From: a virus
Strand: one strand, 5' to 3'
Virus record (IMG/VR): IMGVR_UViG_3300044641_010298
Span: 1-64,000 of that record
DNA: 64,000 nt
Shown one piece after another: positions 1-64,000 of the stretch (positions are counted from its first letter, which is position 1; every line of letters starts with the position of its first letter). The translations under genes were made by a program, and so were the position numbers. The notes beneath the pieces are model-generated. The model was given only the letters and a program-made list of their open reading frames with translations, was not told where the DNA came from and ran no database searches.

Positions 1-165
1 GGCCGCTAGCCGCGGTGCAAGAACAGCGCCGCTGTCAGCGAGGGATAGGGTCGTTGTTGTTGCAATGATCTGCTTCTTGGCACCACGGATCACACTTGAG
101 ACGTCGAAACCTGAGCCCGCTGACTGGACAAGGCCCTTGCTGGGCGTGTATGCAACCTTTGGCAT
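1..165 (-). CDS. Virion/capsid-decoration-type protein, 5' part only
   Basis: An ATG at 163-165 is preceded five bases upstream by a perfect AGGAGG ribosome binding site (171-176), and the frame stays open for 55 codons to the window edge, so the 3' part is missing. The translation begins MPKVAYTPSKGLVQSAGSGF and continues with a threonine run and TTLSLADSGAVL. The pattern 'TTTTLSLADSG' resembles a segment seen in phage head-decoration and other virion surface proteins, but this is recalled family knowledge and not a search result. The piece is GC-rich, like the capsid gene, which fits strong expression. It is the last gene in the window and has its own leader of about 100 bases. The reading frame is quite certain; the function is weakly supported. 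Confidence 0.72.
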   Translation of the reverse strand, partial: MPKVAYTPSKGLVQSAGSGFDVSSVIRGAKKQIIATTTTLSLADSGAVLAPRLAA

Positions 166-268
166 GTGAACCTCCTGTGCTCCGAATGCTTCCAATCCCC
201 TGTCGGTGTCAGGTGTTCACTTGGGCTGGGCTTAATACTAAGTATTATCTTGGCTCAGTTCTACCTAT
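166..268 (-). promoter_or_regulatory. Leader with 15-bp palindrome, candidate promoter/operator
   Basis: This 103-base gap lies upstream of the strongly initiated gene at 1-165. It contains a perfect 15-base palindrome at 233-247 (TAATACT, one central A, AGTATTA). The T/A-rich core could serve as a promoter -10 region or as an operator. No terminator-like hairpin with a U tract was seen. The palindrome is visible in the sequence; its function is inference. Confidence 0.35.
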
Positions 269-772
269 CTACACCACCAAGTCGTGCACAATGTCTGCAT
301 AGACATGAATCTCGCCGCTCTCTGATCTCATAATTTCAAGCGTTGCAATGCTATGCTTTCCTCCCTTGCGAAACTTTAATCCAAGAGCAGAAGAAGTTAT
401 GAAACTTGAAACAGGCTTCCCGTCAACAAGAACATCCTCAAGAAAGTGCTCTGCAGAATCAGCTCCAATTGTCATTATCTTGACAGTTGCTACCTGCGAT
501 CGCTGAAGTTCAAGATTCAAAAAATCTGCTGTCCAGGAAGCAGAGAGAGGCTCGATGTGCCTAAAATATCTTGTCCCGCCAGAACACTGATATTCAAAGA
601 TCTTTGCAGGTGCTCCAAGATCCTTGCATCTAGTCACAACATCTGCAGTAACACCGCTTACGGGTCCCTCGAATTTTATGCTGCCTTTGACAGTAACAGC
701 GCTCTCTATCGTAAGCCCAGACCCTCCTGAATGTACTACTCCTCGTGCATCACTTATTGTTGTTGAAGGCAA
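269..772 (-). CDS. Unknown small beta-rich protein
   Basis: The open frame extends up to a GTG at 841, which would overlap the upstream ligase-fusion gene by 23 bases, has no ribosome binding site and adds a hydrophobic N-terminus. A TTG at 770-772 has AGGAG five bases upstream. Because TTG starts with good sites occur elsewhere in this genome, I prefer 772, giving about 167 residues. The sequence is rich in Val, Ser, Thr and Gly and predicts beta strands, with no cysteine clusters or membrane segments after the TTG start. I recognise no family. Its place between the nucleotidyltransferase pair and a decoration-type gene allows either a virion role or a partner role for the enzymes. Confidence 0.6.
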   Translation of the reverse strand: MPSTTISDARGVVHSGGSGLTIESAVTVKGSIKFEGPVSGVTADVVTRCKDLGAPAKIFEYQCSGGTRYFRHIEPLSASWTADFLNLELQRSQVATVKIMTIGADSAEHFLEDVLVDGKPVSSFITSSALGLKFRKGGKHSIATLEIMRSESGEIHVYADIVHDLVV

Positions 773-818
773 ATTCTCTCCTAGATGAGAAATTCTAGCA
801 AGAAAAAGATAAAAGTAA

Positions 819-2564
819 TTAGTGAAAGATAAGACAATCACGTATCATAAGTCTGAGCATCGATTCTGCAAGATTTGATTTCCTATAGAGGACATTCCAA
901 ATTGAATCTTTTGAATCATCATCGAGATTCTCTGGCAGAAGAGACTTGAATTCTTCCTTGTTTCCCTTTGAAAGAAGATCTCTCATGTATGTTCCCGATA
1001 TTCTCTCGCCATCGGGCATCAAGACGTTCTTTACAAAGACAGGAGAAATTCTTCCAGCTGCATACTGAACTGGGTAGTACTTCTCAAGCGATGCAGGATC
1101 AAATCTATCTCTATCATCTTCGCCTGCATATAGCTTAAATGAGACTTCGGGATCGTTTGCGTAGGCCCTGATTGCGCCTCTTGTGTCTCCTACTGGTTCC
1201 CCGCTGTAGCTTATGTCGACATTCTCTGGCAGGATTGGCTCAAGATATCTCTTCCATATCTTTATCATATCAGATCCGGAGATCTCAACTCCTCCGCTCT
1301 CCCTTGACTTTGCTGATACGATGAGAAAGACCTTGTCATTCTCTCTGGATGCCTGTTCAATGACTGCCCAGTGACCCTTGTGCAGAGGCTTGACTGCCAT
1401 CGGAACGACTCCAATGCTAACAAATGATCCGCTCCCCTTGACTCCTGCAGATGCTCTTTTTCCCACAATGTTTCTGGCTGCTGATATAGCATCGTCCTGT
1501 ATTACGATCAGATCTTTTCTTGGATTATCAACTCCTTCGTTTTCAAAATTCTCTCTGGACATCGAATAAACTATTTCTGATATTTTTGCCAGCATTGACG
1601 AGACTGATTCATCATCAAGATCGTCCTCATCAATTTTAGCCCTAATGAATCTAGAAAGATTCTCATAGTAGGCAGCCTCTTGATCTTTTGTTCCTTCGCC
1701 AAATTCTTGCTGCTTTTTCATCTTTCTCATTTCTTGATCGTGCTGATCAGATCGAGAAGTCTTAAAAAGTCTGCCCGTGTATTTTGTTGTCTGGCCTGTT
1801 GCCGGATCTTGAAGCGGTGTGATAACAACACCCTCAGCATCTCCGCCTAGTGCTGATGTGAAATCAGAAAATACATCAATAATGAGGCTTAAAGCCTCTT
1901 TCCAGCTTCTTGTCCCGATTAAAGAGTCTAGCTTCTGACGCATGCTTTCAAATCTGCTGGAAATACTGGAATCTTTTGATCCTGCCACAAGATTATCAAC
2001 AGAATCTAGTCTTCCTTCAAAAAGAACAGGATAAGACTCTAACTCAAGCGCGTTTCGAAAGTATTCAAATTTTTCAGAATCATTTTCAAACTCAGCGAGA
2101 GATGTAATTCTTGCACCTCTTAGAGAAAAAACAGTCGGTCCAAACCCAGTCAAAAATAATCCACCTGTCTTCTCGTAACTTCTTGAGATTGTAGGTTTTC
2201 TCTGGATAAACTCGATAAAGAATTCATAGTCTGCGGGGAAATCTGCTGTATTCTTGTGGACACGCTTCAGGTGGTTGTGAACAAATGCATACTGGCTTCT
2301 ACCTGCGGACTTCTCCTTGATCTCTTCTTCTCTGCCTCTTCCGACAAGTCCTGTGAATTCTTCTGGAAAAACAACACCTTCTTTATAAGCAACAATCCAG
2401 TTTTTTAGATAGTCATCCTCGTCGAAAGGTTCACTATTTCTGATAAATGTGAGTTTTGTGCCATCGAGCTTTTCAACGATCTTTACGTATTGATTGCAAA
2501 ACTCCTGAGCAGCAACTGCAGATGTTACAACCTTGATGACCTTTGGAATAGAGATGTCAAGCAT
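819..2564 (-). CDS. RNA/DNA ligase-like domain fused to HxGH nucleotidylyltransferase
   Basis: This 581-residue protein has two enzyme-like halves. Residues 1-275 carry the motif order of ATP-dependent nucleic-acid ligases. There is a K-L-D-G motif I at 32-35 (the lysine would take AMP), a motif III-like YEFFIEF around 113-119, EGVVI (motif IV) at 244-248 and a motif V-like RLFKTSR at 265-271. Residues 275-370 are charged and helical. Residues 380-530 resemble the cytidylyl/NMN-adenylyltransferase superfamily, with GVVPMAVKPLHKGH giving the HxGH site (395-398) and ISGTYMR at 522-528 as the second nucleotide-binding motif. The gene overlaps the Pol-beta-like gene before it by 8 bases, so the two are probably co-translated. 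RNA repair, RNA end modification or cofactor synthesis are all possible. The domain calls come from motifs only; the substrate is unknown. Confidence 0.72.
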   Translation of the reverse strand: MLDISIPKVIKVVTSAVAAQEFCNQYVKIVEKLDGTKLTFIRNSEPFDEDDYLKNWIVAYKEGVVFPEEFTGLVGRGREEEIKEKSAGRSQYAFVHNHLKRVHKNTADFPADYEFFIEFIQRKPTISRSYEKTGGLFLTGFGPTVFSLRGARITSLAEFENDSEKFEYFRNALELESYPVLFEGRLDSVDNLVAGSKDSSISSRFESMRQKLDSLIGTRSWKEALSLIIDVFSDFTSALGGDAEGVVITPLQDPATGQTTKYTGRLFKTSRSDQHDQEMRKMKKQQEFGEGTKDQEAAYYENLSRFIRAKIDEDDLDDESVSSMLAKISEIVYSMSRENFENEGVDNPRKDLIVIQDDAISAARNIVGKRASAGVKGSGSFVSIGVVPMAVKPLHKGHWAVIEQASRENDKVFLIVSAKSRESGGVEISGSDMIKIWKRYLEPILPENVDISYSGEPVGDTRGAIRAYANDPEVSFKLYAGEDDRDRFDPASLEKYYPVQYAAGRISPVFVKNVLMPDGERISGTYMRDLLSKGNKEEFKSLLPENLDDDSKDSIWNVLYRKSNLAESMLRLMIRDCLIFH

Positions 2565-3903
2565 TTATAATAAACCTCACGAAACGACGTACGTTCTCTT
2601 CGAGCTCTACAGGAGCAAGGTCTTCTTCGTCGCTAACAAGAGATCCTCTCTTTGACATCTTATCTACAAATCTCCCATAATATTTCTCAATAATCCCTTC
2701 TAGTTCTTCCTGCGGCATTGCTTCATTTAGAAGATCATCAAAGCCCATCGTTCGTATCGTTGCAATAGCTGCAGCCTTAGGCTGCTGGTCTTTCACGATG
2801 CTATATGTGCTGATTTCTTGGCCTGTATCTCCAATCAACTTATAGATGAAAGACTTTAAAACGCTTCCACAAAATTTTCTACCCTGGTCCGAAGTCAGAA
2901 GATTCTCTCTCATTATCTCGAGCAAACCTACAAAGGATCTCATCTTCTCGAGGTCTTCGCTTTCAGGCTCGAACCCGAATGCAGCCATAAAAATCTCTGC
3001 AACATCAGTTGAATACTTCTTATTTTCAGGCTCTGTAAGCTTGTAGAGCGGCTGATCTTCGTATTCTGCTTCGACTTCTTCGCCTGTTTGAGGATCAGTA
3101 TACTTTTGTCGAGTTAGTCGAGTCTGACCAAGTGCCTTCTCAACTGAAAAAGACTTCATGTAAAGATCAGACTGGTATCCTTTTGCAACTTTGACCTTTT
3201 CTGGCGGGTAGACAGGTGACTTTGCAGTTGCAATAACTCCGGTTGACATTCTGGAAGCAACAGAAACTAGAGACTGCAAAAGATACTTGTGAAAGACTCC
3301 TTTGACAGCAGTCTGAACATCTCTCCAATTAGATGAATGACTTAACTTCACCCATCGCTTCAGTGCATCTGCAGTTTGTTCATCCTCACCTTCAACGGGA
3401 ATTGGTTGAGGCATGAAGTCAAACTGAACATATGGCTCTCCCTTTCCATCCATGTATTGAAAGATTGAGTTTGTTCCTCGAGAATCGGCTGTACTATTCT
3501 CAGAGTGCATCTTTGTGCAGATAATCTTAAACTTAGATCCGGGAATCATCTGCCCTGCACTTTTCTCGATTGTACGCATGAGCTTTGATCCGCGAGATCC
3601 AGCCTGAGGTACGTAGATGTCAATATCGCTAAATGATCCCTTGTATCGATTGAACTCTTCATCAGTGATGCTGGCGTCAAAGACATGCTCCGTAGATCCG
3701 CCAAAGATCAACAATTCATCAATATTTCCAGATAGATCAGGCCACAACAGAATTCCGTTATCCTTTTCGAAAATATCGTTGAGGCCCATTAGCATAGATT
3801 TCACATCTTCGGTAAAAACAGCCCTGGAACTAGCCCTGGAGACCTTCAGGGTACGGCCAGATATCAATTTACCATCGATCTCGCAACGAAAGTTTCCGCC
3901 CAT
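2557..3903 (-). CDS. Pol-beta-superfamily nucleotidyltransferase-like protein
   Basis: In this 448-residue protein the N-terminal third has the arrangement of a Pol-beta-type nucleotidyltransferase. There is a GGS helix-cap motif at 68-70 (LLIFGGS), a DxD pair at D93/D95 (SDIDIYV) and a third carboxylate at D162 (VQFDFMP). The spacing from GGS to DxD is longer than usual because of an insert of about 12 residues. Residues 170-448 are mostly helical and unrecognised. The ATG at 3903 follows a GAGTGAG purine stretch. It directly precedes, with an 8-base overlap, the ligase/HxGH fusion, which suggests one pathway. A CCA-adding, tRNA-terminal or toxin/antitoxin-type MNT function cannot be separated from sequence alone. 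Alternatively it could be a degenerate structural relative. Confidence 0.62.
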   Translation of the reverse strand: MGGNFRCEIDGKLISGRTLKVSRASSRAVFTEDVKSMLMGLNDIFEKDNGILLWPDLSGNIDELLIFGGSTEHVFDASITDEEFNRYKGSFSDIDIYVPQAGSRGSKLMRTIEKSAGQMIPGSKFKIICTKMHSENSTADSRGTNSIFQYMDGKGEPYVQFDFMPQPIPVEGEDEQTADALKRWVKLSHSSNWRDVQTAVKGVFHKYLLQSLVSVASRMSTGVIATAKSPVYPPEKVKVAKGYQSDLYMKSFSVEKALGQTRLTRQKYTDPQTGEEVEAEYEDQPLYKLTEPENKKYSTDVAEIFMAAFGFEPESEDLEKMRSFVGLLEIMRENLLTSDQGRKFCGSVLKSFIYKLIGDTGQEISTYSIVKDQQPKAAAIATIRTMGFDDLLNEAMPQEELEGIIEKYYGRFVDKMSKRGSLVSDEEDLAPVELEENVRRFVRFIINA

Positions 3904-3930
3904 TATTATCTCACTCGCTTTAGATAACTA

Positions 3931-5340
3931 TCATGAAAGTGTCAAAATCTTGGAACCGGCTCCCCAGATTCTGAACACACCTGATTTTGATGCAATTTCT
4001 CTCTCAGAAATTCCGCTAGAAGCCTTGAATTTAAACCTGTCAAATCTAGATCTCATATCTGTATACCAGTAATCGGGACCGGTCTGTCCGACTTCTTCAA
4101 ACCCGCATGAGAGGTATCCCGTGCCAAATCCAACCCGTCTATCGACATATGTCATTAGGCCAGAATGACCTAACTCAATTGCATGCTCTAGAGCTGCACG
4201 TGCCAGCCTTGATAGCCCACCCACAACAATCACGCCCGGTGTCGTTGCATACCTTGAAATCTCTAGCCTATCTCTCCACTTTTCCTGTCTCGGAACTCTG
4301 ACGGAGAGACATGACAAAATTTCACCCTCATATTCAATCGCCCATGCATTCTGAGCGGGTGCGTATCCTGCCAGATGAGAAGATTCAAAGAACTGACGCT
4401 GTGTTTTTGCATCAATCTGGACCACCTTACATTTTCTGGCGCCAATCTTTCTATCAGCAATCCCAAGACGACTTCGAATCATCTGTTTAACGATGTAATT
4501 CCTGTCTCTCCACTCATCATGAAATATTTGCAGTAGTCGAACGCCAGCATTCTCAGCAAGCGTCGCCTTTGTTGCATGCAACTTTGGATCGCATCCATCC
4601 TTTGCCTCTGAATGAAAGTAGAGGCCATGACATTCAATTCCAAAGCGTTTGTCCGGAACGAAGATGTCAATTTCTTTTGGAAAAATGGTCTTTCTGTTTC
4701 CTCTCTCGACGTTAAATCCTAGAGAAGAAACAAATTCTTCGACTTCAAGCTGCCACTGTGATGCTGTCAGCGGGTGACACTTTTCACAAAGTGTGCCTCT
4801 TTCAAAGGCTTGCAAAGTTTTTTGCTGTATGTCTCCGCACTTCTTGCATCTAAATTCAAGATATTGGCGCTGTCTGCTCACATATTCTTCGATGGGAGTG
4901 ATAAGCTCAAAATCAGAAGATCGAGACAAAACTCGAGACTCAATTGTCTCACCCATGAGCCGTTTTGATATGCTAATCTTTGTTCGAGTTAGATCATCGT
5001 GTGACCTTCCAAAGAAGGGATTTCCAGATCCTCTCATCTTGTCTGCAATCTGCTTTATGCGCAGGTCGCAGTCAGCAGTCTTGCCTTTGTTCCAGGCCTC
5101 TGCTTTTCCACCTTTCGATCCGCCCTCTCTCATTGCAATAGAGGAGCATGATTTGCAGTATTTCTTGAATTGGAATGACGTGTATCTTGTTTGAGATCCA
5201 CAAGCTTGGCAGGTCGGTCGAATTCCTCCGTGAAAGTGCTTGATGGTGTAGTTTTCTCCTGTCATTCCATGATATGACTTGATGTGATTTGAGAGGACTT
5301 TCCCGTCTTTAGTCTCGCAGGAGCATTCGAGGCAGATCAC
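3931..5340 (-). CDS. Homing endonuclease, EDxHD (Vsr-like) type with C-terminal GNAT-like domain
   Basis: This is a 469-residue free-standing homing endonuclease. Residues 1-65 form a zinc-binding module (CLEC, HIKSYH, CQAC, CKSC). Residues 103-125 look like a NUMOD3 DNA-binding repeat (GSGNPFFGRSHDD). A second Cys4 knuckle is at 165-188. The nuclease core shows EID at 223-225, GIECHGLYFHSE near 234-245 and FHDEW at 273-277, the order expected for the Vsr/EDxHD group typified by I-Bth0305I. Residues 310-450 resemble a GNAT-like domain often appended to phage endonucleases (AIEYEGEILSCLS, GPDYWYTD). It starts with GTG, overlapping the previous gene's stop as GTGA. The pair sits between the capsid gene and the nucleotidyltransferase genes, as expected for an intergenic mobile element. 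Confidence 0.83.
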   Translation of the reverse strand: MICLECSCETKDGKVLSNHIKSYHGMTGENYTIKHFHGGIRPTCQACGSQTRYTSFQFKKYCKSCSSIAMREGGSKGGKAEAWNKGKTADCDLRIKQIADKMRGSGNPFFGRSHDDLTRTKISISKRLMGETIESRVLSRSSDFELITPIEEYVSRQRQYLEFRCKKCGDIQQKTLQAFERGTLCEKCHPLTASQWQLEVEEFVSSLGFNVERGNRKTIFPKEIDIFVPDKRFGIECHGLYFHSEAKDGCDPKLHATKATLAENAGVRLLQIFHDEWRDRNYIVKQMIRSRLGIADRKIGARKCKVVQIDAKTQRQFFESSHLAGYAPAQNAWAIEYEGEILSCLSVRVPRQEKWRDRLEISRYATTPGVIVVGGLSRLARAALEHAIELGHSGLMTYVDRRVGFGTGYLSCGFEEVGQTGPDYWYTDMRSRFDRFKFKASSGISEREIASKSGVFRIWGAGSKILTLS

Positions 5341-6125
5341 GCAAAGCTCACAACTTCGTAGTGTGCGTCATTCTGTAGGCACCACTGCATTAGCGCACGC
5401 CACTTCTCGCGATCAACGTCTGTTGCATAGCCCTTTATCTCATAGAGCGTCCTCATGTCAAGAGAGATGAAATCTGGAATGTAGGTGCGCTCTTGCCCGT
5501 TCGGATCAACATAGGGGATGCGGATCCCGTGCTTCTTGGTGACGGGCGTCTGACTCTCTATGCACTGATCGAGGAATCGTGTCTCCCAAGAAGAGTGCAT
5601 GTATTCCTCCCGGGATGTGAATGGGTTATGCTTCCATTCAGCCTTGTAGGGCGCCTGGGGACCGATCTTGCCCTGCTCGAGGAGATTGATGGCGTGCTCA
5701 GTCTGTCTCTTTCTCTTTTCAGCCGACTCGGGTTTTTGCCAGTTCTCTGAGTTTGTCTTGGCTGAACGCTTTCGGACTTCGGGTGTAATGTGCGTTCTCA
5801 TGAGAGATGCCTGACTTACTGCCTTGTCTTTGTTTTCTCCATAAAATCGAATCAAGTTTTCACGATTCTTCTCACCAATCTTTGCCTTGGATTCTTCTGT
5901 CAGGCGACCCTCAATCCTTGCTGAGTGGCCATGAATGTAGCGAAGGAATCGCATGCCTTGAGAAAGTGAGAATGGCGCATCTTGACCACAGCCACACTCG
6001 CACTTTGGATTAACACCAGCATGTACGTAATTTAGAAGGTAGTTTTCATAAGAGATTCCATGTGCCCTAGACACGTGTGATGCAAGACGTTCGAAGTCTT
6101 TTTGACAGATTTTGCATGATTCCAT
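5337..6125 (-). CDS. Homing-type endonuclease, PD-(D/E)XK fold
   Basis: This 262-residue protein opens with a zinc module like that of the next gene (CKIC, then HVSRAH, then CECGCG). A basic helical linker at 75-145 follows. The C-terminus has a complete PD-(D/E)XK signature: E181 in SSWETRFLDQ, D218 in YIPDFI and E229-I-K231 in LYEIKGY. That resembles TnsA/DUF559-type nucleases used by free-standing homing elements. The ATG at 6125 lies in an A/T-rich leader with no clear ribosome binding site, just beyond the capsid-gene terminator. The gene is noticeably more GC-rich than the long structural genes, which may reflect transfer. Nuclease fold confidence is high; homing behaviour is inferred from context. 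Confidence 0.78.
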   Translation of the reverse strand: MESCKICQKDFERLASHVSRAHGISYENYLLNYVHAGVNPKCECGCGQDAPFSLSQGMRFLRYIHGHSARIEGRLTEESKAKIGEKNRENLIRFYGENKDKAVSQASLMRTHITPEVRKRSAKTNSENWQKPESAEKRKRQTEHAINLLEQGKIGPQAPYKAEWKHNPFTSREEYMHSSWETRFLDQCIESQTPVTKKHGIRIPYVDPNGQERTYIPDFISLDMRTLYEIKGYATDVDREKWRALMQWCLQNDAHYEVVSFA

Positions 6126-6160
6126 GATTATATTATATTCATATCAACATGAAAGTTACA

Positions 6161-6204
6161 TAAAAAAAGAAACAAAGATGGCGCCCTTTTTAGGGGGCGC
6201 CATC
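6161..6204 (-). terminator. Rho-independent terminator behind the capsid gene
   Basis: A perfect 10-bp GC-rich stem (GATGGCGCCC at 6177-6186 pairing with GGGCGCCATC at 6195-6204) encloses an 8-base loop. On the minus strand it is followed by a T-rich run at 6161-6176. This is the classic intrinsic terminator shape, placed 43 bases past the capsid stop codon. Confidence 0.9.
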
Positions 6205-6205
6205 C

Positions 6206-6252
6206 ATATAGTTGAATCTAAACCGTAAGATTTAGATTACATTCAACTATAT
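6206..6252 (-). promoter_or_regulatory. Long A/T-rich hairpin spanning the capsid stop codon
   Basis: The arms ATATAGTTG (6206-6214) and AATCTAAA (6215-6222) pair with CAACTATAT (6244-6252) and TTTAGATT (6231-6238). This gives 17 base pairs with a 5-base bulge (6239-6243) and an 8-base loop. The capsid stop codon (6247-6249) lies in the stem. There is no U tract of its own. It may protect the capsid mRNA 3' end or help termination; both roles are inferred. Confidence 0.6.
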
Positions 6253-8154
6253 TATGTTCATGTCAAGACACGTGACGGTGCCGTAGAAGTCGGCGCGAAC
6301 CATCTTCTTACCGTAGCGAGTCATGACGCCCTTACGAGGAGTGAAATCCTCGGGAGCAAAGATCGTCGGGGTGACGATGAGCGGGACGTACGGAGCGTAG
6401 ACGTAGCCGGTCTCGAGGTAAGAACCGCCCTTGTAGCCGACGAGAACCTTGTTCCTTGGGAAGTAAGGATCCTTGTAGACCGTGAAGCGGTTGGACAGGG
6501 TGCCGATGGGGGAGGCGCCGATGGACATCGAGCCGCCGACCTGGCCCTGGCCATCGATCGAGTAGTTGGGCTTGTAGAGCACCGAAGCCTCGAGGACGGT
6601 GGCGACATCGGGTGAAACCACGATGAAGTTGGCCGAACCACGAAGGGTCTTGCGGTGGATCTCGTTAGCAACGTCGATGATGGTCTCGATGAGGGTCTCG
6701 TACCACTCGCGGACCGTACCGGTGAAGGCAGGGCCGGGAGAGAGTGTATCACCACGAGAGACCTCGGTTCCGTTTGTCTTGTTGACGAAACGACCGGGAG
6801 CACGTGACCAGAAGTAGTTAGCACCACGAGCCTCGGTGAGGAGGTCGTTGAGGATCTCACGGTCGATCTCGAGGGCGATCTGCTCGCTCAGGATCTGAGT
6901 CAGTTCGACCTCAGCATCCATTGAGTGGTATGCATTGAGATCCTGTGCCAACTCTGGCGACCAGCGAGCGCGCAGCTTGCGGGTCGTTGCGGTGACCGGG
7001 ATGGACTCGATCTTGATGTCGATCTCAGGGATGATTGGCGAAGGCGAAGTACCGAAGTTAGACTCGAACGAAGGAATCGTAAGAGTTGAGGCATCGGATC
7101 CATCAACGCTCAGTGTGTCGGACACTGTGTAGGATGCAGTGAGGTTGAGAGAAACAGCAGCGGCTGTTCCTGCGTATGCTCCCGAGACGACAGTCAGAAC
7201 AACAGCGTTAGCAGAGCCAGAGGCGAGAAGCGGGTTGGGTGTAAAGATACCACCAACTAGAGTTCCGTACTGGTTCAGACGACGAATGTTGAGGATGTTC
7301 TGTCCACCCTGGAAGGACTCGCCCGGAACTGCGAGAGTTCCTGCTGGAAGCGCCTCAGAGTGGAGAGCGATCTCCTTGACCTGCTGGAAGTCAGTGTTGG
7401 GCGGAAAGGTCGTGGCATCGAGGAAGACGAACTGGAACTGACCCGTGCCGTTAAGAACGTTGTCAGAAGCGTCAGACTCGATGAGAGTTGTGACCTGTGG
7501 GTCGAACTGGAGGAAGCGTCCGTCTGTGCCGGTGGCAAAGCACTTGGCGCCGGTTGTGAGTGTTGATTTAGCCTGGAATGCACCCCTTTCTGCAACGCTA
7601 AATGCTGTAGAAGCGCTGTGAACCTTGGTGAAGCCCGTTCCAACAAGATCGTACTGACCGCCGGTGGCGAGAGATCCAGAGCGAACGCCCTTGCCAACAG
7701 GGTTGTTGTAGATCGACTGTCCGCCCTTGTAGGTTGCGCCAGCGGTTGACGTGCCAGTCGTGAGCGAGGCATCGCCGCCAACGTCAGAACCGTAGGTGTA
7801 ATCCAGGTAGAACAGGAGACCGGAGGGGAGGCTCATCGGCTGGATGGAAACGAGCTCGTTGGCAACGAGACCGCCGAACACGCGACGAACGATGGGGAAG
7901 GCGATGTTGGTGAAACCACGGATGTCGCCAGAGGAGGAGGGATTGCCACCGCCGGTGCCGAGGGTGTTGACCTCGCGGAGGAGCTGTGCAGCCTGGTTCT
8001 CCATGAGGCGAGCCATGTTGTCACGCTTGACGCCATCAAGGCCACGAAGCAGGCCGGTACGGGTCCACTTCTCAATGAGGCGACGGCCCTCCTCGGTGAT
8101 GTTGCGATCACTGATTCCCTCAGTGAGCATGTTTAGCGAAAAATTCTTTGACAT
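6247..8154 (-). CDS. 23: Major capsid protein, T4 gp23-like
   Basis: At 635 residues this is longer than T4 gp23 (521). Residues 80-122 hold the conserved N-arm and E-loop region (GFTNIAFPIVRRVFGGLVAN, then QPMSLPSGLLFYLDYTYG). A second conserved block near 400-450 includes TRKLRARWSPE and LNAYHSMDAEVELTQILS. Four prohead-protease-type sites, (L/I)xE, occur early: LTE 10-12, ITE 19-21, LIE 26-28 and LME 50-52. One of these, most likely the last, would be cut by the gp21-like protease during maturation. Residues 140-390 are Gly/Thr/Ser-rich and probably form an inserted surface domain. The ATG at 8154 has TAGGAGA upstream. Codon use is GC-rich compared with most of the window. It sits directly after the scaffold gene and ends at a strong terminator. 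Confidence 0.96.
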   Translation of the reverse strand: MSKNFSLNMLTEGISDRNITEEGRRLIEKWTRTGLLRGLDGVKRDNMARLMENQAAQLLREVNTLGTGGGNPSSSGDIRGFTNIAFPIVRRVFGGLVANELVSIQPMSLPSGLLFYLDYTYGSDVGGDASLTTGTSTAGATYKGGQSIYNNPVGKGVRSGSLATGGQYDLVGTGFTKVHSASTAFSVAERGAFQAKSTLTTGAKCFATGTDGRFLQFDPQVTTLIESDASDNVLNGTGQFQFVFLDATTFPPNTDFQQVKEIALHSEALPAGTLAVPGESFQGGQNILNIRRLNQYGTLVGGIFTPNPLLASGSANAVVLTVVSGAYAGTAAAVSLNLTASYTVSDTLSVDGSDASTLTIPSFESNFGTSPSPIIPEIDIKIESIPVTATTRKLRARWSPELAQDLNAYHSMDAEVELTQILSEQIALEIDREILNDLLTEARGANYFWSRAPGRFVNKTNGTEVSRGDTLSPGPAFTGTVREWYETLIETIIDVANEIHRKTLRGSANFIVVSPDVATVLEASVLYKPNYSIDGQGQVGGSMSIGASPIGTLSNRFTVYKDPYFPRNKVLVGYKGGSYLETGYVYAPYVPLIVTPTIFAPEDFTPRKGVMTRYGKKMVRADFYGTVTCLDMNII

Positions 8155-8181
8155 TGCTTTATTTCTCCTAAAAGCTTATGA

Positions 8182-9528
8182 TTACTTGATACCGGCTAGG
8201 ATTGCCCAGCGATCAACCTCGCCTGCACCGCTCATTCGGGCAGAAGCTGAGGTTGTGGGGCGAGATGCCAGACCGGCTGTGTGCCTGACTGACTCATTGA
8301 GAGACTCATTCTTCTTTGTGATTGAAGTGGAGAGGCTCTCATAAAGCAACTTGGCCTCGCGAAGGTTGGCTGCGCCGTCAAGTGCCTCGATGATTGCGCG
8401 ACGTTGATTAGGTGCAACGTCCTTGTTCTGGAGGATCTTGTTGACGTAAAGAAGCTTTGCGTTGAACAAGTTGAGATCGGAAAGTTGCTCACGAAGCGTT
8501 TCAACTGCGCCTCTGTAATCATTGAGCTGCTGCTTGAGTGCACGATTCTCCCGTGCCTCTTTCATAAGTTTAGACTTGACATCGCCATGCTTGTTCATGT
8601 CAACATCAAGTACATCACCTTCAAGTGTTCCGCCGCCGAAAGAATCAGCAGCGTGCTGGTGTGAAGACTTGTGATTGCCTGGGGCCTTCTTGGACTTGGC
8701 CTCGCGAAGACGAGCAAGCTCGCGACGGAGCATGTTCTCGTCTATCTCGTAGACGGCCTCAGCCATCTCGCCACCCTCTTCTCCGGCAGCAGCAGCGGCG
8801 GCATCCTCAGCAGACTCTTCGCTGCCGACCTCAACCTCTTCTTCCTCCGCTCCTGCCTCTTCCTCGAATTCGACGCCGGAGATGCCAAGCTTTTCAAAAG
8901 CCTCTCTCTCCTCTGCAGAACCGACGAGCTTTAGAACAGCTTCCTCGAGCTCATCTTCGTCATCGTACATCATCTCGTCAAGCTCGTAGAGATCTTCGTC
9001 TACTTCCTCTTCCTTGTGTCTCATGCCTTTTTCTCCAATTTTTGCGTTTTTTGGTTTCATTTCACTAATAACAGCGTCTCTGAGATCATCGAGATCAATC
9101 TCGTATGCATCGTCAGCATCGCCCATTGCGCGTTCAGCGAGCTGATTAGGATCATTTAGTAGACTGAGAAGAGCACTGCGATCAGCCTCGCTTAACGATC
9201 CAACAGCACGATCAACAGCAGTGTGATCTGCGTTATCGGTCTTTTTTCCAGAACCAGACATGAGATTCACAAGCGAGCTTAGCGCAGACTCGTCAAGAGT
9301 CACATCTTCATCATCATCATCAGCTTTCTCACCTTCATCAATTGAAAGCGCCTCGTTAAGAAAGTCCCCACTCTCATCGTCAGGATTTCCTCCAACAAGC
9401 TGCTTTTCAATAAATTCTCTGATTCTTGGTGTGACTGCCTCTATTATCGCATTCTTTGCGTTCTGCTCAGCTGCTTCTCTTAGCAGCTTCGCATCTGCGA
9501 TTGCCTCTTCGAATAGAGATTTCGACAT
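8182..9528 (-). CDS. 22: Prohead core scaffold protein, T4 gp22-like
   Basis: This 448-residue, very acidic and helical protein lies immediately upstream of the capsid gene, as gene 22 does in T4 (269 residues there). It has Asp/Glu-rich tracts at about 65-75, 195-265 and an Ala-rich acidic stretch near 240-255. A coiled-coil segment at about 320-370 is followed by a conserved-looking tail (LLYVNKILQNK, RRAIIEALDGA, EAKLLYESLS). The C-terminus ends in a short basic-hydrophobic peptide (RWAILAGIK). Such proteins fill the prohead and are later degraded by the gp21 protease. The extra length comes mainly from acidic repeats. The assignment rests on position and composition, with good support from the C-terminal pattern. 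Confidence 0.85.
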   Translation of the reverse strand: MSKSLFEEAIADAKLLREAAEQNAKNAIIEAVTPRIREFIEKQLVGGNPDDESGDFLNEALSIDEGEKADDDDEDVTLDESALSSLVNLMSGSGKKTDNADHTAVDRAVGSLSEADRSALLSLLNDPNQLAERAMGDADDAYEIDLDDLRDAVISEMKPKNAKIGEKGMRHKEEEVDEDLYELDEMMYDDEDELEEAVLKLVGSAEEREAFEKLGISGVEFEEEAGAEEEEVEVGSEESAEDAAAAAAGEEGGEMAEAVYEIDENMLRRELARLREAKSKKAPGNHKSSHQHAADSFGGGTLEGDVLDVDMNKHGDVKSKLMKEARENRALKQQLNDYRGAVETLREQLSDLNLFNAKLLYVNKILQNKDVAPNQRRAIIEALDGAANLREAKLLYESLSTSITKKNESLNESVRHTAGLASRPTTSASARMSGAGEVDRWAILAGIK

Positions 9529-9585
9529 GCGCTTAGTTTCCTTACTTGCTGAAAGTATCTATTACCCAGTCTTTGATTGTTCCGA

Positions 9586-10119
9586 CTATTTAATTCGAGA
9601 TATTTTTAGGTTTCTTTTTACTCTCTCTCTTACGCTGGGGTCGATCACATCCATGAATCTCATGGGTGCCTCTGGGCCTGGCAAAAGTGGAGAAAGCGCA
9701 CCCTTTGTCCATCCATAGGGAGATCCGTCGATTCTTCCTGGCGCAACTGTGTACGAAGGATTGGAAGATGAACCACCGATTGCAGGTCCGTCAAACTTTC
9801 TCATTGGAAAAGGAACAAGACCAGAGAGAGTTGTCCTGGGCGTATCATTTTCAGCAAGATTCAACCTGTTCTTTGCAACTGTGAACCTATCTGTTCTGCT
9901 GTACGTCTCGGGAGGTCTAGCTAGATTTCCGTAGCTAAGGCGCTTATTGACTGCTGCTCGAAGGTCTAGTTCATCATCATCTAGATCTTCATCGTCTCTA
10001 TCACCTTCTTCGCTATATGGAAACGTGTTTCCAGCTGTTGTCGGGTGACTTTGAAATCCTTTTCTACCGGTGTACCCGTATCCGGCGCCCTGTCTAGGAT
10101 CATGTACGAGACGAGGCAT
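9586..10119 (-). CDS. Unknown head-block protein
   Basis: This 177-residue protein has a Gly/Pro-rich, disordered-looking N-terminus, an acidic patch (DRDDEDLDDDELDLR at about 41-55) and a basic C-terminal helix (SVRERVKRNLKISRIK). No enzyme motif is visible. It lies between the scaffold gene and another small Gly/Pro-rich protein in the T4-ordered head block, so a role as a minor core or head protein is plausible by position only. The ATG at 10119 overlaps the upstream stop by one base. Confidence 0.7.
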   Translation of the reverse strand: MPRLVHDPRQGAGYGYTGRKGFQSHPTTAGNTFPYSEEGDRDDEDLDDDELDLRAAVNKRLSYGNLARPPETYSRTDRFTVAKNRLNLAENDTPRTTLSGLVPFPMRKFDGPAIGGSSSNPSYTVAPGRIDGSPYGWTKGALSPLLPGPEAPMRFMDVIDPSVRERVKRNLKISRIK

Positions 10120-10649
10120 TAGGTGCGACCATCAGAACCTAGATAAGATCTTCCCAGTATGTAAGATCCGATCGTCTGCGATGCTATCTTGGATGTTGTC
10201 TCAGAAGGAGAAACAGCACCTAGTCCAGATCCAAATTGCTCACCCTTATCTGCAACAGTGCCAAGATACTCAGGCTGATCCTGGGGGAGAACGCTTCCCG
10301 GACCAGGAGAAGCAGGGTTTGGTACGAAAGGAGATGCAGGCTTTCCTTCGCCGCCTGTCTCAACTGTTGCAAGATCAGGTGTTCCCGGGAAGTTTAGATC
10401 AAAAGTTCCAAACATGTAACCAGCGTCATTTATGACACCGCCTGCGACTCCAATGTTCGGAATTGAATCTCCTGGCCCACCATTTCCATTCAGGGCAGAG
10501 ATTGCGGCATTTTTTACAGCTTCTTCGCTGTATGTAGTACCAACGGGGGTCGCAAACATCGCAGAGATGTTTACATCATTGCGATGCCCGAGACCTCCTA
10601 GTCCTGGAACTCCTTGCGGCACCACAGTTGCAAACTTAACTGATGACAT
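10119..10649 (-). CDS. Unknown Gly/Pro-rich head-block protein
   Basis: This 176-residue protein is rich in Gly, Pro and Ser, with few charged residues and no predicted membrane segment. The N-terminus (VVPQGVPGLGGLG) and the middle (PFVPNPASPGPGS) are low-complexity. The remainder predicts scattered short strands. It overlaps the next gene by one base, so the pair is probably co-translated. I recognise no family. A structural or assembly role is inferred from its neighbours only. Confidence 0.68.
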   Translation of the reverse strand: MSSVKFATVVPQGVPGLGGLGHRNDVNISAMFATPVGTTYSEEAVKNAAISALNGNGGPGDSIPNIGVAGGVINDAGYMFGTFDLNFPGTPDLATVETGGEGKPASPFVPNPASPGPGSVLPQDQPEYLGTVADKGEQFGSGLGAVSPSETTSKIASQTIGSYILGRSYLGSDGRT

Positions 10650-10676
10650 TGCGACCCCCTATTTGTTTTTGAAAAA

Positions 10677-11003
10677 TCAGATCTTGCTGATGATCTGCTT
10701 GCGAACTGCCAGGCGACGCTCCTGGAGGCGCTTGAGTCGATTGCGAAGAATCTCCTCCTGCTCTCTCAGGTCCTGGAGCTCGTGCATTTCCTTCATGGTA
10801 GCACCGGCGCCCATCGGCTTGTCACCGGGCTTGTAGCTCTTAGCAGCGGGAGGCTTTGCATTGTGCCAGCTCTCCTCATCCATCTCCATCTGGAGATCCT
10901 TGAGTGCCTTCTTGTCAAGAGGCTTCGCTTGCTTTGTCTCGATCTTCTTTTTCTCCTCAAGAACAATTCTGCGGAGACGATCTGGTGTAAGTCTAATTGC
11001 CAT
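10677..11003 (-). CDS. Small basic coiled-coil protein of the head block
   Basis: The ATG at 11001-11003 gives 108 residues beginning MAIRLTPDRLRRIVLEEKKK and has GGGG seven bases upstream. A second in-frame ATG at 11015 is possible but has a weaker site. The protein is highly charged, with a long C-terminal helix (about 70-108, LQDLREQEEILRNRLKRLQE) expected to form a coiled coil. Its opening resembles that of the next gene, a short helix of the type found at the start of prohead core peptides. A role comparable to T4 gp67/gp68 core proteins is possible by position; no direct homology is claimed. Confidence 0.72.
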   Translation of the reverse strand: MAIRLTPDRLRRIVLEEKKKIETKQAKPLDKKALKDLQMEMDEESWHNAKPPAAKSYKPGDKPMGAGATMKEMHELQDLREQEEILRNRLKRLQERRLAVRKQIISKI

Positions 11004-11042
11004 GTTAAACCCCATTGGTTACACTGTTACTTATTACGTTGC

Positions 11043-11531
11043 TTATGATCTTGACGGAATTTTCTCTGAAAATGCTAGCGCCGCCCACTTGGATGCACTG
11101 TCTCCAAATATATCTGACGGGTCGCTTCTAAGCATTGTCTTCGCAGCAACATCGCCTGCTGTTGCAATCATCTGTTCGTGGTTTGCACCAGAAGATGATT
11201 CGTTCATGTTTCTATGCGCACCTGTTCGGGCTGTATCAGCAAATATCTCAGCCAGGACAGGATCTGACGTTAGAGATTTTGCAAGTCCCTGTCCCTGATC
11301 TGGGAATCCTCTCTGGCTTGTTCGACCAATGTCTGCCTTGTTTGGCAAAAAGCTAATCTTGTCTGCGATGTTTGGTCGTGCAGCAGGCACTGCTCTTTGC
11401 TCTTGAACCTGTCTTGGGCTTGCCTGCCTAGATTCATTTATTGTCTTCTGTGTGCTTACCAAGCCTTCAGACAATATTTCAACCAAGCACTCTTTGACGA
11501 TCATTTTCAGATCTTGCTTAGTCATTTTCAT
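11043..11531 (-). CDS. Unknown head-block protein, core-type N-terminal helix
   Basis: This 162-residue protein begins with MKMTKQDLKMIVKECLVEIL, an amphipathic helix. The start ATG at 11531 or the ATG at 11525 are both possible. The middle is Gln/Pro/Arg-rich and probably disordered; the end contains Ser/Ala-rich helices. No catalytic motif is seen. It lies just downstream of the prohead protease gene (three-base gap), so it is likely co-expressed with head assembly genes and may be a protease-processed core component. That role is inference. Confidence 0.7.
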   Translation of the reverse strand: MKMTKQDLKMIVKECLVEILSEGLVSTQKTINESRQASPRQVQEQRAVPAARPNIADKISFLPNKADIGRTSQRGFPDQGQGLAKSLTSDPVLAEIFADTARTGAHRNMNESSSGANHEQMIATAGDVAAKTMLRSDPSDIFGDSASKWAALAFSEKIPSRS

Positions 11532-11534
11532 TTT

Positions 11535-12140
11535 TTACTTCCACTGATTGATATCATTGAAAATTCTATTGATTCTGTCAGACTTATTAAAGGTCGCACG
11601 CAAGTCCGTTGGAGTAATTCTTCTAGATTCTTTGATCATGAATGCTCCGGGCGTGCTAGGCTCAGATACGATGTCAAAGCAGATGAGCTGGAAATCCTCC
11701 TGGACAACCAGGTTTCCGTTTTGCTGCTTCGTGGATCCGACGCCTCGACTAGAGATGCCAAGGGTCACGCCTGATTCAATCAAGCTTTGTAGAATTTTTC
11801 CGCTCGGTGTGTCAAGAAGCTCAACAGATCCATAGACTGTATCACCTTCCATTCTTGCCTCTCGGACAATATGTGATGCATTCTTGAGCTCAACAACAGA
11901 CGTATCTGGGTGATCACACTCACCAAGGGCGCGGTTCTCTTTGATGAATTTCTGATAATTTATGATCTCTCTCTCAAGGATGGCGCGAGGATAAACTCTT
12001 CCATTTTGATTAAGAGTGTCTGAGCGCTGGATCACGCCTCGTAGCATGATCTTTCCGCCATTTTGTATGCGAGACTCCTTGACAAGTGCAGGATTAATCG
12101 ATAACGGAGTCCACTCGGTTAGAAGTGAAAGATTACTCAT
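11535..12140 (-). CDS. 21: Prohead core protease, T4 gp21-like
   Basis: This 201-residue serine protease belongs to the phage prohead protease group (T4 gp21, peptidase family U9/S77). The fold features are visible: an N-terminal strand region (KIMLRGVIQRSDTLNQNGRV), the catalytic-type histidine H77 in ALGECDHPD, the serine S130 in GVTLGISSRG, and a third acidic site in FDIVSEPSTPGA. It cleaves scaffold and capsid proteins after (L/I)xE-type sites. The last 30 residues are a basic tail that may be removed by self-cleavage. It overlaps the preceding gene by four bases (12137-12140) and lies in T4 order after the portal and before scaffold and capsid. Confidence 0.93.
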   Translation of the reverse strand: MSNLSLLTEWTPLSINPALVKESRIQNGGKIMLRGVIQRSDTLNQNGRVYPRAILEREIINYQKFIKENRALGECDHPDTSVVELKNASHIVREARMEGDTVYGSVELLDTPSGKILQSLIESGVTLGISSRGVGSTKQQNGNLVVQEDFQLICFDIVSEPSTPGAFMIKESRRITPTDLRATFNKSDRINRIFNDINQWK

Positions 12141-12997
12141 TGTGCCTCCCTGGACTCTTCAATTAGCTGCGATAGAGTCATTAGCTTGCTTAGCTTATCA
12201 TCATCAAGGGATGAAAGGTCAAGAGATGAGACCCTAGACCGGATCCCTTTGATGTTTTCCTGGATTATTTGATTCTTTTCCGTCTTCTCAATTAGATCGA
12301 GTGACCTAATTGATTCTTCCTTTATTCTTTGTGCCCGGAGAACCATCTGCTCGCTAGGCCCGTCATTTGTTCTCATCACAACGTAGTCTCTAATGAGTCC
12401 ACGCTGGTCATCTGTGAGTGTGCCTGCATACTTCTTGTTGAATTTTTCGCTAAGAATCTTGACAACGAGAGGATCGACGCTTGAATCTCTAGCCTCCTCC
12501 TCGATGATCGGCTCTTCAGGCCTCTTTAGCATCTCTACAAGCTTTGTCTCAACAATTACTGTCTTAGAAAGGTCAGATCTATCGCCGAGATACCACTCGT
12601 TTAATGCTGTCTGAATCGTTGCAAGATCCCGATAATTTGTGATTCTTCTATGGAAAAAGCTCTCATCATTAAGCACGTGATTTATGTCTCTGATGAGAAG
12701 AGACTTCTCTTTGTCTAGGACTGCGTGATTAATTCTTCGAGCAGCAGACTTCGTCTCAGTTAATATGACAGCTGAAATTGCAGAATCTGTCACTCTTGTC
12801 TTTGCAAGCGCATTGAAGAGCCTAAATTCCTTGAAGAGCTCAGTGTCCTTTGAGAATTTTGCAGAGATTATGTCAAGTGCTGATTGTGCTTTGTCTTTCT
12901 TTCCCTCAATGAGGTAAGAAGAAACTGCTCTCAACAGGAGCTCGTATACGATTCCTACATTTCTTTTCTTATTATGACTAATGTTCACAGGATTCAT
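12137..12997 (-). CDS. Unknown helical protein between portal and protease
   Basis: This 286-residue, almost entirely helical, charged protein has no cysteine or membrane pattern. It overlaps the portal gene by four bases at its start (ATG at 12997) and the protease gene by four bases at its end, so the three are tightly coupled. In T4 this interval holds the prohead core genes 67 and 68, but those products are far smaller and no similarity is visible. A scaffold, core or portal-associated role is the best guess from position. Confidence 0.78.
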   Translation of the reverse strand: MNPVNISHNKKRNVGIVYELLLRAVSSYLIEGKKDKAQSALDIISAKFSKDTELFKEFRLFNALAKTRVTDSAISAVILTETKSAARRINHAVLDKEKSLLIRDINHVLNDESFFHRRITNYRDLATIQTALNEWYLGDRSDLSKTVIVETKLVEMLKRPEEPIIEEEARDSSVDPLVVKILSEKFNKKYAGTLTDDQRGLIRDYVVMRTNDGPSEQMVLRAQRIKEESIRSLDLIEKTEKNQIIQENIKGIRSRVSSLDLSSLDDDKLSKLMTLSQLIEESREAQ

Positions 12998-15009
12998 TTT
13001 TCCTCCTCTGATGTATTGGACTCAGAGCTGATACTGTTTAGTGACTTTAGTAGGCTCTTGTATTCCTTGTCTCTTTTTTCTGTGTCGACAATCTTATTGT
13101 TTAAATAATCATCAACAAAGCTGTCAGACTCATCAACCTTAAATTTATGAGCATTTTTTAGAGGATTGATGAGATCTTGCTTCTCTCCAAACGGATGTGC
13201 TATCGAGTCTCGTGGATCTTTTTTGTCTGACTTAACCATGTCATTATGGTGTGTGCGAGTCCCAATAGATCCGACCATCTTTCTTCTAGACCTATTGTAG
13301 ATCTCGCGCTCTGTGTAATCGGGACCAATTTTTGTTTTTTCATCAAGTAGATGTCTATTGACATTACCCGGCCTTGCTAGGCCTGCAAAAGCACGAAGTG
13401 GAAGACCCTTTGCAGAGGCTATCTTGTTTAGATCTATCTCTGGTTCATCGTCAAGCTCAGCGACCGACGGGAGCTTGAAAGGGTTTCTAGTGTCAGAAGC
13501 TGTTAGAGGACCAGGTCCTGTCTCGCTTCCAAGATCTAGACCGCCCTTCTCTTCGGGAGGAGGTGCCCCTTCTTCGCCTTCTTTTCCTCCTCCGGATGCT
13601 GGTTCCGGTAGCTTAACAGCCTCAATCTTGAGGGAGAACTCCTTGTCCTTGATTATTCCCTTCTCTATGGCGTCGATCTCCTCGTCTGGCATCATGAATA
13701 CGTTCTTTCTAATCCAGTTTGTATCAACAAGATTTTCAACGTTCTTTGCTGCCTGTGAGATAGTAAACTTGGTGTTGTAGAGCTCAAGCTTCTGCTGCTG
13801 CGCGATAGTTGAAGGATTTGTGAGCTTGAGATCAAAATCAAGGAGGTCGTGACCATCAAAACCGTTGCAGTAAAGATGCACAATTGCAAGCTTATTTAGC
13901 TCAGAGATGATAGTTCTCTGGATTCTGCTAATTGACCTGGAGAATCTAATATCTTCTTGTGAGAGCGTCGCTTTTGCGCCAAGACCTTCGTCATACCCCA
14001 GGTATGCCTTCGGTATCTTGAGTGCTGCAAACAGCTTCTTCTGGATGTACTGGACGTCTTCGATTGCAGCAGCGTTTGTACCTCCTGTCAGATTCTCAAC
14101 CTTGGTGCCAGACTGACCGCCTCTAACAGGAATGAAGTAGTCCTCGTCGACAGACATTGGATTGTACCTGAGATCTACACGCCCTGTTGATCTGTCAATT
14201 ACCTGATTCTTCTTGAGCGTGGACTGTGCCTGCTCCATGTAGTTTGGAATCTCTTCAGGAGGCACATTTCCAACGTCAACGTAGAAGACTCTGCGATCCG
14301 GTGCACGAATAATCCTATAGACGAGCATTGCGTCTTCAACCAGGATCATCTGTCTCCAGATTCTTCTGGCAGCTTCTAGGACTGATGTTCCGTATGGCAA
14401 AAATGCATCATTGCCAAGGAGCCTGAAATGAGATACTTGCCAATTCTGGAGAGTCTGATTTCCCTGGGTTACCCACCTGTATCTGACCGCAAGCGGATCT
14501 TCTCTATCAAATCCCTCCTCTCGCTCGATCTCGTTAACAGCAATTGGAAACACGTTGACAACGCCGTGCTCTGGAGAGACATCGTTAAACAAAAAGAAGT
14601 CTCCGTACTTACACATGTTCCTGACCCATGAGGTCATATTGAAGTTAACGTTCAGGGTATCAAAGAAGAGCTCGTTTAGAAGTCTCTGTATCTCAGCATT
14701 CTCTGAGTAGATGTGGAGAACGTTTCCCTTCTCGTCTGGCGAGACTGTCTCTTCGGAGTAAATGTCGAGAGCGCTTGCGATCTCAGGTGTATATTCCATC
14801 TCTTGGAAATCTGAGTATCTTGCCATGCGATCATAAGCACCGTAGGCGCTCATTGCTGTGCTGTAGACGTTACTTTGAGTCTTCCTGAATAGCTCGTATG
14901 CAGACGTGCTTACGTCGCTCGGCTTGAATTCTCTTACTCTTCTCTTAACGACTGGTCCGCTTCTGAACAGCGTTGTCAGCCGATTGAAGATGTTCTCATT
15001 TTTTGCCAT
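12994..15009 (-). CDS. 20: Portal protein, T4 gp20-like
   Basis: This 671-residue portal subunit compares with 524 residues in T4 gp20. Conserved-looking stretches include MEYTPEIASALDIYSEETV (about 71-89), WVRNMCKYGDFFLFNDV, IRAPDRRVFYVDVGN and LGYDEGLGAKATLSQEDIRF, as expected for the T4 portal group. Twelve copies would form the vertex through which the terminase packages DNA. The C-terminal 180 residues are acidic then basic, Pro-rich and probably exposed. It starts at an ATG with GGGGTTAAAAT just upstream and lies three bases after the terminase gene. Confidence 0.94.
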   Translation of the reverse strand: MAKNENIFNRLTTLFRSGPVVKRRVREFKPSDVSTSAYELFRKTQSNVYSTAMSAYGAYDRMARYSDFQEMEYTPEIASALDIYSEETVSPDEKGNVLHIYSENAEIQRLLNELFFDTLNVNFNMTSWVRNMCKYGDFFLFNDVSPEHGVVNVFPIAVNEIEREEGFDREDPLAVRYRWVTQGNQTLQNWQVSHFRLLGNDAFLPYGTSVLEAARRIWRQMILVEDAMLVYRIIRAPDRRVFYVDVGNVPPEEIPNYMEQAQSTLKKNQVIDRSTGRVDLRYNPMSVDEDYFIPVRGGQSGTKVENLTGGTNAAAIEDVQYIQKKLFAALKIPKAYLGYDEGLGAKATLSQEDIRFSRSISRIQRTIISELNKLAIVHLYCNGFDGHDLLDFDLKLTNPSTIAQQQKLELYNTKFTISQAAKNVENLVDTNWIRKNVFMMPDEEIDAIEKGIIKDKEFSLKIEAVKLPEPASGGGKEGEEGAPPPEEKGGLDLGSETGPGPLTASDTRNPFKLPSVAELDDEPEIDLNKIASAKGLPLRAFAGLARPGNVNRHLLDEKTKIGPDYTEREIYNRSRRKMVGSIGTRTHHNDMVKSDKKDPRDSIAHPFGEKQDLINPLKNAHKFKVDESDSFVDDYLNNKIVDTEKRDKEYKSLLKSLNSISSESNTSEEEK

Positions 15010-15012
15010 ATT

Positions 15013-16623
15013 TTAACCCCTGTAGATCCATGCAAATTCTGGTGGAATCATTCCTGGCTGGCGACTTACGCCTCCAGTTACAAGATCCCGCTTGGCTTGC
15101 ACGTTCTTTATGTGTTCGTTCCTGATAATACTATTCGCTGCGCCGTTAAAGTGATTAGTATTTACTGACATTCCTGCCAACATGGCTCTATTTAGTGCGC
15201 TAGAGTCTCGAGAATGATCAGCAGATGCGTCATAAAGCCAGGATCCAATCGCAAGAGACATCACAAGATCGTCATTTTCACCTTTCATTGCAGACACTCT
15301 ATTGTCCTGCCAGACAAATGTCTTCAACTCATCGTAGAATCTCGATGAATACGTGATAAGTTGCTTATTTCTGATAACCTCTTCGAGCTTTGTCAGGATG
15401 AGTCCGCGGGTCTTTCCGCTGGTATTGAACCCAGCTGTTTCTGTGCTTCCCGGCGGGATGTAATCTCCGATGTAGACTGCTGAATTCTTTTGGTAATACA
15501 TCTTGGGGTAGTTTAGATCCCTGAGCCTGATGATTGTTGCATACCCATAGGTGTTATTCTCTGGGCAGAGCAAAGCTTTGTTGTACATCATTGCAAACTC
15601 GTACAGCAGATCACCAAATCTATCGGGCGCCACCTTTCCTCTGTACTCTGCGACAACTTCGCCTGTGGTTAGATCTATAACGTGAAACGTTGAGTAGTCC
15701 TTGCCGTCACCCCTGGCTACGTCTGCAGATACAACATATTTGTTCTCTGATAAGGGATACTTCCAAATCCAGACATTTCTATCGTGTCCTCTTCTCTCTA
15801 TTGGGCTTCGAATATTCGAGTAAACCCACTTAAGCTCGTCTTCTCCGAGGAATGTCTCACCAGATGATGCAAAGTCGCAGAGAAGCTCTTGTGCGACCTG
15901 ACGAGGAGACATATTTCTTGTCTCTTTCTCAAACCACTCTTGGTCTCTCTCTGGATGAACATCCCAGTTGAGCTTAATTGCTTTGAATTCGTTTTGTCCC
16001 GATTCAGCATCTTTGTAGAGCTTGTAATATTGTCCACCAACTCCGTTTGGAGTTGAAAGAACAATGGCACGGCCACCTGTCGAGAGTGTAGGATACAGTC
16101 CAGTCCAGAGCGTGTCAAAGTCTCTAACGAATGCAGCCTCATCAACGATGAGAAGAGATAGAGACTCAGATCGTCCTGCATCCTCAGAGGTTGGAATTGC
16201 CTTAATAGAGGATCCATGGCTGAATTCGACGAATTGCTTGTTATCCGCAGTAACTCTTGGCAATACAAGCCAGGGTGGCAAGTTTTTGATTATTGTCTTT
16301 GACTTCTTGATGAAGTTCTGTGCAACCTGCAACTTTGTTGCAATAATCAGGATGTTTTTATCTTTCTGGAATAGAGCAAGCCATACAGCATAAGCAGCAA
16401 CTAGCGTTGAGAGTCCCAGCTGCCTTCCCTTGACAACGATTGTGAATCTGTTGTCAATGAAGTCTTTTACGCAATCATCTTGAAATGGATACGTCTTGAA
16501 AGGAAGCAGACCTCTTGTCGGGTGCTGGATCTTGACGTAGTTATTGAAGAAATAGACAGGATCCTTGCCGCACCTTATAATTTCCTGTACTTGTTTTGTC
16601 TTCTGCGGCGTAGCGACTGACAT
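15013..16623 (-). CDS. 17: Terminase large subunit, T4 gp17-like
   Basis: This 536-residue DNA-packaging motor has an ATPase half with a Walker A-type loop (KGRQLGLS, 65-72), a Walker B with catalytic glutamate (SLLIVDEAAF, 156-165) and the coupling motif STPNGVG (190-196). The C-terminal RNase H-like nuclease shows SADVARGDGKDYS (299-311), with D301 as the first metal ligand, and a late DDLVMSLA as the third. It cuts concatemers and pumps DNA through the adjacent portal. The length is a little below that of T4 gp17 (610). It overlaps the preceding small gene by one base. Confidence 0.96.
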   Translation of the reverse strand: MSVATPQKTKQVQEIIRCGKDPVYFFNNYVKIQHPTRGLLPFKTYPFQDDCVKDFIDNRFTIVVKGRQLGLSTLVAAYAVWLALFQKDKNILIIATKLQVAQNFIKKSKTIIKNLPPWLVLPRVTADNKQFVEFSHGSSIKAIPTSEDAGRSESLSLLIVDEAAFVRDFDTLWTGLYPTLSTGGRAIVLSTPNGVGGQYYKLYKDAESGQNEFKAIKLNWDVHPERDQEWFEKETRNMSPRQVAQELLCDFASSGETFLGEDELKWVYSNIRSPIERRGHDRNVWIWKYPLSENKYVVSADVARGDGKDYSTFHVIDLTTGEVVAEYRGKVAPDRFGDLLYEFAMMYNKALLCPENNTYGYATIIRLRDLNYPKMYYQKNSAVYIGDYIPPGSTETAGFNTSGKTRGLILTKLEEVIRNKQLITYSSRFYDELKTFVWQDNRVSAMKGENDDLVMSLAIGSWLYDASADHSRDSSALNRAMLAGMSVNTNHFNGAANSIIRNEHIKNVQAKRDLVTGGVSRQPGMIPPEFAWIYRG

Positions 16624-17006
16624 TAGCCACCAATCTTACACGAGGTCTTTCTCCTGTAGTATGCAGTGCGCTTTGGATTGTGAGGTGACATAGAGATCAT
16701 CTCAATCGAGTCATCAGACATTATCTCTTTGAGGCCAAGCTTTCTGCCTGCAACTGCCTTGAAAGAATCCTCAACAGACTTTATTTTTTCCTTGATCTTG
16801 GCAATTGACTCCTCTTCTTGCTTTCTCACCTGATCCCTGGGATTGATTCCCATGACAATATTGCATATTGTTGAGTAGGTGAAAATTATTACGTCTCCTT
16901 GCAGTGTGTATTTAATTGAGCACGTTGGTGACACCACTGTGGAGCTGGCACCGTAAGTATCATTTAAAATCTGCCCTAAGATATTGACTTCCTGCATGCT
17001 AAGCAT
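16623..17006 (-). CDS. Unknown protein upstream of terminase; position of small terminase
   Basis: This 127-residue protein has a beta-rich N-terminal half (about 20-50), a central charged coiled-coil helix (RKQEEESIAKIKEKIKSVE) and a basic C-terminus (NPKRTAYYRRKT). In T4 the small terminase gene 16 lies directly before gene 17 with an overlap. Here the gene overlaps the large terminase by one base, and a central coiled coil is compatible with a small terminase. There is no clear helix-turn-helix, so this is only a position-based candidate. The ATG at 17006 has AGGGG upstream. Confidence 0.72.
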   Translation of the reverse strand: MLSMQEVNILGQILNDTYGASSTVVSPTCSIKYTLQGDVIIFTYSTICNIVMGINPRDQVRKQEEESIAKIKEKIKSVEDSFKAVAGRKLGLKEIMSDDSIEMISMSPHNPKRTAYYRRKTSCKIGG

Positions 17007-17247
17007 TGTAACCCCTAGATCGCCTTAAAAGGCGAATTCTTTCTTCAATATACATATCTATCTGCTCTTGGGATGGTCTCCACCCTTTCTTCCAGTCCTC
17101 CTGCCTTGCTTCGACAAGCGTAGTAGCACACTCTTGACACATTTTGAACTTCTCAAAATACATCCAGTCTCTGCTTGCGTCGTGTGGAAATTCACACACT
17201 TCGCAAAAGAATGGAATACTGCTAACAGGAGACTCTTGCAAATCCAT
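16999..17247 (-). CDS. Small zinc-ribbon protein
   Basis: This protein of about 82 residues has two CxxC knuckles (FFCEVCEFPHD and KMCQECATTL) separated by about 20 residues, a typical zinc-ribbon layout, and a basic helical C-terminus (ERIRLLRRSRGYNA). I choose the ATG at 17247, which follows GGATGGGAAG, over an in-frame TTG at 17265 without a site. It overlaps the end of the recombination gene by 26 bases and the next gene by 8. The zinc site suggests nucleic-acid or protein binding near replication and packaging genes. No family is recognised. Confidence 0.72.
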   Translation of the reverse strand: MDLQESPVSSIPFFCEVCEFPHDASRDWMYFEKFKMCQECATTLVEARQEDWKKGWRPSQEQIDMYIEERIRLLRRSRGYNA

Positions 17248-20200
17248 CTTCCCATCCAATGTCAATTACATTATCCACAACATCTTTGATCGCGTCAACG
17301 TGCGAGATTATTAAAATGTTTCTAAAATAAGACTTTAGATTCGTTAAGAGCCTCGCGCAAGCCTCAAGGTTGCTATCATCAAGAGCACCAAAGCCCTCAT
17401 CGATGATGAGCATGCTTGACTTTGGAAGAGAGGAAATATTCGTGAGAGCAACTCTGATGGCAATCGAGGAGATCATCTTCTCCATCCCAGAACCAAGCTC
17501 GATGAGTCGGCGGTTATCTCCGTAGTTTAGATAAATTTCCACAGAATTTGAATCATCGCATTCGATCTCAACTGTGAATCCAGCGATTCCATCTAGTATT
17601 TCAGATATCTCAGAATTTATTTTCGGTAAAGCATTTGAGATTATCTCCTGTGGCACACCTTTCTTTGAAAATGCTGACTCAAGCAGCTCAAGAACTCGAA
17701 GGTTGTCCTGTGCAATTGTGATCTCGTCGATTTGCTTGGTGAGCTGTCTAATTCTCTCTGTTTGCACACCGATCTCAGTTGCACACTTTATAGAAAGACC
17801 CTCTTCAATCTTTAGCTTCTCGTTCAGCAATTCAATTTGATCGCTTTGAGAAGTGTCAACGCTTGAAAGAGATTCTGCGATTTCCCTAATCTTCTTCTTT
17901 ATGTCAGCAAGAGATCTGGTCTTGTTTTCCTTTCTCTCGCTAAGAATTCCAATCTTAGATAGAAAATTTCCAGATTCAATCTTTAGATCTTTCTGTAGAT
18001 CTTTAATTTTATTAGCCTTCTGCAGCGCAACAATTGGGCTGTCTTTTTCAAGAGAGGCGGACCTGTTCTTCAGGATGCTGATTGATCTATCCTTGCTGCT
18101 TATCTGCGATTCCAGGCCGGGCAGACGTGTCTTGTTCTTGTGAGAATCACAAATAAACTGACACTCTGGAAAGCTTCCCTTGCACGGAACATTATCAAGA
18201 ATCTCAACTGACTTAAAAAGAAGGTCTCTTTCTTTTGTCTGAATTCTTAGATCCTTTTCTGCAGATTCAATTTTTCGAGAAATATCCTTTTGATCTTCTG
18301 CAGATTGCTCAAGCTCTGAAAAATTAACTTGTGCTAGTACTTCATTTGCTCGATCTAGCTTCTCAACTACTGACTGGTGCTTGTTTGATTCTGCGTCAAG
18401 CTCCGCGTTGATTCTTGCGATTTCTCTTTCTAGCACTGCCTGCTCAGACGTTAGTCGAGACAGATCGCGCTGGTTCTTAACAGCGTCTTGAGGAATCTTT
18501 CCATTGATATCAGAAATTTGATCCCGCAGTCTTTCTGACTCACTAATGTGCTGAGCCTTCTTTTCCTCTAGTTCAGATACCTTCTTGCTACAGGATTCAA
18601 TTTGTGACTTACAATCTGTCTCACTTCCTGCTGTCCTAATAGTAGACTTAAAAGGAGAAATATCTGACTTTACCCTATTTTGAAGCTCTTCAAAATAATC
18701 TATATCAAGAAATCGAGTAAGCATCTGCTTTCGAGCAGTGGACTTCTCGTTGATGAAGAGATTCATGTTTCCCTGGGGAGAGAGACATGTATAGAAGAAA
18801 TCGTCAGATGTTCCAATTAAAGATCGAAGAACTTTTTCAGTTTCACGACGCTGCTCGTCGTTTAGGTCTACCTTTTCCTCTCCTACAAGGTTTGTCCTAG
18901 AAAGTGAAAGTGTCGTGCTTGCCCACACGTCTCCCTTCTTGGGATAATTCTTGATTGTCTCTCTGCTGATCTCGTAGTCATCTGAGGATACTGATAGATC
19001 CACCTTTGCCTTGCAAAATTCCTTCTTTACATTTATGACATGCAAATTCTTCATGCTTCCTCTGTCCGTCGTGTTGAACAGAGAGTAGACAATTGCACCA
19101 ATTATGGATGACTTTCCAGATCGATTCTTTCCAAATATTCCTGTAATTCCTGGCATTGATCTAAAGTCTACGGAGTTTCCTTCTCCGTATGCAAATAGAT
19201 TATCAAATTCAATCTTATTGAGGTCCCACTTGACATTTCTTACAGCATCTTCTGCGCCTTCTCTAGAGGTAAGGTAGTACTCAAGCTTGGATAGTGCTGC
19301 CTGGCTAACCGCTTCTGGTAGATTCTTCCTGTTGATGAAATCAACTAGAGATTGCTTGACATTTATTGACTCAGATTCAATGCTCTTTCTCTCGTCTCGA
19401 GTAATTGAATCAGAGTGTGTTTTGTATGTGAGCTCAATAGGACATACCTTGCTTTCAAGCAGGCTGCAAAAGTTTCTGAGCCTATCTGTGTCTCTAGACT
19501 GTACGTCAAGCCTGACCCTTGAGCCTACGGGAAGCCGCCTAATTACGTCTTCTTCGCTAGTATTGTCATTCCAGACGACAGTAACGAATGGGTTTCTATT
19601 TTTAACGGGATGAAATGATACATCAAAATCATCCTTTGATCTAATGTCCCAGAACAAGAAACCCTTTTCTGCGTCTTCTGAATAATTCTGCTGGATTGTT
19701 GATCCACAGTAGGCAATTGTGCGCTGGCTGTTTAGAAACTGTCGCTTGTGTATGTCACCAAGAAGAGAAAAATCAAATCTTTCAAAGAAATCAAGATTTA
19801 TCTCTCCTTCGAGCTCATAATCTGTGTCTGATCTGGCACCCCTCACAGATCCGTGATAGAGCGCAATATTGATCTTTCCCGGACTAGGCTTAATATCTTC
19901 CCACCCTTCATTATCGAACAGAGAGAATGCATGAAAAACAATATCGGGATCAGAAGTCTTGTAGGATCTCGACTTCTTCATGAGCCTAATTCTTGGATTT
20001 TTTAGAGCTGCAATAACGGGTGAGATTGCATCCTGTCTGTGCTTGTTCATGATCAGACCATCATGGTTTCCAAGCAACACATCGACAGGGGCTATCGAGG
20101 CCAGAGAATTGAACCACCAGGTCAGCGCGTCTATAAGCTCTGGGGTGATTCCTTGTGTCTTTGAATGGACAATATCCCCGCCGATATAGATTAAATCTGG

Positions 20201-20305
20201 CTTAATCTCGCGCAGCGTTTTGAAGGCATCCTCGAATGACTCACGATATTCGGAATGACGAGCGAGGCCCCTAAAATGTACATCAGCGAAATGTGCAATC
20301 TTCAT
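17222..20305 (-). CDS. 47-46: Fused Mre11/Rad50-type recombination nuclease (gp47-gp46 fusion, SbcDC-like)
   Basis: This 1027-residue protein joins what are two genes in T4. Residues 1-240 are a calcineurin-like metallophosphoesterase: FADVHFRG (6-13), GGDIVHS (42-48), LGNHDG (78-83), LYHGSV (149-154) and LLGDIHKR (181-188). From about residue 360 an SMC-like ATPase follows: Walker A GKNRSGKSS (392-400), a coiled coil at about 560-860 with a cysteine hook region (C708, C715, C719), and a C-terminal signature (ELGSGMEKM), Walker B (SMLIIDEGFGALDD) and H-loop (ILIISHVD). It would process DNA ends for recombination-dependent replication. The hook does not show the usual CxxC spacing. No frameshift or internal stop is present at the junction. 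Confidence 0.94.
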   Translation of the reverse strand: MKIAHFADVHFRGLARHSEYRESFEDAFKTLREIKPDLIYIGGDIVHSKTQGITPELIDALTWWFNSLASIAPVDVLLGNHDGLIMNKHRQDAISPVIAALKNPRIRLMKKSRSYKTSDPDIVFHAFSLFDNEGWEDIKPSPGKINIALYHGSVRGARSDTDYELEGEINLDFFERFDFSLLGDIHKRQFLNSQRTIAYCGSTIQQNYSEDAEKGFLFWDIRSKDDFDVSFHPVKNRNPFVTVVWNDNTSEEDVIRRLPVGSRVRLDVQSRDTDRLRNFCSLLESKVCPIELTYKTHSDSITRDERKSIESESINVKQSLVDFINRKNLPEAVSQAALSKLEYYLTSREGAEDAVRNVKWDLNKIEFDNLFAYGEGNSVDFRSMPGITGIFGKNRSGKSSIIGAIVYSLFNTTDRGSMKNLHVINVKKEFCKAKVDLSVSSDDYEISRETIKNYPKKGDVWASTTLSLSRTNLVGEEKVDLNDEQRRETEKVLRSLIGTSDDFFYTCLSPQGNMNLFINEKSTARKQMLTRFLDIDYFEELQNRVKSDISPFKSTIRTAGSETDCKSQIESCSKKVSELEEKKAQHISESERLRDQISDINGKIPQDAVKNQRDLSRLTSEQAVLEREIARINAELDAESNKHQSVVEKLDRANEVLAQVNFSELEQSAEDQKDISRKIESAEKDLRIQTKERDLLFKSVEILDNVPCKGSFPECQFICDSHKNKTRLPGLESQISSKDRSISILKNRSASLEKDSPIVALQKANKIKDLQKDLKIESGNFLSKIGILSERKENKTRSLADIKKKIREIAESLSSVDTSQSDQIELLNEKLKIEEGLSIKCATEIGVQTERIRQLTKQIDEITIAQDNLRVLELLESAFSKKGVPQEIISNALPKINSEISEILDGIAGFTVEIECDDSNSVEIYLNYGDNRRLIELGSGMEKMISSIAIRVALTNISSLPKSSMLIIDEGFGALDDSNLEACARLLTNLKSYFRNILIISHVDAIKDVVDNVIDIGWEDGFARVSC

Positions 20306-20336
20306 GTTGCAATTTTAACACAAGTCTATCAACTAT

Positions 20337-20621
20337 TCAACGAATAATTGACCTAAAATTTTCTGCAATTCTCATGATGACATCGTTCATCTCTTCATCC
20401 TCGAAGCCATCATCATCCATGGAATCGTAAACTGATATTGCATCACCAATCATAGAATAGAGAGCGTACTTGGGTGTGATAAAGTCATCATTTCCAGAAC
20501 AAGATTCACAACCGCAGTCACAATCGTGATCAGGATCGTCAACGTCTCCTGGAAGATCTTTTCTCTTGTACAGAGCATCGTCCTGGATTATGGCTCGTAT
20601 TACTTCTCTAATGTTTGTCAT
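20337..20621 (-). CDS. Small acidic Cys-rich protein
   Basis: This 94-residue protein has a cysteine cluster, CDCGCESCSG, preceded by an Asp-rich run (DVDDPDHD); together they could bind metal. The second half is helical and acidic. It lies between the primase and the fused recombination gene, with an ATG at 20621. I recognise no family. A small regulator or metal-bound accessory factor of replication is possible but unsupported beyond position. Confidence 0.7.
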   Translation of the reverse strand: MTNIREVIRAIIQDDALYKRKDLPGDVDDPDHDCDCGCESCSGNDDFITPKYALYSMIGDAISVYDSMDDDGFEDEEMNDVIMRIAENFRSIIR

Positions 20622-20632
20622 GAATCTAATTA

Positions 20633-21595
20633 TTAGAACACTGAGCCGCTTCTAATCAAACTTATCTTTGACAGAAGTGATGACTTTTCACTCCACTGCC
20701 TAAGACTTTTATCGCAAAGATCGATCTGGTCTTTGGTCATTGATCCGACATCTTTTTCACTTCCAAGAGGAAAGATCTTGACATTGCATCCGTACGACAT
20801 TAGAGAATCGGCAATCTTGTTTGATTTTTGAACAGCATCACTGTCAAGAGCAAGAACTACATCACATTCGTTTGCAACCAGTCTTCTGAATAGGGCACTA
20901 TTTTCGGGGAGGGTAGATCCCAATAGACAAGCACCATTCTTTCCCAATCTAATTAGATCAAACACACCCTCCACAAGATAGACAGGTGAATCCCAGTCAA
21001 TTTCACACTCATTGAAAATAATCTTTGTCTTGTCAATTGTTGAATTAACATACCTAAGTCGAGATTTGTCATCAATACTTCTAGATACAAAGTAGTTCTC
21101 ATTTCCGTCATCATCAAGCGAGATGAAAAAGACTCGACGCGGATCTTTTCCTGATGGAGTCATTCCGACGCGATACCTGTAAAAATCAGACTCTAACAGA
21201 CCCCTAGATTTGAGATATGCAATTACAGATCTAACATTTGGATTCTTTGACTCCAGAAGACATGCAATTGGAGTAAAACCATCCGGGTATTCGAAGACCT
21301 GTTCAACAGGTTCAATCGATTCTAGATCAAACTTTTGTCCAAGGAAGTCTCTTCTGTATTGCGCAACTGTGTCTTTGCTGTAGCACTTTCTGAGAACCGG
21401 TAGAAGTGTTTTTCCCTTCTCTCCACAAACCCAGCAATGAAAACTCCAAGACGTTAGAGAGATTGAAAGCTTCTTTTTCTTTGTGTCCTTGCAGACGGGA
21501 CACGACACAGCAATGTCATTTCCGCTTCTTGAAATAATTCCTTTGCCAAAGTTCTTCTCAACGAAGGAGATTTTCTCAGTAAAAGTTGCTTGCAC
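20633..21595 (-). CDS. 61: DNA primase, DnaG/T4 gp61-like
   Basis: This 320-residue primase has an N-terminal zinc ribbon with C32, C35, C54 and C57 (CPVC and CWVC). It resembles the CHC2-type finger of DnaG, with all four ligands cysteine. A Toprim domain follows: VYLVEGVFDLIRL supplies the acidic residue and ALDSDAVQKS the DxD pair, with GACLLGSTLPE between. It would synthesise RNA primers for lagging-strand replication alongside a helicase not found in this window. Length is close to T4 gp61 (342). The start is GTG at 21595; no better start is in frame. Neighbours are a resolvase and the recombination nuclease. Confidence 0.88.
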   Translation of the reverse strand: MQATFTEKISFVEKNFGKGIISRSGNDIAVSCPVCKDTKKKKLSISLTSWSFHCWVCGEKGKTLLPVLRKCYSKDTVAQYRRDFLGQKFDLESIEPVEQVFEYPDGFTPIACLLESKNPNVRSVIAYLKSRGLLESDFYRYRVGMTPSGKDPRRVFFISLDDDGNENYFVSRSIDDKSRLRYVNSTIDKTKIIFNECEIDWDSPVYLVEGVFDLIRLGKNGACLLGSTLPENSALFRRLVANECDVVLALDSDAVQKSNKIADSLMSYGCNVKIFPLGSEKDVGSMTKDQIDLCDKSLRQWSEKSSLLSKISLIRSGSVF

Positions 21596-21616
21596 AAGAA
21601 ATCATTGTGTGCAATC

Positions 21617-22150
21617 CTATTCTTTACAACCCCGAAGTCCTGCAAGCGCTATCACATATGCATCTGCCATATCGTAGGAGATCTCTTTCTTTTCTCCGGT
21701 CTTCTTCTGCGGCCAACTAACCTCGACTCTTTCATCGACCCATTTGAATACTTTTTCCTTGGTTGAGACGCTTTTGTCCTTGTGATTAATCTTCATTTGC
21801 AAGAAATTTCTGGCATTTGTAACATTCAAGGATGTTGCAGTGACTCCAAACGACTTATATGAGATAAGATCACACGCGCCGTTAAATCGGGCAAGAGTAT
21901 TGATGGTATGCGCTGAAGATAGACCTCTTCTAAACGAGCTAAGGTTTTGCTCTATAAAAACTGAATCAGCTTTATATTTTTTTGATATCTCGTCAAGAGA
22001 TTTTTCAACGAGAATGCACTTGTCAATAAACGTCTTTTGATGAGTAAGAACTATCGGCTCAATAAGAAGAATATCTTCGTTTTCGTCAAGGCAGCACACA
22101 CCTGTACAAGAAGTAGAAATATCAAGCCCAATAACACGTCTAGAAGTCAT
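21617..22150 (-). CDS. RuvC-like Holliday-junction resolvase
   Basis: This 177-residue RNase H-fold protein has the RuvC acidic residues: D10 in VIGLDISTS, E67 in SVFIEQNLSS and a C-terminal pair in SYDMADAYVIALAG. Length is typical for RuvC-type resolvases. T4 itself resolves recombination intermediates with endonuclease VII, so this would be an alternative enzyme for the same step before packaging. The ATG at 22150 overlaps the previous gene's end by 11 bases. YqgF-like relatives share the fold, but the complete acidic set and the replication neighbours favour a resolvase. Confidence 0.86.
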   Translation of the reverse strand: MTSRRVIGLDISTSCTGVCCLDENEDILLIEPIVLTHQKTFIDKCILVEKSLDEISKKYKADSVFIEQNLSSFRRGLSSAHTINTLARFNGACDLISYKSFGVTATSLNVTNARNFLQMKINHKDKSVSTKEKVFKWVDERVEVSWPQKKTGEKKEISYDMADAYVIALAGLRGCKE

Positions 22151-24515
22151 ACCTCAGCCTAAAGACTAATTCATCTCCTTCTCGCTTTTGAACAGATTGT
22201 GCAAGGCGTGCTCGCATGATGACATTTAGGTTTTCATCATGCAAATTTATGCCAGTAATGTATGTGAAATCATCTGCTTGCTCAGATCTGTTCTGTGTGG
22301 GCGGAAAAGACTTATATGTCTGATTTGTTGATGAATTCAAAATACCAGGAGATGCAGGAATTGTAAAGCTTGCCACAGTCTTTCTTACTTCCCCTCTAAA
22401 GCTCATGCTAAATCCATTTTTGCCAAAGAAGGGAACGTGGGGAGATAGGATTGCAACAACTCCATGAGAATAAAATATTGCTCCCACTCTATTCCACTTT
22501 GCTGGGCTTGATAGCGTGTTGGAGCGATAAAGATTTCCCCTGCCGTCATCTCTTAGTGTGATTGACATTCCTCCTGATCCTGAAAGGCTTGAATCAGAAA
22601 TGACAAAGGATCCAGGTGTAATTCTGTTAAGGTAGTATGCAGCAGGAATTGTGAAGAATATTGAACGATTGGATGATAGATCTACGTTTGATGGCCTTGT
22701 AACGTCTTCATTCATGTTCTGAAGAAGCGGTAAATAGACTTTGTAAGGCAAGTCAGTGATTTTATTTGGCGTTCCATCGTAGAGCAGTTCATCGTACTCA
22801 GTCCCTCTGACATATGTTCCCAGAGGCGCAAGCCTTTCAAGAGATATGAAATTTTCATATGTCGAACCATTTATTGAATGAAATCTTGATGAATTGTCGC
22901 TGGACAGCATTTCAAAGCTTGGTTCAAAGGTGCCATTATCACAAGGAAGTATTGAAAAGTTTCTTTTTCTAGCTACTGTCTGATTCATAAGATAATCATC
23001 AAGTGACTGAGTCCTATAGTCTCTGCCAGTTGTTGATAATTCAGAAACTTCTGTTAGACCAAGTGCTCTTGGCTGATTTGATTGTGCAAAATCAATTACA
23101 AAGTTATGCAAGTTTAAATAATTTGCATTGTATCCGAGAGATAAGTGGTAAGACACAGGGCTGTCTGTCTGTAAATAATCAAGCTTTGCTGGTGCGAAGT
23201 AAGATTTCAATGCATTGACTGAGGATGTGAAGAAGACAGGCAGGAAAAAACTTGGTCCAGCTACACCCTCAGAAAGGCTGTAGAGAGAGTTTATTTCTTC
23301 TAGTTGATCATCAGATAAATACCGCTTAAATAGAGAAACGTGGTGGATCTCTGCGTTGAGAGGGTGACTGAATTTGTATCCTGCCGGATCTGATGTGGCG
23401 CCATCTGGGTCTATATCAGTTCCATTGTCAGTCGCTGCTGCAAGATTGAAAAACTTACCAACAGCATCTCCGCAATCATAGTAGTTTCCAATGAATAGTG
23501 CATCATTTGTAGTTGTGCTAGAAATGCTTGCGGAATTGACATTAAACGACTTGCCAATCTGGTCAACTCTTATTGATCCGCTTCCGTAGCTTCTTGTATT
23601 AGATCCCCACCTAATTGTTACTCTGTGCCAGGTGTCTCTCTTTAAAACTTCATCTGATGAAAATATAAGGTCGTTTGGAGATGACAGAGGTAGAAGACCA
23701 GGATTTATGGAAGAAGGTTGCCTGTTTGCACTCTGACTAAGCTGTAAAAGTATTCTAAATGTCTCGGGATTATTATCCGGACCTATCTGTGACCCGCTTA
23801 TGAGTGAAACACAGATAGAAGATGACATGTGAAAAATTGTTCCAGCTCTAAACGATCCTGTCTCTCCGATGGGCGCCTTTGGCTTGATAAAAAAGTCTAA
23901 GGTAAAAGCGCCTGCAGGAGAATATGGTTTTCTTCCCAGCGCATTTGAAAAATTAGGATATATTAGCGCAGATGCTGTCCCAAAATTACTCGATGATATA
24001 AAGTTTAAACAGTGGTAATTGGAATATCCGTAGAGAGAAAAAGGATTCTCGTTAATTTGAGATGGTATCAAAAAATTCTGAACTACTTTTCTCTGAAACG
24101 CTGTCCATTCATTGATCTCTGTTTGAATATCTCCGCCCATGTCTGGAGAATTTCTGGGAATTTGATTTGGGAAGACAAATCTAACAGGATAAGTTGTGAC
24201 GTATTGTCTTCCTTCTACGCTTGAAGCTTCGACCTTTTCTAGATATGAATCAATTGAGCTGGTAATATTGGAATCGCCTAATTTATATCTAAATGATGCT
24301 TCAAATAGATCATCATTGTCAAAGGTTATTGAAGTTGTTTCAGAGAAGACACTACTGCTCCCAGCTTCCGTAATGCTTTTTAATGCGTTTGAAGGCTTCG
24401 TTGCAAGCCTAATGCTACCTGTGAGGCCAGAAGATGAAGAAGAAAATGACTGACTCGGCTGTAACAGGAGCGTAGTTACTTCCGTGAGGTCTGGCCTTAC
24501 AGGAATTACAGACAT
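22140..24515 (-). CDS. Large tail/fibre structural protein with LamG-like domain
   Basis: This 791-residue, Ser/Asn-rich, beta-strand-rich protein has, at about 195-405, the pattern of a concanavalin/LamG-type jelly roll (AFTLDFFIKPKAPIG, RDTWHRVTIRWGSNTR, AEIHHVSLFKRYLS), a fold that often binds carbohydrate. Its last 130 residues share a recognisable pattern with the next gene's C-terminus, including an IFYSHGVVAI segment and a closing FTYITGINLHDENLN and FRLRYDF. The two proteins probably use this shared end to join the same assembly. A tail-fibre or baseplate-surface role is likely; the T4 equivalent is not clear. Confidence 0.82.
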   Translation of the reverse strand: MSVIPVRPDLTEVTTLLLQPSQSFSSSSSGLTGSIRLATKPSNALKSITEAGSSSVFSETTSITFDNDDLFEASFRYKLGDSNITSSIDSYLEKVEASSVEGRQYVTTYPVRFVFPNQIPRNSPDMGGDIQTEINEWTAFQRKVVQNFLIPSQINENPFSLYGYSNYHCLNFISSSNFGTASALIYPNFSNALGRKPYSPAGAFTLDFFIKPKAPIGETGSFRAGTIFHMSSSICVSLISGSQIGPDNNPETFRILLQLSQSANRQPSSINPGLLPLSSPNDLIFSSDEVLKRDTWHRVTIRWGSNTRSYGSGSIRVDQIGKSFNVNSASISSTTTNDALFIGNYYDCGDAVGKFFNLAAATDNGTDIDPDGATSDPAGYKFSHPLNAEIHHVSLFKRYLSDDQLEEINSLYSLSEGVAGPSFFLPVFFTSSVNALKSYFAPAKLDYLQTDSPVSYHLSLGYNANYLNLHNFVIDFAQSNQPRALGLTEVSELSTTGRDYRTQSLDDYLMNQTVARKRNFSILPCDNGTFEPSFEMLSSDNSSRFHSINGSTYENFISLERLAPLGTYVRGTEYDELLYDGTPNKITDLPYKVYLPLLQNMNEDVTRPSNVDLSSNRSIFFTIPAAYYLNRITPGSFVISDSSLSGSGGMSITLRDDGRGNLYRSNTLSSPAKWNRVGAIFYSHGVVAILSPHVPFFGKNGFSMSFRGEVRKTVASFTIPASPGILNSSTNQTYKSFPPTQNRSEQADDFTYITGINLHDENLNVIMRARLAQSVQKREGDELVFRLRYDF

Positions 24516-24521
24516 ATTACC

Positions 24522-25799
24522 TCAGTAGTCGAGTCTGACTCTAAAAGATAGCTTCTTTTGTTCGTTTTTCTCGACGGGACGTGAAAGCTTTGCGACTGCT
24601 AACAAATTGTCGGCTGCGTCATACAACCCGATGGTTGTTATGAAAGTGAACGAGGTTTGATCAATTGCCCCTTCATCTATGACAACTATTCTTCCATCGT
24701 CATCGGTGTATGTAGGATTAGATGAATAGTTGAATTCATCAGCCGCAGCTTCACAGAATACGAGTGTTGAGTTTATCGTGGTAATATTTTGGAACGTGAT
24801 AGAAGTGCTATTTGAATCTGTTGCATTTCCAAATCTGACTGAGGCGACATGATCAACAATGTCATCAATCGAAGCTGACACTACGAAGTCAGGAATGAAG
24901 CTGGCAGATACATTTCCTGCAGTCCAAGTTCTTCCCATGAAAGTAGTGCCTGCTGCAGTTGTAATTCCTCCAATAGTATCTGCTCCAGTTGCCGCGCTAA
25001 TTGTTCCGCTCATGTGCTGGTCAGAAAAGAATACCTTCTCCATGTCGAGAACAACTACGCCGTAGTCGTAGAATATGAGTCCAACATTTTGAGCTGTGTT
25101 TGATGCATTCACTAGGTTTGCTACTGTTCCACCGTACGTGTACTGGGGAACTGCGCCTGCTCCGGCATCTGTGATAATAAAGGATCCTGAAGGGTTTGCC
25201 TTTTGAATGTTGCTACCCGTATAGGTGTTGAAAAGGGTAGCTTCATAGCCGCTCACGCCTCTTGATCCATCCAGAGCTGCTGACGCGTACACTTTCATTG
25301 CAAAGGTTTCTGGCTTAATTGAATCTCTAGAAAATAGCCGCTTAAACGGTAAGAAGAGTGCTGCGTCTATGTAGTCCGATGTTGTGGCATTTGTGAAAGG
25401 TGACGTGAACTGAGAGTTAGCATTTCCAAGTAGCGCCTGTGCAAACTGGTTGTACACTTGCACCTTCTCTCTCATCATTGCCGTATTTGAAGCAAATGTC
25501 AGCTTGCCTGCTGTGTCAACTCCGTAACCGGGAGATCCCGTAACAATGCCACCTGACACGTAGAGGCCTACAGTCATGTCGAACATTTCGTTGGCTGTGG
25601 CAAGAGTGAAGTCCTGATCGAAGACCGTCTGGAATATTGATGAAGTTAGAGAGGCTGCGCCAGATCCTGTAACAAAGACCTCATAGCTCTTTCTCGTATT
25701 TGATCCGCTAACACTCTCTTGAACAATATCAACAAGCTGGTTCAAAAAAGACCTAGCTGTCTTAATATCTTTTGGTCCGATTCCCTTATAAACTGGCAT
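24522..25799 (-). CDS. Virion structural protein, shares C-terminal domain with upstream gene
   Basis: This 425-residue protein starts with a helical segment (DIKTARSFLNQLVDIVQES) and is otherwise beta-rich. The C-terminal part matches the preceding protein in order: LIFYDYGVVVLDM, EFNYSSNPTYTDDDGR, FTFITTIGLYDAADNL and FRVRLDY. Similar C-termini occur in structural proteins of large aquatic phages, as far as I recall. It follows the preceding gene by a 6-base gap and ends just before a paralogue of another structural gene. The T4 counterpart is unknown; a fibre, whisker or baseplate component is plausible. Confidence 0.8.
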   Translation of the reverse strand: MPVYKGIGPKDIKTARSFLNQLVDIVQESVSGSNTRKSYEVFVTGSGAASLTSSIFQTVFDQDFTLATANEMFDMTVGLYVSGGIVTGSPGYGVDTAGKLTFASNTAMMREKVQVYNQFAQALLGNANSQFTSPFTNATTSDYIDAALFLPFKRLFSRDSIKPETFAMKVYASAALDGSRGVSGYEATLFNTYTGSNIQKANPSGSFIITDAGAGAVPQYTYGGTVANLVNASNTAQNVGLIFYDYGVVVLDMEKVFFSDQHMSGTISAATGADTIGGITTAAGTTFMGRTWTAGNVSASFIPDFVVSASIDDIVDHVASVRFGNATDSNSTSITFQNITTINSTLVFCEAAADEFNYSSNPTYTDDDGRIVVIDEGAIDQTSFTFITTIGLYDAADNLLAVAKLSRPVEKNEQKKLSFRVRLDY

Positions 25800-25808
25800 T
25801 TTTATTCC

Positions 25809-26513
25809 TTAGACGGATGTCGTGATATTGACTTGGAAGTCTGATCTCTGACCTGAATTTCTTCCGATGACACTAACATAGGTTGAAACGTACGTAGTGC
25901 CCGGAACCTTGTAGGCAGTCTGCGTAGCTGCCGGGACTGACTGCGGAGCAAGGCTGAAGGTTAGCCGCGAAAGCGGGTTTGTAGAAGCAGTCGAGTCAGC
26001 AGGAAATGTGTAAGAAGCTATGCTTGTTGTAGAGATTGAAACCGGAGTTGTAACTGTGTTCGATGATGCACGCAAGAATCTGTTATCAACATTGACGAAG
26101 AAGTCATCGTCTATTAGTTCGGGAGGACATGAAAATCCATCCTCTATGCTAAGGTCGACGCTGATTGTCTTTGCTGTCTTGCTAGCAAAATCTAGCTGGA
26201 CAATTCCAGTTGGACTCAAAGAAAGTGCAGGTAGATATGTGATCGTGTTTGAAACAGTCGAAATGCTCAAAAGGCTGTGGCGCAAAGCGACAGATGGGTT
26301 TGTAATTGCCTCGAAAACAGGCGTATTCTTCTCAATCTTTTCTTTCCCAACGGTTCTTCCATACTGCTGGACTATGCCATAGTCTATTCCATCATCTGCA
26401 AGAGCAAACTTTGTGATCACGAATCTGCCTTGAGATGCAAGCAGCCTGCGACCAGCGTCTGTTAGAACAGCATCTAGAATTATGTTGTTCGTGGCCTGAT
26501 TTAGAAAGCCCAT
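25809..26513 (-). CDS. Virion structural protein with MGxL...GRxxLA N-terminal module
   Basis: This 234-residue protein begins MGFLNQATNN and continues DAVLTDAGRRLLASQGRFVI. The opening matches that of the protein at 34221-35174 (MGILDSKTRV, VMTPWGRSMLARGG), so the two are paralogues at least over the first 45 residues. An in-frame TTG at 26519 was rejected because the AGAGAGGA site is correctly placed for the ATG at 26513. The C-terminal half is Ser/Thr/Val-rich and beta-strand-like. The protein probably sits in the baseplate or tail-fibre complex with its large neighbours. Confidence 0.82.
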   Translation of the reverse strand: MGFLNQATNNIILDAVLTDAGRRLLASQGRFVITKFALADDGIDYGIVQQYGRTVGKEKIEKNTPVFEAITNPSVALRHSLLSISTVSNTITYLPALSLSPTGIVQLDFASKTAKTISVDLSIEDGFSCPPELIDDDFFVNVDNRFLRASSNTVTTPVSISTTSIASYTFPADSTASTNPLSRLTFSLAPQSVPAATQTAYKVPGTTYVSTYVSVIGRNSGQRSDFQVNITTSV

Positions 26514-26564
26514 TTTCAATCCTCTCTAGTTTAAATATCTACAGCCTAAGTTCGCAAGTTAAAA

Positions 26565-28430
26565 TCAATCTGCTGTATAAAATCGACCAATGCTAGGCGG
26601 AATTGAAGTTGATGAAATTTCATTATCATTTATCAAGATATCAATGTTTTGACTCTGACCGATGTTCAGTTCTGTCATACAAAGCTTGTATGCAACTGAT
26701 CCTGCATTTGACTTGTTGATGAAAGATATTGAATATCCGTCCCTAGTAACATCGGCATATTCAGGATCGAAGTATATTCTCACTCTGCTATGTCCGCTGT
26801 CTTTTATCAGATCACTAAAAAAATCCTCTAGAATGTTTATATTCGGATAGGGTTTGGGAGCGCTCTCTGTAGAAACTCTTGAAACAAGTATTTTTCTTGT
26901 TATTGTGTCAAATCTTACTCTAAACTGTTCAGAATAAGCTGAAGATAGTCCGTGTGCGTCTATTGCACACAAAGCGTAGATGTAGTCGCTATTGATGCTG
27001 TTGAATTCAGCGTCTATATAGTGCTTAATTGGGCCACTTGACAAAATTAGTCTGCTCTCTGGAACATTCTCGCCTGATGTGTAGGGATAAATGCTCTGAT
27101 CAAAATTTATCTCAGCAAGCAAACTAAATGGGTCGTTAATGGTGCTTCTTCTGAAGACTTGAAATCGCTTTATGTCCTTCGTTGTGTTTATTGGAAAATT
27201 CCATCTAATATAGAGTCCGTTCAGAGTCTGCTGAAAAGAAATATTGTTTGGAGGATTTGGAGGAACGTTCTCAGTGCACTGAACTGTTGTAACGACCCCT
27301 GTTGAGGCTACAAGCACTGCAGAAACATCAAATCCCTCAACTGATCCATATTCATTTTTTCTTGCCGTGATCACGTAGGTTTTGTAGACAGTTCTAAGCT
27401 TGTACTTGTATACACCCCCATACCTCACAGCAGCGTCTGAGTAATTCCAGGTTTTTGTAGAAATTCCTTCCTTTATAATCGCTGGGTATGTAAGCGTAGA
27501 TCCATCGATTTGCTCTCCGTACTTTTCCAATATGTAACCAACCACAGTTGTCTGGTTTGTTATCCCAAGAAATGATAAAACAACAGCAGCAAATTCAGCG
27601 TCAGATCCCTCTTCTATTCCTGTCGTGTAAGTTATGTAATCATAAAGTTGACGCCCAGAGACATATTCGCTGCTTATTGGAGTAACCGACACATCGATTT
27701 CGTCTTCTGTGACAGAATATGGATCAGCTGAGACTTCTGTTCTGGTCCTATCTTGCACAGACTGCGCACTCTCAAGAACAGATGCAAATTCATCAGAATA
27801 CGCTGAGGCTTGCCACCTTGTTGCAGTCTTTGCTACGTCTGCAACAAAAAGATCATTTATCGAAACGCCAAGATTCAATGCTTTTATATCATTCTCGTAT
27901 TGTAGGACGACTTCTTCTTCTGTCTGAGATTTTGAAAATCCGTAACCAGCAGCTTGAAATCCTGCAACATATAGAAAGTTTCTCTCTATCTCTGATGTTG
28001 CAGTAGATCCTAGAGATAAACTAGTGTTGTAAAAAGTCTCATCAACTGATGTATCATTAACAATGATACTTGAAATTTTTGTGCTAAACGGCGCATCTTC
28101 AAATATTATACTGTTCGAATTATAGGCGTTGGTAATTGTTCCAGCAGATACAGTTTCAACAGAGTACGAGCCACCACCCTTTCCACTTATGTTTACCTGT
28201 CTTGGATATACAAGACGCTCATAATTCTCAACAATAAAATCATACGCGTCAGATTCGGCATCGAGATCAGACAGAGACGTGGTTTCAGAAGCTCCTTCAT
28301 CTCTTGTATAGTAATTGTATACAAAGTCCGCAGTTACAGATTCATTCTTGCTTAACGTGACAAGATAAAATGGGATGCTTACTGAGCTCGTGGCCTGAAG
28401 TACATCAACATCAACAATATAGCTCGACAT
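26565..28430 (-). CDS. Large structural protein with FN3-type domain
   Basis: This 621-residue protein has a long first part of acidic, Ser/Tyr-rich sequence without a recognised fold. Near residues 385-490 a fibronectin type III pattern is visible: PPNPPNNISFQQ, LYIRWNFP, KRFQVFRRS and a late YIYALCAIDAHGLSS. FN3 modules are common on tail and fibre surfaces and are thought to help reversible binding to cell-surface glycans. The gene starts one base after the end of the giant neighbouring gene and is part of the same run. Its T4 counterpart is not apparent. Confidence 0.8.
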   Translation of the reverse strand: MSSYIVDVDVLQATSSVSIPFYLVTLSKNESVTADFVYNYYTRDEGASETTSLSDLDAESDAYDFIVENYERLVYPRQVNISGKGGGSYSVETVSAGTITNAYNSNSIIFEDAPFSTKISSIIVNDTSVDETFYNTSLSLGSTATSEIERNFLYVAGFQAAGYGFSKSQTEEEVVLQYENDIKALNLGVSINDLFVADVAKTATRWQASAYSDEFASVLESAQSVQDRTRTEVSADPYSVTEDEIDVSVTPISSEYVSGRQLYDYITYTTGIEEGSDAEFAAVVLSFLGITNQTTVVGYILEKYGEQIDGSTLTYPAIIKEGISTKTWNYSDAAVRYGGVYKYKLRTVYKTYVITARKNEYGSVEGFDVSAVLVASTGVVTTVQCTENVPPNPPNNISFQQTLNGLYIRWNFPINTTKDIKRFQVFRRSTINDPFSLLAEINFDQSIYPYTSGENVPESRLILSSGPIKHYIDAEFNSINSDYIYALCAIDAHGLSSAYSEQFRVRFDTITRKILVSRVSTESAPKPYPNINILEDFFSDLIKDSGHSRVRIYFDPEYADVTRDGYSISFINKSNAGSVAYKLCMTELNIGQSQNIDILINDNEISSTSIPPSIGRFYTAD

Positions 28431-31400
28431 CTACGCCTCCACCTTTGTATAAAACTGAGAGACAATATCATTGTACTTGTCTCCGTCTACAACTAGATAT
28501 AAAAGCTTGTCAAATACAAAGGAGCACTCCATTTCCTCGAGCATTCTAGTTGTCATAAAATCCTGATGCATCATAATCATCGCTCGGAGCCTTGAATATA
28601 TTAGCTGATTATCTGTTGTGTCAAATGTGAATCCCGCAGATTGAAGAGCAGCATCTGCAATTGACTCTTCCGGATAAGGATCAGATCTCAGCGGTGATTT
28701 AGTAGTTGCGTATCTTGGATAGAGACCGTAGATGTCTTCAACATACGCTTGAAGCGCTGCCTGGACGACAGCGGCAGGAAAATCAATCGATCCATAGTAA
28801 TTAGTTGCTTCATTTCTTGAAATTATATTGAGAGATCCTCCAGTTTCTGAGATTTCGTATATTGAAATTGAATCATCAGAAGTTGAAGAGACCTCGTTGG
28901 GCAGAGTATAATCATCGACTACGCCCGGAATCTTTGAAGAATAGGGTCCTGCATTTTCTGGCCTATTCGTTTCAGACGAGCTTATATAGCCGAATCCTGA
29001 ATAATCGATTCTATTTTCTGATTCATCTACAGGATCAGCAAAAACTCGAACATTGTAGTAAAAGCTAATATCTTCTTTTGCAAGTCTAAGAAGCTCAAGA
29101 TGTCCATATGGCAAACCAATTACACATATTGATAAATTCTCCTTTTTAAGGATCAGGTCTTTGAAAGCTGCTTTTACTATTGACCTGTAGTGTCTTGATC
29201 TAGTTGCAATTGATGAAATTAACGTCCCAGGAACAAAGTTAAGATATCTGCTTGTGCGATAAAGAGCTTCAACAGCTGACTCAAGCGTTAGATACCTTCC
29301 TACTATTTGTGCTGTCTTCTCCTCGCCATAGATCTCCTTGATTTTATTGTGAAGAGATATGACAGATGAGATATAATTGCTTTGAGCTGAAAGTACTGTC
29401 TTTTGATAGGCAATGAGAGACCTAAAATCTTGATACATCTGGAGTGCACCGGTTACAGGTTTTCTCAGCTCTTGAAGAAGAGAATCTATGTTTGCTCTTT
29501 GCTCGTTGGTTGGTTCACTTCCTGTAATTTCTACAAATTTAGAAAAAGAGACTTCATCAGCGCTAGTTGCCGTGAAAATAGACTTCAAACAATCAATCGC
29601 AAGAGCAATATCATGCTGGTGCCACTCAACGTAGCAATCGTAATCAACTCTGAAATATCCAGAAATTTTTATTTTTGAGAGAACTCTGAGAAACATGATA
29701 AAAGAAGCAAATCTTATTTGTTCAACAATTTTTTGATTTGATGATATCGTAGTATAGTTTGCTGTTAATTCATTTGTAATGTTTCTAAACGTATCAAACG
29801 ATGACCCTTCAATACAAAGGTTTTTGAAAAAGTCTGAAAATGAAGAATAGGTTGGTACAAATTCTAGTTTCTTCTTTGAAGATATCCCTTCTAAATGAAA
29901 TCCCTCTGTTGAAAATTCATACCTCCCTAAATCAGACATATTTTTAAATTCAGCATAAGCAGGTGAAAATACAGATTTACCAGATCTCACAGAGAAAGGA
30001 TAGGCATCTTCATTATGAATAATAGAATACAGCTTTGCAGCCGCAAATTCAGAGTGTGTAGCAATAGAAAATAGTGCCACTCTAGACGCAGAATAGGTCT
30101 CATACGTCGACAGTGAATCAATCTCATTGCTCATCAATACTGATTCTTCAAAAAAGCTGATGTAGTGATCAAAAAATGTTTGAAAAATTGTCATTGCGCA
30201 CTGATTTGTAAAGAAGTTTTTATTATCAGATACAAATCCATCCAGATTTGAGATAATTTGGTCTATTTGAGTCTTTAAGGCTTCTAATTCGGGTATACTC
30301 AAAGAAACAATCGAAGATACAGGATCTGACTGTTCAATCTCTGATGTCTGCAGTGTTTCATCAAAAAGAAAAATCTTCTTTCCAGATGATGTTTCTGCAA
30401 CATACCTAATTGAATCACTGGAAGTGTTAGAAATTGACACAATTTCTGCTGATCCCGGGCTTATCGATGCAGGAATTCCAGAGTTAAGAAGTGATCCTAT
30501 TTCTGATTCTGCTATTAGAGCGGAGAGAACTGGAACAACCTGCTTGTAGAATGAGTAGTTATCCACCTCAGAATCAAGACCAATAATCGGAAGATGTGAT
30601 ACCTTTCCATCTGATGAATAGAGATGTGTATTGACTTCATATTCAGCAACGGCGTCTACGTAAGAATCCTGTACTCCGTACATTCTTCCTTCAAATCTTG
30701 CCAACTGTCCTGCATAATAGACGCCGTTGGAAGAAAGTCTAGAAACAGCAGCAGCAGCAGTTGTATTAAAATCAATTGCTTGAAAGTTTTTACTTACTGC
30801 ATCACCAACTAGATCAAGAGTCACCTTGGCAAATTCTATCCCTTGACAATTTTCAATATTGTCAGCTGTCAAGCTGGTTACAGGAGCTACTTTTGCGTAC
30901 TCTATATCTTGATAGGGGCTTTGTATGACCTGGTCTAGAGAATCTGGAGTATAGAGCCTTCCTTCTAAAATCTGAGCCAGAACAGCCTTCATTAGTTGAT
31001 ACTGTCTTGCCGTTTTTGATTGTGCTGGGATGACTGTTGTGTCTCCCGTATCTCCTAAAAGCTTTTCACTCAAGCTTAGTATAATGTCTTTACCGCTATC
31101 ATATTTTGTAACATCGTCGTCAATGTATTGAACTGACCTATTGTTTGTGGTTGAAGAAGTAGTTGTTTCAGCTGTAGGCAGTGTTGCTGCAAGAACAATT
31201 TCACCACGTGAGACATTTGATTCTGATGTCGTTGTTGCAACAGCTGAGTCAACTTTTTGCTGCACATCCTGGCTTGGTGTGGTTATGCTTGTCGTAGAAA
31301 TTACAGCCTGCTTCAGGCCGGCAATCTGCGGCAGAGAAGTCGCGAGAACTGTATACTTCGATGTATTTTCGTCCCGTATTTGCCCAAGCTGAGCTTGGGC

Positions 31401-32252
31401 ATCCGGATTTTCAGAATAATATTGATCTACAACTTCTTGTGCTCTAGTAATAGTAGAATCTCTAAGAGAATTCTGTAAATCGTACAGAACTCCTAAATTT
31501 GATACTTCTCCGCTCTTTTCATAAAGATTTTTCAAAGGAACAATGCAGACAACCTCTGGAATTGCGCTTATAACTCCAATCTGCGAAATCTCAGAATCAT
31601 AAGCTGACCTATCAAATTCGTAGACTGTTGTGTCTGATTCGACAGTTGAATCTGTGCTCGATGTTCCGCCGGATGATGCTTCATCTGTCCCGCTACTTGT
31701 GTAGTCAGTCCCGTATCCTTCTCCCTCTATGATGTCTCTAAGATTTTCTAAGTCAGGTGAAGAGCCTCCGCCACCTAGCCGTCCGCCAGTCAATGGAACA
31801 GATTTGAGTCCAGGCACCAATCTGCCCTTGCCAGAATTTACCAAATCAGTAAACGATCCGGCAAAACCCCCGCTCCCGAGTCGTCCGCTAGCCGATCCTA
31901 GAGTTGTAGAACTAGGACTTCTGCTAGAATCAAGTGGGCCAATACCTCTTTGACGCGTTTCCCGGGATGGTTGTCCACGAGTAGTCCGAGCATTCAATTC
32001 GGGTGCTGGTGACCCAGTCCCGGGAGTTGAATTAAAACCTGCTGATGGTGCGGCAGCGCCTGCGATAGCAGCATTCTTGGAGGCTCTAAGCCTGACATCA
32101 TTTGAACTCTCTCTGGCACCTGTTTCGATTCCAGACCCAGAAATACCGCCTGATTTTGACACTTCTTTGGTGCCACGATTTTCTTCTTCTGCGGCTCCTG
32201 CTCCCTGTACAATTAGATCGACGGATGTATTGGTACCAACTTTGAATGGCAT
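28431..32252 (-). CDS. Giant structural protein with disordered Gly/Ser-rich N-terminus
   Basis: At 1273 residues this is the largest gene in the window. Residues 1-205 are low-complexity (Gly, Ser, Thr, Pro, Arg) and probably disordered. The remainder is helical with long segments (for example LEALKTQIDQIISNLDGFVS), without membrane spans or enzyme motifs. It is placed between an FN3-type protein and another structural protein with gaps of one base or fewer, so it belongs to the tail or baseplate operon. Size could fit a wedge or fibre scaffold protein, but no T4 homology is visible to me. Confidence 0.78.
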   Translation of the reverse strand: MPFKVGTNTSVDLIVQGAGAAEEENRGTKEVSKSGGISGSGIETGARESSNDVRLRASKNAAIAGAAAPSAGFNSTPGTGSPAPELNARTTRGQPSRETRQRGIGPLDSSRSPSSTTLGSASGRLGSGGFAGSFTDLVNSGKGRLVPGLKSVPLTGGRLGGGGSSPDLENLRDIIEGEGYGTDYTSSGTDEASSGGTSSTDSTVESDTTVYEFDRSAYDSEISQIGVISAIPEVVCIVPLKNLYEKSGEVSNLGVLYDLQNSLRDSTITRAQEVVDQYYSENPDAQAQLGQIRDENTSKYTVLATSLPQIAGLKQAVISTTSITTPSQDVQQKVDSAVATTTSESNVSRGEIVLAATLPTAETTTSSTTNNRSVQYIDDDVTKYDSGKDIILSLSEKLLGDTGDTTVIPAQSKTARQYQLMKAVLAQILEGRLYTPDSLDQVIQSPYQDIEYAKVAPVTSLTADNIENCQGIEFAKVTLDLVGDAVSKNFQAIDFNTTAAAAVSRLSSNGVYYAGQLARFEGRMYGVQDSYVDAVAEYEVNTHLYSSDGKVSHLPIIGLDSEVDNYSFYKQVVPVLSALIAESEIGSLLNSGIPASISPGSAEIVSISNTSSDSIRYVAETSSGKKIFLFDETLQTSEIEQSDPVSSIVSLSIPELEALKTQIDQIISNLDGFVSDNKNFFTNQCAMTIFQTFFDHYISFFEESVLMSNEIDSLSTYETYSASRVALFSIATHSEFAAAKLYSIIHNEDAYPFSVRSGKSVFSPAYAEFKNMSDLGRYEFSTEGFHLEGISSKKKLEFVPTYSSFSDFFKNLCIEGSSFDTFRNITNELTANYTTISSNQKIVEQIRFASFIMFLRVLSKIKISGYFRVDYDCYVEWHQHDIALAIDCLKSIFTATSADEVSFSKFVEITGSEPTNEQRANIDSLLQELRKPVTGALQMYQDFRSLIAYQKTVLSAQSNYISSVISLHNKIKEIYGEEKTAQIVGRYLTLESAVEALYRTSRYLNFVPGTLISSIATRSRHYRSIVKAAFKDLILKKENLSICVIGLPYGHLELLRLAKEDISFYYNVRVFADPVDESENRIDYSGFGYISSSETNRPENAGPYSSKIPGVVDDYTLPNEVSSTSDDSISIYEISETGGSLNIISRNEATNYYGSIDFPAAVVQAALQAYVEDIYGLYPRYATTKSPLRSDPYPEESIADAALQSAGFTFDTTDNQLIYSRLRAMIMMHQDFMTTRMLEEMECSFVFDKLLYLVVDGDKYNDIVSQFYTKVEA

Positions 32253-32253
32253 T

Positions 32254-34221
32254 TTATCTTCCTAGAGTTGAGCTGCCAGATTCGACTCTTGTCTTTCCGA
32301 CATAGGGCGTAATGATTATTTTTGATGGATCTTTGTTTCCAATGAAAAAATACTGAATTCCTGCACTAATTGGGTTGCTTCTTATTTTTGTTCCATCCAT
32401 GATAATTTCAAAGTGATCGACCTGGCTAATGTTTCCTACAAAAAACCACTTTAAGTAATTTCCTCTCTGAGTTCTTAGAATTGTAATATTTTTTACAAAA
32501 CTTTCTGATATTCTTTCCCCGGGAACCAAAACATCTGAAAAAACTCCTGTTCGACCAGCATAATATCCGAGATCTGCCAAAGATGAAGCATTTCCATATT
32601 TTAGTGTTGAATTTCTAATTGCATCTCTAGTGAAAAACTTTGAGCTGAAGCTTGATCTAGAGAATTTTGATCTTGTTCCTATTTGCTTTGATGCAAGATC
32701 TACTGTGCTTTTTAGATTAAATGAATTGTCCGCTGTGACAGATTGTCCAGCTGCAAGAAGCTCCAATGCTTCAGGGGCTGATCTAACTGCGACCTCAAAT
32801 CTATAAATGCACGGATCTGTATCAGGGTTTCGCAGGGAAATTTTTCCTGTTTTGTAGACGCCCACCATTTCTTCATCTCCCGTTTTTTGAGAAATTCTAG
32901 AAACAAGCACACGTGTGATGGGCTTTAGATTGTTTGTCATTTTTTCAAGATCGTTAGAAAGAATGCTTTCTAGCCCCAAATCCTTGAGATCTGATACAAT
33001 CTCATCGTAAGACGTAGATGTGTTGTAGTTAACGTTAACATCAAATGAAATCTCTCTCCCCCGTGATATCTCGCTGATATTTGATCCTGTTGAATTTGTA
33101 GATATTGCCGCAGTAATTTTTGCCAAATTATCAAGCTTCAAAGCGGGAACTATTACTTCAGATGGGCTAGATCTGAGTATTCCAGCGTCATCAATGTAGT
33201 CAACTGTATATGTGTATTCGTATTGGGGCTTTCTTGCAGAGTCTGCTAAAGTTAGTGAATTTTGAGAATTTGACAATGATTCAACAAACTCTCTATTGAT
33301 GTCTGATATTCCCTGTCTATAAAGCATGACCCTTGAGACTGTCTGGTCGATTGATGATACAGAAAAAGAAACAGATGAATCGCTCAATGAAGCCATGTAG
33401 AAAGGAATCTTCTTTTCACTTTTGGCAAAAGCTGACTCAAATTCAGAAAAATTTCCTATTCCTTGCTGCTGTATTCTAGAGACAGGACTTGCTCTAATAA
33501 TATATTTCTGATCACTATCGGGTACATCAAATACAACAGTTGCATTTCCGCTCGCATCAACGCCAGATGAAGATTGCTGCCCAAAGGGTGTGTAATCAAA
33601 ACTAGATTGTGCATCGCTCTTAATCAAAAACTTGAATGCTCCAGTATTTGGGTCTCTCGTAGTTGCTGATGCGAAGATACTTCTTCCTCCCTGCCTTGTA
33701 ACTGTTAGATTAAAATCGTCGCTTGGCAGATCATACCTGTTTATCATCTGTGCATGATCAACTTCAATTGTATCGATTACTGTTTCTGATCTATTAGTTG
33801 CAATATTTACAGCTTCTATTGTGAAAAGGTCTCCTATTCCAGATCCAGGTATTTCAATCTGATAGGAAATCTGTGATACGGAAAGATCTGGTCTATCAAC
33901 GTATTTTTTTGCAACAATCTTTTTTTTGTCCAGGCTATTTGCTATTTGTGAAACTCTTTGTGCATCAATTGACTTCATCATATTTTGAGATGTCATGACT
34001 GATTTTTTTACAGAGACCGATCTGTCTCTCTTCTTTGCTGCAACAACTTGTAGAACAATATCTCCAGCTAGCCTTCCTATTGTTGATAGGTCAACTGATA
34101 TTTTGAATTCATAATTGAAATATGTGACGCTTCCCTGGATTCTATGCGAGACTATTTGATATCCGTTCTGTCCTACAAATGACACATATTTTGGTTCGAG
34201 TTTTCTGGCTGCGTACAACAT
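32254..34221 (-). CDS. Large structural protein with repeated Ig/FN3-like beta domains
   Basis: This 655-residue protein is predicted mainly beta. Several segments resemble FN3/Ig-like sandwiches, such as VSRVMLYRQGISDIN (about 305-320), YTYTVDYIDDAG and YKTGKISLRNPDTDPCIYRFEV. There is no signal peptide or transmembrane span. It overlaps the following gene by one base and precedes the giant 1273-residue protein. The neighbourhood points to a tail-fibre or baseplate part; a specific role is not recognisable. Confidence 0.77.
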   Translation of the reverse strand: MLYAARKLEPKYVSFVGQNGYQIVSHRIQGSVTYFNYEFKISVDLSTIGRLAGDIVLQVVAAKKRDRSVSVKKSVMTSQNMMKSIDAQRVSQIANSLDKKKIVAKKYVDRPDLSVSQISYQIEIPGSGIGDLFTIEAVNIATNRSETVIDTIEVDHAQMINRYDLPSDDFNLTVTRQGGRSIFASATTRDPNTGAFKFLIKSDAQSSFDYTPFGQQSSSGVDASGNATVVFDVPDSDQKYIIRASPVSRIQQQGIGNFSEFESAFAKSEKKIPFYMASLSDSSVSFSVSSIDQTVSRVMLYRQGISDINREFVESLSNSQNSLTLADSARKPQYEYTYTVDYIDDAGILRSSPSEVIVPALKLDNLAKITAAISTNSTGSNISEISRGREISFDVNVNYNTSTSYDEIVSDLKDLGLESILSNDLEKMTNNLKPITRVLVSRISQKTGDEEMVGVYKTGKISLRNPDTDPCIYRFEVAVRSAPEALELLAAGQSVTADNSFNLKSTVDLASKQIGTRSKFSRSSFSSKFFTRDAIRNSTLKYGNASSLADLGYYAGRTGVFSDVLVPGERISESFVKNITILRTQRGNYLKWFFVGNISQVDHFEIIMDGTKIRSNPISAGIQYFFIGNKDPSKIIITPYVGKTRVESGSSTLGR

Positions 34222-35174
34222 TAGTCAAGCACCACAGTAAAGAGGTTTAAGAAAGTAGCAGATTCATACTGATCTGTCTGGACTTTTCCAAAAAATATTA
34301 CTCGCTTGTTCTGGCGTGCTCTATCTGTTAGATCAGTTACCTCGCCATAATCAAATGATTCAAGCTTTGTAACTCCATCAACAGTAATTTCGTACATTTG
34401 CATGACTATATCATTGCTTAGAGATGTATCTTGGAAATTTGAATCAAATCTTTGCTTTATAGGATTTTGATCAGTGCCAAATATTTCATTTTTCATATCT
34501 TCATATGTGTAAGAATTTGACTCCTTTATATTCACAAATGTCCCAAGATTAACGTCAGTATCTCCGTTTTTAACAACTGGCGGCAAAAACTTGAACTGTG
34601 GCGAATTTGAAAATCTCCTATCAAAGAATAGAGAATTAGCAGTTCCAATGCTTGAAATAATTCCTAGATTATCACTGCTATTTATTGTAAAAGATGCTGT
34701 TACAGGATTAATGACAAAGCTATCTGTATCATCAAGCGGGTCTCTTGATCCAATTATAGTATTAAGCTTATAAGCAGCCTGAAATGTATTTGTTAGATCA
34801 ATAATTGCTGATGAGAATGATGAGCTAAACGTGGGATTAATTCCGTTTATTGCGAGACTTCCTGAATATATTGTGCCGTCTGATCCTAGCGTTGAAGCAT
34901 AGCTACTAGATGCTAGAACAATTGTCGGAATGATATTTCCAGAGTCATCTGTGACAACAGCAAGCATGTCCTGCGGGAGTGATGCAGGAGATTCTAGATA
35001 TATCCTATCAACAGCAGAATCAATAGATCCTGAAATGCTGCTTGGATCGTAGTATGTCTGCCCATCTGTAAATGAAGCATAGGCAACATTGAGTCCGCCT
35101 CTGGCCAGCATGCTCCTTCCCCACGGCGTCATGACAACATCCATAACCCGGGTCTTGGAATCGAGAATCCCCAT
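34221..35174 (-). CDS. Virion structural protein, paralogue of the 25809-26513 product
   Basis: This 317-residue protein has an opening, MGILDSKTRVMDVVMTPWGR, that parallels the MGFLNQ protein in spacing and in the GRxxLA motif. The rest is beta-rich (VDRIYLESPASLPQD, IDLTNTFQAAY), ending in RVIFFGKVQTDQYES. Duplication of this N-terminal module in two neighbouring proteins suggests that it docks to a common partner in the tail or baseplate. Preceded by a 19-base gap with AGTTATATCTAGAGG, the ATG at 35174 has a reasonable ribosome binding site. Confidence 0.82.
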   Translation of the reverse strand: MGILDSKTRVMDVVMTPWGRSMLARGGLNVAYASFTDGQTYYDPSSISGSIDSAVDRIYLESPASLPQDMLAVVTDDSGNIIPTIVLASSSYASTLGSDGTIYSGSLAINGINPTFSSSFSSAIIDLTNTFQAAYKLNTIIGSRDPLDDTDSFVINPVTASFTINSSDNLGIISSIGTANSLFFDRRFSNSPQFKFLPPVVKNGDTDVNLGTFVNIKESNSYTYEDMKNEIFGTDQNPIKQRFDSNFQDTSLSNDIVMQMYEITVDGVTKLESFDYGEVTDLTDRARQNKRVIFFGKVQTDQYESATFLNLFTVVLD

Positions 35175-35193
35175 TTATTGCCTCTAGATATAA

Positions 35194-37992
35194 CTATTGC
35201 AGGCCAAAGCTTCCCGTAACTCCAAATATGAGATTGTTTGGTCCAAACTTAGGAATATAACTAGGAAGAGTACCTCTATTTTTAGTCTGACCATCATCAG
35301 AAAAAGGAACTGAAGCTGTGCACTCAATGCTTAGATTGCTGCACTGTGTGAGTTCTCCGTCTACAACATTATCAGATGATGCACTCACAAAAGTTGCAAC
35401 TACAACACCCCTTGCAACTGTGTCTCTTCCCTTGACCTGTGTGACAAATTTTCCGTCTCTTGACTGCTCAAGCATGTCTCTGACTTGGCCGTATCTATCC
35501 CTTCTGTATACAACGCTTGGGCTTTGAATTCTTGGATTCATAAGACCATATCGAATAGATGCAGCTCCTGTGTAGTTTTTTCCATCTGCTCTACCGACAT
35601 CAACAGTTGGAATATCTCCGTTGTAATAGAGTGCAAACTTTGCAGCATCTCCAGAAACCGATGATGCAAATGTTGATCCCATCGTGTCATAAAACATTCT
35701 CAAGGATATATTTTTTATCCTATTCTGATTTCCTATGTTTTCATAGGTAAAACTTCTCTTTAGAAGCGTGTTGTTGGCTCTATTGTCATCGAAAGCAAAT
35801 CCGTTAGTGGCGTCCTCAATAATAAGAAGCCTGTTTGGATCCTGCGGTGCGGATGAAAATATTGGTCCAACCTGCGTGGTATTTGCGAGTCCACCAGATA
35901 TTACAGGAACAGGTGGAACAAAGGTGTCATAATAGATCTGTTCCTGACTTACCATTCTAACGTTTCTTTGAAGTGATCCAGTAATCCACCCCTCGCCTCT
36001 TGAGGCTCTAGCCACGCGCTTTCTTTCTCCGGATAAGAAGTCTCCGTAGAAAATGTTGTCAACGTAAGAACCAGAAAGAACCAGAGGATCAAAAATGTCA
36101 AACTGGTCAATAGGTCCAATCTCATGTATGTCTTCGTGTATCGCGTCTGATCCACCAATCTGATATGAAGATATATCAAATGCACGACCCCTGGCGATCA
36201 AAGACCCATAAAAGATGACACTTGTATTTCCAGGCCTGATCTCTAGTCGAGAACCTGTGACAGCAAGTATGTCATTGTCAATTCCATCGTATGACCTGCC
36301 AGGAGATAGCATATTGGAATTTGCACCAGACTCTATTCCAAAAATGATCTCGTCTTCGGGAAATATGATTGCAATTGTCTCTGAATTTGGATCATATTCT
36401 GAGACTGTTCCCACCTCAGTTCCAGAGGTAGAAAATCCGCTTCCTGAATCGATTACTTGGCTGGTTCCTTCCCAGAATGATGTAACCAGAGACCTTGGGC
36501 TCGCCTGCACAAACTGATCCAAGAAAAGAGATGGAATGCTTCCAGACCTTACATTCAAGTTCTCAGTTGTGCTAACTCTTCCAAAAGATCCTAAGCTTCC
36601 AGAGGCTCTCTGTCCTCCAGTCCAATAGTTCTGGATGAATACTGATCCAGTTACTTTGCTTCCTCCTGAAGCTGCATCACAGGCATACTTTGATGTCGTT
36701 CCAAAAACACTATTGAAAGTGAGAGGCCTAAAATTTAGATTTATGTTAAAATCTTGCTGGACCTCAACAGGCACACCACTTGACGAGGCTATGTTGTGCG
36801 ACATAGAAAATGGTGCAGCAAAACCATAGCTATGAATTGGTGTCAATCCGCCCGATACTATATCTAACGTAGGAGAATTGTAGAAACAAAACGACTCTTT
36901 TGCAATCAGATATCTGATACTACTTGATATGTCTTGCTTAGAGTCGTTATCTGCGCTTGATCGATTCTGGACGTAGACGAAAAAGACATAGTTGTCAATG
37001 TCCCTGCCGAATCCAAGATCCATTGTTTCTCCGGATCCTGTCGGAGGCATCTGAGTTCTTCTGACCCTTACTGGAATATCGACAGATATTCTATCGACAG
37101 CAAGAGCAAAATCAGAATAATCTAACATCTTAAATGTTTCATTGGTCCTAGCGTGATATCTTGGCGAATGAGGTGCACCAAAAACAGATGTTGGCTCTCC
37201 TATGGTGTGATATCCTCTTGCGCGAAGTGCGCTTGCATCCTCAGGAACGTAATACGGTCCTTCTGAAGTTATGCTGTATGGACTGCTAGAAAACTGAGAA
37301 AGGTAACTATTGTTGTTCTGTGTCAGCTGAAACTGTCCAGCTACTGCAGGTGCTGCAGAAACTGAAAGTGATGGGTCATAATTAATTATAGAATTTCCAG
37401 TTTCGGGATCTCTTGCAGCAACATCTATCCAGTTTCTGCTCGAAGGGTTGTAATATACGAAACCAGATCGCTGGGTCAGATAGAGCGGACCAGACGGATC
37501 TCTTGCTGATTGTGCTCTATTGAGCTTTGTTAATTCAATTGCATTTTGAGTTGGCATGATAAAATTTACTGAAACCTTATCATTTGCCCGGGCAGAAAAT
37601 CCAGGATAAACTGACTCAGGAAATCCTTCAATATCTGATCCTGACTTGTAAGCTATTGGACCAGCTCCTGTTGACTCTCTATACAAGAAGAATGTAGATC
37701 TCTCTGTAACAACTGCTCTATCCTGATATGAGTTTCTATCCTTGATGCTAGCAGTAACTCTCAATGATCCCGTGAAGAACCCTGAACTTCTTGCACGAGT
37801 CGGAGTAAGCATGTAAGGAGCAGATACAACTTGATTGTCTTCAAATATTAGTGTCGTAGCGTCATCATAGGGCTTAAGAAAGCTTTCTAGATCTTTCTGG
37901 CCAGATATTCTCTGAATTGGTGGAAAGATATTCTTATTGTCAAGATCTCTGATATATGCTCTCGGTGAAACATTTAAAAATCTGCTACTCAT
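35194..37992 (-). CDS. Large tail/baseplate structural protein
   Basis: This 932-residue protein is rich in Ser, Gly, Asn and Arg with evenly spread predicted beta strands. There is no clear enzyme motif, membrane span or coiled coil. The N-terminus (PRAYIRDLDNKNIFPPIQRI) looks like a docking tail. The ATG overlaps the upstream gene's stop by four bases. It is one of the long proteins between gp6/gp25 and the nucleic-acid enzymes, an interval that in T4-like phages would contain baseplate wedge and fibre genes (7-12). I cannot match it to one of those. Confidence 0.77.
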   Translation of the reverse strand: MSSRFLNVSPRAYIRDLDNKNIFPPIQRISGQKDLESFLKPYDDATTLIFEDNQVVSAPYMLTPTRARSSGFFTGSLRVTASIKDRNSYQDRAVVTERSTFFLYRESTGAGPIAYKSGSDIEGFPESVYPGFSARANDKVSVNFIMPTQNAIELTKLNRAQSARDPSGPLYLTQRSGFVYYNPSSRNWIDVAARDPETGNSIINYDPSLSVSAAPAVAGQFQLTQNNNSYLSQFSSSPYSITSEGPYYVPEDASALRARGYHTIGEPTSVFGAPHSPRYHARTNETFKMLDYSDFALAVDRISVDIPVRVRRTQMPPTGSGETMDLGFGRDIDNYVFFVYVQNRSSADNDSKQDISSSIRYLIAKESFCFYNSPTLDIVSGGLTPIHSYGFAAPFSMSHNIASSSGVPVEVQQDFNINLNFRPLTFNSVFGTTSKYACDAASGGSKVTGSVFIQNYWTGGQRASGSLGSFGRVSTTENLNVRSGSIPSLFLDQFVQASPRSLVTSFWEGTSQVIDSGSGFSTSGTEVGTVSEYDPNSETIAIIFPEDEIIFGIESGANSNMLSPGRSYDGIDNDILAVTGSRLEIRPGNTSVIFYGSLIARGRAFDISSYQIGGSDAIHEDIHEIGPIDQFDIFDPLVLSGSYVDNIFYGDFLSGERKRVARASRGEGWITGSLQRNVRMVSQEQIYYDTFVPPVPVISGGLANTTQVGPIFSSAPQDPNRLLIIEDATNGFAFDDNRANNTLLKRSFTYENIGNQNRIKNISLRMFYDTMGSTFASSVSGDAAKFALYYNGDIPTVDVGRADGKNYTGAASIRYGLMNPRIQSPSVVYRRDRYGQVRDMLEQSRDGKFVTQVKGRDTVARGVVVATFVSASSDNVVDGELTQCSNLSIECTASVPFSDDGQTKNRGTLPSYIPKFGPNNLIFGVTGSFGLQ

Positions 37993-38699
37993 CTTAGAAG
38001 TCCTGCAAATGCAATTGAATCTGTTCCAAACACGGAAGAGTACAAGGTAGTGCCAAATGCACCAGTCTCATATTCAGAATCATAGTCACCTGTATCAATT
38101 GTATACCCGAGGCTGCTAGTCAAGGGCATGTCAACAAAAATATCAGTTACAGACTGTTTTGTTCCATAAAATCCTTCTCTTGATATTCCTAGCTCAGATG
38201 CGCCTCCATCAAGAAATGGGTCATAAGAAACACCAGTACTAATTCCGTCTATAGATTCCTTTGAAACTTTTGGTCCTCTTGTTTTTTGAGGAATTTCTTC
38301 GTTTACAACATAGCCTCGCGGCCTTATTTCAAAAATTGTAATCTTTCCATCTGTGCTAGTCTCTGACTCAAAATCAAGAGTCTGACCTCGAATTATTTCT
38401 CCAGAGACTAGAACCTGCTCTGCTGTCTTTCTTTCTACTTGGTCTGTAAAAGAAGTTATGTCAAGAACATCAATTAGCTGACCTAGATTAACAGGCTTAA
38501 CCTCCTGGTCAATCATTCCATCGCTTGACATTTCAGCCCACTGCCCAGAAGATATGAATAGAGAATTTTTTCTCTTGTTCATATCTCTTCCTTGCCTTAT
38601 CTCAACACCGTATCCTGTTTTGCTAGGCTGGAATGTCGGTGCTGTGGTTGTAGGTGCGGGAAGTTGCTTAAATTGTCCTACGTCATAAAAGGGTTTCAT
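37989..38699 (-). CDS. Unknown small structural protein
   Basis: This 236-residue protein has a Pro/Thr-rich start (QLPAPTTTAPTFQPS) and then mixed sequence with Asp/Glu-rich strands. Its C-terminus is Gly/Ser/Phe-rich. There is no recognised domain. It is translationally coupled to the 932-residue protein (4-base overlap) and sits between two very large baseplate-region genes, so it may be a linker or chaperone for them. This is inference from position. Confidence 0.72.
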   Translation of the reverse strand: MKPFYDVGQFKQLPAPTTTAPTFQPSKTGYGVEIRQGRDMNKRKNSLFISSGQWAEMSSDGMIDQEVKPVNLGQLIDVLDITSFTDQVERKTAEQVLVSGEIIRGQTLDFESETSTDGKITIFEIRPRGYVVNEEIPQKTRGPKVSKESIDGISTGVSYDPFLDGGASELGISREGFYGTKQSVTDIFVDMPLTSSLGYTIDTGDYDSEYETGAFGTTLYSSVFGTDSIAFAGLLR

Positions 38700-38701
38700 C
38701 T

Positions 38702-41700
38702 TTAGACAGTTCCATCAGCTGGTTCGTAAAATCCAAATGCTTCAGAGTATTTTGCGTAGTCTCCGTCCATGTTTGTTGTCATGAATGATTCTTGAGAGTA
38801 GTATTTAATCTTTCCTCTTTCGAGAACATGAGGCTCAATTATGTAATTTATTCCTAAAAATTTTGTTCTCTTAGGGAGAATTGATTCAACTAGATCGGTC
38901 AATGCAACATCGACCCAGCGAAATACATCATAAGTTCTAGCAAGATCAATCTTTCCTGTTAATCTATTGAAATAAACAGTAGAAAAGTGATCAATCTTAG
39001 AGTATGAATCATTAAACATCTCAATTGGATTTCCGAGAGAATCCTCAATGTACTGAGTTGTCCCAACAGTTGTCATAATATCTTCATTTAAAGCTTTGAC
39101 AGCACTATGCTCTATTGAAAATCTTACATCATCAACAATCTCGCTAACGTCATAAATTTCATAGACAGGTCCAGAAATTGTAAGACTTGAATCTGTTTGC
39201 GTTGGCACATCGAGCCCTCTGACTCTAACCTTGTTGGAGACCTGCTGTAGATCAAATCTTGGAGATATTCTATCAACTGAGGCTAGATATGGAACGATAA
39301 CACGTTCTCCCGATCTGAATCCAGACCCTGATAGGTGTAGGCTATTTTGGCTGAAATCGAATATTCTTATATTTCCTGCGCTATCAGAGGATGTAGTTGC
39401 CTGGTCACATGATGCATCAATTCTCATTCTCTGGAAGGCACCTGTCTGCACAAGATCAAACCCTAGACTGATCTCCGGATTGCTGGTGCCTATGCTTGCA
39501 AAATTTCTTGCATGTTCGATGAAAGAAGAATCATCTAGTCTCGAAGAGAAGAACTTAATGTGTGAAACTTTTCCAGTAAAATTTGAATACAAAAAGTCTG
39601 GCTCGCTATTCAAGAGACGTGTAGATGCGTCTATGCTCTGCGACCCCACGATAATTTGAGATCCCGATGCGTTGTATGAAGAGTCTATGCCCTGGAAGGC
39701 GCTATTGCTGTATCCAGTTGAAACTTCAGTGTAATAAGAAGAAGTTGAGAAATAATTTGCCTGATTTCCAACCTGTCTTGCACACTTTAGGGTGTATAGT
39801 GAGGCACTCAATCCAATTTCGTCGTTCCTTGCTCTCTCTAGGCCAACAGTCCACCTCTCTCCATCAAAAATATTTACACCTGTCAAGAAAAGAATCATCG
39901 AAGCAGGAGCTACTCCAGATGCTTCCATTGAAGGCTTAAGCCCGAGCCTTAGAGTCCCTGATCCCTGTGTACCCTGTACGTAGATTATATTTGCATAAAG
40001 CGAACTATTTAGAGCGCTTCCGGTACCTGCGAGCCTCATGAGGCTCTGAGACATCGGGTGATTTAAACTCTTGTCAAAAACATAGGAGGCTTCGACAAAG
40101 AACGACCCTGATGTCATCAGTCCGTCATTTGGATTGTTAGATATACCATGAGGCGGAAAAGCAGCTGTATTTACAAAAGAGCCGCCTATCTCAGGAAATC
40201 CTTTTTCTACTCTGGATGCAGACAAAAAAGTACTTACAATCCGTGGAGAATCTGTCCTAAATCCGGGATAAGAAATTGACCCGGATGGAGTAGTGAGACT
40301 TCCTGAGAAGTTGACCATTGATGTTACTTCAATTGTTTGATCTCTAAGATCTGCAAGTCTAGCTTCTCCAGACATTCCATACTCTCTAATGGTAAAGAAG
40401 TTCTCAGGAACTATTCCTGACGATAGCATAATTGACCTTACTGCTGATTTTGTTCCTTTTGCAGAATTAACGTAAGACATGTTTGAAATAATTCTACGCC
40501 AGAGATCATCTCGAAGAGATCGAAGCGTATAAGTTGTTAACTCATCATCGTTGACATTGTTTCCAAATGAAAATTGCTCTGTAGTTGACTTTGCAAAGAA
40601 GTTTGGAAGATCTATTCCAAAATAGTCGGCTGCATATTTGATCATCTGGCTGTTTATCTTCTCTTCTTCTCCTAGCTCAACAGCCAGAAGATTAGACATG
40701 CTGTCAATAAACTGCTTGATCTCATCAACCTGTATGGACATCAAAGAGAGAGTAGAAAGGAGGGGAGAAGATCTTGGCATCTCTCCAGTTCCTGGAATAG
40801 AATCTAGTTCAGGAAATTCACCAATTCCTGAATCAAATCTGGATAAGCCGCTTGCGATAGCACTTTCCTGCAAATAGTGAGCCGGCACAAAATTTGTTAC
40901 AATATTTGGATTCTCTTCATCGTAATCTGAGGCACTCGTGATCAGATTATTAATCTCTGTTTGAAAACTAGAAAAATCAGGATAGAGAACTGGACTATAA
41001 TATGGGTTCTGATTTGAAAGTGGGACTCCGATAGAGCTTGTCATACGAAGGTGCTGTGAGAAATTTAAAATTTCAGAATGAAGACATTCTCCAGAATAGT
41101 CTAGTGCTACATTATTCATGTCATACGAACCGCTTGGTTCATCAAATCTAAAATAAAGCTTTAAGCTAGAGGTAGAAAAAATCTGACAATTTTTGTATTT
41201 CTCAATATTTTCTTCAGTTCTCTGGTCTGTAAAAAATCTCAATTCATCAATTGCGCCGCTCAGGGTTTGTCTGGGAAAAAATCTGTAGTCAAATATCTCG
41301 TGTAGACTTCCGCTTCCTATAAAAAGACTTGAAGTGTCAAAACTAAGTGATCCAAAATCCTGGTAATCAGATGATGAACCTACAAGATTTTGATCAACAA
41401 ATATTTTTGCTCTTTTTCCTCCATCTTCATCAAACAGACAAGCTCTGACGTGTGAAAAATTTCCCTTTGAGAAAGTTCCAGATGCTATCACGTATGAATC
41501 AGAAGCTGAGGAGACAAGAAATAGAATTCTACAGTCAGACGTTGAAGCTGATTGTGAGATAGCAAGCGTGTATCCCGCAGAGCCTTGCAGTCTCTGAACA
41601 ATAACCTGATTATCGTTTGAAATAGGGGGAACATAAAGATGTGCCTCTATCTCAAAGGGACTTTGCCCAATAACAATTGCTGCTTCTCCGCTTGCGCCAG

Positions 41701-42154
41701 GTGCTTCCGGAAAACTATAGCCCTTGTATGGCTTTACCTCGATGTATGTACCACCTGTCCGTTCAGTTACTTGAGTTCCAGAGAAAAAAAGATATCCTAT
41801 ATTCTTTGGAACACTATCAAAAATGTACTTCTCAAATCCTGTAAGTCTAAAGAGGAATTCATCTATTTCTGCACCAGATCCTGTATATGGGTACTCATTT
41901 ATCGACTTGTACAGAGCAACATCCAGCTTTGACCGGGCAGGAGAAAAGAAAGTGTGATTGCTAAATTTAGAAAAGTCTAATGAAAGCTGCTGTGTAGACT
42001 TAAATCCTGCAAGATATGAGTCTATCACAAAGTTGTTATCAGAGACATCGTGGTCAGCTAGTGCTGAATTACTTATGCCCCTTCTAACAGCATTTGTAGT
42101 TGTCTGGCTTTTTCTTCCTCTAAAAAGAGGAGGACGCGTTCTTAAACGAGGCAT
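38702..42154 (-). CDS. Large baseplate-wedge-sized protein with two LamG-like domains
   Basis: From the ATG at 42154 this protein has 1150 residues; the GTG codon at 42157 would add one. The ATG overlaps the upstream stop as TGATG. Residues about 165-345 have a LamG/concanavalin pattern (FEIEAHLYVPP, NFSHVRACLFDEDGG, AIDELRFFTDQRTEENI). A second LamG-like block lies at about 685-910 (GERWTVGLERAR, GKVSHIKFFSSRLDD). Between them is a helical region (SLMSIQVDEIKQFIDSMSNL). Its size and its place two genes downstream of gp6 recall T4 wedge protein gp7 (1032 residues), but no direct similarity is claimed. LamG domains could contact host glycans. Confidence 0.8.
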   Translation of the reverse strand: MPRLRTRPPLFRGRKSQTTTNAVRRGISNSALADHDVSDNNFVIDSYLAGFKSTQQLSLDFSKFSNHTFFSPARSKLDVALYKSINEYPYTGSGAEIDEFLFRLTGFEKYIFDSVPKNIGYLFFSGTQVTERTGGTYIEVKPYKGYSFPEAPGASGEAAIVIGQSPFEIEAHLYVPPISNDNQVIVQRLQGSAGYTLAISQSASTSDCRILFLVSSASDSYVIASGTFSKGNFSHVRACLFDEDGGKRAKIFVDQNLVGSSSDYQDFGSLSFDTSSLFIGSGSLHEIFDYRFFPRQTLSGAIDELRFFTDQRTEENIEKYKNCQIFSTSSLKLYFRFDEPSGSYDMNNVALDYSGECLHSEILNFSQHLRMTSSIGVPLSNQNPYYSPVLYPDFSSFQTEINNLITSASDYDEENPNIVTNFVPAHYLQESAIASGLSRFDSGIGEFPELDSIPGTGEMPRSSPLLSTLSLMSIQVDEIKQFIDSMSNLLAVELGEEEKINSQMIKYAADYFGIDLPNFFAKSTTEQFSFGNNVNDDELTTYTLRSLRDDLWRRIISNMSYVNSAKGTKSAVRSIMLSSGIVPENFFTIREYGMSGEARLADLRDQTIEVTSMVNFSGSLTTPSGSISYPGFRTDSPRIVSTFLSASRVEKGFPEIGGSFVNTAAFPPHGISNNPNDGLMTSGSFFVEASYVFDKSLNHPMSQSLMRLAGTGSALNSSLYANIIYVQGTQGSGTLRLGLKPSMEASGVAPASMILFLTGVNIFDGERWTVGLERARNDEIGLSASLYTLKCARQVGNQANYFSTSSYYTEVSTGYSNSAFQGIDSSYNASGSQIIVGSQSIDASTRLLNSEPDFLYSNFTGKVSHIKFFSSRLDDSSFIEHARNFASIGTSNPEISLGFDLVQTGAFQRMRIDASCDQATTSSDSAGNIRIFDFSQNSLHLSGSGFRSGERVIVPYLASVDRISPRFDLQQVSNKVRVRGLDVPTQTDSSLTISGPVYEIYDVSEIVDDVRFSIEHSAVKALNEDIMTTVGTTQYIEDSLGNPIEMFNDSYSKIDHFSTVYFNRLTGKIDLARTYDVFRWVDVALTDLVESILPKRTKFLGINYIIEPHVLERGKIKYYSQESFMTTNMDGDYAKYSEAFGFYEPADGTV

Positions 42155-43668
42155 CACTCCACCCTGAATTTGGCGGCAACATCATTGATTATGATCTCTT
42201 GCCCTTTATTAACTATCTTGAAGTCAAATGTATATGTTCTACCTTTTGGCAAAGCTGACATATAAAGATCAAAATAGTGTGAAGTTGAGTCATTGGATGT
42301 TTGCGTGCCAGGAACGTGGAATGGAATAATCACATCGTCGCTTTCAAAATCTCTAACTCTATAGTAGCAGCTATCAACAATGACCCCTGTATTCTCAAGC
42401 GGAGTCTTTACCGTAATTACGTTTTTTGTGAAATTTTCGATAAATAATCTAAATCTGAATTTTTCAGTTGTCTTGTATGTCGAACGCATGTTAGTAATGT
42501 TGACGAAATATCTCTCTGGATTTTGCTGAAAATATGTTGTTTCTCTGCCGTCTATGCTTAGGGCACCTGTGGCAAATTGAACTGTTTGATCGGGCGAGAG
42601 CCACTTTACGCCAAATTCAAGTCCAGTCGCACTAGTGCCGGTGAGATATGCTCTTATATCGGAATCAAAAGAGTTTACCAAGAATGATGACTTATAAATT
42701 CCTGTAATTGGAATGTTTCCAATCTTGTATTGTGATCCTGAGAAAACTTTTGTGATACTGCCAGATTGCAACTTAACCACAACGCAATTATCTCCCACAA
42801 GCTGTGTCAAGCTTGATCCAGATACGAGATTTGATGCGACTCCTCTTGAAAAAGAGTTTAGAAATATTGATCCAGTTGTATTAAATTCAAATATCTGCGT
42901 CTTGTCAGATATAACGTCATTGTATGTGACAATTAACTTTGGTCTTTTGGCAGTATTAGTTGTGTTTCTTGATGCAAATCTCTTTACAAATCTAGACTTG
43001 GTATCAGATTCCTGGTCAGAGATAAAGGATACTCTGAATCCGGAATTTGAAATAAAACCCGCGAGAACACCTGAGACTATTTTTGTCACATTTACATTCA
43101 AGTCTTCCTGGCCTGTTGAAAAGGATTGAACTGATGAAAAGTTGACAATTCCTTTTCCGTCGTTTAGATTTCCAGATGTTATTATATCAATATCGTCGCT
43201 TCCAAGCAGCCCGCCTGCATTTGCACCCGATGCAGACCATGTCACGACTGTTCCTGAAACAGAAGCAGTAATGAAATTTGTTACATCAATGTCTTCAAAT
43301 CTTACAACATCTCTTCCTGTTCCTTCATCAAAGCTCTTTGAAAGGGGATATACGACTAGAGAAAAATTAGTCGGTGTCGTCTGTCCTCCGAAGACATCAT
43401 GCAAATACAGGCTGCATGTAAAGTCATTTGAATTTATATCAAACTCTCCTAGCGTCATTGAAGAGCTTAAATCTGAAAGATCAAAATGAAGAAGACCTCT
43501 GCTTATCTCAATTGGGCTTGTCTCACCGGAAAATGTACTTTCATCATATAGCTTAAAAATATCAATCGTTCCTGCCTGACCAGTATTGGAGTCAGTTGCC
43601 CGCAATGTATTTGATATTATCTTGTTTGTTATGTAAGCATCCTTGTCGGCCTGAATTATTCTGTACAT
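42154..43668 (-). CDS. Structural protein with DNRLRE/CBM-like N-terminal region
   Basis: This 504-residue protein has an N-terminal 200 residues rich in beta strands, with the look of a carbohydrate-binding-type sandwich (ISRGLLHFDLSDLSSS, SLVVYPLSKSFDEGTG, VVTWSASGANAGG). That order resembles the DNRLRE-like fold of phage and secreted proteins. The C-terminal half is also beta-rich and ends KIVNKGQEIIINDVAAKFRVE. It lies directly after gp6 with an 8-base gap holding a CTAGGAGA ribosome binding site, and overlaps the next gene by one base. A baseplate outer or fibre-connector role is plausible. Confidence 0.78.
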   Translation of the reverse strand: MYRIIQADKDAYITNKIISNTLRATDSNTGQAGTIDIFKLYDESTFSGETSPIEISRGLLHFDLSDLSSSMTLGEFDINSNDFTCSLYLHDVFGGQTTPTNFSLVVYPLSKSFDEGTGRDVVRFEDIDVTNFITASVSGTVVTWSASGANAGGLLGSDDIDIITSGNLNDGKGIVNFSSVQSFSTGQEDLNVNVTKIVSGVLAGFISNSGFRVSFISDQESDTKSRFVKRFASRNTTNTAKRPKLIVTYNDVISDKTQIFEFNTTGSIFLNSFSRGVASNLVSGSSLTQLVGDNCVVVKLQSGSITKVFSGSQYKIGNIPITGIYKSSFLVNSFDSDIRAYLTGTSATGLEFGVKWLSPDQTVQFATGALSIDGRETTYFQQNPERYFVNITNMRSTYKTTEKFRFRLFIENFTKNVITVKTPLENTGVIVDSCYYRVRDFESDDVIIPFHVPGTQTSNDSTSHYFDLYMSALPKGRTYTFDFKIVNKGQEIIINDVAAKFRVE

Positions 43669-43676
43669 AGTCTCTC

Positions 43677-45527
43677 CTAGATTGCGTTTCCAATGATGTC
43701 TGTATCTGGATATTTGACTTCAAATATTCCACCAGTAGGCGGAAAGAAAACGCCCCTATTTATTGATCTAGCTGGGCTAATCGAAAAAGATGAATAACTC
43801 CTTTCGTCAACATCTCCTGTCAGGCTAGAAAAGCTGTAGCTATCTAGTCCTATAACTCCATCTTGATTGAGTATTAGATTTATTAAATCTGAGACTCTTA
43901 TTCCTCCATCGATTTGCATGTTTTTTATGTCAAGGTAGTCTTTGAGGGCATTATTTATTTTTGTTATTATTCCTGATTTATCCTCTCTATCGTCAATTAT
44001 AACTGTGTAATTAAATCCAATATTTATGATCTTGGAATCAAGGACATCAAATGAATCAGATATCACTCTGAACTCATTTATGTAAGTTGAAATATTTCTC
44101 TTTAGAGTGTCCGGAGATTGTGTGAGATATCCATCTGCATCTCTGCTAATCACAAACAAAAGTGAAGAAAGTGGATTAACTGGGTTTGGCTGTATGCCTA
44201 CCCTAAATGCCCTACCAAAATTAGTTGGCATTAAGAATATTCTTGCTATCAAGTCTTCTTTTGAAATCACTCTATTTTGAGAATTTCTTACACTAAGAGC
44301 AATACTTCTTAGATCTTCAAGCGTAGGTGCATCTTCACCACCTTGCGCAGAAGACAGATTGTTAATCAACAGAGACGACCTAACACTAGCAACTTTTGAA
44401 GGAGTAATTCCGTCTTTGAAGTGGGTCAGCAAGTTACTAACCGACCTTATGGTGTTTGATGAAACGTTGTGAGATACACCACCTCCGTGTCTATACCTTG
44501 TTCTAATAGTGGTATTCATGGGAGTAACTCCCATGCTCTTTGATCCAAGCAATGAATTTGGATCAATTGAAACACGAGAAAATACTCTCTTGTCACCGTA
44601 AAGAGGAAGAGATACTTCGCTCGGATCCGGAAGTATATCATCATCTAGTGTGTCTGCAGCTCCCGATCCAAAGACAATAGTAACATTTCCAGAATCAGCA
44701 TCTGACCTTGTAATAAATCTATAAGGGGCCGGAACAACAGCAAGCGCATCATCGACTGCATCTGTATCTGAGTTGTTATTTTCAACTGCCTTGAATACTG
44801 TGTCCTGTGACAAAGCATCAACTTCATAATACTCATTCCCGTCAGAATCTCTAACCAGCAATATTTCGCTTACATTAGAATTTGACAGAGAGATTGTCTT
44901 GAATGGTGTAGCATCAGGACCAAACGTAAATTGCTCTTCAGTTATATCGCCAGATGACATCAGCCCTGTTCTGGTGACCGAATATGTTAGCGGATTTCCT
45001 GTTGAATCTGTGCTAGATATTGTGTAGGTTGCTTTGTAATTTCCAAAAGAATCCAATTCTGAAAAATCAATATCGTCCAGAAGTGTGAAAGAAATTCCAG
45101 TATTGGATGTTGCTCTTGTTCCCGCTTTTATAGTGGGCAATTGTCCGTTATTTGGAAGATATCCCGCTGTTGAAAGCTGTGCATCAACTGTTATAGTAAA
45201 ATCAACATCACAAAATGCTGGTGACGCACCCTTTATTTTCACACCTGCGAGTCGTATGAGTCTCTCGACGTTTCTTCTCTCTACTGCAGTATCAAGGCTA
45301 AGCTCATTAAATTGATGGTCCATATAGAAAGATGTGATATCTCCAATGTAAGCGACTAGGTCAATAAGCATTCCTCCGACAGACGCTTCTGAGAAGTCTT
45401 GAATCTTGTCAGGAAAGTATATCTTTGCGTACTGCAAGAGTTCAGCTCGAAGGCTGTTAAAATCCTTTGCAAGATAGTTTCTTTGTCTTTTTTGCTTCAG
45501 ATTTTTCTTTACGTCTGTCAGTGACAT
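43677..45527 (-). CDS. 6: Baseplate wedge protein gp6 (baseplate J-like)
   Basis: This 616-residue protein compares with 660 residues in T4 gp6. The N-terminus carries the typical wedge-ring signature, YLAKDFNSLRAELLQYAKIY followed by FSEASVGGMLIDLVAYIGD. The C-terminal half contains baseplate J-type strands and helices (ALKDYLDIKNMQIDGGIRVS, VIGLDSYSFSSL). In the virion gp6 forms the ring around the baseplate hub and drives sheath triggering. It follows gp25 by a 3-base gap, matching T4-like gene order (25 then 6). Confidence 0.95.
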   Translation of the reverse strand: MSLTDVKKNLKQKRQRNYLAKDFNSLRAELLQYAKIYFPDKIQDFSEASVGGMLIDLVAYIGDITSFYMDHQFNELSLDTAVERRNVERLIRLAGVKIKGASPAFCDVDFTITVDAQLSTAGYLPNNGQLPTIKAGTRATSNTGISFTLLDDIDFSELDSFGNYKATYTISSTDSTGNPLTYSVTRTGLMSSGDITEEQFTFGPDATPFKTISLSNSNVSEILLVRDSDGNEYYEVDALSQDTVFKAVENNNSDTDAVDDALAVVPAPYRFITRSDADSGNVTIVFGSGAADTLDDDILPDPSEVSLPLYGDKRVFSRVSIDPNSLLGSKSMGVTPMNTTIRTRYRHGGGVSHNVSSNTIRSVSNLLTHFKDGITPSKVASVRSSLLINNLSSAQGGEDAPTLEDLRSIALSVRNSQNRVISKEDLIARIFLMPTNFGRAFRVGIQPNPVNPLSSLLFVISRDADGYLTQSPDTLKRNISTYINEFRVISDSFDVLDSKIINIGFNYTVIIDDREDKSGIITKINNALKDYLDIKNMQIDGGIRVSDLINLILNQDGVIGLDSYSFSSLTGDVDERSYSSFSISPARSINRGVFFPPTGGIFEVKYPDTDIIGNAI

Positions 45528-45530
45528 TTT

Positions 45531-46001
45531 TTATCCGATGTTTGTGACAATAATTTCTACTGTTTTCTGGCTGGTGGATGCTCTAGGTATAGAGAATCTA
45601 ACCCGTATTCTTATCTTTGAAACACCATTTTGATCAGTTTGCAAGGCTTGTGTCTCAAAATCATCAAGGCTGATGTACGGCATGTATCTTTCTGTCGTTT
45701 GCTTGACTAGAGACATTGCTCTTTCATCGTAATCAGGTAACGCCAGCCTTTCTGTCAAGAGAGATCTTAGATTTGCACCAAAATCAAATAGAGGCACCCT
45801 CTCTCCGTGATTTGTTAGAAGCATATTTCTAAAATTATCAACCATCTGGTCGATGGCCGCGCTAGACATTTCAAAGGGACCTCCAAGCTTTCCAGAAAGA
45901 ACAATCGGCGTCAATATTCCTACGGGTCGAATCTGCGCAGGCTGTACACTCCTGGGGTTATTTGATAAGTCTCCAACACTCTTAAAGCTTATTGCTGCCA
46001 T
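45531..46001 (-). CDS. 25: Baseplate wedge protein gp25
   Basis: This 156-residue protein of the GPW/gp25 family is slightly longer than T4 gp25 (132). It shows the family's FGANLRSLLTERL and a following YDERAMSLVKQTTERYMPYI. It forms part of the conserved wedge core with gp6 and gp53. An N-terminal extension (about 35 residues) precedes the fold. Its ATG at 46001 lies after a 39-base gap without a clear ribosome binding site. Confidence 0.93.
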   Translation of the reverse strand: MAAISFKSVGDLSNNPRSVQPAQIRPVGILTPIVLSGKLGGPFEMSSAAIDQMVDNFRNMLLTNHGERVPLFDFGANLRSLLTERLALPDYDERAMSLVKQTTERYMPYISLDDFETQALQTDQNGVSKIRIRVRFSIPRASTSQKTVEIIVTNIG

Positions 46002-46040
46002 GTTGATAACTATTTGAGTATGATGCAGTCATCGATTGTT

Positions 46041-47174
46041 TTAAGAAACTTCAAGAATCTTTGAAACAGACGTTGCAATCAGTCCTGACCCTAGCACAAA
46101 TCCTACCAATGTAACAATGAAAGATTTGACAAAGAAAATAACAACACTGATTGTTGACGCAATCTCAAGTACAGCATTAGGATTAATATCAATAGTTGCA
46201 CTAATTCTCTCCCAGATGAGGCCAAGAAGAGCTTGAAGCATGTCTTTTACTGCTTGAACTATATCCGTAAAAATTTTCTTAATGGCGTCAACTAGCTGCA
46301 AAATAGATTCAGTTGCTTCGCTTATTGCTCCAGTTATTACTCCGGTTACAGTCTCGATAATTTCTGATGGTATTTTTAAGAATACTGTCATAAGCTTTAT
46401 GAACTTTGTAGCAATTCCATCTTGTCCATCTCTTTCAACTGTTGCAAAAAGAGGAGTAATGCTCAGAGAAGGATCCAGGAAAGAAATGTCAAGAACAGGA
46501 AGGCTAAAGTCTGGAACTAGAGATAGAGCAGCATTTTTTATATTTTCTGCAATTTCAACAATTTTCTGTGTGATTGTGTCTTTTGCTTCTTCTATTTTTG
46601 AAATTACTTCTTCGACTGCCTCTCCGGCGCGGTCTAGTGCCTCTTCAATTGCAGACTTTATTATCTCAAAAAATTCTTCAGCTTTTTCCAGGGCTGCATC
46701 TATTCCTTCAGAAAGAGAATCAACTATCTCTTTTAATTTTGAGGCAATCTCTTCTCCCTTTGACAAAAAGACACCAATTTGAGAGACTATAATATCTGTT
46801 ATTGGCGAGCTTAGAATTGAGTTTATTGGCTCAAATATTGCAGAAAGCTCTGTTAATATTATTGCAATAGGTCTAGTTGGGTCAAAAAGAAATGGAAAAG
46901 CAGCACCCGTGTCTGGCACGGTGTCCAGGCCTTTTGCAATACTAGAAAGCAATCCCTCTACGTAATATGCGTTCCAAGCAGGATATTCGCTGATTACATC
47001 TTCTGTGGTTCCTGTCTCAAATTTTCCTAAACTAATTGAGCCCGGAGGAAGGCTAGTACTCCCAAGAGTAATTCCATCTCTTAAGATTCCTACAATAGAA
47101 TCTCTATATTTTGATATCACACCGCTACTTACAGAGTCACCATCTAAAATTCCAACCGTCGACAACGTTCCCAT
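46041..47174 (-). CDS. Tail/baseplate-region protein with coiled coils and hydrophobic C-terminus
   Basis: This 377-residue protein has Gly/Ser-rich sequence at the N-terminus. Residues 130-215 form a long amphipathic, Glu/Ile/Ala-rich coiled coil (SKGEEIASKLKEIVDSLSEG). The C-terminus contains a second helical stretch and two hydrophobic segments (STISVVIFFVKSFIVTLVGF). Such features could mark a tape-measure, hub or membrane-inserting component. It is sandwiched between the spike candidate and gp25, overlapping the former by one base. It could also be a T4 hub-type protein (gp27-29 region) with diverged sequence. No family is recognised. Confidence 0.74.
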   Translation of the reverse strand: MGTLSTVGILDGDSVSSGVISKYRDSIVGILRDGITLGSTSLPPGSISLGKFETGTTEDVISEYPAWNAYYVEGLLSSIAKGLDTVPDTGAAFPFLFDPTRPIAIILTELSAIFEPINSILSSPITDIIVSQIGVFLSKGEEIASKLKEIVDSLSEGIDAALEKAEEFFEIIKSAIEEALDRAGEAVEEVISKIEEAKDTITQKIVEIAENIKNAALSLVPDFSLPVLDISFLDPSLSITPLFATVERDGQDGIATKFIKLMTVFLKIPSEIIETVTGVITGAISEATESILQLVDAIKKIFTDIVQAVKDMLQALLGLIWERISATIDINPNAVLEIASTISVVIFFVKSFIVTLVGFVLGSGLIATSVSKILEVS

Positions 47175-48277
47175 TAGGTAACCTTGACCAAAACCTTGGT
47201 GGAAAAAATTCCAGTTGCAGGAAGAGCGGGGGCGCCAAGTATTCCTCCTGCTGTTGAGACAAGAGATGGTGCTGCAACTTTTCCTGCAGTGACAACTGAA
47301 TCAACAGAAGCAAGAATTGCTCCTGTTGCATCTTCGCCGCCCAGCTTTATGATTCCCAGAGAGGAAGGCGTGATAATAATGTCTCCATTGCTCTTTAATA
47401 TTATGCTAGATGGATCAGAACTAGGTCCGACAAGTATTTTCATGTCCTTTCTTGCCTGTATTCTTACTGAGTCCGTTACGAGTGAGATAGTTGGAGATTC
47501 TCCTGCATCATCGCCTGGCAGAGAGTAATAAGAATCAGCATTAAAACCACTTGATACAACAATTCGAGATGAATCATCACTCTTTAAAGTTCCAAGACCA
47601 GAAGTCTGCAAGGGCTTGACAGATTCAACATACTTGTCTGCGTTTGTTATCTTTTGGCTTTCAGGAAGCTTTATTGTGTCTGATAGTCCTGCAACTATGT
47701 CTACTGTTCCAGTTCCTGGACTTCCATTGTTTGTCAAAACTATTGCAGTCCCATTTGATCCCTGCAAAGTTAGATCAACTGATTTGCTCTTTACAGAGAT
47801 AATTGGTTCGCCAATAAATTCTGATCTTGCATTTGAATTCTTTCTAACATCTGCTAAATTTACTGTAGATGAATTTGGATCATAAAAAGTGCTAGAAGTT
47901 GTCTGCGCAGCATTTTGTGACTTTAGTGAAAGGCTATTGTAGAGATCTGCACGCAAATCGTGAGTAAAATTTAAATCATCTGCAGATTCATTTTGAACTT
48001 TTCTTGATAGCCAGTATGGAACAAGATCTGCCTGCTGACTAAAAACCCAGACTCTCTCTCCTGACTTAATCGGTAGTCTTATATGAGAGAAAAATGGATA
48101 ATGGATGATTTTTTGAAGGCTAGATTTGTCATCAACAATGGCTGCTATAATTGTTCCATTTGGACAATTTTTAAAGAACTTTTTGTTAGTGACACCTGTG
48201 AGAATCTTAGTGATTTGTTCAGAAGTTAGAGAGCTATAATCTGTAATGTAGTCTATGACAACAGCCTCTCTAAACAT
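47174..48277 (-). CDS. Baseplate spike candidate with OB-fold-like N-terminus (gp5-like region)
   Basis: This 367-residue protein has a first 85 residues that resemble the OB-fold hub/spike start seen in VgrG/gp5-type proteins (GTIIAAIVDDKSSLQKIIHY, PIKSGERVWVFSQQADLVPYW). The C-terminal third has short repeated beta segments (VRIQARKDMKILVG, SSIILKSNGDIIITPSSLG) that could form a beta-helical needle. No lysozyme domain is seen, unlike T4 gp5. It overlaps the neighbouring genes by one base on each side. The assignment is by fold pattern and position next to gp25 and gp6. Confidence 0.7.
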   Translation of the reverse strand: MFREAVVIDYITDYSSLTSEQITKILTGVTNKKFFKNCPNGTIIAAIVDDKSSLQKIIHYPFFSHIRLPIKSGERVWVFSQQADLVPYWLSRKVQNESADDLNFTHDLRADLYNSLSLKSQNAAQTTSSTFYDPNSSTVNLADVRKNSNARSEFIGEPIISVKSKSVDLTLQGSNGTAIVLTNNGSPGTGTVDIVAGLSDTIKLPESQKITNADKYVESVKPLQTSGLGTLKSDDSSRIVVSSGFNADSYYSLPGDDAGESPTISLVTDSVRIQARKDMKILVGPSSDPSSIILKSNGDIIITPSSLGIIKLGGEDATGAILASVDSVVTAGKVAAPSLVSTAGGILGAPALPATGIFSTKVLVKVT

Positions 48278-48660
48278 TACTCACCCTCGTTGATTTGGCT
48301 GAAGATTGAGTCAGAGTCTACTGGCCTGCTCTCCTCGCTAGTGATTATCTCAGCAAGCTTTATGAGCTGATCATTTGCCCTAGACATTCTCTCAATGTAC
48401 TTGACAACAACGGGACCAAGTATGCTGTGATTTGCAGCGTTCCCCTTGAGCTGAATGAAAGTGTCAGTAAAAAGAATTGCTGCGCTCTCTCTATCAGCCA
48501 GCGCATTGTTGTAGATTTCTGACCACAGGAGTTTTTTCTTATCATCGACTCCTTCGAGAGAACTTAAAAGATCATCAAATTGAGCAACTTTCTTCTGTCG
48601 ATTATTCAGAATGTCAATCTGATCATTTATCTTTTCCATCTCTGATTTTTTACCGGCCAT
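48277..48660 (-). CDS. Small helical protein downstream of the late sigma factor; gp33-type candidate
   Basis: This 127-residue protein is highly helical and charged (EKINDQIDILNNRQKKVAQF), ending in an acidic-hydrophobic peptide (DSDSIFSQINEGE). T4 late transcription needs a gp55 sigma factor plus the gp33 co-activator, which binds RNA polymerase and the sliding clamp through a C-terminal peptide. Immediate adjacency to the gp55-like gene (8-base gap) makes a gp33-type role conceivable, but no sequence similarity is visible. It may equally be a baseplate assembly helper, since it overlaps the spike gene. Confidence 0.72.
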   Translation of the reverse strand: MAGKKSEMEKINDQIDILNNRQKKVAQFDDLLSSLEGVDDKKKLLWSEIYNNALADRESAAILFTDTFIQLKGNAANHSILGPVVVKYIERMSRANDQLIKLAEIITSEESRPVDSDSIFSQINEGE

Positions 48661-48668
48661 CTGATCTC

Positions 48669-49394
48669 CTAGTCTACAATGTCAAATTCACATTCAACCA
48701 TCGCTTCTCTATAGTGCCGTTTAATTGATGACATTGCAGTTGATATCTGCTTTGTGGTTAGGTTTGTCATCTCTCTAATATACACAAAAATTGCACGCTT
48801 ATTGAAAAAATCAATATCATCAATGTTCTGGAATATCTTAACAATGGCGTCCATGCACATCTTTTCATGATCTTGAGTTATTCTATCAGATACCTCAAGA
48901 AACATCATCTCAAGCTGCTCGGACTGAATTGCTTTCTTTCCAGCAGATCCGTATATTTCAAATGTTGGCTCAACAATATCAATTATTTCAATCTCTGGAA
49001 CTATTGTCTTATCATCGATATTGATATGCTTCTTTGTGTGCTTTATCTTCTGTCTCATCTTCACAATGATCCAGTTTTTTGCAACAACGTTGAAGTATGA
49101 GAATGCTTTTGATCCTCTCGATGCGTCAAATTTCTTCAACTTTTCATACAGAAAACTTACGCAATCATTCTTGAATTCATCGACCGATACATGTACATTT
49201 GCGCCATGAATGAATATTAGATTCTCAACAAGCTTTCCAAAGGCAGGCAGGATTTCTTCTGTGTAGATTCTATCCCTCTCTGCCTGGTCCTCTTCACTCT
49301 GGAACTTAACGATTGCATCATGAGTTCCTGAATGGAAATAAAGCTTTAGGTCGTTCTTCTTTGGTCCGGCGCTACTACTTTTCTTTGCTCTCAC
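48669..49394 (-). CDS. 55: Late sigma factor, T4 gp55-like
   Basis: This 241-residue protein has a core matching a divergent sigma region 2 (VSFLYEKLKKFDASRGSKAF, then SYFNVVAKNWIIVKMRQKIK), as in gp55 late sigma factors of T4-like phages. It is longer than T4 gp55 (185). A C-terminal helical part (IREMTNLTTKQISTAMSSIK) looks like a DNA-binding helix-turn-helix. It would direct host RNA polymerase to phage late promoters, including those of this window's structural genes. The GTG start at 49394 follows GGGAGG with good spacing and overlaps the end of the preceding membrane-protein gene. Confidence 0.88.
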   Translation of the reverse strand: MRAKKSSSAGPKKNDLKLYFHSGTHDAIVKFQSEEDQAERDRIYTEEILPAFGKLVENLIFIHGANVHVSVDEFKNDCVSFLYEKLKKFDASRGSKAFSYFNVVAKNWIIVKMRQKIKHTKKHINIDDKTIVPEIEIIDIVEPTFEIYGSAGKKAIQSEQLEMMFLEVSDRITQDHEKMCMDAIVKIFQNIDDIDFFNKRAIFVYIREMTNLTTKQISTAMSSIKRHYREAMVECEFDIVD

Positions 49395-49677
49395 CTGGAC
49401 CTCCCATATCCGTTATTGAGTTAGCTATTTTGAGAATCAGATCTTGACACCCTTTTATTTCAGAAATTACCTGTCTTACTTCAACTGAATCAAAAAATAC
49501 AGGTTTCTCAAGTATCTTAGAAAAGATTGCAAATTTTTCATCAAGTGCATCGAGGCATTCTTCCACAGCGTCTTGCATTTTGAGGATAATTAATCCAAAT
49601 CTTACGTTGTAGTAGATGGAAACGCAAAGAAGACAAAAATTAATTGCGGCAAATAGGTAGATGACCACATCAAGCAT
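49375..49677 (-). CDS. Small membrane protein
   Basis: This 100-residue protein has an N-terminal hydrophobic helix (VVIYLFAAINFCLLCVSIYY) expected to span the membrane. A charged helical tail follows (EVRQVISEIKGCQDLILKIA). It overlaps the late sigma factor gene by 20 bases, which also provides that gene's ribosome binding site. No family is recognised. Confidence 0.75.
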   Translation of the reverse strand: MLDVVIYLFAAINFCLLCVSIYYNVRFGLIILKMQDAVEECLDALDEKFAIFSKILEKPVFFDSVEVRQVISEIKGCQDLILKIANSITDMGGPGESKEK

Positions 49678-50830
49678 TACTTAATATCTCTATAAATGTC
49701 CGCTCGTACATCTTGAGAATTGAATCTCTTGAGAACTTTGATCTGCACAAGGCAGAAAGCTCTCTTGCCCATTGAGTCGGAGTCTCACTTGAATCTCTAA
49801 ATTTTCTTATCTTCTTTTTGAAGATATCTTCAGAGGGATTTGCCCACTTAGATCCTGCTACGAATATTCTTCCATCAATTCTTGACTCTGGAACGTCTAT
49901 CATGTCGTGTTCAATCTTTATCCACTTTCCAGTATTCAAGAACTCTGTGTGGGCAGACCAGCCTGTTGCAATTACAGGAAGCCCAGAAGCTGCTGCCTCG
50001 AGAAGGGGTAGCCCAAAACCCTCGCCCCGTGTTAGGCTGACAAGTGCCTTAATCTTTGGATTTCGATATAGCCTAGAAATTTCCTCATTTGTCATATTTC
50101 CATGAATAAAATAGACAGGAACCTTACTAATTGATCGAATCTGAGATACCACAGATCGAATTGCCTGGGATGTCATTCCCTTGTCGATAGTTGTGCCTCT
50201 TCCGCTATTTGTCTTGAGAACAATTCCTACGCTCTTGTCATCCTTAAATGATTCACATATCCACTTAATTGTATTCACTATGTTCTTTCTATCTACAGAC
50301 GAATCAACAGAGGTCAGCTGGCTTACTATCAAGAAATTGAATTCTGTTCTTAGCGGTATATCGAGATAGGAATCTACCTTTTCAATCTCCTCAATGAACC
50401 ACTCGGGAATTACGTAGACAGGAACATTAATTTTTCCGGACTTCTCGAGGACGCTTCTTGTGAAGCTTGATGGGACAATAATTGCAGACATCTTATTGCA
50501 AGCTTCAACCCATGCAGGGTTACAAACATCCGTCTCAACAGCAGCTGTTATTCCTACGTTTATCTTTGCAAGTGTGGGAGTCCACTCATCGGGTAGCTGA
50601 ACCTGGAAAGATACATCAAATCCCGTCTGCTGGTCTGTTGATCTCTTCATTACATCGCCAACAAGCCCGCCTTCTGCCTCTTGATCAATAAACCAGGAGG
50701 TATTTCCCCACTGTACTATCTGTGTAGATACCTCGGAGGATGGTATCTTTTTTACTGCCTCAAAAACTTGTCTGCTGTGCTGCCCGTATCCTGAAATGCT
50801 CAAAAGCGGAGCACGAACTACGATGCGCAT
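49670..50830 (-). CDS. GT-B glycosyltransferase (GT4 family)
   Basis: The start is the ATG at 50830, coupled as TGATG; an in-frame TTG just upstream was rejected. The protein has 386 residues. The C-terminal half has the GT4 donor-site signature LTRGEGFGLPLLEAAASGLP, with the EX7E glutamates, and a following VIATGWSAHTEFL. The N-terminal half carries a Rossmann-type acceptor domain opening MRIVVRAPLLSISGYGQHSR. It would transfer a sugar from an activated donor and is transcribed with a second GT4 enzyme. Confidence 0.86.
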   Translation of the reverse strand: MRIVVRAPLLSISGYGQHSRQVFEAVKKIPSSEVSTQIVQWGNTSWFIDQEAEGGLVGDVMKRSTDQQTGFDVSFQVQLPDEWTPTLAKINVGITAAVETDVCNPAWVEACNKMSAIIVPSSFTRSVLEKSGKINVPVYVIPEWFIEEIEKVDSYLDIPLRTEFNFLIVSQLTSVDSSVDRKNIVNTIKWICESFKDDKSVGIVLKTNSGRGTTIDKGMTSQAIRSVVSQIRSISKVPVYFIHGNMTNEEISRLYRNPKIKALVSLTRGEGFGLPLLEAAASGLPVIATGWSAHTEFLNTGKWIKIEHDMIDVPESRIDGRIFVAGSKWANPSEDIFKKKIRKFRDSSETPTQWARELSALCRSKFSRDSILKMYERTFIEILSNA

Positions 50831-52071
50831 CAAAACTCCTGAACGCTATAGGTCTTTCTATTTTTCTTCCAGTTCTCGACGAGATTTGACGCAGTATTGT
50901 GCCAGTCATCTACAGTCTTCTGGAAGCTAAACTCTGATCTTGCATAATTGAAGACTTTTCTTGATAGATTCTGTCGTTCAACATCAGAAAGCTCATACAT
51001 TTTCATGATTCCAAGTGCAACATTTTCATTTTTAACGTAGTCTTCGTAAATGTAGGGAACGCTCTGCGAACCAACCAGAGTCTTCAGATCGATGTCAAGA
51101 CCGACGCCATTGTGAGATCCGTCTCTATGATCAATAGCTTGTCTAGTCATGCCACCTGTCTTTGCAGCAATTATGGGAGTTCCTGCATTCATGGATTCTA
51201 GAGTTGCAAGACCGAATCCCTCAGCAAAGCTTATGTTAATGCAAACGTCTGAGATGTTGTAGAGAATATTCATCTTGCTGAACTCTAGTCTCTCTTTTGA
51301 GAAGACTATATTATCCTGCACTCCTAGCTGCTCAGATACTGCGTAGAGATTTGGTCCCTCTTGGTCAAGCGGGTCTGTATGCATAATGAGAGTAGCTTTT
51401 CTGTGACCGTGCTTCTTTTGTAGATCATCAAGGAAAATCTTCCATGACTCAATGACGTCGCTTGGTCGCTTCCTTCTTGCGTTTCTATTCACCCATATCG
51501 CCACAAAATGATCTGCGCGATTGCTACCAAGAAGCTGATGTCTGTACATTCTCTTCTCATGCTGCGAGATAGGATAGAATAGGTCAGGCGGCAGCGCATG
51601 AGGAATGAAGTTTGTCTTATCCGGGAATCGATCTTTTATCATGTCATATGTTGCATAAGAATGACAATTTATTAGATCTGTCGCTTCATATAGCGAAGAA
51701 TTGAAGGAAGGATAGGGAAGATTATCCCAGACATGCCACCATGCAATAGGGCATACCTGGTGAACTTCATCCTCCATTTCAAAGAGCCAAATAAAGAATC
51801 TTGGATCTGTGAATATGAGAAGCAAATCGGGCTTCTCAGTGGCGAGTGTAACCCTGATTAGGTCTCTATTTCCAAATCCGTCGATTGGCTTGATGATGAA
51901 GTCTTCATTAACAACGACTGTCCTGTAATCTGTGTGCTTGACAGCAGCACCAAATTGCCTAAATGTCCAGCCGCCCTTATCAAGCATGCCGTTCACGAGA
52001 TGTCTTGTCTGGGTTCCTACACCCGAAGTGGATAGAGCGTGATCCGATAGAATTAGAACTTTCTTTTTCAT
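50830..52071 (-). CDS. GT-B glycosyltransferase (GT4 family)
   Basis: This 413-residue protein starts MKKKVLILSDHALSTSGVGT, the glycine-rich acceptor loop of GT4 enzymes. The donor domain contains FVAIWVNRNARRKRPSDVI and the EX7E block FAEGFGLATLESMNAGTPII. It is probably the first of two sequential transferases, since the next gene overlaps it by one base (TGATG). Donor and acceptor are not predictable. An ATG at 52071 with AGAGAATC upstream opens it. Confidence 0.88.
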   Translation of the reverse strand: MKKKVLILSDHALSTSGVGTQTRHLVNGMLDKGGWTFRQFGAAVKHTDYRTVVVNEDFIIKPIDGFGNRDLIRVTLATEKPDLLLIFTDPRFFIWLFEMEDEVHQVCPIAWWHVWDNLPYPSFNSSLYEATDLINCHSYATYDMIKDRFPDKTNFIPHALPPDLFYPISQHEKRMYRHQLLGSNRADHFVAIWVNRNARRKRPSDVIESWKIFLDDLQKKHGHRKATLIMHTDPLDQEGPNLYAVSEQLGVQDNIVFSKERLEFSKMNILYNISDVCINISFAEGFGLATLESMNAGTPIIAAKTGGMTRQAIDHRDGSHNGVGLDIDLKTLVGSQSVPYIYEDYVKNENVALGIMKMYELSDVERQNLSRKVFNYARSEFSFQKTVDDWHNTASNLVENWKKNRKTYSVQEF

Positions 52072-52093
52072 GATTCTCTAAGAACAATAGGCA

Positions 52094-52906
52094 TTATCTA
52101 GCACTCGTAAATGCTGGAAATTCAGCAGATCCTGGACAATGATCGGTTCCTTTGAACTCGCAATATGTGCATGACATTCTATTCTTTAGATACTTCCCAG
52201 AAGAAACTCCATTAATCATTGACTTTACTAGCTTATTTGAATCATCAAGCATCTTAGGCCCAACAGATATTTCAACTAGTTCGCAAGACTTTCCCTTCTT
52301 TGATCCACGCTTTAGGAGAACAAATCCGCACTTTATCTCTTTGGGATCAACTTCAAACTTTTGGCTTGTATAGAACTTGTAGAGGGCAAGCTGTGCCTGA
52401 ACAAGAAAATCTCTTTTCTTGTCTGACGACCATCCTCGAGCGCTGGTAGTCTTCCAGTCTATAATCCAGAGCTTATCCTGCCCCCTTTTGTTCTTTGCCT
52501 TTATCATTCCATCGACAAATCCCTTAAATTTAACATTAGAATCTTGAACAGATTCATATAGTGCATGCTCTGATGCAATAAATTCCCAATCTGGGAATGT
52601 CTCTGACATAAAATCAGGAATATCTTCGATGATCTGCTTGGCTTCCTTTACCCAGGTATCAGGATTATTGAAACTTTTTTCTTTCCATCCATTCCGTATG
52701 CTTGATTCCAGCCGATCTAGATTAAACTCTCGGGATTTGAGATAGTCTTCACACTCAGCGTGGACGTGTGTTCCAAAATCGATATTAGGGCTTGGAACAA
52801 ACTTATCAATCTTGTCAATATAGACTAGCTTGTGACGCCAGGAGCATTCCTTCCAAGCCTTTACCTCAGAATAAGAAACATGCGGTTTTCCAGTTGGAAA
52901 AATCAT
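52094..52906 (-). CDS. Cas4/RecB-like PD-(D/E)XK exonuclease with Fe-S cysteines
   Basis: This 270-residue nuclease has all core residues of the RecB/Cas4 branch: H47 (GTHVHAECEDY), D132 (GFVDGMI), D150-W-K152 (WIIDWKT) and the QxxxY-type helix VQAQLALYK. Four cysteines match the iron-sulphur arrangement of that branch: C21 near the N-terminus, and C246, C249 and C257 near the C-terminus (SCTYCEFKGTDHC). It could process DNA ends for phage recombination and replication. It is a lone DNA enzyme between glycan genes. No Cas1 or repeat array is present, so a CRISPR role is not supported. Confidence 0.86.
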   Translation of the reverse strand: MIFPTGKPHVSYSEVKAWKECSWRHKLVYIDKIDKFVPSPNIDFGTHVHAECEDYLKSREFNLDRLESSIRNGWKEKSFNNPDTWVKEAKQIIEDIPDFMSETFPDWEFIASEHALYESVQDSNVKFKGFVDGMIKAKNKRGQDKLWIIDWKTTSARGWSSDKKRDFLVQAQLALYKFYTSQKFEVDPKEIKCGFVLLKRGSKKGKSCELVEISVGPKMLDDSNKLVKSMINGVSSGKYLKNRMSCTYCEFKGTDHCPGSAEFPAFTSAR

Positions 52907-52945
52907 TTAGTCCTCATGTTATCTTACTTCGCTTAGGAGTCGTAT

Positions 52946-53887
52946 TCAACTCTTTTTGCTGACTGCTCGACCAATCTGGTGTTCCCAGTCTCTATCTTTT
53001 TCTCCGCGGACCTCTAGATTCTTTTCCCACGCAGATACCAAAACCTTTGGATCAATTCCGTTCTTTCTAGCAACTGATATTAGTGCGTTGATGTCCTTTG
53101 GGAAACAATGTCCGCCAAATCCTCTTACATGGTTTCCCTCGTGAGTTGGAACCGGGCCAGGAACAGACCAGTGGGTACTTCCTAGTCTAGTATCGAATTT
53201 TGCGTACTCTACAACCTTGTCATAGTCAACATTGAGACCGCTAGCATCAAGAGATTCACAAATCTGTGAAATCTCGTTAGCAAAAGAGACTTTCACTGCA
53301 AGAAAGCAGTTCGTAACGTACTTAACCATTTCAGCTGTGGTCGAGTCTGTCTTAACAATTGGTACACTGGGAAATGCTCTCTGGAAAACATTCTTTACAG
53401 TGTTTATCTGCGGTCGTGGTCCTCCCAGAATAATTCTATTTTGGCTTCTCATATCATTCAGAGCATTTGCTTCTGTTAAAAATTCGGGATTAAAAACTAC
53501 GTAGAGTCCATTTGAATTATATTTTTCATTCCACGACTCTGTTGATCCCGGAGGAACTGTAGATTTAATAACTGCAATTCTCTCACCCGGGATAGCAGCA
53601 AGCTCTTCCAGAACGCTCTCAACAATCGAAAGATCAGCTGATCCATCTTCTTGCATCGGAGTTGGAACACAGACAAAATATACCCCTGAAAATTGTGTCC
53701 CTTTTTCTGGTCCCACTCTTTCTGCGTAGTCTATCATTCCCTTTAGAGACCAAAGATCAGACATCTCAAATACACCAGGGACTACTTTTCCAGCTTTATC
53801 AAAAGCATAGACAGTAAATCCTCGTTCAGAAAATACAGTCGCAAGTGAACCGCCAACAAATCCTTGTCCAATAACAGCTATGCTCAT
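52946..53887 (-). CDS. Short UDP-glucose/GDP-mannose dehydrogenase family enzyme
   Basis: This 313-residue protein has an N-terminal NAD-binding loop GQGFVGG (7-13), E135 in [13 protein letters not shown]199 in [12 protein letters not shown] and the catalytic cysteine C261 in [14 protein letters not shown]. These are the residues that oxidise a nucleotide sugar to its uronate. The usual C-terminal sugar-nucleotide-binding domain is largely absent: the family is typically about 430 residues, so this copy stops soon after the active-site cysteine. It may depend on a partner or have changed function. It overlaps gmd by four bases and lies in the sugar-nucleotide block. Confidence 0.85.
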
Positions 53888-54858
53888 TTTATTTTCTCTC
53901 TCTCTGCAGCAAGATCAGATTCATACATTAGCTTTGCGAGACTCTTGAACGTAGTCTTTGGTGTCCATCCGAGCTTTTCCTTGGCCTTGGTGCAATCTCC
54001 CTCCAGCCAGGGCACCTCGTGTGGTCTCCTGAGCCGATCATCTATGATGAGATGCTTGTCAACATCAAGGCCGGCAATCTGGAAGACCTCATCAAGGAAC
54101 TCTCTAACTGTATGAGTCTCTCCGGTGGAAATCACGTAGTCATCGGGCCTGTCTTGCTGCAGCATGAGCCACATTGCCTCAACATAGTCCTTTGCGTATC
54201 CCCAGTCTCGGAGCGCATCGAGATTTCCAAGAGAGATATTGTCCTGGAGACCGAGCTTGATCCTTGCCGCTGCAAGGGTGATCTTGCGGGTCACAAATGT
54301 CTCGCCACGACGAGGGCTCTCATGGTTGAAGAGAATACCGGAAGAAGCGTGGATGCCGTATCCCTCGCGGTAGTTACGTGTTAGACCATGAGCAAAGACC
54401 TTCGCGCATGCGTATGGCGAGGCCGGCATCAGACGTGTCAGTTCATTCTGGGGGTGTTCCGGGTTGTCACCGTACATCTCAGAAGAAGACGCTTGATAGA
54501 ATCGACAATTTGGTTGCATTGTGCGAATGCACTCTAGAAGTCGAAGCGGTCCCATGGCAACTGCGTCCACTGTCTCTTCCGGAACGTCAAATGACACCCT
54601 GACGTGTGACTGTGCAGCGAGATTGTAGACCTCATCGAACTTCTGGTTCGAGAAGAGCCGGTAGAATGCTCCGACATCGTTCATTGAGCCGTAAACGAGC
54701 TGGAAGTTTGGATTTGCGAGGAGATGGTCAATTCTGTCAGTCGCCAATAGTGAGGTTCTCCTCTTCACTCCGACGACCTTGTATCCCTTCTCCAGAAGGA
54801 GCTCTGCCAGGTATGAACCGTCCTGTCCTGTGACTCCAGTGACCAGTGCTGTCTTCAT
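53884..54858 (-). CDS. gmd: GDP-mannose 4,6-dehydratase
   Basis: From the ATG at 54858 the protein has 324 residues; an in-frame TTG at 54864 was not chosen. It is an extended short-chain dehydrogenase with [15 protein letters not shown] (7-21), the catalytic SSEMYG at 125-130 and YACAK (Y149, K153). It makes GDP-4-keto-6-deoxymannose, the substrate of the enzyme encoded just upstream. Local GC content is well above that of the AT-rich genes near 60 kb (57% in 54301-54360 against 28% in 60301-60360, counted by eye), consistent with separate acquisition or strong codon selection. Confidence 0.94.
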
Positions 54859-54860
54859 GT

Positions 54861-55787
54861 TCAAACTATAACACCACGAACGTTCGGGTATCTTACTTGA
54901 AAGTACTTAATAGTCTCTCTTAGACCCTCGCGAAGAGGTGTATATTCACCCTTCCAGCCAAGAGACCTAAGCCTCTCGTTGGACGAAGGCTTTTCGTACT
55001 GTCCGTCAGGCTTACTCTTATCAAAGTTACAACCTCCCTCGTATCCAATCTCCTCAGCAATCATACGAGCAAGACTTTCAATCGAGACCTGCTCTGGATT
55101 TCCAATGTTGACAGGCTCTGCTTTGTCATAGTTCTCTGCAAGCCAGAGAATAATTCTTGCTGCATCACGTGCAAAAGTGAACTCACGTAACGGCTTGCCA
55201 CTTCCCCAGACATCTACATGGTCGTGTCCGTAGACCTTTGCCTCGTGAAATTTTCTGATGAGAGACGGTATGACATGACCGCTGTTTAGATCGTAGTTGT
55301 CGTTAAGACCGTAGAGATTGTTAGGAATGACTGAGATAAAGTTACATCCGAACTGTTGACGGTATGCCCTGCTCTGTACCTCTAGCATCCTCTTTGCGTA
55401 TGCGTAACCAAAGTTTGAAGGGTGTGGTGGACCGAGATGAAGCTGGTCCTCTGTGAGCGGGTATTTCACGTATGCAGCATCTGGATAGATGCAAGTTGAG
55501 AGGATAGAGACAAGCTTTAGTCCGTCATGCTTGCAGGCTTCAAGAATGTTCATGCTCATACGAACGTTATCATCAAAGAAATCTGCGACATAGTCAGTGT
55601 TTGCTTTCACACCTCCTACTCTTGCAGCGCAATGAATAACTGTGTCAAACTTACCATTTGGACAAAGTCTGAGTTTAAAATTGCCCGTGAGATCACAATT
55701 TTTCGAATTAAAACCAATTGATCCTGGTGAAAGAGATAGAACCTCACTTCCAAGTAGACCAGTTGAACCTGTAATCAGTCTCATCAT
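54861..55787 (-). CDS. fcl: GDP-L-fucose synthase (GDP-4-keto-6-deoxymannose epimerase/reductase)
   Basis: This 308-residue short-chain dehydrogenase has GSTGLLGSE (7-15), the catalytic Ser/Cys pair in SILSTCIYP (S97, C99) and Y128-xxx-K132 in YAYAK. It epimerises and reduces the Gmd product to GDP-L-fucose. Two adjacent ATG codons start it, overlapping the previous gene's stop. It precedes gmd by two bases, so the complete two-step route is encoded together. GDP-mannose must come from the host. Confidence 0.9.
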
Positions 55788-56422
55788 GATTCTCTATTGA
55801 CTTCCCAGACAGTCAAAGATTCTCTCCACCAGTAGGAAAAGTTGGAATATTTTACAGAGGCCTGGCCTAATGCATTGCTAGCAGGAACATTTAGAGTAAA
55901 TCCTTTCCCTACCATAAGATCAACAAAAGAATCAAAAGGCAAGGGATTTAAATGCTGGTGGTGTGGATCGCTTTCTGGATTTTCAGATCCACCATATCGA
56001 CTCCACGTCATTATTAGATACTTACCCGTTAGAGATCTTAGATTTTTTAGTAGAGTCTCTGTGTATTCGGGTTCGATATGTTCGCCAACTTCAGTGCATA
56101 TCACAATATCGAACTTCTTTTCTTCTAAGCCTTCCGGCAAAGGATCTCTTATATCAATAAAGTGAATATTATCAACAATTGATTTGCTAGCGTACTTTTT
56201 ATGATACTCAAAATATTCTATTCCTTCAACACTAACATTTTTGAATCCTGATTTAATGAAATCAATAAGATGACCATCTGCACAACCTACATCAATAGCA
56301 CTTGAGACACTACTAAAATTAAATACTTCTTTTAAGACTTGAAAAAATGATTCATATGGTGCAGGAGAGCGACCTGTCTCCTCGCCCTCTGGATATCTTT
56401 TCTCAATGTTAATTTTTTCCAT
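55784..56422 (-). CDS. SAM-dependent class I methyltransferase
   Basis: This protein has 212 residues from the ATG at 56422, which overlaps the upstream stop as TAATG and follows AAAGGTGG. A GTG three codons upstream is possible. The SAM-binding loop is visible as AIDVGCADGHLIDFI, and a later FDIVICTEVGEHIEPEY is a typical Rossmann methyltransferase motif IV. It may methylate a sugar or a sugar-modified product. Acceptor unknown. Confidence 0.85.
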   Translation of the reverse strand: MEKINIEKRYPEGEETGRSPAPYESFFQVLKEVFNFSSVSSAIDVGCADGHLIDFIKSGFKNVSVEGIEYFEYHKKYASKSIVDNIHFIDIRDPLPEGLEEKKFDIVICTEVGEHIEPEYTETLLKNLRSLTGKYLIMTWSRYGGSENPESDPHHQHLNPLPFDSFVDLMVGKGFTLNVPASNALGQASVKYSNFSYWWRESLTVWEVNRES

Positions 56423-57297
56423 TAAATCCACCTTTCTTTGGACACGACTGGGACATACTGCAAAAAATCAATCTGGCTATAGTCAAAAGACTTTAGTCTA
56501 AAATTGGTCCATGATCCCATATACGGTCTTTCAAAATCAACTATTCCAGCAAGAGCATCAATACCAGATCCTACATCATAGAATATAGCATTTTTGTATT
56601 TTTTAAGTCTGTGAAGAAGTCCAGATTTAACATGCCCAATTCCGACTAAAAATATGCGAGTCTCTTCTGATGAGTTCTCAAGCTGAGTTGCAACGCTTCG
56701 TTCAAGAGATTCAAGATCATCACACGCAAATTTCTGCGGGATCTTAATATAGTCATTAAAAGTCTCAAGACCAAGAAACTCTTGATATTCTACATTTTCC
56801 ATTAAACCCTGGATTAAGTCAATCTTTTTATCAGCTCCAATTATACCAATCTTTCCAGAAAAATTCTTTGTTAGCCATCTGCTAGAAACAAGACCGTATC
56901 CAAATTCAGCAGGAATATTGATTGGACGGTCAGGGTACAGATCTCTAAAAAGGTGAGTGTTATAAAGCTCAACAGCAATCAGATCGTTTTGCACAACACC
57001 ATTAATAAAATCATCGTGATTAAGCATCTGACTGTAATCTTTTCCAATAGATCTCTTTCCAGGAGTTGCACTTCCATATGGAATCTTTTTAAGAAAGTAA
57101 TAGTCGCCATCTCCAAACTTATAAATTGTGCAGCTATTTCCCGCAGAAGTCGCTTCAATTAACCACTTCTTGAATCCTTCTAATCCCTCCTGGAAGTTTG
57201 GACAAGCATCCGGATTTTGAAAAACTGGGTGTTGATCTAGATTTAGCGATCCTTCTATTTCATATTGTGGCAAAAAACCCGGATGCTTATCAAGCAA
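56422..57297 (-). CDS. GT-D-like glycosyltransferase candidate (DUF1792-type)
   Basis: This 291-residue protein starts with TTG, supported by AGGAG at 57303-57309 with good spacing; no ATG fits. Near residue 61 the motif YKFGDGDYYFL resembles the FGDGE loop of the GT-D (DUF1792/GT with DXE) enzymes, with Asp in place of the last Glu. Later blocks (KIGIIGADKKIDLIQ, IFLVGIGHVKSGLLHRL, IFYDVGSGIDALAG) fit the Rossmann-like core of that family. Its neighbours are sugar enzymes. This is a reasoned family guess. Confidence 0.62.
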   Translation of the reverse strand: MLDKHPGFLPQYEIEGSLNLDQHPVFQNPDACPNFQEGLEGFKKWLIEATSAGNSCTIYKFGDGDYYFLKKIPYGSATPGKRSIGKDYSQMLNHDDFINGVVQNDLIAVELYNTHLFRDLYPDRPINIPAEFGYGLVSSRWLTKNFSGKIGIIGADKKIDLIQGLMENVEYQEFLGLETFNDYIKIPQKFACDDLESLERSVATQLENSSEETRIFLVGIGHVKSGLLHRLKKYKNAIFYDVGSGIDALAGIVDFERPYMGSWTNFRLKSFDYSQIDFLQYVPVVSKERWI

Positions 57298-57338
57298 GAT
57301 TATCTCCTAGTTAGAAAACAATAATTTGTCTTTTCTAG

Positions 57339-57345
57339 ATTTATA
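57339..57345 (-). promoter_or_regulatory. TATAAAT element, candidate late promoter
   Basis: In the 48-base gap before the TTG-started gene at 56422-57297, the minus strand reads CTAGTATAAATCTAG. TATAAAT equals the first seven bases of the T4 late promoter box (TATAAATA), which a gp55-type sigma factor recognises. It lies about 41 bases ahead of the start codon, leaving room for a transcription start and the AGGAG site. The match is short and this genome is AT-rich, so it is only a candidate. Confidence 0.35.
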
Positions 57346-58440
57346 CTAGGGCCTGTATTGATTTACGACATCAGAAATATACCTTAGCTGATTCTCTTCT
57401 AGCCACCATCCAACTGGAATGTTGATCATTCTGCTGCAGAAATAGTCGCAGCCTGGCAGACTATCTGAAACATAGTCCGAAAAGACAGAATATCTGTCAT
57501 TTCTCACGTGAACAACATCTGATGCGATTCCCTTTTCAAGGAGATACTTTGAAAAATGAGAAGGAGAATCAACAACAAGCGTATAGATCCAGTATGCAGA
57601 TTCAGCATCCGGAGTCTGTCTTAGCTTTTTAACATAGACATTTTCTATTTCACGATCGTAGAACTTTCCATTTTTTATGTGCTTCTCAACAATTCCGTCA
57701 ATTTTTTCCATCTGAAGTAATCCAATTGAAGCATTGACATTATTCATGTGGAATTTGTATCCAGATCTCGTAATGTCCTGGGACCACTTCTGGCCTGTGA
57801 ACTTTCTATCAAGACCAAACCACTTTATCTTTCTGAGTGTTTCAATTTCTTCTTTTCCAAGATTTGTAGAAATTGCGCCCCCATCGACTGTGGTCAGGTG
57901 CTTGATTGCTTGAAAAGAGAAGCAAACATAATCAGAGTGACTTCCGATCTTTTGACCCTTGTATGAGGCACCTAGTGCATGTGCTGCATCTTCAATAACC
58001 CTGATTCCGTGATTCTTGGCAATTCTATTAATTTCATCAATTTCAAATGGTAATCCGCTCCAGTGAACACCTACGATTGCCTTTGTTTTCTTGGTGATCT
58101 TCTTTTCAACAGAAGCTGGATCAATATTTCCTGTTGTGGGATCAATATCTGCCCAGACAATTTTCGCCCTAGCATTGTGAATTGGTTCATTTGTTGCCAT
58201 GCATGTCATAGGTGTCGTAATAACTTCGTCTCCCGGACCGACTCCCGACATATCATAGGCAAGTGTGAGTGCGCTGGTGCAGCTATTGACAATGGCAACA
58301 TCTCTATTCTGGATGTATTCACCAAAACTTCTCTCAAATTGATCTGACTTTTCACCCTCGGTAATAAATCCTGAGTCGAAGACTTCTTGGATTGCTTGAC
58401 CAATGCCTACCGGTGTGTGTATCTTGAAGAGGGGAATCAC
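57346..58440 (-). CDS. DegT/DnrJ/EryC1 aminotransferase (nucleotide-sugar aminotransferase)
   Basis: This is a 364-residue PLP enzyme. The schiff-base lysine is K180 in FSFQAIKHLTTVDGGA, D151-A-A-H154 precedes it (IEDAAHALGASY), and the family N-terminal block PGDEVITTPMTCMATNEP is present. It would add an amino group to a keto-sugar nucleotide. It starts with GTG overlapping the rmlB stop (GTGA). Together with the rmlB-type and cupin genes upstream it fits a dTDP-amino-sugar route. Confidence 0.93.
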   Translation of the reverse strand: MIPLFKIHTPVGIGQAIQEVFDSGFITEGEKSDQFERSFGEYIQNRDVAIVNSCTSALTLAYDMSGVGPGDEVITTPMTCMATNEPIHNARAKIVWADIDPTTGNIDPASVEKKITKKTKAIVGVHWSGLPFEIDEINRIAKNHGIRVIEDAAHALGASYKGQKIGSHSDYVCFSFQAIKHLTTVDGGAISTNLGKEEIETLRKIKWFGLDRKFTGQKWSQDITRSGYKFHMNNVNASIGLLQMEKIDGIVEKHIKNGKFYDREIENVYVKKLRQTPDAESAYWIYTLVVDSPSHFSKYLLEKGIASDVVHVRNDRYSVFSDYVSDSLPGCDYFCSRMINIPVGWWLEENQLRYISDVVNQYRP

Positions 58441-59390
58441 TTGGTTTTTCTCCTGTATTCGCTGATTATATTCTCAATTTCTTTGTCAAGGAATCTTGTT
58501 TGCTTCCATCCTAGATTCAAAACCTTGCTATTGTCGAGAGCGTATCTGACATCAGCACCCGATCTATCCATTACGTTTTTTGTAACATCTTTGTAGTCAA
58601 CTTTCATATTTTTACAAATTATCCTTACGACTTCTTCTACAGAATATTCTTCGTCAGAAGAAATGTGATAAGACTCATTTCTATTTCCTTCTTCGATTAT
58701 TCTAAAAATTGCGTCAACATTATCATCAACGTGAATCCAGTTTCTAATATGGGTGCCGCTTCCGTGAATTGGTATCTTGTTTCCATCAAGGATGCTCGTT
58801 ATAGATCTAGGAATTAATTTTTCTGAGTTTTGTCTTGGGCCGTAGTTGTTAGTAGTTCTTGTGATAATGTATGGAATTTTATAGGTTCTTCCCCACGCAG
58901 AAACAAGCTGTTCAGCGGCTGACTTTGTTGCAGAGTAGGGATTACTTGGTGTGTGCTTGTCAGACTCCCCAAAGAAACCATCTTCAATGTCTCCAAATAC
59001 CTCGTCTGTGCTGATTTGTACGAAAAGCGGGCACTCATATTCCCAGGCGGACATTACGCTTTTTATGTTCTTGTTCTTTATAATTTCAAGCAAATTATAG
59101 ACACCTAGCACGTTGGTTCTAACAAAATTGAAGCTGTCTTCTATTGAGTTATCAACATGTGATTCAGCAGCAAAATTTATTATTGCGTGACAGTGGGGAA
59201 GATCTTTGATTTGTGAAATATCCTCTTTTATGTGAACATAATTTCCCTTAAAATTCAGATCCTTATTAGCTGCATAAGTCTCGCAATCAATGTTGATGAT
59301 TGAATATCCCTTTTCAAGGGCTTTCTCGACAAAATGAGAGCCTATGAATCCTAAGCCTCCAGTAACTACAAAAGTCTTACTTCTGGACAT
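58437..59390 (-). CDS. rmlB: dTDP-glucose 4,6-dehydratase
   Basis: From the ATG at 59390 it has 317 residues. A longer frame to 59453 lies inside the cupin gene and lacks a domain, so I reject it. Motifs: TGGLGFIGSHF, FAAESHVDNSI, the catalytic ISTDEVFGD and YSATK, and NNYGPRQ with EKLIPR. The enzyme makes dTDP-4-keto-6-deoxyglucose from dTDP-glucose. It overlaps the cupin gene by 14 bases and the aminotransferase gene by four. Confidence 0.92.
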   Translation of the reverse strand: MSRSKTFVVTGGLGFIGSHFVEKALEKGYSIINIDCETYAANKDLNFKGNYVHIKEDISQIKDLPHCHAIINFAAESHVDNSIEDSFNFVRTNVLGVYNLLEIIKNKNIKSVMSAWEYECPLFVQISTDEVFGDIEDGFFGESDKHTPSNPYSATKSAAEQLVSAWGRTYKIPYIITRTTNNYGPRQNSEKLIPRSITSILDGNKIPIHGSGTHIRNWIHVDDNVDAIFRIIEEGNRNESYHISSDEEYSVEEVVRIICKNMKVDYKDVTKNVMDRSGADVRYALDNSKVLNLGWKQTRFLDKEIENIISEYRRKTK

Positions 59391-59808
59391 TTTCAAAAAA
59401 GATCTCCCAATTTTCAAATTTCTCTGTGTCCTGATTTTCAGGATGCCATGCAATATTAGGCAGGTTTATTACAGTTGATATCTCTGATTCACTATTATTC
59501 ACAATTCTTATAGGCATTCCTGGCGGAATAAAGACTACTCGAATTTGATTTTCATCAACTCTTAGATTGACCTTTTTTACTTGACCATCCTCAAAATACT
59601 CAACAAAACTTTCTCCACCAATTGCAGTCAGATACCCAGATCTTTTCCTGTGAAGAATTGGCCCCTTTTTCATAAGGGGACCAATCGTTGTTGCGTAGAC
59701 CATTGCAGGTTGATATCCTGGAACAAGAGAATCCCAATCCCTGTATATTGGAATCATGAGACCCTCAGCCGTCTTGTTGATGAATATTTCCCTATAAGAG
59801 AGAGTCAT
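59377..59808 (-). CDS. RmlC-like cupin, sugar epimerase or ketoisomerase
   Basis: This 143-residue cupin fold contains KKGPILHRKRSGYLTAIGG and RVVFIPPGMPIRIVNN, the two cupin strands, and ends in NLPNIAWHPENQD. This pattern matches dTDP-4-keto-sugar 3,5-epimerase-type and FdtA-type 3,4-ketoisomerase cupins. Being next to rmlB and an aminotransferase favours a route from dTDP-4-keto-6-deoxyglucose to an amino sugar (FdtA/FdtB logic). The exact reaction is undecided because catalytic histidines of the epimerase are not obvious. Confidence 0.8.
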   Translation of the reverse strand: MTLSYREIFINKTAEGLMIPIYRDWDSLVPGYQPAMVYATTIGPLMKKGPILHRKRSGYLTAIGGESFVEYFEDGQVKKVNLRVDENQIRVVFIPPGMPIRIVNNSESEISTVINLPNIAWHPENQDTEKFENWEIFFENVQK

Positions 59809-60434
59809 TTATTTTCCTTTTTAATCTTATCAATAAAATCCGAGCTTATACAATCAGAAAAAATTGAAATTCCAGGAAATTTTTCATTTATTACAGTGTA
59901 ATTAAGCTTATCCCTAGTTGAGCAAATTGAAGCTCTTTTGTATTTTGTCATCCACTCAACATTGTCTCTCTCAGGAGTTCCGCCTTCAAAAATTACTGGG
60001 ATCCCACTTTTTATTTTTTCCTTGAATATTTCATGAATTTGATAAATCTTTTCTCCATCATTTGAAACATCAATGTGACAAAAATCAAAATTTAGATTGG
60101 ACCAATCTCCCTCAAATATGTTTCCCTTCTCAAGAGTCACAAAATCTGAAACGCCAAGATCATCTATCCTTTGCTGAACATCTGATCTTTTGCTGCTCTT
60201 ATAAGAGTAATCTTCCCACAAGTCAAAGCATGTAAGTGATCCATTTCCGAGTGTCTTCAAAGCAAGGCCCATGCAAATTGCAGAATATCCAAAAAGAGTC
60301 CCAAACTCAACAATTTTTAAGGGAGAAATTTCTAAAACTGTCTCATACAAAAAAATACCAAGACCATTCTTGGAATAAGAAGACTCAATTTCTAGCCTAT
60401 TTATAATTTCTCTTGCCTCATTCTCTCTTATCAT
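59805..60434 (-). CDS. Class I SAM methyltransferase (O-methyltransferase/TylF-like)
   Basis: This 209-residue protein has a Rossmann loop VEFGTLFGYSAICMGLALK and a motif DFCHIDVSNDGEKIYQ in place of the usual acidic motif. The surroundings, LTCFDLWEDYSYKSS, look like TylF/macrocin or related O-methyltransferases. It overlaps the cupin gene by four bases. It probably methylates a sugar hydroxyl, but this is inferred from context. Confidence 0.75.
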   Translation of the reverse strand: MIRENEAREIINRLEIESSYSKNGLGIFLYETVLEISPLKIVEFGTLFGYSAICMGLALKTLGNGSLTCFDLWEDYSYKSSKRSDVQQRIDDLGVSDFVTLEKGNIFEGDWSNLNFDFCHIDVSNDGEKIYQIHEIFKEKIKSGIPVIFEGGTPERDNVEWMTKYKRASICSTRDKLNYTVINEKFPGISIFSDCISSDFIDKIKKENK

Positions 60435-60455
60435 TAATTCCTCACGTTCTGGAAT

Positions 60456-61112
60456 CTAGTAATCTCTTGGATTTTCACCATGCGGATACCAAGTCAATCC
60501 CATCTCATCTCTAGTGTCAAATTGAATCTTCTCTTTTTGAAAAAAATTAAAAATTTGATCTTCAATTGAGATTGAATTCTTGACCATTTCAATTAAATTA
60601 ATTGATCTACAGTAGCTTAAAAGATCCTTAGAGCTTATACAAAAAAGACCTGTATTAAAATGTCGACCGTGCTCTCTGTTAATTGTGAATAGATTTCTTG
60701 GATTTGACAAAAAAGAATCAATAAAATTAAAGTTTCTTGTCTTCTGCCTCGGTTCGTGATGAATTATCCAGTCATATTCTTTTATTTCATTTTCAAGACA
60801 AAGCCACGTAAAAATCAGTCCAGCACCGTTATTTAATCCCCCAAATTGATTGTTTTTAGTTAAAAAAACTCTAGAATTTGAGGGAAATCTATCAACAATT
60901 CTTTGATCAATCTCGGAAAAACTAGAAGATGTATTATCAGATATGATGATGTCCACATTCTTGAATCTATCATGTCCGCTCAAGAATGTATCTAGCCCCG
61001 CCATATACTGGTTTACTCTATCCTCTCCTGTAAATCTTCCAGAACCATATCCGGTGCGAGGAGGCGGATTAAATGCACAGCTCAGGATGATTAAGCACCT
61101 GCTTTTTTCCAT
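60456..61112 (-). CDS. Unknown GT-A-like protein of the glycan island
   Basis: This 218-residue protein has a pattern that fits a small GT-A Rossmann core: an N-terminal strand (CLIILSCAFNPPPRTG), NVDIIISDNTSSSFSE, LTKNNQFGGLNNGAG and YDWIIHHEPRQKTRNF. No clear DxD is visible, only DN and EPR, so activity is doubtful. The C-terminal motif EDQIFNFFQKEKI follows. It is flanked by methyltransferases and glycosyltransferases. A ribosome binding site GGAGATTTCAC precedes the ATG at 61112. Confidence 0.65.
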   Translation of the reverse strand: MEKSRCLIILSCAFNPPPRTGYGSGRFTGEDRVNQYMAGLDTFLSGHDRFKNVDIIISDNTSSSFSEIDQRIVDRFPSNSRVFLTKNNQFGGLNNGAGLIFTWLCLENEIKEYDWIIHHEPRQKTRNFNFIDSFLSNPRNLFTINREHGRHFNTGLFCISSKDLLSYCRSINLIEMVKNSISIEDQIFNFFQKEKIQFDTRDEMGLTWYPHGENPRDY

Positions 61113-61167
61113 GTGAAATCTCCAGTATTTGTCTCGTTTTATGTTTTCTGAAGTTTGCTAACTCGTC

Positions 61168-61869
61168 TTAGTTTCTCTGGTCTTCCACAAGGTTCTTTCT
61201 CATGAAGTAGATGTTTGTGTGCTCATAATCATCATCTTTGTTTTCTACTTTCAAAAAGTACAAAGAATTTTCTCGAATGAGTGCACGATAAGCAATAAAT
61301 CCTGATGTTTCAAGAAGCTGAAGCATATCAGAAATCTTTATTCCTCGCTCTTTCCAGCATCCTCCGTACTCGAATTGTCCGGCTAGTATTTTTTCGTGAT
61401 TAGCATATCTTCCAATGCTAGAAAAAGTCTCTAGCTCAAATCCCTCTGTATCAATCTTGAGATACCATGAGCTAGAAGGGGATTGATCAAATTCTGATTC
61501 ATCCAGTATGCTCTCAAGCCTTCTGAGGCTGACTTCGATCTTCTCTCTTTGATTCAGTATCTCTATCTCGTTAAATGCCTGTCTGTCATAGAGAGCTGAA
61601 CACTTGGGAAAATTAGGCGTCACAAACATATCAGACTTTTTTTCTTCTGTGGAGATTGCGCATTGAAATACTTTTGCGCTTGGGAATCTATTTCTAATGA
61701 TCTCAGCCTTTTCTGGTATCGGCTCGATCATGATTGCATTTTTTCTAGATCCCATCCCTAGAACAAAACTAACAAAGTCACCCTCGTGACTTCCTACGTC
61801 AATTATTCCAAAATCTTTTGGAAAAACTCGATCAATTATCGATTTTGCAATGATAAAATCTTCTTCCAC
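61168..61869 (-). CDS. FkbM-family methyltransferase
   Basis: This 233-residue protein has motifs FGIIDVGSHEGDFVSFVL, AIMIEPIPEKAEIIRNRF and SWYLKIDTEGFELETFSSI, the standard FkbM order in which DTEGFE marks the domain. FkbM enzymes methylate hydroxyl groups on sugars and polyketides. It starts at GTG with GGGAG upstream. It is the third methyltransferase of the island and lies between two glycosyltransferase genes. Confidence 0.87.
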   Translation of the reverse strand: MEEDFIIAKSIIDRVFPKDFGIIDVGSHEGDFVSFVLGMGSRKNAIMIEPIPEKAEIIRNRFPSAKVFQCAISTEEKKSDMFVTPNFPKCSALYDRQAFNEIEILNQREKIEVSLRRLESILDESEFDQSPSSSWYLKIDTEGFELETFSSIGRYANHEKILAGQFEYGGCWKERGIKISDMLQLLETSGFIAYRALIRENSLYFLKVENKDDDYEHTNIYFMRKNLVEDQRN

Positions 61870-61882
61870 AGCAGCTCCCGTC

Positions 61883-62725
61883 TCAAATATACCCGAGAAT
61901 AATGTTCTCGTATTTCTTTGCAGCCTGCTCGAGAGTAAAACTCTCCTCTATGAATTCTCTTGGTAAGAAACTTGAAATTTTTTGAGAAAATTCATCAAAT
62001 CTATCAATATTAAAGGTGTCAAAGATCTCACCGCAGCGCTGGTCAAAATATGGAACGCTAGTTGAATCAGCAGGGTTATCCTTGTAGTGAAAATAGTCAA
62101 ACTTTGATTTATTCACAACATAGCAGGGCACACCCATTGAGAGTATCTGCATGTAAGCAATTCCTTGTGACTCAGTACCCGTCAAAAGAATGCAAGATCT
62201 AGCGCTTTCACAGGCAAGATATAGATCTTTCTCTTCGTATTTTCCATACTCTATGATCCTGTGAGGGACGGACCTGCTTCTGAGGTGATTGATGACAAAA
62301 TCAAGCTCTTCTCTCTGCCGACTCTTGAAATAGACTAAGACCTCTTTCTTTTGTTGATTTTTTGGGGACCAAAGATCAGTATCAATGCCTGCGGGCCACA
62401 CATCAATTGTGGATGATGACATCTCTGCGTATTTTTGGTACTTTTTCTTAACCCATTCGCTTGGGACAACATAGTGATCAAATTTTTTACAAATTTCTCC
62501 CCACTCACTTGGAAAGATGAATAAATTTGGTCCCATTATAGCATTTCTAGGAAGAGATCCCAGAGCTTGAGTGGGCTGTAAACATCCCTGGATAACATCG
62601 GATTGTATCCTGCTATTTCCATAGACAGACCATCCAATTCCAGCTAGGCCTCTTGCAAGACTTTCAACAACTCTTCCAGGTCCTCTTTGAGTCGAAGAAA
62701 AATGCAAGTTTATTTCTTTTTTCAA
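61883..62725 (-). CDS. GT-B glycosyltransferase (GT4/GT1-type)
   Basis: This 280-residue protein has an opening MKKEINLHFSSTQRGPGRVV carrying the acceptor-domain loop. A TTG start (62725) overlaps the upstream stop and has GGAAAG upstream. Near the end SCILLTGTESQGIAYMQILS and a following GVPCYVVNKSKFDYFHY form the donor pocket with only one clear acidic residue, so the EX7E pair looks reduced. It is shorter than typical GT4 enzymes (about 370). Confidence 0.75.
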   Translation of the reverse strand: MKKEINLHFSSTQRGPGRVVESLARGLAGIGWSVYGNSRIQSDVIQGCLQPTQALGSLPRNAIMGPNLFIFPSEWGEICKKFDHYVVPSEWVKKKYQKYAEMSSSTIDVWPAGIDTDLWSPKNQQKKEVLVYFKSRQREELDFVINHLRSRSVPHRIIEYGKYEEKDLYLACESARSCILLTGTESQGIAYMQILSMGVPCYVVNKSKFDYFHYKDNPADSTSVPYFDQRCGEIFDTFNIDRFDEFSQKISSFLPREFIEESFTLEQAAKKYENIILGYI

Positions 62726-63525
62726 CTTCTTTCCAGAAGGCTTATAGAAGAAGGATAATGAGCAGAAGTATTGTTTATCTCAGAAAGCGACAAGAAGTCA
62801 ATCTTCTTTCCCTGATCCCAGATCTTTTTCAAATTTTCTGGTAATTCCTCGCCCGACTTGTTCTTGTACTCATCTTGGACACGATTGATGGGCAAGTTCA
62901 CTATGCAGGAAGATGCCATACAGACACATCCAAAGTTTTGAGACATCTGCTTGGCAATTTGCAACCTGTCCTCGAACTGATTTGGATTATTGAATTCAAT
63001 CATCTGAATCCATGATAGCATCTGATCTTTTCTAAAGACGTGTCCATCAACAGATATTGGGTAACTCCAGTCTCCAGATCCAGCGCGCCAGTCCCAAGCA
63101 AAAAATCCTCCCTGGATCATTCCGTCTGGGATTGGCTGCTTCTCTCCTGTTGGATAGCAATAGTTTAGATGCATACCCATTCTCATTGAGAATGTTAGAA
63201 TGCTGGGATTTGCATCCAAGATGCCGCACATTGTCAATATTGAGCATCTCTTCTTGAAGATGATATCATCAACAAAGAATGTGCAAAATCTGCTTGCCTC
63301 AGAAAAGCAAGACATGATATCTTGCTTAAAATTTCCCTGATTTACGAACCTAACATGTGGAAATTTTTTTCTTATCTCTTCGAGACCATCAACATAGAGA
63401 TCATCGTATTTGAAAATAACAGATATTGAGGAGTGATCCTTGATGTCAGAATAAAAATGAAGAGATTCTAACAATGCATAGAGCTGGAGGGGTCTATTCC
63501 TAGAAAATATTACAGTATCGATCAT
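62722..63525 (-). CDS. GT2-like glycosyltransferase (GT-A)
   Basis: This 267-residue protein begins MIDTVIFSRNRPLQLYALLE, the start of GT2-type Rossmann folds. The metal-binding DxD analogue appears as CTFFVDDIIFKKR (about 86-98). Residues 130-165 contain GMIQGGFFAWDWRAGSGDW. It overlaps its neighbours by four bases at each end. The exact sugar is unknown. Confidence 0.76.
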   Translation of the reverse strand: MIDTVIFSRNRPLQLYALLESLHFYSDIKDHSSISVIFKYDDLYVDGLEEIRKKFPHVRFVNQGNFKQDIMSCFSEASRFCTFFVDDIIFKKRCSILTMCGILDANPSILTFSMRMGMHLNYCYPTGEKQPIPDGMIQGGFFAWDWRAGSGDWSYPISVDGHVFRKDQMLSWIQMIEFNNPNQFEDRLQIAKQMSQNFGCVCMASSCIVNLPINRVQDEYKNKSGEELPENLKKIWDQGKKIDFLSLSEINNTSAHYPSSISLLERS

Positions 63526-64000
63526 TTTACCACGCCCGTATAAAGATACAGGGATCTATAGAAGCTTGACAATGATAATGCAATTTTTGGATCATAGGCT
63601 GGACTGTGTTCGAACCTATAGGTTACAAGTCGCTCAGGAAGTATTTCAATTTTTGCAAACTTGATCGCTCTTAGCCAGAAATGATAATCCTCGCAGAAAG
63701 GAAAGCAATCTTCGTAGACCCCAATGTGATCAATCAGGGACCGCTTAAAGATCATGCTGGAATTTGCAAGGCAATTTCTTCCAGAAAGCATGCTGCTGAT
63801 TATTTCATTGTGTGTCAGAGGATGGAATATCTGATTTTCGTAGAGCGTTCCATCTTTATGTGTTGTCAATATCTGTGTACCAACAACATCTGCTCCATTT
63901 TCATCGATGCACTTGATCTGCTTTTCAATCTTTCCATCGTGCCAGATATCATCAGCATCCAAGAGGGCAACTAGATCACCCTTTGCAATAAAAAGACCCT
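63522..64000 (-). CDS. GT2 glycosyltransferase, 3' part only
   Basis: The frame is open to the window edge. The visible part starts GLFIAKGDLVALLDADDIWH, where LDADDIW is the DxD nucleotide-sugar/metal site of GT2 enzymes. An apparent start at 63962 is only a TTG inside this motif, so the true start lies beyond 64000. The C-terminal block HEIISSMLSGRNCLANSSMI and PFCEDYHFWLRAIKFAKI is typical of GT2 (the ED motif). This family adds sugars to growing glycans. Confidence 0.9.
   Translation of the reverse strand, partial: GLFIAKGDLVALLDADDIWHDGKIEKQIKCIDENGADVVGTQILTTHKDGTLYENQIFHPLTHNEIISSMLSGRNCLANSSMIFKRSLIDHIGVYEDCFPFCEDYHFWLRAIKFAKIEILPERLVTYRFEHSPAYDPKIALSLSSFYRSLYLYTGVVK

Follow-up and report, generated by a model that had tools for sequence, protein, structure and literature searches.

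A ligase–HxGH nucleotidyltransferase fusion and its Pol-beta-like partner in T4-like viruses: a possible RNA-end repair unit carried in the phage head

Next to its capsid genes, a T4-like virus of bacteria has two overlapping genes, which encode, respectively, a nucleotidyltransferase of Pol-beta type by its motifs (here NT) and a fusion protein in which a ligase domain resembling T4 RNA ligase 2 (Rnl2) is joined to an HxGH nucleotidyltransferase domain. The two genes form one coupled module, and many of their relatives bear terminal peptides resembling those that direct T4 proteins into the head. We see an even chance that the pair serves T4-like phages in repairing RNA ends and that, in many lineages, it probably travels inside the head and enters the host by injection. 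The Rnl2–HxGH fusion and its partner are candidate new enzymes.

The gene pair and its setting among the capsid genes

The window, a stretch of 64,000 nucleotides, belongs to a 104-kb virus contig (IMG/VR record IMGVR_UViG_3300044641_010298). The gene order on its minus strand is portal, gp21-type protease, scaffold-like protein, gp23, two endonucleases, NT and fusion. The features of interest are:

819–2564, minus strand: fusion protein, 581 aa, with Rnl2-type ligase and HxGH nucleotidyltransferase domains (ORF, AlphaFold2, Foldseek, Pfam on homologues)
1725–2564, minus strand: ligase catalytic domain, residues ~1–280, with K32, E118, E244 and K268 (invariant in 42 homologues; RNA_ligase PF09414 in 12/42)
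1446–1691, minus strand: helical linker of the fusion, residues ~292–373 (secondary structure of the AlphaFold2 model)
822–1421, minus strand: HxGH nucleotidyltransferase domain, residues 382–581, with H395, H398 and ISGTYMR 522–528 (closest structures by domain profile PPAT and NMNAT, E 6e-9; NCBIfam cyt_tran_rel, E 5e-5)
819–875, minus strand: C-terminal tail of the fusion, NLAE/SMLRLMIRDCLIFH, a candidate head-targeting tail with putative protease site (tail motif common to the window clade)
2557–3903, minus strand: NT partner, 448 aa, Pol-beta-type nucleotidyltransferase by motif (ORF; GS/DxD/D invariant in 38 homologues; model pLDDT 90.3)
2557–2604, minus strand: C-terminal tail of NT, ELE/ENVRRFVRFIINA, a candidate head-targeting tail (tail comparison in the window clade)
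2557–2564, minus strand: 8-nt overlap of the NT and fusion genes (ORFs; identical overlap in 8 relatives)
3931–5340 and 5337–6125, minus strand: two endonucleases
6247–8154, minus strand: major capsid protein gp23 (Pfam Gp23, E 1.6e-78)
8182–9528, minus strand: scaffold-like protein (by position; without family match)
11535–12140, minus strand: gp21-type prohead protease (Pfam Peptidase_S77, E 2e-27)
12994–15009, minus strand: portal

A first-pass annotation made from the sequence alone had described an 8-base overlapping gene pair beside a capsid operon, and both the ORFs (819–2564 and 2557–3903) and the nearby gp23, protease and portal genes bear this out. The exact overlap is found in nine loci, those of the window and of eight relatives in its clade. 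The gene for T4 Rnl2 (gp24.1, rnlB) also lies just past gp23, segD and gp24, but on the strand opposite to the capsid genes, whereas the window fusion shares their strand.

The association of the ligase fusion with a Pol-beta-like enzyme, likewise claimed at first pass, is upheld by strand, order, gap and co-occurrence. Among 35 loci with both genes, the two are on the same strand in 34, NT comes first in 32, and the gap is at most 5 nt in 18. At the level of whole records, 20 of 26 contain both genes; among the 18 that are at least 100 kb long, 17 do, the single exception having an NT remnant with stops. The metagenomic records behind the counts are fragments.

The pair represents a sizeable unnamed family, with about 50 loci in IMG/VR and only 21 matches among 50,697 deposited phages; the 21 are identical for NT and fusion (15 Campylobacter and 6 Vibrio phages). 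Queries with three diverged members returned the same 21, together with one stand-alone HxGH match in a Xanthomonas phage. In Campylobacter phage CP220 the NT gene (CPT_0100) and the fusion gene (CPT_0026) are about 66 kb apart. Two pattern scans of GTDB genomes found no bacterial or prophage homologue of either protein, and PADLOC recognised no known defence system. Since members occur in deposited Campylobacter and Vibrio phages, the proposals made below are testable in isolated phages.

The statement that a ligase–HxGH fusion is not a described phage architecture agrees with the searchable papers, in which no description of such a fusion or of an injected RNA ligase was found (a 2016 RNA-repair survey, doi 10.1093/nar/gkw722, being outside the coverage); the fusion had, however, already been deposited unnamed, as PHROG 27149 and as CP220 CPT_0026, where the annotation covers the nucleotidylyl transferase domain only. 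Phage RNA repair has been surveyed as sets of enzymes, including RlaP, with the HxGH fusion unmentioned (PMC7824862). Phage NadR and NadM are also HxGH fusions, but in these the HxGH domain is joined to a kinase or a Nudix domain for NAD salvage and not to an RNA ligase (PMC9503650).

Domains and invariant residues of the two proteins

All of the motifs named at first pass (KLDG, EGVVI, RLFKTSR, HxGH and ISGTYMR in the fusion; GGS, DxD and a third Asp in NT) are present, and their invariant residues across 42 fusion and 38 NT homologues mean that they are not there by chance. In the ligase half they are K32-L-D-G, E244-G-V-V-I and R265-L-F-K268-T-S-R. Alignment of 42 fusion homologues gathered from IMG/VR showed K32, D34, G35, K37, E118, E244, G245, K268 and H398 to be invariant, and covalent nucleotidyltransferase motifs I, III, IV and V (K32, E118, E244 and K268) are kept in every one. 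Because the first eight of these residues never vary, the ligase centre is evidently under strict constraint.

The AlphaFold2 model of the fusion (pLDDT 90.5) has T4 Rnl2 (2hvr) as its best Foldseek match in the PDB, at E 8.8e-7 and probability 1.0, followed by NMNAT/PPAT. The ligase fold matches are to RNA ligases (Rnl2, tRNA ligase and REL1), and DNA ligase is absent from the top hits. The motif I lysine aligns with that of T4 Rnl2 (PF09414), although motif I is KIHG in the T4 enzyme and KxDG in the window family; the window ligase differs further from T4 Rnl2 in being fused to an HxGH domain and paired with a Pol-beta-like gene. The linker occupies a position comparable to that at which T4 Rnl2 has its helical C-terminal domain. 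When Pfam was run on the homologues one by one, RNA_ligase PF09414 was matched by 12 of the 42 at E < 0.1 (best 1.3e-5) and CTP_transf_like by 26, and these matches, together with the T4 Rnl2 and NMNAT/PPAT folds, bear out the ligase/HxGH fusion first read from the motifs. In the window protein itself Pfam recognised the HxGH part alone, with no match to PF09414; a PDB search with the single fusion sequence gave a weak match (E 0.07), and hhalign comparison of the fusion family with T4 Rnl2, whether by itself or accompanied by five relatives, gave one too weak to be relied on.

The C-terminal half has the fold and motifs of NMNAT/PPAT and other HxGH nucleotidyltransferases (PF01467), from which it differs in being joined to a ligase and in that its relatives often lack the first His and the ISxTxxR Arg. 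Both H395-K-G-H398 and I522-S-G-T-Y-M-R528 are intact in the window fusion. Of the residues singled out for a conservation check at first pass, K32 and H398 (and, in NT, D93, D95 and D162) proved invariant, whereas position 395 varies, being H in 12 homologues, T in 28 and S in 2 (H or T in 40/42); the Arg of ISxTxxR (R528) is kept in 13 of 42. The HxGH catalytic residues are therefore not kept throughout the family, unlike those of the ligase and of the Pol-beta-like partner, and the alignment shows a complete HxGH centre chiefly in the window clade.

This bears on the possibility that the pair is a nucleotide-modification system, in which the HxGH domain makes a NAD-, CDP- or ADP-type compound, or an injected NT acts on host tRNA or proteins by nucleotidylation, with the ligase attaching what has been made. 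The resemblance of the HxGH profile to PPAT and NMNAT and the intact motifs of the window clade would suit such a system, as would the published inclusion of Pol-beta-type domains among those with which injected phage proteins modify proteins (PMC5512222). The decay of the HxGH residues in most members, set against invariant ligase residues, and the failure to recognise a NAD-salvage family among the recurring neighbours examined make it very improbable. The synthesis of NAD or of a NAD-RNA cap, as proposed at first pass, finds nothing specific in its favour, and was rejected as the main role, since it has no supporting neighbour and the HxGH residues erode in most relatives.

NT carries G68-G-S70, D93-I-D95 and D162, and across its 38 homologues G3-N4, G69-S70, D93, D95, D162, D195, K201 and K206 are invariant, a pattern that reads as the Pol-beta-type signature (GS ... 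DxD ... D) and upholds by motif the partner's first-pass classification. A Pfam scan of the window NT and the 38 homologues found no applicable family, and the protein falls in phrog_19290, annotated without function. Its model (pLDDT 90.3) gave weak partial Foldseek matches in the PDB to DNA polymerase mu and OAS (best E about 0.5) and two good matches among viral models (E 7e-24 and 1e-9); a PDB search with the single sequence returned no match. RlaP, the RNA-ligase-associated Pol-beta nucleotidyltransferase (PF10127), is likewise a Pol-beta-type companion of phage RNA ligases (PMC7824862), but NT matches it neither by Pfam nor by profile comparison: PF10127 is matched by none of the 38 members, hhalign gave a probability of 0.1, and 4 of 26 records contain RlaP separately, so the identification of NT as RlaP was rejected. 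Because the PDB fold matches are weak and NT is not RlaP, its assignment to the Pol-beta type rests mainly on the invariant signature.

Neighbouring enzymes and a proposed route for RNA repair

Several genes recur beside the pair. A calcineurin-like phosphoesterase is found in 19 loci. In nine there is a P-loop kinase whose matches are AAA_33, Zeta toxin and, at low strength, polynucleotide kinase; a further neighbour, c4, with an SLKK motif, is phrog_1462 and has no annotated function. In one locus (L016) a CCA-adding enzyme follows the fusion directly, and in Vibrio phage phiKT1024 the phosphoesterase, Rnl1, an AAA_33 kinase, a tRNA nucleotidyltransferase, NT and the fusion are all contained within 14 kb. 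The recurring phosphoesterase, kinase and CCA-adding enzyme fit the RNA-repair role suggested at first pass. Of that earlier interpretation as a whole, the fusion, the Pol-beta-like partner, their coupling and the fit to RNA repair are supported, and the NAD or NAD-RNA cap is not.

A separate DNA ligase gene is present in 12 of 20 records, which led to rejection of the fusion as the replicative DNA ligase; none was found in the 104-kb source record, itself a fragment. It might instead be supposed that the pair repairs or circularises DNA ends, an injected Pol-X-like NT and the ligase filling and sealing nicks or ends of the incoming phage DNA. Injection would place the enzymes beside that DNA, kinase and phosphoesterase suit DNA ends too, and NT has its partial, weak matches to DNA polymerase mu. 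Nevertheless, the fold matches to RNA ligases, the separate DNA ligases, and the CCA-adding enzyme and Rnl1 that cluster close by in phiKT1024 make this improbable; our choice of RNA over DNA as the substrate rests on family resemblance.

On the RNA-repair reading, the ligase domain would transfer AMP from ATP onto K32 and then seal 5'-phosphate and 3'-OH RNA ends, in the manner of T4 Rnl2. Ahead of that sealing NT may extend RNA 3' ends by adding nucleotides, to make good the bases that tRNA or other RNA loses to cleavage by host defence nucleases, and the ends would be healed by nearby phage enzymes: the calcineurin-like phosphoesterase, the P-loop kinase and sometimes the CCA-adding enzyme. 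The HxGH domain may bind nucleotide or RNA ends; in the window clade, where both motifs are intact, it may also transfer nucleotide, and most relatives probably have an altered or a regulatory form of it.

Terminal peptides and possible packaging in the phage head

Many homologues carry an extra N-terminal peptide ahead of the conserved start. Examples from fusion proteins are MNFVQYINE/GKEQLDISI (L047) and MKTFKQYITE/AKAMLDISI (L031), and from NT MYTFKEYIDLNE/GGN (L065) and MKLSELMFILE/GGN (CP220), to be compared with the start of T4 IPII and IPIII, MKTYQEFIAE/A. In the T4 capsid-targeting sequence, gp21 cuts after L/I-x-E, and residues 4, 7, 8 and 10 are important (PMC9026906; PMC7411985); T4 Alt is trimmed at its C-terminus as well (PMC9026906). 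These capsid-targeting-like peptides and prohead-protease sites in the relatives are a new observation, beyond anything in the first-pass annotation, and a gp21-type prohead protease, such as the window encodes, is the enzyme that would be expected to cut (L/I)xE sites.

An [ILVMF]xE site stands just ahead of the domain in 23 of 24 non-redundant fusion extensions, compared with 3.1 in shuffled sequences (maximum 10 of 24 in 5000 shuffles), and immediately ahead of GGN in 10 of 11 NT extensions, compared with 0.8 (maximum 5). Of 25 NT proteins without an extension, 15 have such a site close to the C-terminal end, against 3.0 expected, a figure reached by none of 3000 shuffles. The exact T4 spacing, [FY]xx[FY][ILV]xE, occurs in 9 of 24 fusion extensions, as against 0.08 in shuffles and 0.6% of internal stretches. 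Because the patterns were formulated after inspection of the sequences and the homologues are related, these figures describe more than they test. The T4 tag itself rated poorly (0.5 bits) by a position-specific score derived from the fusion tags.

The presence in many relatives of tags like those used by T4 for head packing and injection suggests that the repair kit is delivered with the viral DNA. In many lineages, then, head-targeting peptides may take the proteins into the prohead, where they would be trimmed by the gp21-type protease, to be injected later with the DNA; repair would thus be ready ahead of any phage gene expression. A tentative but plausible extension is a virion-borne RNA repair kit, comprising the ligase–HxGH protein, its nucleotide-adding partner and sometimes a kinase, packed by means of N- or C-terminal peptides and injected, which would reverse RNA damage by host nucleases from the start of infection. 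T4 IPI–III and Alt share with many homologues an N-terminal [FY]xx[FY][ILV]xE peptide, after which the mature protein begins, but here the cargo would be RNA-repair enzymes, and the window pair has C-terminal tails only.

Phage RNA repair is usually described as relying on synthesis after infection. A head-borne set would act ahead of early transcription, and would explain why repair enzymes are encoded with capsid genes. Another reading is that synthesis of the RNA-repair unit is confined to the infection itself and that the terminal peptides serve as helices for docking or assembly, with no part in packaging. T4 Rnl2 and Rnl1 are not, to our knowledge, injected proteins, and the fusions of the Vibrio and Campylobacter phages have no tag. 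The 11 identified virion bands of CP220, the only ones named, include neither NT nor the fusion (PMC2853527); a deeper virion list, of 38 proteins, exists for vB_CcoM-IBB_35 (PMC3322345), a phage whose NT is AEF56792 and whose fusion is AEI88202. Against production during infection only stand the position of the gp21-type site, exactly at the enzyme domain and with T4 spacing, and the occurrence of tags on unrelated proteins of the same loci and at either terminus; on this evidence we consider that reading unlikely, though it deserves to be taken seriously.

The window proteins themselves have no N-terminal extension, the fusion starting MLDISI and NT starting MGGN. Instead, similar tails end both (LAE/SMLRLMIRDCLIFH in the fusion and ELE/ENVRRFVRFIINA in NT), and are clade-wide on these two unrelated proteins. 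A search of 114 ORFs gave 16 matches to the C-terminal tail, of which 14 are fusion or NT and a 15th a stand-alone HxGH protein, and 0.5% of internal stretches match. As for the protease-type site at the C-terminus, it reaches significance in NT and not, taken as a group, in the fusion (3/17). With C-terminal tails only, and a non-significant fusion site, packaging is less certain for the window phage than for its tagged relatives.

The T4-spaced tag also occurs on kinases, c4 proteins and one stand-alone HxGH protein of these loci, and is absent from their phosphoesterase. The tag may offer a simple route to other injected phage proteins. In three records high-scoring N-terminal tags were few, on 1 of 128, 7 of 171 and 3 of 58 ORFs, the fusion being among them in two records and the kinase in the third.

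Disrupted copies of the gene pair

Two IMG/VR loci carry a broken copy of the gene for the Pol-beta-type nucleotidyltransferase (NT), the partner of the ligase-HxGH fusion. At locus L029 (G008:C1:157852-158067) a remnant of NT containing stop codons adjoins an intact fusion gene, and the record, which is the only one of those of at least 100 kb to lack an intact NT, also holds a separate gene for RlaP, an RNA-ligase-associated Pol-beta nucleotidyltransferase distinct from NT. At locus L046 (2754-5095 and 7962-9614) an insert of approximately 1.1 kb breaks the NT gene, and two ORFs instead of one encode the fusion, possibly as the result of an intron or homing insertion. The fusion is likewise given as two ORFs in the deposited annotation of Campylobacter phage vB_CcoM-IBB_35 (HM246721 23981-25352).

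Nuclease genes and a possible nuclease family near NT and the fusion

Two endonuclease genes lie in the window between NT and the gene for the major capsid protein, gp23:

3931-5340, endonuclease gene
5337-6125, endonuclease gene

The types represented are a phrog_3339-type homing endonuclease and a TnsA-like nuclease; in T4, the equivalent position is occupied by the homing endonuclease segD. Found repeatedly next to NT and the fusion (L016, L027, L028, L042, L044, L045 and further loci) is phrog_1462 (cluster c4), a family of 390-480 aa with the conserved motifs WNPADIW and GISLKK, which is perhaps a PD-(D/E)xK nuclease.

Stand-alone HxGH proteins and other observations

At L004 (4784-6585), a stand-alone HxGH protein has a C-terminal tail resembling those of the window pair, and the gene that follows opens with a similar peptide, MKSHSLLRAVIRTMLIES. 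Another, at L065 (11629-12189), begins with a tag like the T4 capsid-targeting sequence, MKLFKDFVNE|GKE (bar, putative prohead-protease site). A 110-aa protein at L031 (3630-3962) opens with MKTYVEFITEAR, which is almost the same as the MKTYQEFIAEAR tag of T4. In the window, consecutive genes resemble, as judged by eye only, those for sugar-nucleotide or glycan enzymes:

52946-57297, minus strand, run of genes resembling those for sugar-nucleotide or glycan enzymes
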